Virus record (IMG/VR): IMGVR_UViG_3300040815_002406
Location: 1 to 26,925 of that record
Reading direction: 5' to 3' (one strand)
From: a virus
Length of the DNA: 26,925 nt
This document shows, piece after piece, positions 1 through 26,925 of the stretch (positions are counted from its first letter, which is position 1; the number at the start of each line of letters is the position of its first letter). The position numbers were made by a program, and so were the translations under genes. The notes under the pieces are model-generated. The model was not told the DNA's origin. It searched no databases and worked only from the letters and a program-made list of their open reading frames with translations.

Positions 1-1
1 T

Positions 2-511
2 TTGTTAATGAATCCAGAATTGGTTACCACTGATGTTAACAGTAGAAGTGTTTCAATGTTTTTTAATAGTATTAGTTCTATTAAGTCTTTTGAAGATAGT
101 TTGCCTTTGATTCAAATGATTGGTGAGGGTTCAGTTGGACCTGAGTTTAGTAGTTTGTTTACTATGTTTATTAATAATAAGTTGGATAAGATTATTTCGC
201 CTGAAAATATCTTTGAACAGGATGAAAAATATGTTATGACTACTTTGAAATCAGTTGTTGGTAAAGATGATAAATACAGAGCAGATATTGCTTCAACTTT
301 AGCTACTCGAATTGTTAATTATTTGGATGTTTATGCTAGTAAAAATAAAGTTGAAAAATCAACTATTGATAGAATTTCTAAAATAGTTAAAGAAGAAATT
401 TTTACAACAGACATTTGTTATAACATGGTTAGGTCAATTTATAATAATAATATTACTAAATTCAAAACTATGATTATGGATAAAGAATTAGTTAAATTTA
501 TAATGAAATAA
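2..511 (+). CDS. Probable MoxR-type AAA+ ATPase, C-terminal part (5' end outside window)
   Basis: The reading frame is open to the window edge and begins here with TTG, so this is most likely the C-terminal 169 or so residues of a longer protein. No Walker motifs remain. The helical text with RSVSMFFNSISSI and GEGSVGPEFSSLFTMFINN resembles, from memory, the C-terminal lid of MoxR-like AAA+ ATPases in T4-like phages. The context agrees: two genes downstream is a HExxH/VWA protein, the classical partner of MoxR ATPases, as in RavA-ViaA-like pairs. The stop lies 3 bases before the next start, so the two genes are probably co-transcribed. The expected role is ATP-driven remodelling of a protein complex, but the substrate is unknown. 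The upstream sequence should carry Walker A and B; without them this call fails. Confidence 0.6.
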   Translation: MLMNPELVTTDVNSRSVSMFFNSISSIKSFEDSLPLIQMIGEGSVGPEFSSLFTMFINNKLDKIISPENIFEQDEKYVMTTLKSVVGKDDKYRADIASTLATRIVNYLDVYASKNKVEKSTIDRISKIVKEEIFTTDICYNMVRSIYNNNITKFKTMIMDKELVKFIMK

Positions 512-514
512 GAT

Positions 515-1609
515 ATGAGTAAGTTTTTTAAAATAAGTTACCAATACAATACTTACCATCAACATCACCAGTTTAGTTTTTCATGGTGGGATAATAAGGG
601 TTTAGAGTATAAAGAAGTTAATACTTTAGAGAATAGAATACAAGATGTAAAAGAACTTCTTGAATTACCTGGTAGTGATATAAATGGAGAAATAATATAC
701 GCTGGTAAAGGTTCTAATGTACCTAGACATAAATTAAAATCATATATTGAAGAAAATAATTTGAAAAAAACATCTCGTGTTCAAACAGCAAATACTATTA
801 TTTTTGATAAAAAAGAAATTGAAGAAATTTTAAGTTATTATAAAAGAGCAAGTAAAGGGGAGTTTGCCTTTATTACATTTACTAAAGAGATTTGTGATAT
901 TATTATCAATTACCTCAATACAAGTAAAAATTTATATTCAAACTTCAAAGATGAAATTAAAAACAAAATAGGAAAAATATGGGCTATTGAAAAAGATAAA
1001 TACTATGATCTTCCTTCAGAGTTAAAGAAAATAATCAACTGTACAGAGTTTAAAGAATGTTATGAAATGCATAATTATAGAACTCAAAAGATTTTAGATA
1101 TTTGTAGTATTATTGATGTTTATTTAGAGGATAAAGATACTAAAAGTATTGTTTGGGATGATTATATGTTAGAAACTCTAAACTCAGAGGGTATTGAGTT
1201 GGATAAAGAATATCTAGAAACATTTCATAGTATGTTAAAAAGTAATGAAACATCAGATATCCAATTAGCTTTAGAAATGTTAACTAATATTAATCTTGAA
1301 AAAGATGGTTTATCAGTTGCTCTTCTTTTAAATGAATATAGAGATAAATTTGGTTGGGGTACAGGAACTCAAAGTCAAGCATATAAAACTTTAAACAAAT
1401 ATTTTAGCAGTAAAGGAATTCATTGGAAGGATGACTTTAGAGCCTTTTCAGCCGAGTTATGGAATCACTATGCTAATAATGATAATGCTAAAGAAATTAT
1501 AGGTAGTTTTGTTCAGAATAATATTAACAAATATTTGAATAGAACAGGTGATAAATTTGTTCTTCAAATTGATAATTTTAATCTTAGTTTGTATAAAAGG
1601 AATAAATAA
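515..1609 (+). CDS. Unknown 364-aa protein in the ATPase/VWA cassette
   Basis: I do not recognise this protein. It is Lys/Glu/Asn-rich and mostly helical by eye, with no signal peptide or membrane segment. The N-terminus has a His-rich stretch (YHQHHQFSFSWW, about residues 14-25). The C-terminal third includes FGWGTGTQSQAYKTL and a Trp-containing helical region. It starts 3 bases after the probable AAA+ ATPase and ends in a TAATG overlap with the VWA metallopeptidase-like gene. It is therefore embedded in that cassette and is probably expressed with it. The position suggests an adaptor or substrate-specificity factor for the ATPase-VWA pair, but that is only inference from context. Confidence 0.85.
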   Translation: MSKFFKISYQYNTYHQHHQFSFSWWDNKGLEYKEVNTLENRIQDVKELLELPGSDINGEIIYAGKGSNVPRHKLKSYIEENNLKKTSRVQTANTIIFDKKEIEEILSYYKRASKGEFAFITFTKEICDIIINYLNTSKNLYSNFKDEIKNKIGKIWAIEKDKYYDLPSELKKIINCTEFKECYEMHNYRTQKILDICSIIDVYLEDKDTKSIVWDDYMLETLNSEGIELDKEYLETFHSMLKSNETSDIQLALEMLTNINLEKDGLSVALLLNEYRDKFGWGTGTQSQAYKTLNKYFSSKGIHWKDDFRAFSAELWNHYANNDNAKEIIGSFVQNNINKYLNRTGDKFVLQIDNFNLSLYKRNK

Positions 1610-2790
1610 TGTTTAACATTTACGAAGAAATAACTAAATATTCTAAGCAGTTGATGCTTAAAGAACCATTTTATGGTTTATTCCTAATTAGTCTAAATAA
1701 AGAATTAGATAAAAATATTCCAACTGCTTGCGTTACTCCAGACAATATTAATGTTAAACTAAAAGTTAATCCTGAGTTTTGGGGTACATTAGATGATAAA
1801 ACTAAGTTAGGAATTCTTAAACATGAACTTCTCCATGTTGCTTTCTTTCATTTAAATAATTGGGACCGTTTTGATAATAAACGTGTCTATAATATGGCTG
1901 CTGATTTGGAAATTAATCAGTATATTAACTCTGATATGAAGGGTGAGGCTTGGGATGGTTTAGAAATTGATGGTCCTAATTTTGCTCCTCTTAATCTTGA
2001 ACCAAGAAAAGGTACAGGATATTATTATGGAAGGTTGATTGAAGAAATTGAAAACAATCCAGAAGGTGATATTGCTAAAATGGCTGAAGAAGGAGGTAGT
2101 TTTGTTATTGATGTTGAAGGTAGTGAGGGAATGAGTGAGGCAGAAAAGAAATTGATTGCTAAACAAATTGATCATCAGTTAAAAGAGATTGCAGAAAATT
2201 TAGAGAAAAAAGGAAGAGGTAGAGGTTTAATTCCAGGTGAAATGAAAGACTATATTGATAGTTTATTTGAGGTTGTTGAGCCTGTTATTGATTGGAAATC
2301 ATACCTAAGACGCTTTAATAGCATGTCTACTATGATCTATACTAAAAAAACTCGTAGGAAGCCAAATAGACGTTTCAATAATGGTCCTGCCCTTAAAATA
2401 AAGCCTAAGAAAAGAACATTAGTAGCTATTGATACTTCAGGTTCTGTTTCTAATGAAGACCTAAAAGAATTTTTTAATGAAATTCAACACATCTATAAAT
2501 CAGGAACTTATGTTGATATTATAGAATGTGATACTAAAATTCATAGGGTTTATGAGTATAAAGGAATTAAAGAAAATATTGAAGTACAAGGTAGAGGTGG
2601 CACTGACTTCGAACCGGTTATGCAGTACTTAAACCAACATAAAACGTCTTATGCCAACCTAATATACTTGACTGATGGAGAATGTGTCTCACCTGAGACT
2701 CAACCTATAAAACCAATTTTGTGGGTTCATTGCTCAGAAAGCAAAATAAATGAAGAACTTCCAGGTTCTAAAATTCAAATTAAAAGATAA
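1609..2790 (+). CDS. VWA-like metallopeptidase-domain protein (DUF2201 type)
   Basis: The 393-aa protein combines two recognisable parts. The N-terminal region has a zinc-protease-like motif HELLH (H72, E73, H76) followed by H81, as in DUF2201 putative metallopeptidases. The C-terminal region has a MIDAS-like DTSGS (residues 275-279) and a later TDGE, typical of a von Willebrand A fold that binds Mg2+. A charged linker separates them. Such proteins pair with MoxR AAA+ ATPases and act as partner or adaptor in protein remodelling. Whether the HExxH is catalytically active cannot be judged here. The start overlaps the previous stop as TAATG. It was probably translated together with the two preceding genes. 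Its role in the phage is unknown; control of host proteins or help in assembly are possibilities. Confidence 0.8.
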   Translation: MFNIYEEITKYSKQLMLKEPFYGLFLISLNKELDKNIPTACVTPDNINVKLKVNPEFWGTLDDKTKLGILKHELLHVAFFHLNNWDRFDNKRVYNMAADLEINQYINSDMKGEAWDGLEIDGPNFAPLNLEPRKGTGYYYGRLIEEIENNPEGDIAKMAEEGGSFVIDVEGSEGMSEAEKKLIAKQIDHQLKEIAENLEKKGRGRGLIPGEMKDYIDSLFEVVEPVIDWKSYLRRFNSMSTMIYTKKTRRKPNRRFNNGPALKIKPKKRTLVAIDTSGSVSNEDLKEFFNEIQHIYKSGTYVDIIECDTKIHRVYEYKGIKENIEVQGRGGTDFEPVMQYLNQHKTSYANLIYLTDGECVSPETQPIKPILWVHCSESKINEELPGSKIQIKR

Positions 2791-2792
2791 CA

Positions 2793-2800
2793 TATTTATA
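2793..2800 (+). promoter_or_regulatory. Candidate late promoter (TATTTATA) before the DUF6884-like gene
   Basis: CATATTTATAATAT lies in the short gap after the VWA gene. The 8-base core ends only 4 bases before the ATG at 2805. It matches the motif upstream of the lysis and tail operons. If it is used like a T4 late promoter (core about -13 to -6), transcription would start at or next to the start codon. Confidence 0.5.
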
Positions 2801-2804
2801 ATAT

Positions 2805-3287
2805 ATGTCAAAGATTGTACTTTTAAGTTGTACCAAATCTAAAATGGACAAACCATGTCCAGCTAAGGATATGTACTCACCTTCACCAATGTTTCAAAAA
2901 ACAAAAGCATACGGTGAGGGACTTAAACCTGATAAAATGTTTATCTTATCTGCTAAGTATGGGTTGTTACCTATGGATAAGCAGATTGAACCATATGATT
3001 TAACTCTTAAAACTATGAAATCAGATGAAAAAAATCAATGGGGAGATATGGTAAAAGGACAAATGAGTAAAGCAGGATTATCTCCAGAAAAAGATAAGTT
3101 TGTTTTCTTAACAGGCTCAGAGTATATGAAACCATTAGAAAAATTCATTCCAGCAGATAATGTTGAAAAACCAATGGAAGGAAAAAGAATGGGAGAAAGA
3201 TTATCTTGGTTAAACACACAAGTTAAAAAGTTACAAGAATTTGTTAAACATATTAAAAACATGATTTATGAAATTGTCAAAAGATAA
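2805..3287 (+). CDS. DUF6884-like protein
   Basis: The 160-aa protein opens with VLLSCTKSKMDKPCPAKDMY and continues with FILSAKYGLLPMDKQIEPYD (about residues 46-65). These are the hallmark stretches of the DUF6884 family, which is loosely similar to the YaaA fold. Members are common in phages and mobile DNA, and their biochemical function is not established. No membrane segment or signal peptide is visible. The C-terminal third is lysine-rich. The gene has its own candidate promoter 4 bases upstream and overlaps the next gene by 20 bases, so the two are probably co-expressed. The family assignment comes from motif memory and is fairly firm; the role is open. Confidence 0.72.
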   Translation: MSKIVLLSCTKSKMDKPCPAKDMYSPSPMFQKTKAYGEGLKPDKMFILSAKYGLLPMDKQIEPYDLTLKTMKSDEKNQWGDMVKGQMSKAGLSPEKDKFVFLTGSEYMKPLEKFIPADNVEKPMEGKRMGERLSWLNTQVKKLQEFVKHIKNMIYEIVKR

Positions 3288-3504
3288 ATTAAACGAGTAT
3301 ATTGATTTGTATTTAAGTGACTCTTATGACTATGAAGATAGTGAGACACATACATTAAATGAAAATGTACTTAAACCCGTTAAAAACCTTCTATTAGAGT
3401 CTAACAAAGATGGAATGACAACATTGTTAGAAATTTCAGGCAACGTTAATAAACGTGATAGAGCGGTTATAGACGACTTTATTTTATACCTAGAAAATCT
3501 TTAA
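3268..3504 (+). CDS. Small acidic hypothetical protein
   Basis: This 78-aa protein starts inside the end of the preceding gene (20-base overlap, different frame). It has an acidic N-terminal half (YLSDSYDYEDSETH) and a predicted helical C-terminus. No known domain is recognised. The overlap suggests translational coupling to the DUF6884-like gene. It is followed by an 88-base gap with two hairpins and a promoter candidate, so it is probably the last gene of its transcription unit. Confidence 0.7.
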   Translation: MKLSKDKLNEYIDLYLSDSYDYEDSETHTLNENVLKPVKNLLLESNKDGMTTLLEISGNVNKRDRAVIDDFILYLENL

Positions 3505-3507
3505 AAA

Positions 3508-3553
3508 CCTCTTTTGGGAGAGGGTTGATTAGGGTTTGGCTTGCCAGGAACCC
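3508..3553 (+). terminator. Tandem hairpins between transcription units
   Basis: Two stems lie back to back. CCTCT (3508-3512) pairs with AGAGG (3519-3523). GGGTT (3532-3536) pairs with AACCC (3549-3553), with an inner TGG/CCA stem and CTTG loop. No T-tract follows, so this is not a textbook Rho-independent terminator. It could be a terminator, an RNA-processing site or an mRNA-stabilising structure. Confidence 0.4.
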
Positions 3554-3568
3554 GATGTTATATTTATA
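3535..3568 (+). promoter_or_regulatory. Promoter candidate before the DUF932 gene: host-like and late-like elements overlap
   Basis: TTTG (3535-3538) is followed after 20 bases by TATATTTA (3559-3566). This resembles the Bacteroidota housekeeping promoter TTTG / TAnnTTTG with one mismatch at the final G. The same stretch contains TATTTATA (3561-3568), the motif proposed as the phage late promoter. The gap to the ATG is 24 bases, longer than at the other sites. The TTTG also lies within the second hairpin. Confidence 0.45.
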
Positions 3569-3592
3569 TCATAATAAGAAAAAATAAGAGTT

Positions 3593-4393
3593 ATGTTAGA
3601 CATTAAAAGTAATCAGTTCCTAAACAAAGACGAAATTCGCAATCGCGCAAATTCAATTTTCACTACTAAAGGTGCTCCTGAAACGAGTGACAAGTATTCA
3701 CACATTCCAACTGAAAAGATCATTGATGATATGGCTGCTTTGGGTTGGGGAGTAGTTGATGCTAAACAAGTTAAAGCTCGTAAAAATAAAGGTTTCCAAA
3801 AACACCTTATTGTATTCCGTAACAATGATATTCAGATCACTGCTGAAGATGGTGATAATGTGTTTCCACAAATTTTGTTGACAAATTCACATGATGGTAA
3901 AAATGCCTTTACTTTCACAGCTGGTTTGTTCCGTATGGTTTGTGAGAATGGTTTGGTTATCGCTTCAACTGAATTTGAGAAAATGAAAATCCGTCATATG
4001 GGTTATAATTTTGAAGAGTTGCAAAACACTATCAAGTCAATGGTTGAAAAATTGCCTTTGACTGTTGAGTCACTTAATAAATTCCGTGAGGTTGAATTAA
4101 ACCAAGAACAAGCGCTTGAGTTTGCTAAAAAGGCTCTTGAGTGTCGTTTTGATGAAACAGAAATGACTCGTATTGATGTTGATTTGAATGATTTGCTTAC
4201 CGCAAAACGTAAAGAAGATCAAGGATCTGATTTGTGGTCAATTTATAATGTGATCCAAGAAAAATTGGTTCATGGAGAATTTAGTTATAAGGCGGGTGTT
4301 AAAACTCGTAAAGCTCGTAAAATCAAGAACTTTAATAAGGATCTAGAATTGAACGAGAAGTTGTACGATTTGGCTCTTGAGTTTGTCTCTTAA
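3593..4393 (+). CDS. DUF932 family protein
   Basis: The 266-aa protein matches the DUF932 phage/plasmid family in its central part: LLTNSHDGKNAFTFTAGLFR, then MVCENGLV (about residues 98-125). An N-terminal TTKGAP segment and a helical C-terminus flank it. The function of the family is not established; members occur widely in phages and plasmids. Codon choice is distinct: all 12 Arg codons are CGT or CGC and Leu is mostly TTG, whereas the late genes use AGA and TTA. This may reflect high expression on host tRNAs early in infection, or separate acquisition. It has its own promoter candidate and is preceded by hairpins, so it probably forms its own transcription unit. Confidence 0.78.
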   Translation: MLDIKSNQFLNKDEIRNRANSIFTTKGAPETSDKYSHIPTEKIIDDMAALGWGVVDAKQVKARKNKGFQKHLIVFRNNDIQITAEDGDNVFPQILLTNSHDGKNAFTFTAGLFRMVCENGLVIASTEFEKMKIRHMGYNFEELQNTIKSMVEKLPLTVESLNKFREVELNQEQALEFAKKALECRFDETEMTRIDVDLNDLLTAKRKEDQGSDLWSIYNVIQEKLVHGEFSYKAGVKTRKARKIKNFNKDLELNEKLYDLALEFVS

Positions 4394-4417
4394 GAGCCTT
4401 ATCATTATATTAACGAT

Positions 4418-4615
4418 ATGAATGAAATAGATAAAATGGCACAACAAGAAGCAATATTTAATGATCAATGTGATAAAATTTTAGCACGATCCGATTATTA
4501 TAATTTGCAGCTTGAAGTAGTTTATTCAGCTTTCAAACATAAAGAAGATTTCCCACAAGCATCGCTCCTAGAATGTCTACAAGTAGGAGCAGATGAGTGG
4601 GATATAAATCTTTAA
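4418..4615 (+). CDS. Small acidic hypothetical protein
   Basis: This 65-aa protein has a helical, acidic sequence (MNEIDKMAQQEAIFNDQCDK at the N-terminus) and no recognisable domain or membrane segment. It lies 24 bases after the DUF932 gene and ends 6 bases before the first tRNA. It may be co-transcribed with either. Its small size makes the call less certain, although the frame is compact and fits the gap well. Confidence 0.6.
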   Translation: MNEIDKMAQQEAIFNDQCDKILARSDYYNLQLEVVYSAFKHKEDFPQASLLECLQVGADEWDINL

Positions 4616-4621
4616 AGATAT

Positions 4622-4707
4622 GCTGTTGTGGTGGAATAGGTAGACACGCGGGACTTAAAATCCCGTGACCCGAAAAGGTCGTGCCGGTTCGATCCCGGCC
4701 AGCAGTA
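4622..4707 (+). tRNA. tRNA-Leu (UAA)
   Basis: The cloverleaf is complete. The acceptor GCTGTTG pairs with CAGCAGT using two G-U pairs. The anticodon loop holds TAA. A long variable arm typical of class II tRNA-Leu follows, then T-arm GCCGG/CCGGC around TTCGATC. The discriminator is A4707 and CCA is not encoded. It reads TTA (and TTG by wobble), the main Leu codon of the late genes. Confidence 0.93.
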
Positions 4708-4756
4708 CTAGGAGACTCACGTAGTTCGTTCTTTAATCTATTGAATTACCAATGTT

Positions 4757-4830
<74 letters not shown>

Positions 4831-4838
4831 CAAAATTA

Positions 4839-4911
4839 GCCACAATAGCTCAGTTGGTAGAGCTTCTGATTTGTAATCAGATGGTCGGCGGTTCGAGTCC
4901 GTCTTGTGGCT
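4839..4911 (+). tRNA. tRNA-Thr (UGU)
   Basis: Acceptor GCCACAA pairs perfectly with TTGTGGC. The anticodon stem TCTGA/TCAGA encloses TTTGTAA with anticodon TGT. The discriminator is T. It lies only 8 bases after tRNA-Pro, so the transcripts are likely processed from one precursor. Confidence 0.94.
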
Positions 4912-4916
4912 CATTA

Positions 4917-5001
4917 GGAGAGATGGCAGAGCGGTCGAATGCGCCAGTCTTGAAAACTGATGACTGTAACAGGTCCGGGGGTTCGAATCCCTCTCTCTCC
5001 G
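4917..5001 (+). tRNA. tRNA-Ser (UGA)
   Basis: Acceptor GGAGAGA pairs with TCTCTCC. The anticodon loop CTTGAAA holds TGA, and a long class II variable arm is present. T-stem GGGGG/CCCTC encloses TTCGAAT, and the discriminator is G. It is 5 bases after tRNA-Thr and the last of the first tRNA group. Confidence 0.92.
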
Positions 5002-5067
5002 CTGCCAACTGAAGACAGAAGAAGAATGTTTAGGTTCCCATGCAAAGCGACCCGCCTAAGCATAAAA

Positions 5068-5091
5068 AAACCCGAGTGTAAACTCGGGTTT
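5068..5091. terminator. Bidirectional Rho-independent terminator
   Basis: AAACCCGAGT (5068-5077) pairs perfectly with ACTCGGGTTT (5082-5091) around a GTAA loop. A-rich sequence precedes it and T-rich sequence follows, so it can stop the tRNA transcript on the plus strand and the convergent gene on the minus strand. It lies at the only convergent junction in the window. Confidence 0.88.
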
Positions 5092-5113
5092 CTTCTTTCT
5101 ATATTAATATTGT

Positions 5114-5587
5114 TTAAGGAGCAGGAACATAACTATAAGAATGGAACCAGCTTGCCTGTCCTATCTTAAGTATACAATCTGATACACTACTGCATCCTGC
5201 TGGGTTTGCTGGAGAACCTGGATTTACAGTTCCATCAACTGCATAATTTTTTAGAATAAAATCAGCTGTTCCAATAAAAGCAGCATCTGTTAAAGCAGGA
5301 GCACCTGTGGCTGGATTTAATGATTTAAAGAAATGAGGTTGGTCAACAGGAGGATTTCCAGCACCATGAGCATCTTTTGCGTTTGGAATAGCAAAAATAT
5401 AAGCTTGAACATTTACTGCTGCTGGGCTACCATAGAAATAAGTATCTGTTGTAGATTGTGGAACATCATTGTTCCATGCTCTTGAACCTGAAAGATTTCC
5501 TATAAAGAAACTTCCTGTAGTAGCTGTGTTTGAAGGAGCTGCTCCACCACTATAGTTAGGAGCATATGTAATTGCGTATTGTGCCAT
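5114..5587 (-). CDS. Lone reverse-strand protein, possibly a virion or surface protein
   Basis: This is the only supported gene on the minus strand. The 157-aa product is rich in Gly, Ala, Pro, Ser and Asn, with only four Lys and one Arg, and carries two cysteines near the C-terminus (GCSSVSDC). No signal peptide or membrane segment is clear. SGS-type turns (NLSGSRAW) resemble those in the tail proteins of this window, suggesting a beta-rich structural or decoration protein; I do not recognise a family. It has a private unit: a near match to the late motif (TATGTATA, 5604-5611) 16 bases upstream, and a shared bidirectional terminator downstream. Its place inside a tRNA cluster suggests a moron-like insertion. 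Confidence 0.72.
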   Translation of the reverse strand: MAQYAITYAPNYSGGAAPSNTATTGSFFIGNLSGSRAWNNDVPQSTTDTYFYGSPAAVNVQAYIFAIPNAKDAHGAGNPPVDQPHFFKSLNPATGAPALTDAAFIGTADFILKNYAVDGTVNPGSPANPAGCSSVSDCILKIGQASWFHSYSYVPAP

Positions 5588-5603
5588 CTGTAGATTATTT
5601 TAT

Positions 5604-5611
5604 TATACATA
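5604..5611 (-). promoter_or_regulatory. Candidate late promoter on the minus strand (TATGTATA)
   Basis: Read on the minus strand, AATATGTATAATAAAATAA lies 16 bases upstream of the ATG. It differs from the TATTTATA core by one base and keeps the same flanks. The spacing is identical to that before the tail gene at 22730. Confidence 0.4.
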
Positions 5612-5649
5612 TTTGGCTCTCATAAAAAAGTAAATTATATTCAGATCAT

Positions 5650-5723
5650 GTTCTCGTAGCTCAGCTGGATAGAGCAACTGCCTTCTAAGCAGTAGGTCAT
5701 AGGTTCGAATCCTATCGGGAATA
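5650..5723 (+). tRNA. tRNA-Arg (UCU)
   Basis: Acceptor GTTCTCG pairs with CGGGAAT using two G-U pairs. Anticodon stem ACTGC/GCAGT encloses CTTCTAA with anticodon TCT. T-stem ATAGG/CCTAT encloses TTCGAAT. The discriminator is A. It reads AGA, the dominant Arg codon of the late genes. Confidence 0.93.
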
Positions 5724-5724
5724 C

Positions 5725-6088
5725 AAAGGAGTTCTTTGACATAATAAAAGAAAGGAAAAAAATATGGAAATAATTTTAGCTTTTGGTTTGGGAGTGGTAT
5801 TAGTTATTAATATTGTAATAGTTAATATGGCTCTAAAGTCAAATAAACAAATTAATGAATTAAACAAAATTGTTGATAGTGAAATTCAGTCTTCAACTAA
5901 TATTAATGACTCTATTTATCGTGAGATAGATAAAATTAATGGTAAAATTGATTCTCGTGTCGATAAACTAAATGATGTTTTGACTAGAGAAATAAGTGAA
6001 ACAAATCGTAAAGTAGATTTTTTGAGAAAGTCTCTTGGAAAGGATTACTTTTAAGTAAATTAAATTAAACCCGTTATTGAACTCCTTT
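5725..6088. repeat. 10-bp inverted repeat flanking a small gene between two tRNAs
   Basis: AAAGGAGTTC (5725-5734) and its exact reverse complement GAACTCCTTT (6079-6088) bracket the gene at 5764. The left arm starts 2 bases after tRNA-Arg, and the right arm ends 3 bases before tRNA-Met. It could help fold the precursor for tRNA processing, or mark an insertion; chance is also possible. Confidence 0.4.
5764..6054 (+). CDS. Small membrane-anchored coiled-coil protein
   Basis: The 96-aa protein starts with an uncharged hydrophobic helix (about residues 3-25, IILAFGLGVVLVINIVIVNM). A charged region with heptad-like spacing follows to the end, suggesting a single-pass inner-membrane protein with a coiled coil. 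No family is recognised. It sits alone between tRNA-Arg and tRNA-Met, flanked by a 10-bp inverted repeat. The upstream stretch AAAGGAAAAAAAT is A-rich. The topology resembles an i-spanin, but the gene is outside the lysis cassette, so that role is speculative. Confidence 0.7.
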   Translation: MEIILAFGLGVVLVINIVIVNMALKSNKQINELNKIVDSEIQSSTNINDSIYREIDKINGKIDSRVDKLNDVLTREISETNRKVDFLRKSLGKDYF

Positions 6089-6090
6089 AT

Positions 6091-6164
6091 GGACCTTTAG
6101 CTCAGTTGGTCAGAGCAGCGCACTCATAATGCGAAGGTCATAGGTTCAAGCCCTATAAGGTCCA
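6091..6164 (+). tRNA. tRNA with CAU anticodon (Met, or Ile after lysidine modification)
   Basis: Acceptor GGACCTT pairs perfectly with AAGGTCC. The anticodon loop CTCATAA holds CAT. The anticodon stem has one G-A mismatch at its outer end. T-stem ATAGG/CCTAT encloses TTCAAGC, and the discriminator is A. The first pair is G-C and the stem lacks the three G-C pairs of an initiator, so it is not tRNA-fMet. Elongator Met and Ile2 cannot be separated here. Confidence 0.9.
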
Positions 6165-6192
6165 CCGCAGTCAGATGTTGTAGCTACGGCCA

Positions 6193-6232
6193 GGGGGATT
6201 TGTTAAGTACAAACAAGTCCCCCCTTTTTTTT
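6193..6232 (+). terminator. Strong Rho-independent terminator after the tRNA cluster
   Basis: A 12-bp stem with one G-U wobble (6193-6204 with 6212-6223) closes a 7-base loop. It starts GGGGGA and ends CCCCCC, followed by eight T (6225-6232). It ends the tRNA transcription unit just before the lysis-cassette promoter candidate. Confidence 0.93.
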
Positions 6233-6235
6233 ACA

Positions 6236-6243
6236 TATTTATA
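6236..6243 (+). promoter_or_regulatory. Candidate late promoter (TATTTATA) of the lysis cassette
   Basis: ACATATTTATAAAC lies between the terminator T-tract and the ATG at 6247, leaving only 3 bases between core and start codon. It is the clearest case for a new transcription unit, because a strong terminator immediately precedes it. A leaderless or near-leaderless mRNA is predicted. Confidence 0.58.
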
Positions 6244-6246
6244 AAC

Positions 6247-6510
6247 ATGAAATTACCTGTAACATTTGAACAATTTGCTAAAGACCCTGTTAAAGCGGTC
6301 ACGTTTTGTATGTTAGTGGTAGTAGCTTATTTATGGTACGATAATAAAACTAATTATCAATCTCAAATAGACACACACCAAGCAAAAATTATAGTTTTGG
6401 AAGAGAAAGTAGACAAATGTCTTACCTATATGAGAAAGGCTGATAGTGCTTTAGCAGCAGCTAACACTAAATTAGAAGTATTAACCGCCCTAGGCAAAAT
6501 CCCTAAGTAA
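6247..6510 (+). CDS. Small membrane/coiled-coil protein, first gene of the lysis cassette
   Basis: The 87-aa protein has one hydrophobic helix (about residues 18-31, AVTFCMLVVVAYLW). A predicted coiled coil follows (about residues 38-80), suggesting an inner-membrane protein with a periplasmic rod. This is the topology of an i-spanin, and the gene leads the operon that ends with the endolysin, so a spanin-like role is plausible though unproven. It sits directly behind a candidate late promoter and 1 base before the next gene. Confidence 0.7.
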   Translation: MKLPVTFEQFAKDPVKAVTFCMLVVVAYLWYDNKTNYQSQIDTHQAKIIVLEEKVDKCLTYMRKADSALAAANTKLEVLTALGKIPK

Positions 6511-6511
6511 G

Positions 6512-7060
6512 ATGAAAGAAAAATTATTTGATTTTACTGTGATGGTCCTTGTAGCTTTTTTTGCTATTGACATGACTACTGATAAGGTATTTGCTGCCTC
6601 ACCTAAACAATTTGATGAATTAGATGCTCTTATAGCTAAGTCTGAAAAGACTATGAAACAAACTTCCTCTGTAGTTAAAGCCGCAGCTAAAAAACAAGAA
6701 GCTGTAGAAAAAGAAATTGTTGAGAATGTAGAAGCTTTAGAAGAGACTATCATTGAAACGGAAGAAAAAGTTGGTGATATGGAAATGGAAATGAAGATGA
6801 TGGAAGAAGCAACTCAAGAAATTAACCAACAACTTAAAGAAAATCCAGAAATGGTTAAGTCTCTTGCTTTATATGGTTTAGATAAAGTTATTGAAAGCAA
6901 AACTAAATCAAAAATGAACGACTATAGATTAGAAAAAGCTAAAGCGGAAGGAAATGATAGTATAGTTGAAGAATTAATATATATGAAAAACTTTTATGAA
7001 ATTAATAGTGGAGTTAATCCATTCTTAAATAATAAAAAAGACACAACAAATAATAAATAA
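6512..7060 (+). CDS. Exported coiled-coil protein in the lysis cassette
   Basis: The 182-aa product begins with MKEKLFDFTVMVLVAFFAI. It looks like a signal peptide or anchor, with a possible cleavage site after VFA (about residue 28). A long Glu/Lys/Met-rich coiled coil follows (about residues 45-115), with a helical C-terminal part. No lipobox cysteine is present, so it is not a typical o-spanin lipoprotein. It lies between another membrane/coiled-coil gene and two small membrane genes, upstream of the endolysin. A role in envelope disruption is plausible from context only. Confidence 0.72.
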   Translation: MKEKLFDFTVMVLVAFFAIDMTTDKVFAASPKQFDELDALIAKSEKTMKQTSSVVKAAAKKQEAVEKEIVENVEALEETIIETEEKVGDMEMEMKMMEEATQEINQQLKENPEMVKSLALYGLDKVIESKTKSKMNDYRLEKAKAEGNDSIVEELIYMKNFYEINSGVNPFLNNKKDTTNNK

Positions 7061-7065
7061 AAAAT

Positions 7066-7278
7066 ATGAAAAATGTAATTAACTTTATTAAAAAAATGTA
7101 CACTATAGCTAAAAATTGGATTGTTGCTAATGGTGTTGAAGGAGTCGCTGGCTTAATAGCTGGACTATTTTTATGGGCTTTTGGTTATAAGATTTGGGCT
7201 GGTTTCTCATTTGGTGTATTTGCTACTCGTAATTGGGATATTTTAAAAGCTTATTTAAAATCTTTAATCAAAAAATAA
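7066..7278 (+). CDS. Small membrane protein, possible holin or antiholin
   Basis: The 70-aa protein has Lys-rich ends and a hydrophobic, Gly-rich centre (about residues 23-53, GVEGVAGLIAGLFLWAFGYK and onward), giving one or two membrane helices. It lies 5 bases after the preceding gene and 1 base before the two-helix holin candidate. Size, charge and location fit a holin or antiholin; no specific family is recognised. Confidence 0.66.
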   Translation: MKNVINFIKKMYTIAKNWIVANGVEGVAGLIAGLFLWAFGYKIWAGFSFGVFATRNWDILKAYLKSLIKK

Positions 7279-7279
7279 T

Positions 7280-7543
7280 ATGAAAAAAATTACGGATTGG
7301 TTAGCAGGATTATTAAAGGATGAAAAAGGTACTCCTTCATCAAAACGATTTGTAGGAATCGTTTGTGCATTGACTTTATGTGTAACAATGTATGCGAACT
7401 CATTTACAGAAGAGCATTTTGCCCCTTCTCCTATTTTAGTTGAGTCAGTAGCTATGTTAGCATTTGGATGTTTAGGATTAGCATCAGTAGATAAAATCTT
7501 TGCTAAAAAGAAAGAAAATAAAACAGAAGAAGAATTAGATTAA
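7280..7543 (+). CDS. Probable holin (two membrane segments)
   Basis: The 87-aa protein has two hydrophobic stretches: about residues 25-40 (FVGIVCALTLCVTMYA) and 53-70 (LVESVAMLAFGCLGLASV). A Lys/Glu-rich C-terminal tail follows. This topology, its size and its position 6 bases upstream of the endolysin are typical of class II-like holins, which open the inner membrane to release endolysin. The N-terminal segment GTPSSKRFVGIV resembles small holin-like proteins seen in Bacteroidota phages, from memory. Confidence 0.7.
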   Translation: MKKITDWLAGLLKDEKGTPSSKRFVGIVCALTLCVTMYANSFTEEHFAPSPILVESVAMLAFGCLGLASVDKIFAKKKENKTEEELD

Positions 7544-7549
7544 AAAATT

Positions 7550-8431
7550 ATGATATTAAAAGTAGGTTCACGAGGTAAAGAAGTTAAAGAATTACAAGAA
7601 TTTTTAAACATTGGTGCCGATGGTATTTTTGGAGAAGGAACTAAAGCTGCTGTTCAAAAATGGCAAGCCAGTAATGGTTTAGCAGATGATGGTATTGTAG
7701 GTCCTAAAACATGGGATGCTATGGGATTAGCCACTACTGATGCTTCAGAAAAAATTTATACTACAGATAATGGTTTAGTAGTTCATAGACATTTTATGCC
7801 TTCTAATGAATATTGTCATGGACCAATCAAACCTGAATGGTTATTTTTACACCACACTGCTGGTTGGCATAATCCATATACTACTATTAATAATTGGGCT
7901 ACAGATAATAGAGGTAGAATTGCTACTGAGTTTGTATTAGGTGGTCCTTCAATTAAAGGAAATGATAATAAGTACGATGGAGAAATGGTACAAGCATTCC
8001 CTGAGGGAAATTGGGGATACCATTTAGGAAAAAATGGTTCCTCCACAATGCATAAAAATTCAGTTGCTATTGAAGTATGTAATTTTGGTTATGTAGTTAA
8101 TGGAAAAGCATACCAAGGAACCCCAGTTGTAGATTCACAAATTGTAGAATTAGATAAACCTTTTAGAGGTCATAAATTATGGCATAGATATTCTGATGCT
8201 CAAATTGAGGCATTACATAAATGGATTTTATGGATTGCTGAAAGAGATAATATTGATGTTCGTGCTGGTTTACCTGCTTTAATTAAAGAAAAAGGTGCTG
8301 AAGCTTTTGAATGGAAAGCAGATGCTTATTATGGTAAAGTAAAAGGTCTTTGGACACATACTAACACTAGAAAAGATAAAGTAGACATGTTTCCACAACA
8401 GGAACTTATGGATATGCTTGTCTCATTATAA
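7550..8431 (+). CDS. Endolysin: peptidoglycan-binding domain plus N-acetylmuramoyl-L-alanine amidase
   Basis: Residues 1-60 form a PG_binding_1 domain (LKVGSRGKEVKELQEFLN, then GADGIFGEGTKAAVQKWQ). Residues about 75-293 form an Amidase_2-type catalytic domain. It has HHTAGWH (101-107), GYHLG (157-160 area), AIEVCNFG (173-180) and C-terminal HTNTRKDKVDMFP (270-282). The histidines at about 101 and 270, with a late Asp or Lys region, fit the zinc-binding and catalytic sites. It would cut the amide bond between MurNAc and L-Ala. No signal peptide is seen, so export needs the adjacent holin. It is the last gene of the lysis cassette. Confidence 0.92.
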   Translation: MILKVGSRGKEVKELQEFLNIGADGIFGEGTKAAVQKWQASNGLADDGIVGPKTWDAMGLATTDASEKIYTTDNGLVVHRHFMPSNEYCHGPIKPEWLFLHHTAGWHNPYTTINNWATDNRGRIATEFVLGGPSIKGNDNKYDGEMVQAFPEGNWGYHLGKNGSSTMHKNSVAIEVCNFGYVVNGKAYQGTPVVDSQIVELDKPFRGHKLWHRYSDAQIEALHKWILWIAERDNIDVRAGLPALIKEKGAEAFEWKADAYYGKVKGLWTHTNTRKDKVDMFPQQELMDMLVSL

Positions 8432-8492
8432 TAAAAAAATATTATTAAACTGTATTATAACCCCCTAAAATAAACTTTCGTACAATTTATCG

Positions 8493-8547
8493 ACCCGTAT
8501 AGGGTAGTTGAGTATAGGCGCTATATAACTTTTTTATGGCGCCTATA
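8493..8547 (+). promoter_or_regulatory. Hairpins in the leader of the 8547 gene; stem reaches the start codon
   Basis: The 115-base gap after the endolysin holds a small hairpin, ACCC/GGGT around GTATA (8493-8505). It also holds a perfect 9-bp stem, TATAGGCGC (8513-8521) with GCGCCTATA (8539-8547), around a 17-base loop that contains six T. The right arm ends at the A of the ATG at 8547, so folding could hide that start and favour the in-frame ATG at 8559. GC-rich arms stand out in this AT-rich gap. Confidence 0.5.
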
Positions 8548-8990
8548 TGTATGGATATATGGACATAAATAAGATATTTAACTTATTTGACTCCGGTTCT
8601 GAAGATAAAATCAAAGAAGATACACAAATTGTGTTTGTCGACTTTAAAGAACATCCTGCCTATTGGTTAGGAATGTTTAAAAAATTGATTCAAAATCATA
8701 AGCTATTTAAAAGAAAAATAGTTTCATTCCTAGAAAAGTCAGACCCAGAAATAGAATTAGGAGATTTAGACCTGGTAGGTGATGACCTTGCTTATGAAAG
8801 AGCATGGTACTATGCTTCAAAATTTGATCCTAGTTTGGAGATACATAAAGAGTCCATTAACCTTATATTAGATGATTACCTTGAAAAAGCCATTAATGAA
8901 ACTATACTTTACTTTCAGGCCAAAGAAGAGTATGAAAAATGCGCTCATTTGAAGAAAATTTTAGATGAGGTAAAGAAACTTCAAGGATAA
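8547..8990 (+). CDS. Hypothetical protein with a UVR-like C-terminal motif
   Basis: The 147-aa protein is acidic and mostly helical. Its C-terminus (about residues 122-145), with FQAKEEYEKCAHLKKILDEV, resembles the UVR motif of UvrB/UvrC and related proteins, which mediates protein-protein contacts. The rest has a PAYWLGMFKKLI stretch but no family I recognise. Translation may begin at 8547 or at the in-frame ATG 12 bases downstream (MDINKIF). The upstream hairpin covers the first of these. Confidence 0.72.
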   Translation: MYGYMDINKIFNLFDSGSEDKIKEDTQIVFVDFKEHPAYWLGMFKKLIQNHKLFKRKIVSFLEKSDPEIELGDLDLVGDDLAYERAWYYASKFDPSLEIHKESINLILDDYLEKAINETILYFQAKEEYEKCAHLKKILDEVKKLQG

Positions 8991-9129
8991 TTTGGCCCCC
9001 AAAATCTTTTTACTTAATATTCGATATCGGAGGGTTTGAGACATTAGGAATGACTGAGGAGATAGAGGGGATTGAGACAGGGGATGAGATGGGGAATAGA
9101 CGAGGGTAAATAAAGGATAAATAGAATAT
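8991..9129. other. Intergenic purine tract with regularly spaced G-clusters
   Basis: In this 139-base gap, 9029-9119 is almost all purine on the plus strand, in contrast to the AT-rich surroundings. G-runs occur at 9032, 9067, 9080, 9091 and 9104, separated by GA-rich spacers such as ATTGAGACA and ATGAGAT. The last four runs fit a long-loop G-quadruplex pattern (loops 9, 7 and 9). The tract ends just before AT-rich DNA leading to the ATG at 9130. A regulatory, pausing or protein-binding role is possible. Confidence 0.5.
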
Positions 9130-9324
9130 ATGAAAAATAGAGATATTATAATGAGACGTTTGGATAAAGCTGAGGGACAGATTGAGAAACTGTATTTCTT
9201 CCTCCAACGTGGTGGTAGTCAAGAAGATGTAAAGGATGTATTAACTACTTTACGTGAGGCTATTGATGATGCTAAAGTTTTTATTAATCAAGAACCATTA
9301 GGACCAAATGAACTTAACGGCTGA
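9130..9324 (+). CDS. Small charged helical protein
   Basis: This 64-aa protein is a probable coiled coil (about residues 5-50, with RRLDKAEGQIEKLYFFLQ). No domain is recognised. Its end overlaps the start of the HD-hydrolase gene by 17 bases, so translation of the two is likely coupled. It follows the purine tract and may be the first gene of the operon leading to the late sigma factor. Confidence 0.72.
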   Translation: MKNRDIIMRRLDKAEGQIEKLYFFLQRGGSQEDVKDVLTTLREAIDDAKVFINQEPLGPNELNG

Positions 9325-10093
9325 GCAAATCCAAGATAACTGGAATAAGTTAATGGGATTCATTGATACTTATATCTCTGAACCTAGAAAAGAAAATTTA
9401 AAATCATTTTATGAAAAGTATGCTGAACGTTTAATGTTGATGCCTGCTGCTCATAAAAAAGAATACCATAATGCATTTCCAGGTGGTTATGTAGAACATG
9501 TTAATAGAGTTATAGAAGCTGCTATTAAGTTAGAAGAAGTATGGGAAGAATTCGGATGTGATAATTCTACTTATACTCTTGAAGAACTTGTCTTCTCAGC
9601 TATGAATCATGACTTAGGTAAGATGGGAGATGAAGAACATGAGTCTTATATCCCCCAGGATGATAAATGGAGAAAAGAAAAACTAGGAGAAGATTATAAG
9701 TTTAATGATAAATTAGCTTTTGCATCTGTTCCTGATAGAGGTTTATTCTTACTTCAGTCTCATGGTATTCCTTATACTTTTAATGAAATGGTAGCTATTC
9801 AGACTCATGATGGTTTATATGATAAGGCAAATGAGAAATATTTAATGACTTATATGCCTGAGTTAAAACCAAGAACTAGTTTACCATATATTATCCACCA
9901 GGCAGATTTAATGGCTGCTCGTATTGAATTTGAACGTGAATGGCTTCCTAAACTTAAAGGTAACTTGGAGACACCAAAGAAGTCATTTACATTGGAGACG
10001 AAAAAATCAGCTCCTGCTACCTCAGGAAATAAGGCTAAAGCTTTAAGTAATTTAAAAAGTGAGGGGCTAAAAAATATGTTAGATAACTTATGA
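9308..10093 (+). CDS. HD-domain phosphohydrolase
   Basis: The 261-aa protein carries the HD-superfamily metal site in order: H64 (YVEHVNRV), H101-D102 (NHDLGKMGDEE), H167-D168 (QTHDGLYD) and D200 (HQADLMAAR). Such enzymes hydrolyse phosphate bonds in nucleotides or cyclic nucleotides; the substrate is not evident. Candidate roles are nucleotide-pool adjustment or removal of a host signal nucleotide. The C-terminal 50 residues are Lys/Ser-rich and look disordered. The gene overlaps the preceding gene by 17 bases and the next by ATGA, placing it in the operon with the late sigma factor. Confidence 0.87.
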   Translation: MNLTAEQIQDNWNKLMGFIDTYISEPRKENLKSFYEKYAERLMLMPAAHKKEYHNAFPGGYVEHVNRVIEAAIKLEEVWEEFGCDNSTYTLEELVFSAMNHDLGKMGDEEHESYIPQDDKWRKEKLGEDYKFNDKLAFASVPDRGLFLLQSHGIPYTFNEMVAIQTHDGLYDKANEKYLMTYMPELKPRTSLPYIIHQADLMAARIEFEREWLPKLKGNLETPKKSFTLETKKSAPATSGNKAKALSNLKSEGLKNMLDNL

Positions 10094-10371
10094 TATTAAC
10101 AACAATAATTATTATTTTATCAATATTGGTCGTGATTTTAGGATACACGACCTTTAACCTTCTTAAAAAGAATGAGAAACAAGAAGATATTCTTGCCTCA
10201 TATATGACATATCTAAATAAAATTTCAGATATTGTAGAAGTGTCAGATAAAAAAATTAAGGAAATTGATGAAAAAGGTTCTTTTGAAGCTGATGATGAAA
10301 TTGGTTGGTTTTTTCAAAATATAAAAATGATTCAAAACGTGTTGAATCAATTCAACATAAAAAACCTATGA
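10090..10371 (+). CDS. Small membrane-anchored coiled-coil protein
   Basis: The 93-aa protein begins with a strong membrane helix (about residues 2-26, ILTTIIIILSILVVILGYT). A charged helical region follows. No family is recognised. It overlaps the HD gene by ATGA (10090-10093) and the sigma factor gene by ATGA (10368-10371), which argues for coupled translation of all three. A membrane protein between a hydrolase and a sigma factor is unexplained. Confidence 0.75.
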   Translation: MILTTIIIILSILVVILGYTTFNLLKKNEKQEDILASYMTYLNKISDIVEVSDKKIKEIDEKGSFEADDEIGWFFQNIKMIQNVLNQFNIKNL

Positions 10372-11075
10372 CCACAGTAATGGCAAAAAAGAAAAAAGGA
10401 GTACAGTACTTTACCCAAGAAACAGAAGATGCAATTGTAGCTTACAATAATGCTACTACTTTTGAAGAAAAAAATAAAATCTATCATGATAAAATTCATT
10501 ATGCTTTCTTTAAATTAACAGAAAATATTATTCATACTTTTAAATTCTATTATACAGAAGTAGATAATATTGAAGATTTACAGTTTGAAGTTATTTCATT
10601 CTTATTAAATAAAATCCATTTATTCAATCCAGCTAAAGGAGCTAAAGCTTATTCCTATTTTGGTACTATTGCTAAACGTTATTTAATTCTATCTAATCAA
10701 AAGAATTATAAGAAACGAGTTGAGACAGCGCCTGTTTCTATTTTAGAAGAGGATGAAACTTATTCCTACTCAATTGATGATGCTCCTTACATTGAAAAAC
10801 TATCAGACTTCATTGATCTGTATATCAAACATTGTACTAAACATATATTTGAATTATTTCCTAAAGGTGAAGATGCTCAAATAGCAGATGCCATTCTTGA
10901 GTTATTTAGAAAAAGAGAAGATATAGATGTATTTAATAAAAAAGCACTTTATATCTACATCCGTGAAATGGTAGATGCCAAAACACCTAAAATTACTAAA
11001 ATAGCTAATCAACTTTACGATATATTTAAAGAAGAATATGTATTTTATCTAGAACAAGGATATACAAGGTTTTGA
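10368..11075 (+). CDS. 55: Late-transcription sigma factor, T4 gp55-like
   Basis: The protein (about 235 aa from this start) contains a sigma region 2-like segment, with DLQFEVISFLLNKIHLFNP followed by AKGAKAYSYFGTIAKRYLI (about residues 67-107). This resembles gp55 of T4-like phages, the small sigma factor that directs host RNA polymerase to late promoters. The open frame extends upstream to 10305, but that part lies wholly inside the preceding gene. ATG 10368 forms an ATGA overlap with its stop and is preferred; ATG 10380 (MAKKKKG) is an alternative. A lysine-rich N-terminus and helical C-terminal half follow. The repeated ATATTTATAA motif in this window is a natural candidate for its promoter. 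Confidence 0.8.
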   Translation: MTTVMAKKKKGVQYFTQETEDAIVAYNNATTFEEKNKIYHDKIHYAFFKLTENIIHTFKFYYTEVDNIEDLQFEVISFLLNKIHLFNPAKGAKAYSYFGTIAKRYLILSNQKNYKKRVETAPVSILEEDETYSYSIDDAPYIEKLSDFIDLYIKHCTKHIFELFPKGEDAQIADAILELFRKREDIDVFNKKALYIYIREMVDAKTPKITKIANQLYDIFKEEYVFYLEQGYTRF

Positions 11076-11081
11076 TTTTAA

Positions 11082-11089
11082 TATTTATA
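11082..11089 (+). promoter_or_regulatory. Candidate late promoter (TATTTATA) before the hub block
   Basis: AATATTTATAATCA lies in the 24-base gap after the sigma factor gene. The core ends 10 bases before the ATG at 11100. It would drive the gene at 11100, the hub-like gene and the 12658 gene. Confidence 0.55.
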
Positions 11090-11099
11090 ATCAAAGCTT

Positions 11100-11444
11100 A
11101 TGAGTGGATTAGATTCTAAAGTATTTAAAAATAAAAAATTCTCTGATATCTTAGAAGAAATTTATGAGAATCAAAAGAAAAAAGAAGCACAAATTTCAGC
11201 TTTAATAGGAGAATTAAAACCATTAATTAATGATATTGGTGATGCTACTTTAGTAGTTCCTTTAATTAAGGAATATATGGAAATTGGTATCAAAAATGAT
11301 GAACAACTAGTTAAAATGGCTACAATTGTTCAACGTGCTTTACATACACAAGCACAAACAGGAGCTAATGATTTATCATTCTCTGAAGAAGAAAAAGCAC
11401 AACTATTTGATTTAGCAAAAAACGTATCTGATAAGAAAAAATAA
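11100..11444 (+). CDS. Hypothetical protein, first gene of the tail block
   Basis: The 114-aa protein is helical and charged, with DSKVFKNKKFSDILEEIYEN at the N-terminus and a central hydrophobic stretch around LVVPLIKEYMEIGIKND. No domain is recognised, though similar short proteins occur near tail genes in T4-like marine phages, from memory. It has its own candidate late promoter and ends in a TAATG overlap with the hub-like gene. It may be a small structural or assembly protein. Confidence 0.75.
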   Translation: MSGLDSKVFKNKKFSDILEEIYENQKKKEAQISALIGELKPLINDIGDATLVVPLIKEYMEIGIKNDEQLVKMATIVQRALHTQAQTGANDLSFSEEEKAQLFDLAKNVSDKKK

Positions 11445-12658
11445 TGGTTGATGGATTTAGTAATATATTAGATCAATCTAAAGCTACTGGTGGTAATAGA
11501 AAATCAACAGCTGGTACTCCTATATTTTCAGCTAGGGTTAATAATATTATATTAAGTCCTGAAGATGAAGGTTATAAAGAAAATGGGGAAGAAGCTTCTA
11601 TTGGTTTTATATTTTTTAGTAATCCCACATCACCTAATTTTTCTCAAAAAAACTTAGCTAAACCTTTATTTCCTTTTCAAAAGTATTATCCGTTAGTTAA
11701 TGAATTAGTATATTTAATTTCTCTACCCTCAACAGATATTAATACCAACCCAGGTTCTCTTACATACTATTATTTTGCTCCTATTAATATTTGGGGTAGT
11801 AATCATCATAACGCAATTCCTGATGAAATTTATACTAACCAAACCCCAGATTATCAAAAACAAGATTATGTGACAGTGGGAACAGGTGTAGCAAGGCATG
11901 TTACTGATGGTAGTACAGAAATTGATTTAGGATACACTTTCCAAGAAAGATTAGACATTAGAACTTTACAACCTTATGAAGGTGATTATATATTAGAAGG
12001 CAGATGGGGTAATAGTATTAGGTTTGGTTCTACAGTTAAAAATGTAAATCCTTCTAATACTTGGTCTAATTCTGGTATAGATGGGGACCCATTAATTATT
12101 ATTAGAAATGGTCAATACCATCAAACTAATGTTGATCCATGGGTTCCAATTGTAGAAGACATTAACCAAGACTCAGGTTCTATTTATTTTACCTCAACCC
12201 AACAAATCCCATTAACACCCGCTTCTTCAGTTTATAAAAGTTATTCTACTGAACCTACAGCTATTAATCAGTATGTTGAACCTCAAGTTATTATTAATTC
12301 TGGAAGGTTAGTATTTAATGCTTCTTATGATAATATTTTATTAACCTCTAAAAAATCAGTAGGTTTAAATGCTGTTGAAAGTGTAAATATTGATACTCCT
12401 AAGACAGTTATTCAATCTAGACAAGTTTATTTAGGAGGTAAAGAAGCTACAGAACCAGTATTAAAAGGAGATGCTACAATAGCAGAATTATCTGATTTAG
12501 TTCAAGAATTAATTTCTTTATCATTAGCAATGCAGACAGTTATACATCCTGCTTTTGCCCCTGTAACTGCTGTTTTACCTGACTTTACACTTAAGTTAAC
12601 CCAAATTAATACCAATTTATTAACCAAAACTAAATCAACCTATAGTAAAACCTTATAA
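11444..12658 (+). CDS. Baseplate hub protein, gp5-like (no lysozyme domain seen)
   Basis: The 404-aa protein has an N-terminal OB-like beta region with YYPLVNELVYLISLPSTD (81-98). It then carries the conserved block YEGDYILEGRWGNSIRFGST (178-197) and GDPLIIIRNGQ (214-224). Next comes EDINQDSGSIYFTSTQQIPL (238-257). These stretches match the gp5-like hub/spike proteins of T4-like marine phages as I recall them. No lysozyme domain is visible, unlike T4 gp5 (575 aa). The C-terminal third, with NIDTPKTVIQSRQVYLGG, is compatible with a short beta-helix needle. It would sit at the baseplate centre and pierce the cell envelope. It is linked to both neighbours by TAATG. Confidence 0.7.
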   Translation: MVDGFSNILDQSKATGGNRKSTAGTPIFSARVNNIILSPEDEGYKENGEEASIGFIFFSNPTSPNFSQKNLAKPLFPFQKYYPLVNELVYLISLPSTDINTNPGSLTYYYFAPINIWGSNHHNAIPDEIYTNQTPDYQKQDYVTVGTGVARHVTDGSTEIDLGYTFQERLDIRTLQPYEGDYILEGRWGNSIRFGSTVKNVNPSNTWSNSGIDGDPLIIIRNGQYHQTNVDPWVPIVEDINQDSGSIYFTSTQQIPLTPASSVYKSYSTEPTAINQYVEPQVIINSGRLVFNASYDNILLTSKKSVGLNAVESVNIDTPKTVIQSRQVYLGGKEATEPVLKGDATIAELSDLVQELISLSLAMQTVIHPAFAPVTAVLPDFTLKLTQINTNLLTKTKSTYSKTL

Positions 12659-13710
12659 TGGCCTCAGGAATTAATATATTTGAACTCTATAATAGTATTC
12701 CAGATGAATATAAGGAAAAAGGTATAGATAAGTTAAAAAATTTTGTTAACACTAAAGTTATACCTCCTTTAAAAGCAGAGTATATCCCTAAAATAGAACA
12801 ATTAGTAGTTACTCAAATTGAAGGATCTAATCTACCAGATACAGTTAAACCAGAAATAACTGATTTAGTTATTAATCAAATTAATAATCCTAGAACACAA
12901 CCAGGAGTTAAAGCTTTAGCTATAGAAAAAGCCCAACAACGAATAAATGAAGAAGCTCAAAAGAATATAAATGATCTTTGTTTATCTCAAGCTCAAACTC
13001 AAAAATTATTAGACTTAAGAAATGGGATAGTTAATAGATTAAATTCTATTAAAAAGAAAATGGCTCCTATTGTTCAAACTATTAATACAACTGCTTTAGG
13101 AGTTAACACAACTATAAGTACTGTTAAAGGTATAAGAACAGCTAAAACAACAGTTGAAGCAACAATTGCTGCTCAAGCAGCTTTAGGTATTCCTCCATCT
13201 CCTTTTTATCTTAACCTTCAAAATATTGTAAATGGAGCTAACACTGCTTTAGACTTTTTAAGATTTGATGAACAAGGCAATTCAAAACTTAATCCAATCA
13301 GTGAAAAACTAAACGCAATTGCTATCCCTTTAGGAATATTCCAGTCTACAATAACCCAAGTAGTTAATTTATTAGGTATTTTAGATTTACTTATAAGAAA
13401 ATGTGACCCTAAATCAGAATTAACTGATATAGATAAAGATTTTGTAGCTATAGCTACCCAACAAAATAATTCATTACAAAACCAAACCCAACCAATAGAT
13501 ACTTTTTATAAAGGGTTTAATTTAAGTATTGAAGAAGATCCAACATCAACAAATCCTAATGTTAAAAGAAGAAGAGCTGTAGGTACAAATTCACAAGGTA
13601 TAGTTTTAGTATCTACTCCTTATTCATTCACAACTAATGAGCAAACCTTAATAGATGAATTAAAAGTTATTATAGATAACTTATCATTAGGTAACACTCA
13701 ACAATTATAA
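12658..13710 (+). CDS. Tail/baseplate-associated protein, unknown
   Basis: The 350-aa product is mostly helical and rich in Ile, Asn, Gln and Lys. A repetitive N-terminal region contains several similar segments around IEQLVVTQIEGS and ITDLVINQINNP. A hydrophobic middle follows (TTALGVNTTISTVKG; LGIFQSTITQVVNLLGILDL). No family is recognised. It overlaps the hub-like gene by TAATG and ends 28 bases before the next operon. The position suggests a hub-associated or chaperone-like structural protein; it is too short for a tape measure. Confidence 0.75.
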   Translation: MASGINIFELYNSIPDEYKEKGIDKLKNFVNTKVIPPLKAEYIPKIEQLVVTQIEGSNLPDTVKPEITDLVINQINNPRTQPGVKALAIEKAQQRINEEAQKNINDLCLSQAQTQKLLDLRNGIVNRLNSIKKKMAPIVQTINTTALGVNTTISTVKGIRTAKTTVEATIAAQAALGIPPSPFYLNLQNIVNGANTALDFLRFDEQGNSKLNPISEKLNAIAIPLGIFQSTITQVVNLLGILDLLIRKCDPKSELTDIDKDFVAIATQQNNSLQNQTQPIDTFYKGFNLSIEEDPTSTNPNVKRRRAVGTNSQGIVLVSTPYSFTTNEQTLIDELKVIIDNLSLGNTQQL

Positions 13711-13726
13711 AAACTTAGTAATTTAA

Positions 13727-13734
13727 TATTTATA
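13727..13734 (+). promoter_or_regulatory. Candidate late promoter (TATTTATA) of the baseplate operon
   Basis: AATATTTATAACTA lies between the 12658 gene and the ATG at 13739. The core ends 4 bases before the start codon. It would drive the run of tightly packed genes through 22685. Confidence 0.55.
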
Positions 13735-13738
13735 ACTA

Positions 13739-14080
13739 ATGAAACCGACAGAATTCAAAAAATTAATTAAAGAAGCTGTTAGAGAAGCTATCCAAGAAGA
13801 ATTAAAAGATATTCTCTTAGAAGCAGTTCGCGCCCCAAAACCAGTTGTAACTGAGTCAAAAGACACTTATGCTCAACCTCATATTGAGTCTCCAAAACAA
13901 TTAACTGCTCAAGAACGTAGAGATATGTTTGCAGGTATGTTAGGAGAAATGCAACAAGGTAAACCTGCTAATACTGCTTATGCTGGAAATTATAACCCAG
14001 GAAATGCAGATGCAATAAATGGAGCATTACCAGAAGGACAAGTTTCTTTAGACCAAATAATGGGATTAATGAGTAAATAA
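13739..14080 (+). CDS. Small hypothetical protein upstream of gp25
   Basis: The 113-aa protein has a charged helical N-terminus (FKKLIKEAVREAIQEELKDI). A Pro/Gln/Asn-rich middle and a short helical end (SLDQIMGLMSK) follow. No domain is recognised. It is joined to gp25 by a TAATG overlap and starts 4 bases after a candidate late promoter, so it is expressed with the baseplate genes. Its charged helix and flexible tail suggest an assembly factor or minor component. Confidence 0.75.
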   Translation: MKPTEFKKLIKEAVREAIQEELKDILLEAVRAPKPVVTESKDTYAQPHIESPKQLTAQERRDMFAGMLGEMQQGKPANTAYAGNYNPGNADAINGALPEGQVSLDQIMGLMSK

Positions 14081-14496
14081 TGGCATTTGGAGCAATACAA
14101 AAATACCCTCTCGAAGTAACTAGTTCTTTAAGACCACAAAGAGCTATTGGGGTAAGTATTCCTTTCAATGCTGATGCTGTTTTTAGATCAACATATACAA
14201 CAGCAGACCAAATTAAATCTAACTTAACTAATTACTTTTTAACTAATAAAGGAGAAAGAGTATTTAATCCTAATTTTGGTTCAAGTATAAGAGAATATGT
14301 TTTTGAACAATTAACTAATCAAACTTATGCTAGTTTAGAAAAAGTTATTCAAGAAGATGTTCAACAATATTTTCCTAATGTTACTATTGAAGCCTTAAAT
14401 ATATATGGGTTTGAAGATAGTAATGAAATGCAAATAGAATTAACTTACTCAGTTAGAAATTTTGGAATAAATGATCAAATAAACATTACAATATAA
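14080..14496 (+). CDS. 25: Baseplate wedge protein gp25
   Basis: The 138-aa protein matches the gp25/GpW family in length and motifs. AIGVSIPFNADAVFRSTY is followed by NLTNYFLTNKGERVFNPNFG (about 48-67), then IREYVFEQ. The GERVFNP.FG signature is characteristic. T4 gp25 (132 aa) is a small wedge protein that anchors the sheath-like arm to the inner baseplate; related proteins occur in contractile injection systems. TAATG overlaps join it to the genes on either side, gp6 following directly as in other contractile tails. Codon use is typical of the late genes: all six Arg codons are AGA. Confidence 0.93.
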   Translation: MAFGAIQKYPLEVTSSLRPQRAIGVSIPFNADAVFRSTYTTADQIKSNLTNYFLTNKGERVFNPNFGSSIREYVFEQLTNQTYASLEKVIQEDVQQYFPNVTIEALNIYGFEDSNEMQIELTYSVRNFGINDQINITI

Positions 14497-16343
14497 TGGC
14501 CAACGTTAATAGAAATATAAATTATCTAAATAGGGACTTTACAAGTTTTAGAAATGCTTTAATTGAATATTCTAAAACATACTTCCCTCAAACCTATAAT
14601 GACTTTACTCCAGCATCACCAGGAATGATGTTTATGGAAATGGCTGCTTATGTTGGAGATGTAATGTCCTTTTATTTGGATAACCAAGTACAAGAAACAT
14701 TTTTACAATATTCTAGACAAGTAACTAATATATTTGATTTAGCTTATATGTTAGGTTATAAACCTAAAGCAACAAATGTAGCAGTTGTTGATGTTGATTT
14801 TTACCAACAAGTACCAGCAATTGGGTCTGGAGCAAGTAATGTTCCTGATTATACTTATGCTTTAACATTACCTTCTAATACTCAAGTTAATAATGGAAGT
14901 GTAAATTTTATATGTGAAGATCCTATTAACTTTGCAGAAAGTAGTTCTTTAGACCCAACTGAAGTTTCAGTCTATGAAATAGCAGCAGGTGAACCTTTAT
15001 TTTATCTTCTAAAGAAAACAAGACAAGCATATTCAGCTACTATAAAAGAAACAACTTTTACATTTGGTAGTTATGAGGCGTTTCCAACTGTTTTAATTGA
15101 TGATTCAAATATTGTAGGTATTTTAGATATTACTGATACTGAAGGAAATGTATGGTATGAAGTTGATTATATAGGCCAAGAAATGATTATGGATTCAGTT
15201 AAAAATACTAACCAAAACAATCCAAACTTTTCTTCAGGAGAAAACGCTCCTTATTTACTTCAACTTAAAAAAGTACAACGTAGATTTGCTACTCGTTTAT
15301 TAGATGCTACTACTTTACAAATTCAATTCGGAGCAGGTAACCCTTCAGATAGTGATGAAGTTATTATCCCTAATCCAAATAATGTGGGTTTAGGATTACC
15401 TTTTGGTAAAGATAGTTTAACAGTAGCTTACTCTCCTACTAACTTCTTGTATACAGATACTTATGGTATTGCTCCTGTTAACACAACTTTAACAGTGAGG
15501 TATTTAACCGGTGGAGGAATAAATTCTAATGTAGCTTCAAATTCTATAACTACTATAGTAACAAATCCTACCTTTTTAAATAATGGATTAAATACAACTG
15601 TCGCTAATAATATATTAACATCATTAATATCAACTAACCCTCAAGCCGCTTCAGGTGGTAGATCAGGAGATTCAGCTAATGAAGTTAGACAAAATACTTT
15701 AGCCAACTACCAGGCCCAATTACGTAACATTACCCAAGATGATTATTTAGTTAGAGCACTTTCAATGCCTGCTAAATATGGCGGTGTTGCTAAAGCATAT
15801 ATTGAACCTACTAAAGCTTCAAATATAACCCTAGGAGAAACTGTATCTACACTAGACTTATATGTTTTGGGATATAATAATCAAGGACAATTAGTTAATA
15901 CATCTAATACGGTTAAACAAAACTTAATAAACTATTTATCACAATATAGGGCTGTTAATGACTCAGTAAGAGTTAAAGATGCTTTTATTGTAAATATAGG
16001 TGTTAATTTCCAAATTATAACCTTACCAAACTATAATAATAATGATGTCTTGCTTAAATGTATAACAGCTTTACAAAACTTCTTTAATATTGATAATACC
16101 CAAATCAACCAAACAATTCCTTTAAGTACTTTATATATTATTTTAGATAGGATTCAAGGAGTTCAAACAGTTAAAAATATAACAATTACTAATAAAGTAG
16201 GAGCTAGTTTAGGATATAGTAATTATGCTTATGATATAGAAGGAGCAACATCAAATAATACTATATACCCTTCAATTGATCCTATGATTTTTGAAGTTAA
16301 ATACCCTAACACAGATATTCAAGGCAAAGTAGTACCTCTATAA
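14496..16343 (+). CDS. 6: Baseplate wedge protein gp6 (baseplate J-like)
   Basis: The 615-aa protein opens with NYLNRDFTSFRNALIEYSKT. It continues with PASPGMMFMEMAAYVGDVMS and FYLDNQVQETFLQYSRQ (about 41-77), the gp6/baseplate-J signature. The central part includes LPFGKDSLTVAYSPTNFLY and GGRSGDSANEVRQNTLANYQ, also typical of gp6. T4 gp6 (660 aa) forms dimers that knit the six wedges into the inner baseplate ring. It directly follows gp25 by TAATG, matching the conserved order of contractile-tail loci. Confidence 0.92.
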   Translation: MANVNRNINYLNRDFTSFRNALIEYSKTYFPQTYNDFTPASPGMMFMEMAAYVGDVMSFYLDNQVQETFLQYSRQVTNIFDLAYMLGYKPKATNVAVVDVDFYQQVPAIGSGASNVPDYTYALTLPSNTQVNNGSVNFICEDPINFAESSSLDPTEVSVYEIAAGEPLFYLLKKTRQAYSATIKETTFTFGSYEAFPTVLIDDSNIVGILDITDTEGNVWYEVDYIGQEMIMDSVKNTNQNNPNFSSGENAPYLLQLKKVQRRFATRLLDATTLQIQFGAGNPSDSDEVIIPNPNNVGLGLPFGKDSLTVAYSPTNFLYTDTYGIAPVNTTLTVRYLTGGGINSNVASNSITTIVTNPTFLNNGLNTTVANNILTSLISTNPQAASGGRSGDSANEVRQNTLANYQAQLRNITQDDYLVRALSMPAKYGGVAKAYIEPTKASNITLGETVSTLDLYVLGYNNQGQLVNTSNTVKQNLINYLSQYRAVNDSVRVKDAFIVNIGVNFQIITLPNYNNNDVLLKCITALQNFFNIDNTQINQTIPLSTLYIILDRIQGVQTVKNITITNKVGASLGYSNYAYDIEGATSNNTIYPSIDPMIFEVKYPNTDIQGKVVPL

Positions 16344-16352
16344 TAAAATAAA

Positions 16353-17564
16353 ATGGCAGTATATAAAATATTCCCTACCAAAGACGCAACAATATATTCT
16401 CTATTCCCTAACATGAATACAGGGTTAGATGAAATGATTGAATCTACTCTTACTACTTTTGCTTATTCAACTGTTAATCCCCAAGCAAGCAGATTTTTAG
16501 TAGCTTTTGATGCTGCCACTATTGAAAATATTTTAGAGTCTACTTCTTATATTGGTATAAGTGGCTCATCTCAGTTATTAGATACTGGCTCTTGGACAGC
16601 AAATTTAAGATGTTTTGTTGCAACCACTACTGGTTTAGAAATAAACCCAACAGGAACTTTATTAGAAGTATACCCAATATCAGGTTCTTGGTCTATGGGA
16701 ACAGGAAGATATTTAGATGAACCTATTTCAACTGATGGAACAAGTTGGTACTGGAGAAATTATTCAGGAAGTGAAGCTTGGTCAACAACAGCTTATAATC
16801 CTTATTCTACAGGTTCATACACAGGTTCATCAAATGATAGAAACATTAATGGTTACGCTGGAGGAGGTACTTGGTTTACAGGTTCAACTGTATCTTATTT
16901 TAATACAGATACTTATCCTTTAAGAGCTACTCAATCATTTTCTTATTCAAGTGATAAAGATTTAAATGTAGATATTTCTAATGTTATTAGGGCTTGGTAT
17001 ACTGGGGCTATTCCAAATGATGTTTTTGATGGATTTATTGTTAAACAAAATCCTGAATTTGTAAATAATGTTAATTACCAACCAGAATTAAAGTATTATT
17101 CTTTAGATACAAATACTATTTATCCTCCTCAGTTGGAGTTTAAATGGAATGATTGGACTTATAATACTTCATCAGCAGTTTCAGTAATTTCAGCTACACC
17201 TGCAACCGTTACTTTAGAACAAAATCCAGGAGTATTTAATTTAGATAGTGTAAATGTCTTTAGAGTAAATTGTAGACCTACATATCCCCCTAAAGTTTAT
17301 CAAACTGCTTCTTTATATACTACAAATTATTACTTACCAACAGCATCTTATTATGCGGTTAAAGACTTAGATACTGATGAGTTTGTAATAGATTTTGATA
17401 CAACATATACAAAAATAAGTGCTGACTCAAATGGTAATTACTTTAAATTATTCATGTCAGGACTAGAACCAGAAAGATACTATAAAATCTTAATTAAGAG
17501 TACAATAGGAAGTTCAACTGTAGTTTTTGATGACAATTATTATTTTAAAATAATTAATGGCTAA
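16353..17564 (+). CDS. Tail structural protein with DNRLRE-like N-terminal region
   Basis: The 403-aa protein starts with YKIFPTKDATIYSLFPNMNT (about 4-23) and later SRFLVAFDAATI. This pattern recalls the DNRLRE/CBM96-like beta domain of surface proteins. The middle is rich in Trp, Tyr, Ser and Gly with SGS and TGS turns; the C-terminal part (GLEPERYYKILIKST) looks like a beta-sandwich. It lies 9 bases after gp6 and overlaps the next gene by 8 bases. It probably belongs to the outer baseplate, where T4 places gp7-gp10, but I cannot assign an equivalent. Confidence 0.75.
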   Translation: MAVYKIFPTKDATIYSLFPNMNTGLDEMIESTLTTFAYSTVNPQASRFLVAFDAATIENILESTSYIGISGSSQLLDTGSWTANLRCFVATTTGLEINPTGTLLEVYPISGSWSMGTGRYLDEPISTDGTSWYWRNYSGSEAWSTTAYNPYSTGSYTGSSNDRNINGYAGGGTWFTGSTVSYFNTDTYPLRATQSFSYSSDKDLNVDISNVIRAWYTGAIPNDVFDGFIVKQNPEFVNNVNYQPELKYYSLDTNTIYPPQLEFKWNDWTYNTSSAVSVISATPATVTLEQNPGVFNLDSVNVFRVNCRPTYPPKVYQTASLYTTNYYLPTASYYAVKDLDTDEFVIDFDTTYTKISADSNGNYFKLFMSGLEPERYYKILIKSTIGSSTVVFDDNYYFKIING

Positions 17565-17922
17565 CGTTAATCTAAATAAAGAGGTTTATAATAGAACCCA
17601 ATTTAAAAGAGTAGTAAACACTAACTTTACTCAGTTGGTAGATACTACTCCTCAAGTAACATCCTCTGTAACTGATATTTTAGATCCTAATATTATAAAC
17701 CTTAGAATAAATGAATTTTTTGATTCTTATTCTTCTTTATTCTATGATATACCTAAATTTGGAGATACAAACTCTCATGAGTACCTTATAAAAACAAGTG
17801 GTGAATATGTAGGAACTATAAATTTTCCTGATGACACTGTAAATGCTCTTATTGACGAAATAAACTCTTTAAGACTACAAAACCAACAATTGCAACAACA
17901 ACTAATATCAGGTAGTATATAA
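17557..17922 (+). CDS. Small baseplate-region protein
   Basis: The 121-aa protein begins MANVNLNKEVYNRTQFKRVV, similar in style to the gp6 start. It has a middle segment FFDSYSSLFYDIPKFGDTNS and ends in a Leu/Gln coiled coil (about 105-117, LRLQNQQLQQQL). It overlaps the preceding gene by 8 bases and the giant 1587-aa gene by TAATG, so all three are probably made together. It may be an oligomerising linker in the baseplate; no family name is known to me. Confidence 0.75.
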   Translation: MANVNLNKEVYNRTQFKRVVNTNFTQLVDTTPQVTSSVTDILDPNIINLRINEFFDSYSSLFYDIPKFGDTNSHEYLIKTSGEYVGTINFPDDTVNALIDEINSLRLQNQQLQQQLISGSI

Positions 17923-20900
17923 TGGCTGAAAACTATACCATAGAACAAATCCCATATAGTACAATATTTAACGTTCCTTCCTTAACTGAACAGGATAGTA
18001 ATCTTATTACTACAGTATCAGAAGATGGCTATATATCAACCTCAGGAAGCAATGTTGAGTTTGGTATATATGATTTAAATAAAAATTTATTATACTATAA
18101 TCCTAATTACAATAGTTGGTCCTCTGAAGGTCTAGGTAATAATGTAGAAAACAATACCCTAAATACCCTTAATATAGACCCAGGAACTGATGTAATAAAC
18201 GCTGGGTATGATTATGGAAATGTTTATACTGTATATAATTTCTTTGATAATGAACTTGGATCATCTGATATTAACAGATATTATATAAGTGAAATATCTT
18301 CTGATAGAACAGAAATTAGAATTGATAATGTTAATATTTCTAACGCTAGTTTAGAGGTTTTATATGATGAATTCTTTGCTAAATTTAATTTAGATACTAC
18401 TTATGATTATTTCTATTTAAATTTTGGTAACAATGATTTAGTAATAGCTACCAATGTTTATTTAGATAAAAGTTCATCTGATTATAGTATTTTAATTAAA
18501 CTATATCAACCATTACCTAATAATTACACAGTAAAATCTACATGTTATGTAAGTTCAAATGCTGCTGACCCTATAGCTTATTCGATAGTTTATAATAATG
18601 ATTTAGGTACTATTGATGATATTATTAATATTCAAGGTCCAAATACTAACCTGAATATTAATTCTTTAATTGCTAATTCTACAACTCTTCAAAATTATGA
18701 TTCTTTAACTAATACAGTTAATACTAGCTCATTAAACCAGTTAAAAAGTTTATTAGAAGAAAGAGGAGTAGAAATTAATATTGATTATACAGACTATTCT
18801 AATTTTGTATTTTTCTCATCAGCAAAATCAAGACTAGAAAATTTTTATGCTAAAGCTAAACAAATTGAAGATTATAACACTGAGATAGCTGCTTTAGATA
18901 CTTTAACTTCAACCCCTGGATCAAGTGGTAGTGTTGTTATTATACAACAATATATAACTAATATAATTGAAAATTTTGATGGTTATGAATATTATCTTTA
19001 TTTCGAATCAGGAAGTAAAGCATGGCCTAAAACAAATTCAGAACCACCTTACTTATTAGCTTCTACAGGTTCAGCAGCTGTATTAAATTGGTATGGTGAT
19101 GATACTTATGGAGCTCCATATTATGGAGGTCAATTATATTCTGCCTCTTTATATGATGATGATAACCAAGATATTTTAACAAATACTCTTCCTGATTATT
19201 TACAGGATTATGATAGTGAAAACTATTTAACATTTGTTAAAATGGCTGGTCAATCTTTTGATAACATTTGGGTGTATATCAAAAGTATAAGTGATAAAAC
19301 AAACACAGATAACCGTTTAGACTATGGTGCCCCTTCAGGCATTATAGCTGATATATTAAGATCATTTGGTGTTAATATATACTCTAACAATTTTTCAGTA
19401 GACAATACCTACCCATCATTATTAGGTATAGGAGCTGATGGTCAATTATATCCTACAGGAAGTGAAGTAATTAATACTTTTGTAAGTGCCTCTTATATTC
19501 CTATCACTTTAGATGATGTTAATAAATTAACTTATAAGAGATTATATCATAACTTACCATACATTCTTAAGAAAAAAGGTACAGTTGAAGGTTTAAGAGC
19601 CTTAATTACTTTATTTGGTATTCCTGATACAATTTTAAGAATTAATGAGTTTGGAGGTAAAGATAAAAACTTTAATACTTGGGATAACTGGCAAAATGAA
19701 TTTAATTATGCTTTTTATACCAGTGGATCTTATTTTGTAAGTTCATCTTTTGCTCTTAATTCTGCTTGGTCAGCTGATAGTGATAACCCTCAAGCTGTAG
19801 AGTTTAGATTTAAAGCAGATGCTTTACCACAAAATACAGCTAGTATAACTTCTCAAAGTTTATTCGAAACAGATGAGAATGTTAAATTAATTTTAAGATA
19901 TACAGGCTCAGGATACACTACTTCATCTTTTATTTCAAGTAGTGCTGATCCAGTAGATCCTTATTATCAATATGCTTTAGTAGATTTTATACCAGACCCA
20001 TCATCACCAAATAATTCAGCTAGTGTTTATTTACCTATATTCAATGAAACATGGTGGTCAGTATTAGTTAATAAAAATGGAACTGATTATGATTTATATG
20101 TAAAAAGTAAAAATTATAATGATTCAAATATTAATACTTTAGGTTTCCAAGCTTCAGCTTCTATCTCATCAACAGAAACAGCTTGGAATGCTAGTACAAC
20201 AGCTTACTTTGGTATTTCATCCTCATTAACGGATAATATATTTACAGGTTCTTTCCAAGAAGTAAGATACTATACAGTGCCTTTATCTGAAAGTCATTTT
20301 GATGCTTATGTAATGAATCCTTATTCAATAGAAGGATATGATTATTTAGCGTTTAGAGCTACACTTGGAGGTGAATTATATACAGGATCAACTTCTGTTC
20401 ATCCTAAAATAACTGGTTCTTGGACAACTACTTCTTCATTTGCTTCAAATAGTAATTTCTATGTAAGTAGTAGTGTGTTTAATACTAACACAGAATATAT
20501 CTACTTTGATCAAGTACCAGCAGGTATTCAAACCCCTATATCTAATAAAATTAGAACTAAAAATACAATTTTACCTTATAGTGGAAGTGAAGCAAATATA
20601 CCTAACGCTGATGTATTATCACCATTTGTCTCTATTCAACAAGAAGAATCCATAAGTGGAAGCTATACACCAGACATCAATTATGTTGAGATAGCATTTT
20701 CTCCTCAAAATGAAATTAATGAAGATATTAACTCATCTTTAGGTTATTTTAATATTGGAGATTATATAGGTGATCCTAGATTAACATCTACAACAGATGA
20801 ATCTTATCCTGACTTAGATGCTTTAAGGGAAACTTATTTTGAAAAATATAAAGCCAATTATGATTGGTGGGATTTTATAAGATTAATTAAATATTATGAT

Positions 20901-22685
20901 AACTCATTATTTAAGATCTTAAAAGATTATACTCCTGCAAGAGCAGGATTAAGTACAGGTGTTGTTATTAAACAACATTTATTAGAAAGAAATAAATATC
21001 CTGTACCACAATTAGACACACAAACAACCACTTCTTTTTACAGTGGAAGTACTTGGAATACACCTGGTGTTTATCAAGACTTAACTTTAACAGGTTCAAT
21101 TTCTGTTGAAGAAACAATAGGATCAAATGGTGGTTCATTCCCTGATACTTTTTATATTACAGCCACTTCAGCCTCATTCTTAATAGAACCAGGACAAGTA
21201 GGTAGAATATTCTTATCACAATCAGGAGTTCATAATGTTACATTTGCTTTCTCTTCTTCAGATGGAGGTGGTTCAGCTACTACAGCTTTAAAAGTTTATG
21301 ATAGCGCTAGTTTACCATCAACATTTGCTGCTAGAAACTTAACTACTATAGCTACATCCTCACAGTTAAATGGTTACTATGAAGAAACACTTAACTTTAA
21401 CCATAACTTTACTTCAGGATATATTTTAATAGCTAATGATGATTATTCAGGCTCAGCAGATATAACTGTAACACAAGTTACAGCCTCTCATTTACCTTCA
21501 ATTACTAGAATAATTCAAACACTTTCAGGTTCAGTTGAAAAATACTATACAAATGAATATGAGTTTAATGGTGAATTAGAAGGATCTGAATATGTTGTTA
21601 CTGATGGGAATTTATCAAACAATGTAATTAACCAAACTCAAGTTTATACAACTGGTGGTTGGTATGATGGAGGTAATAGCGCAGCACCATCAAGACTATT
21701 ATTTGATTCAGGTTCACAAAGAGTACTTTATAATTTTAACCCAACTAGAACATACTATGTAAGTTTTGAAGCCAGAATATGGGGTGGACCATTGGGAACA
21801 ATTCCTGTTAGATTAGTTGATAATACAGGAAGAGTATTATTTAGTGGTTCAGCTACTGGTGCTTCTACAGCCTCTTTATCAGTGAATAAAGCTGAATTTA
21901 CAAATGCCTTCCCTAATTTATATTGGCAAGTACAAACAGGAACTTATACACCTACAGGATATTCAGCTAGTATAAATGATGTTTATTTTTATGAAGCCAT
22001 ACAAGATGATTTAGATAACGCTCCTGTTGAAAATTTTATAGACACCTATAGAATTAATAATAATTTATTTGATTTAGATTTTTCTAGTAATCCTAATATA
22101 GCTATAAATAAATTAACAGTTGTATCTGGAAGTGGTACAAGAGCAACAGTTCCTGATTCTAATTATACTATAGCTAAGAGTGCTAATCCTAGATATTTTG
22201 GTTGTAAAGTTGAGACTTATAATTCAAGATCCGCTTCTGAATCTTATCCTGAATATTTCGCTTATGCTCAATATACAGAATTAGTAGACTCATCAGTTGG
22301 TTTTTCTAACCCAACAGGACGAGTTAAAATAACAGCCTTAATTGATACTGATGGTAATTCATTCTCTATAGATAATAGAGGAAATAATTTAGGAATAGTC
22401 CAAAATTTATTTGCCTCAGGCAGCCCAGTAACATTTATTTGGCCAACAGCTGACACTGGTAGTGCTATAACAAGTAGTAATTATAATGTTTTAATACCTG
22501 GAGGTATAACAGGACCTTTAACTCTTGTTCCTACAGCTAGTGAAACAATAGTAACAATAGATAATTACTTTGATAGAGACACCGCTAATCTTAATGGAAT
22601 TTTAATTCCACCTAATTTTAACCCTTACTTTACAGGCTCTTTTGTAGAATTAGCACAACAAGCTGGCTTCTTTAAAACCTTGTAA
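17922..22685 (+). CDS. Large baseplate/tail protein with LamG-like domain (1587 aa)
   Basis: This is the largest gene of the window. Residues about 537-580 contain LYHNLPYILKKKGTVEGLRA and LITLFGIPDTILRINEFGG, a helical segment reminiscent of P2 gpI-type wedge proteins. Residues about 593-806 form a concanavalin-like LamG region (VEFRFKADALP, WWSVLVNKNGTDYDLYV, GSFQEVRYYTVPLSE) that may bind carbohydrate. Residues about 972-1028 hold WWDFIRLIKYYDNSLFKILK and DYTPARAGLS. The C-terminal third is beta-rich with many SGS/TGS turns. Its location after gp25 and gp6 suits a gp7-like wedge protein that also carries host-contact domains. That equivalence is inference. Confidence 0.78.
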   Translation: MAENYTIEQIPYSTIFNVPSLTEQDSNLITTVSEDGYISTSGSNVEFGIYDLNKNLLYYNPNYNSWSSEGLGNNVENNTLNTLNIDPGTDVINAGYDYGNVYTVYNFFDNELGSSDINRYYISEISSDRTEIRIDNVNISNASLEVLYDEFFAKFNLDTTYDYFYLNFGNNDLVIATNVYLDKSSSDYSILIKLYQPLPNNYTVKSTCYVSSNAADPIAYSIVYNNDLGTIDDIINIQGPNTNLNINSLIANSTTLQNYDSLTNTVNTSSLNQLKSLLEERGVEINIDYTDYSNFVFFSSAKSRLENFYAKAKQIEDYNTEIAALDTLTSTPGSSGSVVIIQQYITNIIENFDGYEYYLYFESGSKAWPKTNSEPPYLLASTGSAAVLNWYGDDTYGAPYYGGQLYSASLYDDDNQDILTNTLPDYLQDYDSENYLTFVKMAGQSFDNIWVYIKSISDKTNTDNRLDYGAPSGIIADILRSFGVNIYSNNFSVDNTYPSLLGIGADGQLYPTGSEVINTFVSASYIPITLDDVNKLTYKRLYHNLPYILKKKGTVEGLRALITLFGIPDTILRINEFGGKDKNFNTWDNWQNEFNYAFYTSGSYFVSSSFALNSAWSADSDNPQAVEFRFKADALPQNTASITSQSLFETDENVKLILRYTGSGYTTSSFISSSADPVDPYYQYALVDFIPDPSSPNNSASVYLPIFNETWWSVLVNKNGTDYDLYVKSKNYNDSNINTLGFQASASISSTETAWNASTTAYFGISSSLTDNIFTGSFQEVRYYTVPLSESHFDAYVMNPYSIEGYDYLAFRATLGGELYTGSTSVHPKITGSWTTTSSFASNSNFYVSSSVFNTNTEYIYFDQVPAGIQTPISNKIRTKNTILPYSGSEANIPNADVLSPFVSIQQEESISGSYTPDINYVEIAFSPQNEINEDINSSLGYFNIGDYIGDPRLTSTTDESYPDLDALRETYFEKYKANYDWWDFIRLIKYYDNSLFKILKDYTPARAGLSTGVVIKQHLLERNKYPVPQLDTQTTTSFYSGSTWNTPGVYQDLTLTGSISVEETIGSNGGSFPDTFYITATSASFLIEPGQVGRIFLSQSGVHNVTFAFSSSDGGGSATTALKVYDSASLPSTFAARNLTTIATSSQLNGYYEETLNFNHNFTSGYILIANDDYSGSADITVTQVTASHLPSITRIIQTLSGSVEKYYTNEYEFNGELEGSEYVVTDGNLSNNVINQTQVYTTGGWYDGGNSAAPSRLLFDSGSQRVLYNFNPTRTYYVSFEARIWGGPLGTIPVRLVDNTGRVLFSGSATGASTASLSVNKAEFTNAFPNLYWQVQTGTYTPTGYSASINDVYFYEAIQDDLDNAPVENFIDTYRINNNLFDLDFSSNPNIAINKLTVVSGSGTRATVPDSNYTIAKSANPRYFGCKVETYNSRSASESYPEYFAYAQYTELVDSSVGFSNPTGRVKITALIDTDGNSFSIDNRGNNLGIVQNLFASGSPVTFIWPTADTGSAITSSNYNVLIPGGITGPLTLVPTASETIVTIDNYFDRDTANLNGILIPPNFNPYFTGSFVELAQQAGFFKTL

Positions 22686-22705
22686 TTAAATTTGATAAAA
22701 TAATA

Positions 22706-22713
22706 TATTTATA
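22706..22713 (+). promoter_or_regulatory. Candidate late promoter (TATTTATA) of the distal tail operon
   Basis: TATATTTATAATAA lies in the 44-base gap after the 1587-aa gene. The core ends 16 bases before the ATG at 22730, leaving room for a short A-rich leader. It would drive the genes from 22730 to about 25891. Confidence 0.55.
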
Positions 22714-22729
22714 ATAAAACTACACAATA

Positions 22730-23371
22730 ATGGGATATTTAAATAATTCAGTAGTAACAGTAGATGCTATATTAACTACAAAAGGAAGAGAATTATTAGC
22801 TCAAGGTAATTTCCAAATTACACAATTTGCCTTAGCTGATGATGAAATTGATTATACTCTTTACAACCCTAATCACCCTTCAGGTTCTGCTTATTATGGT
22901 GAGGCACTCGTAAACATGCCTTTGCTAGAAGCGTTCCCTCAAGAAACTCAAACCATGAAATACAAGTTAGTAACTTTACCTCGTGGTACAGCTAAAATGC
23001 CTATTCTTGAAACCGTTTCTATTGTTAATATCAGACAGGGTCAAACACAAGTAATTGATCCTCAAACAGCTAACTACTTTAGTAGAAAAGAAGCTTCTGG
23101 TTATACATTTACAATTGCTGACGCTAGATTAATGTCAACATTTGAAGGTGTAGGTATTAACACAGACCAAGCAGCTGCTCTTAATCAGACAACAACTGTA
23201 GGTACAAGTGTATCTAAAACAGTTATTGGTACTACATTAAGCTTAAGAGGTACTACTGTTAATACATTATATGGAACCACAGCAACTACTTTATATACTA
23301 CATTAACAATTGTAGGTAGAGATAGTGGAGCTAGAGTTACTATTCCAGTCCAAGTAAACAAAACATCTTAA
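22730..23371 (+). CDS. Virion structural protein (conserved in T4-like phages)
   Basis: The 213-aa protein begins GYLNNSVVTVDAILTTKGRE. It continues LLAQGNFQITQFALADDEID and YTLYNPNHP (about 26-54). I recall this opening from conserved, unnamed structural proteins of T4-like marine phages. The C-terminal half is Thr-rich and beta-like (TVGTSVSKTVIGTTLSLRGT). It is the first gene behind a candidate late promoter and is followed after 10 bases by another structural gene. Its precise location in the virion is unknown. Confidence 0.72.
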   Translation: MGYLNNSVVTVDAILTTKGRELLAQGNFQITQFALADDEIDYTLYNPNHPSGSAYYGEALVNMPLLEAFPQETQTMKYKLVTLPRGTAKMPILETVSIVNIRQGQTQVIDPQTANYFSRKEASGYTFTIADARLMSTFEGVGINTDQAAALNQTTTVGTSVSKTVIGTTLSLRGTTVNTLYGTTATTLYTTLTIVGRDSGARVTIPVQVNKTS

Positions 23372-23381
23372 TATATAAAAA

Positions 23382-24431
23382 ATGTCATTTAAACAATTAG
23401 AAACCGATGATTTTGTAATAAGTACAGACGCTGTTGCCGCTGCAATGTGGACAACAGGAAACTCTACTTTAACACAATTTTACACTTCTTCAACCCAAGA
23501 AGCAGGAGCATCAGGTGATTTTTATTTAAACGTATACCAAACAGGGTCTGATTTATCTGGATCAGCAGTTCAATTTGCTGTTGCTTACGGTAACAAATAT
23601 GGTAGTGGTAGCTACGTTTATAATTTAGCAGTTGATGGTCATTCACCTTCTTCTACAGTGTATGGACAATATCAAAACTTAGTAATTGGAGATGAAAATA
23701 CAGACTTTGTTTTTGGAGCTGTAACACAATCTCAATTCCATGCTATTACATTTGAAAGAGCTAGATATAAAGAAAGCTTAATGTTAGGAACTTTAACATT
23801 AAATCTTTCAGGAAGTGCAGGTACTATATCTTTAACAGACAATAGCCAATATGTAGTTTCTGATTCATTTAATGAAGCAGGAAGAGTATATCAATTAATT
23901 TCAGGTTCAGCAGGTGTTAAATACACTAACAATGGTACTACTTCAGATGGTTATTCTGCTAAATCAGGATCATATGGTTGGTTCTTACCTGATATCGGAA
24001 CTATTCTTTTAAACTCTAAAGCCTTAGCTGAGCCAGCAATTAGTGGTGGTATTGCTTTTGGTTATAGTGGTTCAACAGGAGATAGTGGTTCACAAGTACC
24101 AACAGTTACTCCTATGGCCTCTATGTATAAAGCCATTTCAGGATCTACAGCTGCTTCATTTACAGCAAATTCTCAAGAAAATATTACTGCAGATTATATA
24201 TTTGTTAGACCTAGAAGTTCAGAATTTAACTACTCAGAAAACCCATCATTCATTTCAGGTTCAACAGGTGAAGTTTTATATTCTAGCTTTATTAATAGTC
24301 CAACAACTTATATTACAACTGTAGGTTTATATAATGATAGTAATGAATTATTAGCAGTAGCTAAACTTTCAAGACCATTACAAAAAGACTTTACTAAAGA
24401 AGCCTTGGTTAGAGTTAAATTAGACTTCTAA
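23382..24431 (+). CDS. Tail structural protein with shared C-terminal module (A)
   Basis: The 349-aa protein starts SFKQLETDDFVISTDAVAAA and includes YGSGSYVYNLAVDGHSPSST and LVIGDENTDFVFGAVTQSQF. The C-terminal 80 residues carry EFNYSENPSFISGSTGEVLY and TTYITTVGLYNDSNELLAVA followed by KLSRPL. The next gene ends in a clearly related module, so the two proteins share a C-terminal domain, presumably an attachment or trimerisation unit. The protein is Ser/Gly/Thr-rich and likely beta-structured. It is followed after 3 bases by its partner. I do not recognise a T4 counterpart. Confidence 0.75.
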   Translation: MSFKQLETDDFVISTDAVAAAMWTTGNSTLTQFYTSSTQEAGASGDFYLNVYQTGSDLSGSAVQFAVAYGNKYGSGSYVYNLAVDGHSPSSTVYGQYQNLVIGDENTDFVFGAVTQSQFHAITFERARYKESLMLGTLTLNLSGSAGTISLTDNSQYVVSDSFNEAGRVYQLISGSAGVKYTNNGTTSDGYSAKSGSYGWFLPDIGTILLNSKALAEPAISGGIAFGYSGSTGDSGSQVPTVTPMASMYKAISGSTAASFTANSQENITADYIFVRPRSSEFNYSENPSFISGSTGEVLYSSFINSPTTYITTVGLYNDSNELLAVAKLSRPLQKDFTKEALVRVKLDF

Positions 24432-24434
24432 TGA

Positions 24435-25457
24435 ATGAGTACTTACAAACAGTTTTTAGCGTCTGACATAAATGTCACACCCTTCGAGGTTAACAAGAGA
24501 TTTTCTTTTGAAGGGGCAGCTGCTTTAACTGGTTCTAATGTTGGTATTGATCGTTACTTAGGTAAAAATATTAACTTAATCCCTTTCTTATCAGGATCAA
24601 ACCCTACAACAGGAGAAGTATCTACCCAGGACCAACAGTTAATTTATGACTCTGTAAAATTACTTTACTATTCAAACTATTTAAATAACACAGCTAGTTA
24701 TGGAGCTCAACCTTCAACAGCTAGTGTATCTTATGGTTTAGATGATACTGGAGATGTATTATTTGGACCTACATCTTCAGAAGGTAGATATTTTAACTAC
24801 CTACAAACTGACTTAACTTTTGCAAAATATTTTCCTACCCAATCTGATTCTATAATAGGTGTTTTATCTATACCAACAGGATTATATGGTAATTCAGTTC
24901 AACCTAATACTTTTAATTGGATTTCTGATAGTGGTTCTATAACAGATGATGGTGAAGGAAATTTAATATTTGCCTCAACAGGCCAAATATGTGGTAATAT
25001 ATTTTATGGACATGGTATAGCAGTAATTACTAGTGATAGTTCTCCTCAAGGAGATACTTATGGAACTGCTAGATATGGTTCATCCCTTTATGGTGTTTCT
25101 GATTCAGTGATAGTAGAAAACTTTGTAACATCTTCAAATGTAAGTTGTTCATTCTCTTCTTCTATCACAATTTATGAAACCCAATATAAATGTACTATTA
25201 ATGAAAATGACTTTAACTTCACTTCCAACCCATCAGTTACTTCAGGAAGTGTAGCTAACTCAAGCTCAATAGGAACATTTTATACCCCAGGACAATACTT
25301 GTATAGTTGGGCAACAGGATCTGATTTTAGTCCTTATGTTACAACAGTAGGTTTATATAATAATGATAAAGAGTTATTAGCAATAGGAAAATTATCTCAA
25401 CCCATGCCTACAAGCCCAACAACAGATACAACAATACTCATTAATATAGATAGATAA
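24435..25457 (+). CDS. Tail structural protein with shared C-terminal module (B)
   Basis: The 340-aa protein starts STYKQFLASDINVTPFEVNK, followed by RFSFEGAAALTGSN and GIDRYLGKNINLIPFLSGSN. Its C-terminal region, with ENDFNFTSNPSVTSGSV and YVTTVGLYNNDKELLAIGKL, is related to that of the preceding protein, while the N-terminal parts differ. This suggests two different heads on a common base module. An overlapping ATG at 24431 opens another frame; 24435 is the start of the long frame. The gene ends in TAATG with the nuclease gene. A fibre or baseplate-peripheral role is likely but unproven. Confidence 0.75.
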   Translation: MSTYKQFLASDINVTPFEVNKRFSFEGAAALTGSNVGIDRYLGKNINLIPFLSGSNPTTGEVSTQDQQLIYDSVKLLYYSNYLNNTASYGAQPSTASVSYGLDDTGDVLFGPTSSEGRYFNYLQTDLTFAKYFPTQSDSIIGVLSIPTGLYGNSVQPNTFNWISDSGSITDDGEGNLIFASTGQICGNIFYGHGIAVITSDSSPQGDTYGTARYGSSLYGVSDSVIVENFVTSSNVSCSFSSSITIYETQYKCTINENDFNFTSNPSVTSGSVANSSSIGTFYTPGQYLYSWATGSDFSPYVTTVGLYNNDKELLAIGKLSQPMPTSPTTDTTILINIDR

Positions 25458-25891
25458 TGACACTTAAATGGATCTCTTCAGATCCAATCTACCCAGAAGA
25501 TTGGTTCGGGTTCGTTTACATAATCAAAAATAAAGTAAACGGACGATTTTATATAGGAAAAAAAGTATTTTGGAATAACACTAAAACAAAGTTAACTAAA
25601 AAAGAAATAGCAGAGCAAACTGGCCCTGGAAGAAAACCAACCCATAAAATAGTTACCAAAGAATCAAATTGGATGACTTATTGGGGTTCAAATAAAGAAC
25701 TTCTAGCTGATGTTAAAGAATTAGGACCAGATAAATTTGAAAGAAAAGTTTTAAAACTTTGTAAGTCTAAAAAAGAATTAACTTATTATGAAGTACATTA
25801 CCAATGTGTTCATGAAGTTTTAATGAATAATTCTTACAATGATAACATATTAGGTAAGTTTTTTACCTCAGACTTGGTCTCTCAACTATAA
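25457..25891 (+). CDS. GIY-YIG family nuclease
   Basis: The 144-aa protein has the GIY-YIG core near its N-terminus: FVYIIKNKVNGRFYIGKKVF (about 19-38). It then has a basic stretch GRKPTHKIV, WMTYWGSNKELL (about 72-83) and KKELTYYEVHYQC with the expected catalytic Glu (about 105-117). Such nucleases occur as free-standing homing endonucleases and as phage DNA-processing enzymes. It lies by TAATG between the last tail gene and the primase, a typical seam for a mobile homing-type gene. No separate DNA-binding domain is visible in this short protein. Confidence 0.8.
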   Translation: MTLKWISSDPIYPEDWFGFVYIIKNKVNGRFYIGKKVFWNNTKTKLTKKEIAEQTGPGRKPTHKIVTKESNWMTYWGSNKELLADVKELGPDKFERKVLKLCKSKKELTYYEVHYQCVHEVLMNNSYNDNILGKFFTSDLVSQL

Positions 25892-25908
25892 ATTGTTATA
25901 TTACGGTT

Positions 25909-26838
25909 ATGCTTAATCAACCTTTAGTGGCGTTGGTCAACAGTGTGCTTGGAACAGGTAAGTCAACAGCGAGTGGGAACTATGCTTACCGTTGCCCCTT
26001 TTGTAACCATCATAAACCTAAATTAGAGGTTAACATGAAGGAAAATTCAAAAGGTGAAAATCCTTGGCATTGTTGGGTTTGTGATAAAAAAGGTAAAAAA
26101 GTATATCAATTATTTAAAGCGGTAGAAGCCCATCCTGATAAAATGGCTGAATTAAGAGCCATTGTTAAGTATGTTGGACCTGATAAAAAGGAAGAAGTAG
26201 TTAATAAGTTAACACTCCCTAAAGAATTTAAACACTTTAATAACCTAAAAATTTCAGACATTGAAGGTAAACAGGCTTTAGCTTATTTAAAGTCTAGAGG
26301 TATAACAGAAGAAGATATTCTAAAATATAATATAGGATATTGTGTGACTGGTCCTTATGCTAAAATGATTGTTATTCCTTCTTATGATGCTAATGGGCAG
26401 TTAAATTATTTCACAGCTAGAAACTTTAGTAAAAACTCTACTATGAAATATAAGAACCCATCAGTATCGAGGGACATCATACCATTTGAATTGTTTATAA
26501 ACTGGAATATACCGTTTATACTGTGCGAAGGACCATTTGACGCCATCGCTATCAAAAGAAATGCTATCCCGCTGTTAGGCAAAAATATTCAAACAACTTT
26601 AATGAAGAAGATTGTAAAGTCTTCTGTAGATAAAATATATATAGCCCTTGACAAAGACGCCCAAAAACAAGCTTTATCATTTTGCGAGCGACTTATGAAC
26701 GAGGGTAAAGAAGTTTATTTAGTAGATATGAAAGACAAAGATCCAAGTGAAATGGGTTTTGAAAACTTCACTAAATTAATTCAAGAAACTTATCCGTTAA
26801 CATTATCTGAGTTAATGGGTAAAAAATTATTTTTATGA
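25909..26838 (+). CDS. 61: DNA primase, T4 gp61-like
   Basis: The 309-aa protein has an N-terminal zinc finger, CPFC (29-32) and HCWVC (54-58), with LGTGKST before it. A TOPRIM domain follows with CEGPFDAIAI (E207) and ALDKDA (D248, D250), ending near DMKDKDPSE (273-281). This arrangement matches gp61-type primases of T4-like phages, which make RNA primers for lagging-strand synthesis together with a gp41 helicase. The GTGKST string lacks the first Gly of a Walker A and is not an ATP site. The gene lacks the TATTTATA motif upstream, fitting an earlier expression class. ATGA overlaps join it to the next gene. Confidence 0.9.
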   Translation: MLNQPLVALVNSVLGTGKSTASGNYAYRCPFCNHHKPKLEVNMKENSKGENPWHCWVCDKKGKKVYQLFKAVEAHPDKMAELRAIVKYVGPDKKEEVVNKLTLPKEFKHFNNLKISDIEGKQALAYLKSRGITEEDILKYNIGYCVTGPYAKMIVIPSYDANGQLNYFTARNFSKNSTMKYKNPSVSRDIIPFELFINWNIPFILCEGPFDAIAIKRNAIPLLGKNIQTTLMKKIVKSSVDKIYIALDKDAQKQALSFCERLMNEGKEVYLVDMKDKDPSEMGFENFTKLIQETYPLTLSELMGKKLFL

Positions 26839-26925
26839 GTAAAAAGAACATTAAAAAATCCTACGATAGAATTTTAGAAATCTCAGCAGACGCTAAACAA
26901 ATTACAATGCCTGACTCCAGGTATT
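26835..26925 (+). CDS. Start of an unidentified gene after the primase (3' end outside window)
   Basis: The frame opens with ATG in an ATGA overlap with the primase stop and stays open to the window edge, giving 30 residues (MSKKNIKKSYDRILEISADA, then IT-PDSRY-like text). The end, MPDSRY, recalls the region before the core of PD-(D/E)XK exonucleases found next to replication genes in similar phages, but too little is visible to assign it. Confidence 0.6.
   Translation, partial: MSKKNIKKSYDRILEISADAKQITMPDSRY

Follow-up and report, generated by a model that had tools for sequence, protein, structure and literature searches.

A predicted BRCT-like protein encoded with a MoxR-like AAA+ ATPase and a metallopeptidase-VWA protein in one clade of phages

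The window analysed here, by which we mean the whole 26,925-nt stretch of viral DNA (IMG/VR record IMGVR_UViG_3300040815_002406, positions 1 to 26,925), begins with three genes that may encode a three-part, ATP-driven remodelling machine with a target in DNA metabolism, in which the product of the middle gene (MID) would be a clade-specific adaptor subunit. We put the probability of this reading at about 0.5. Gene content, the AAA+ and VWA domain assignments, co-occurrence, the change of gene order and the divergence are direct results of the analysis; the BRCT-like fold is predicted, and we infer complex formation, the adaptor role and the pathway. The AAA+ and VWA pair has already been described; what is new here is the middle gene, for which we found no earlier description.

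All three ORFs in positions 1–2790 are co-directional. Genes 1 and 2 are separated by 3 bases (TAA end at 511, ATG at 515); the TAATG at 1607–1611 holds the overlap of genes 2 and 3. The tight packing noted in the preliminary description is confirmed by these ORF coordinates. The same arrangement was seen again across dozens of distinct viral contigs, and because of this recurrence the layout of the trio is far beyond chance. The features are as follows.

1–511, + strand: gene 1, C-terminal part (residues 221–389 of 389) of a MoxR-like AAA+ ATPase (ORF 2–511, open at the 5′ edge)
515–1609, + strand: gene 2, MID, 364 aa, predicted BRCT-like domain and C-terminal helical domain (ORF; 84-member family alignment; AF2 model)
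686–808, + strand: MID residues 58–98, predicted first half of the BRCT-like core (b1-a1-b2-b3), with S67, R71 and K75 (AF2 model of residues 1–228, structural alignment to BRCT-bearing chains, conservation)
1079–1192, + strand: MID residues 189–226, predicted second half of the BRCT-like core (a2-b4-a3), with R189 (structural alignment, secondary structure)
1190–1540, + strand: MID residues 226–342, predicted C-terminal helical domain, ARM/HEAT-like arrangement over 226–306 (AF2 model, structure comparison, conservation)
1609–2790, + strand: gene 3, predicted metallopeptidase-VWA protein (DUF2201_N and DUF2201), 393 aa (Pfam; phrog_1314, E 7.8e-69)
1822–1836, + strand: HELLH zinc-peptidase motif, residues 72–76 (sequence; invariant 14/14)
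2431–2445, + strand: MIDAS DTSGS, residues 275–279 (sequence; invariant 14/14)
2602–2604 and 2674–2676, + strand: further MIDAS residues T332 and D356, respectively, assigned by the DxSxS-T-D pattern
L004, 1729–2898: full AAA+ gene, 389 aa, on a near-identical contig that extends upstream of the window

The gene 1 fragment in the window gave no Pfam match on its own. It had been described as the C-terminus of a probable MoxR ATPase, with the advice to look upstream for Walker motifs. Contig L004, identical to window positions 1–2790 at all but three bases (2,787/2,790; 99.9%), supplied the full AAA+ protein, whose Walker A (GESGIGKT) and Walker B (ILLLDDWNRAD) motifs both lie outside the window. 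The full-length protein scores barely over the Pfam cut-off for AAA_5 (22.6 bits vs. 22) and below that for AAA_3 (17.8 vs. 27). Residues N173 and R191, which we take to be sensor 1 and the arginine finger, are unchanged in 13/13 aligned homologues. Judged from its sequence, the complete gene 1 product is a MoxR-like AAA+ ATPase. The gene 3 product, in turn, scores over the Pfam cut-offs for DUF2201 (E 1.5e-18, 67.5 bits vs. 26.4) and DUF2201_N (E 5.8e-18, 65.9 bits vs. 23.2), and its HExxH and MIDAS DxSxS..T..D motifs are intact and invariant in 14/14 aligned homologues. This bears out its earlier naming as a DUF2201-type VWA protein with HELLH and DTSGS; we class it on these motifs as a DUF2201 metallopeptidase-VWA protein with predicted peptidase activity.

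The preliminary description held that the role of MoxR-VWA pairs in phages is poorly understood, which is fair, although the pair itself is on record. Iyer et al. 2021 (PMC7824862) reported in group 2.2 jumbo phages a MoxR AAA+ protein paired with a vWA protein bearing an N-terminal metallopeptidase domain, as here, whereas the accessible text mentions no third gene and MID is specific to the present clade. The N4-like phages (Schitoviridae) have gp24 ('unknown') and gp25 ('vWFA domain') among the core genes of the group (PMC4193335), yet the gp25-type VWA is 27.6% identical to that of the window. YH6 carries genes annotated as N4 gp24-like ATPase and N4 gp25-like; unlike in the window, there is a gap between the two and a MID match is absent. 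NorQ-NorD, RavA-ViaA and CbbQ-CbbO likewise combine a MoxR ring with a MIDAS VWA co-factor, and for NorD a non-conserved N-terminal region was proposed as the source of specificity (PMC9976466). In the present system, by contrast, the VWA carries a fused zinc-peptidase-like domain, and specificity may lie with a separate BRCT-like protein. Beyond the pair of PMC7824862, no MoxR-VWA-BRCT phage system was found in the literature searched, in which subscription papers were mostly outside reach.

The middle gene had been listed as a 364-aa unknown. The ORF stands, and 'unknown' can be replaced by a predicted 'BRCT-like domain plus helical-repeat-like domain'. For the MID family, a 92% identity limit reduced 145 ORFs to 84, L016 being represented by the window; the N-terminal alignment covers 79/84 members, five distant rows being omitted. 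We found members of this family only in viral contigs. The AF2 model (pLDDT 91.2 for the whole protein and 92.4 for residues 1–228) predicts a BRCT-like N-terminal half and a helical, repeat-like C-terminus. In the structural comparison with VIA, 12 of the top 13 rows for the N-terminal model were BRCT-bearing chains, with Z from 6.2 down to 4.0, and the best row of any other kind has Z 4.3. Six of these 12 are named BRCT in the row; the other six are chains of the BRCT-bearing proteins LigA, Rfc1 and Lig4. Every Z for MID is below 8, and most BRCT rows differ by less than 1 from the first unrelated row, which counts as a tie under VIA's own rule. The BRCT rows align over a MID range of about 58–226, yet just 72–79 residues are aligned, and the predicted core would thus be divided in two by an insert of ~90 residues. 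This insert between b3 and a2, an N-terminal extension and a weak sequence match set MID apart from the BRCT domains of PARP1, BRCA1, LigA and Rfc1, which it may resemble in predicted fold and in the residue pattern of the N-terminal core.

Weak sequence-profile matches lean towards the same fold. The best solved-structure profile matches of MID are PARP1 BRCT (E 0.021 and 0.037). A Pfam BRCT scan of 55 MID-bearing contigs (2.83 Mb) gave 10 matches, nine of them inside MID genes, which make up 2.6% of the scanned bases (binomial P about 6e-14); the remaining match, on contig G032, lies outside MID and was counted against. All nine are under the Pfam cut-off of 21.3 bits (best 18.2), and in 46/55 contigs MID gave no BRCT match. 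When the 84 MIDs were scanned singly (E<=0.01), BRCT matched 2/84 and BRCT_2 1/84, and the unrelated Spa1_C, matched by one member, outscored BRCT. At this threshold 10 Pfam families match, each in 1 or 2 of the 84 members, and none was taken as an assignment; no Pfam or PHROG match is common to the family. Foldseek searches with the full-length and N-terminal models returned nothing at E<=0.001, the PARP BRCT chains appearing just at ranks 25 and 41 with the N-terminal model. The ketol-acid reductoisomerase, zeta toxin and methyltransferase rows of these searches were dismissed as noise (E > 0.001, query TM < 0.2, rmsd mostly > 10). A BFVD search yielded, at E<=0.001, four uncharacterised phage proteins and nothing else.

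The residues of the candidate phosphate pocket, compared with PMC10386641, are largely kept in the closer MIDs (S67 45/47, R71 47/47, K75 47/47, R189 40/47, thus missing in 7); the 37 more distant MIDs do not retain the whole set. In the C-terminal domain M240, S243, E254 and N258 are kept in 47/47 closer homologues. ARM/HEAT rows reach Z 7.3 for this domain, a likeness that may reflect merely a common helical arrangement. An IYVGKGSN stretch in the window's close relatives had suggested a GIY-YIG nuclease. We rejected this assignment because most of 14 aligned homologues have lost the YVGKG-like motif, which is confined to a few close members, and because GIY-YIG is absent among the Pfam families matched by the 84 MIDs (E<=0.01).

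A further point to be checked was whether the middle gene always accompanies the pair in related phages, which it appears to do in one clade of large phages. When loci were chosen on the VWA protein only (the best 80 of 594 confirmed stretches, reaching down to 44% VWA identity), 59/80 had MID in the cassette and a contig end truncates the remaining 21, so that among these best 80 no locus with the MID place intact is without MID. It is also present at 15/16 AAA-selected loci, the remaining one being cut, while 73 MID-selected loci have both partners at 70 and one partner at 3. Seven long MID-bearing contigs have MID only at the cassette, plus a few short matches nearby. Among named phages, profile searches found no MID in 5/5 examined ones with the AAA+-VWA pair, which stand beside hundreds of others with a VWA match. 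None of four different MIDs had a tblastn match in 50,697 named phages, and a scan of bacterial and archaeal genome contigs with a 14-row MID alignment found no relative. Going by terminase, Flavobacterium phage immuto_2-6A and Microcystis phage Mel-JY01 are among the nearest named phages, and profile searches found none of the three genes in either. AR9 has a BRCT match over the cut-off outside the cassette, and the other 6 named phages scanned have none. As MID is kept at every intact locus among the best 80 and absent from the five examined named phages with the pair, it looks obligate within one clade and, on these sequence searches, is no general part of MoxR-VWA pairs.

Three gene orders were seen (A-M-V, M-V-A and V-A-M, for AAA+, MID and VWA), with the genes contiguous in all. 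On a tree of 89 loci, the ones out of 109 distinct loci where both proteins are complete, the 84 loci with MID need 2 order changes vs. a shuffled mean of 37.4; the five without MID were uncounted for order. At least two rearrangements are therefore needed, and the trio still stays together. MID evolves fast relative to its partners: mean identity over 66 pairs is 83.1% for AAA, 71.3% for VWA and 36.9% for MID. The BRCT-like fold, the fast evolution and the shifting of order while the genes stay together make the putative specificity-factor role suggested earlier for MID plausible.

In the machine that we favour, the AAA+ protein would, as expected for its family, form a MoxR-type ring, onto which the VWA protein would dock by analogy with NorQ-NorD, bringing its zinc-peptidase domain with intact motifs. 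The BRCT-like domain of MID would bind a partner, possibly through the phosphate pocket S67/R71/K75/R189, and its C-terminal helical domain would touch the machine, so that motor and peptidase are delivered to the target. This target would belong to phage DNA replication, recombination or packaging and would not be a purely late virion part. A narrower version is rather improbable: a new three-part machine found only in phages, in which an adaptor of BRCT type senses phosphate or DNA ends and thereby steers the MoxR-metallopeptidase-VWA motor to complexes of replication, recombination or packaging. MoxR-VWA machines are widespread, and their mechanism has been called poorly understood (PMC13036017). 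Target choice is a large part of this question. If MID is indeed a separate adaptor, changing fast next to a motor that is strongly conserved, the trio would be a tractable system for studying target choice, and it would point to the kind of function performed by a phage family whose members share no Pfam or PHROG match. With the trio, the published proposal that the pair acts in virion assembly could also be put to the test.

According to that proposal, made by analogy with Acidianus two-tailed virus (Iyer et al. 2021, PMC7824862), the pair would remodel and cleave structural proteins late in infection. On this reading MID would serve a capsid or tail protein as scaffold or adaptor, which is partly compatible with the adaptor role favoured above and differs in pathway. 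Terminase lies ~3.2 kb downstream at 18/109 loci (11 A-M-V, 4 V-A-M, 3 cut), structural genes are near the gp24/gp25 homologues in roseophage RPP1 (PMC4193335), and baseplate genes are found 11–14 kb downstream in the window. The context varies by clade, and the terminase proximity fits packaging as well as virion assembly. V-A-M loci, however, are surrounded by replication and recombination genes: with one representative scanned per family, neighbours among the 109 loci included primase (37), exonuclease VIII (29, median 3 bases away), DnaB-like helicase (21), RusA (19) and Sak4 (12), each only at V-A-M or cut loci. Timing also speaks against late assembly, as an early promoter is annotated ahead of the AAA gene of the AR9 pair whereas 41/43 AR9 virion proteins are late (PMC5312081), and N4 gp24/gp25 are middle transcripts (PMC4193335). 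On account of the V-A-M context, and since distant phages express the pair early or in the middle phase, a target in DNA metabolism is more likely than virion assembly, which we regard as somewhat unlikely.

MID might instead be the client, an effector that the machine activates or cleaves. MoxR-VWA genes often adjoin their own target, as commonly in NorQD and CbbQO, and MID is the fastest-evolving of the trio and never partnerless in 73 loci. Its BRCT-like and helical-repeat-like architecture without an obvious active or metal site and the tandem MIDs at 18/89 loci argue against this, and we consider it unlikely. The same fast evolution, along with the pair's early or middle timing in distant relatives, could fit a host-takeover or anti-defence device in which MID, as sensor or adaptor, steers the peptidase-motor to host proteins. 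We hold this to be quite improbable: Pfam and NCBIfam scans gave no defence homology for MID, and MID is kept at each informative locus, while anti-defence genes are typically less constant among loci. Least expected is plain hitch-hiking of an unrelated gene retained in the operon, for which we see very little chance. The tree has just two order changes, hence few independent events, but the trio is contiguous through both, and no uncut VWA-selected locus (best 80 of 594) is without MID, down to 44% VWA identity.

Three co-directional genes are tightly packed at the start of the window, a viral record of 26,925 bases, as the preliminary description had it (an AAA+ C-terminus, an unknown and a DUF2201-type VWA protein). 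The AAA+ gene is separated by 3 bases from the middle gene (MID), and the MID and VWA genes overlap as TAATG:

2-511, same direction as the next two genes: AAA+ ATPase, C-terminal part, ORF cut by the window edge
515-1609, co-directional with both neighbours: MID, 364 aa
1609-2790, same direction: DUF2201 metallopeptidase-VWA protein (Pfam), 393 aa

The complete 389-aa AAA+ gene was supplied by the upstream continuation of L004, a viral contig identical to the window at 8,784 of the 8,787 bases in their overlap. Its product carries Walker A (GESGIGKT) and Walker B (ILLLDDWNRAD) motifs, which bears out the AAA+ identity proposed for the first gene; Pfam AAA_5 was matched barely above the cut-off, the top PHROG match was phrog_1297 'ATPase', and the nearest solved sequences were the midasin AAA+ modules. 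For the VWA gene, the label of PHROG 1314 is 'HNH endonuclease', and the same name stands on this gene in many listed phage records. Pfam assigns 1609-2790, against that label, to DUF2201 metallopeptidase-VWA, and the AR9 GenBank record names the homologue a zincin-like protease fused to vWA; the endonuclease label is probably a propagated mislabel.

The MoxR-VWA pair itself is already known. Iyer and colleagues describe it in jumbo phages of group 2.2, as a MoxR AAA+ protein paired with a vWA protein whose N-terminus is a fused metallopeptidase domain, and propose a role in virion assembly (PMC7824862). Using tblastn, we found matches to the VWA protein in 527 of 50,697 phage records, each below 60% identity and about 27-30% among the matches listed. 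The ATPase gene directly adjoins the VWA gene in S-TIM5, MTATph1, RM378 and AR9, and a gap lies between them in the N4-like phage YH6. In Vibrio phage Va1 (MK387337) the AAA+ match at ~28 kb and the VWA match at ~178 kb are unlinked.

To this pair MID adds a third, clade-specific member that is constant within its clade. Loci were gathered through alignments of VWA, AAA+ or MID. Among the VWA-selected loci (best 80 of 594 confirmed), MID was present in the cassette at 59, and the remaining 21 are cut: the contig ends no more than 147 bases from the core genes, on the flank expected to hold MID, as inferred from related loci. AAA+-selected loci gave MID in 15 of 16, the remaining one being cut, and the 73 MID-selected loci contained both partners in 70 cases and one partner in 3. 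The 84-MID profile revealed no MID in seven named phages, of which five carry the pair and the other two, neighbours by terminase, are without all three cassette genes. Nor did MID turn up in a single scan of genome contigs from bacteria and archaea. The preliminary description asked whether the middle gene always accompanies the pair; it does in the VWA-selected loci, apart from those cut, but not in the five pair-bearing named phages. We found no earlier description of MID or of a BRCT-like third component in the literature searched.

MID is a predicted BRCT-like component of the cassette. The window's MID matched no Pfam, PHROG or NCBIfam family at E<=0.001, and the 84 MIDs as a group had no match in Pfam or PHROGs; single MIDs matched Pfam BRCT (2/84) or BRCT_2 (1/84) at E<=0.01, a threshold at which eight unrelated Pfam families also match one or two MIDs each. 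PARP1 BRCT domains were the best solved-structure matches of the family profile (E 0.021 and 0.037), a result repeated with the N-terminal alignment (E 0.032 and 0.05). AlphaFold2 confidently modelled the whole protein with pLDDT 91.2 and residues 1-228 with pLDDT 92.4. Foldseek alone gave no match to the MID models at E<=0.001. With a second-look structural aligner, BRCT-bearing chains occupied 12 of the first 13 rows for the N-terminal model (Z 6.2 to 4.0, every Z below 8), six of them naming BRCT; an unrelated chain first appears at Z 4.3, a value that only the top three rows exceed by more than 1. The aligned ranges of LigA, Rfc1 and Lig4 are presumably their BRCT domains. Independently of this, the six reading frames of 55 contigs that carry MID (2.83 Mb) were searched with Pfam BRCT. 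Nine of its ten matches, assigned by hand from contig ranges, fell within MID genes, which make up 2.6% of the bases; all nine are under the Pfam cut-off, so we call MID BRCT-like and do not count it as a member of Pfam BRCT.

The BRCT rows span MID residues ~58-226, yet only 72-79 residues are aligned, which suggests that an insert of ~90 residues interrupts the modelled core. Beyond this core the C-terminal part is helical, with a resemblance to ARM/HEAT repeats over residues 226-306 (Z up to 7.3). S67, R71, K75 and R189, kept in 45, 47, 47 and 40 of the 47 closer MIDs and not kept as a set in the 37 distant ones, possibly form a phosphate pocket, judging from residue position. When 12 loci were compared in 66 pairs, identity averaged 83.1% for AAA+, 71.3% for VWA and 36.9% for MID, by which measure MID evolves fast; within it, conservation is lowest in the N-terminal 54 residues (22.3%) and highest in residues 226-306 (53.7%).

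Small ORFs (~90-160 aa) in or beside many cassettes, including L103:8392-8874, L066:2870-3220 and L080:5583-5999, resemble the MID C-terminal domain only and are a possible fourth component; they were not seen in L004 and L005, contigs of the window's own lineage.

Three gene orders were seen, A-M-V (AAA+, MID, VWA; the window's), M-V-A and V-A-M, which are rotations of one cycle; a mirror order was not seen in any cassette. Such rotations could arise if genes were duplicated in tandem and copies then lost. In a phylogeny built from the joined AAA+ and VWA proteins of 89 loci (84 with MID), the orders need two changes, the minimum possible, and M-V-A and A-M-V are each set apart from the other loci by a single branch (SH-aLRT 100 and 95). 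The genes were kept together through rearrangement; as just two changes are inferred, this supports a functional link but does not prove it. In many V-A-M loci, including L070, L075, L081 and L107, MID is present in tandem copies (18 of the 89 loci).

MoxR rings work via a VWA partner; in NorQD, a VWA-domain finger enters the ring pore, activity requires MIDAS residues thought to bind the target, and the non-conserved N-terminal region of NorD is proposed as the source of specificity (PMC9976466, PMC13036017). Given this precedent and the MIDAS and peptidase motifs retained in the trio's VWA protein, we read MID as a putative separate adaptor that would fix the target of the MoxR-VWA motor.

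Regarding the pathway, V-A-M loci neighbour primase, exonuclease VIII, DnaB-like helicase, RusA and Sak4 genes. An early promoter is annotated for the AR9 pair, whereas 41 of 43 AR9 virion proteins are late (PMC5312081), and N4 gp24 and gp25 are middle transcripts (PMC4193335). We therefore tentatively favour a role of the trio in DNA metabolism over one in virion assembly, although in 18 loci, 11 of which are A-M-V, a terminase lies ~3.2 kb further downstream, and the same N4 source places RPP1 structural genes near gp24/gp25 homologues (PMC4193335).

The AAA+ gene is split by an insert of ~1.0-1.5 kb in L085 and L101, with group I introns by Rfam at L085:3604-3830 and L101:2791-3027, and likewise in L098 and L181; a representative of the family at the split sites matches GIY-YIG and NUMOD. 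In close relatives of the window a T5orf172 (GIY-YIG-type) gene lies immediately upstream of the AAA+ gene (L004:914-1429, L006:2999-3487, L007:2724-3266). In many A-M-V loci, though not in the window, the gene after VWA belongs to an unknown family of ~230 aa that looks nucleotidyltransferase-like by eye (L006:7842-8564 and 25 others). Further downstream the window holds:

4622-6166: six tRNA genes (Leu, Pro, Thr, Ser, Arg, Met)
5114-5587, minus strand: antisense ORF of 157 aa between tRNA genes

The antisense ORF matched nothing in Pfam or PHROG; its local GC is 39-41% vs 31% for the window, and L005 has this region at 81% identity.
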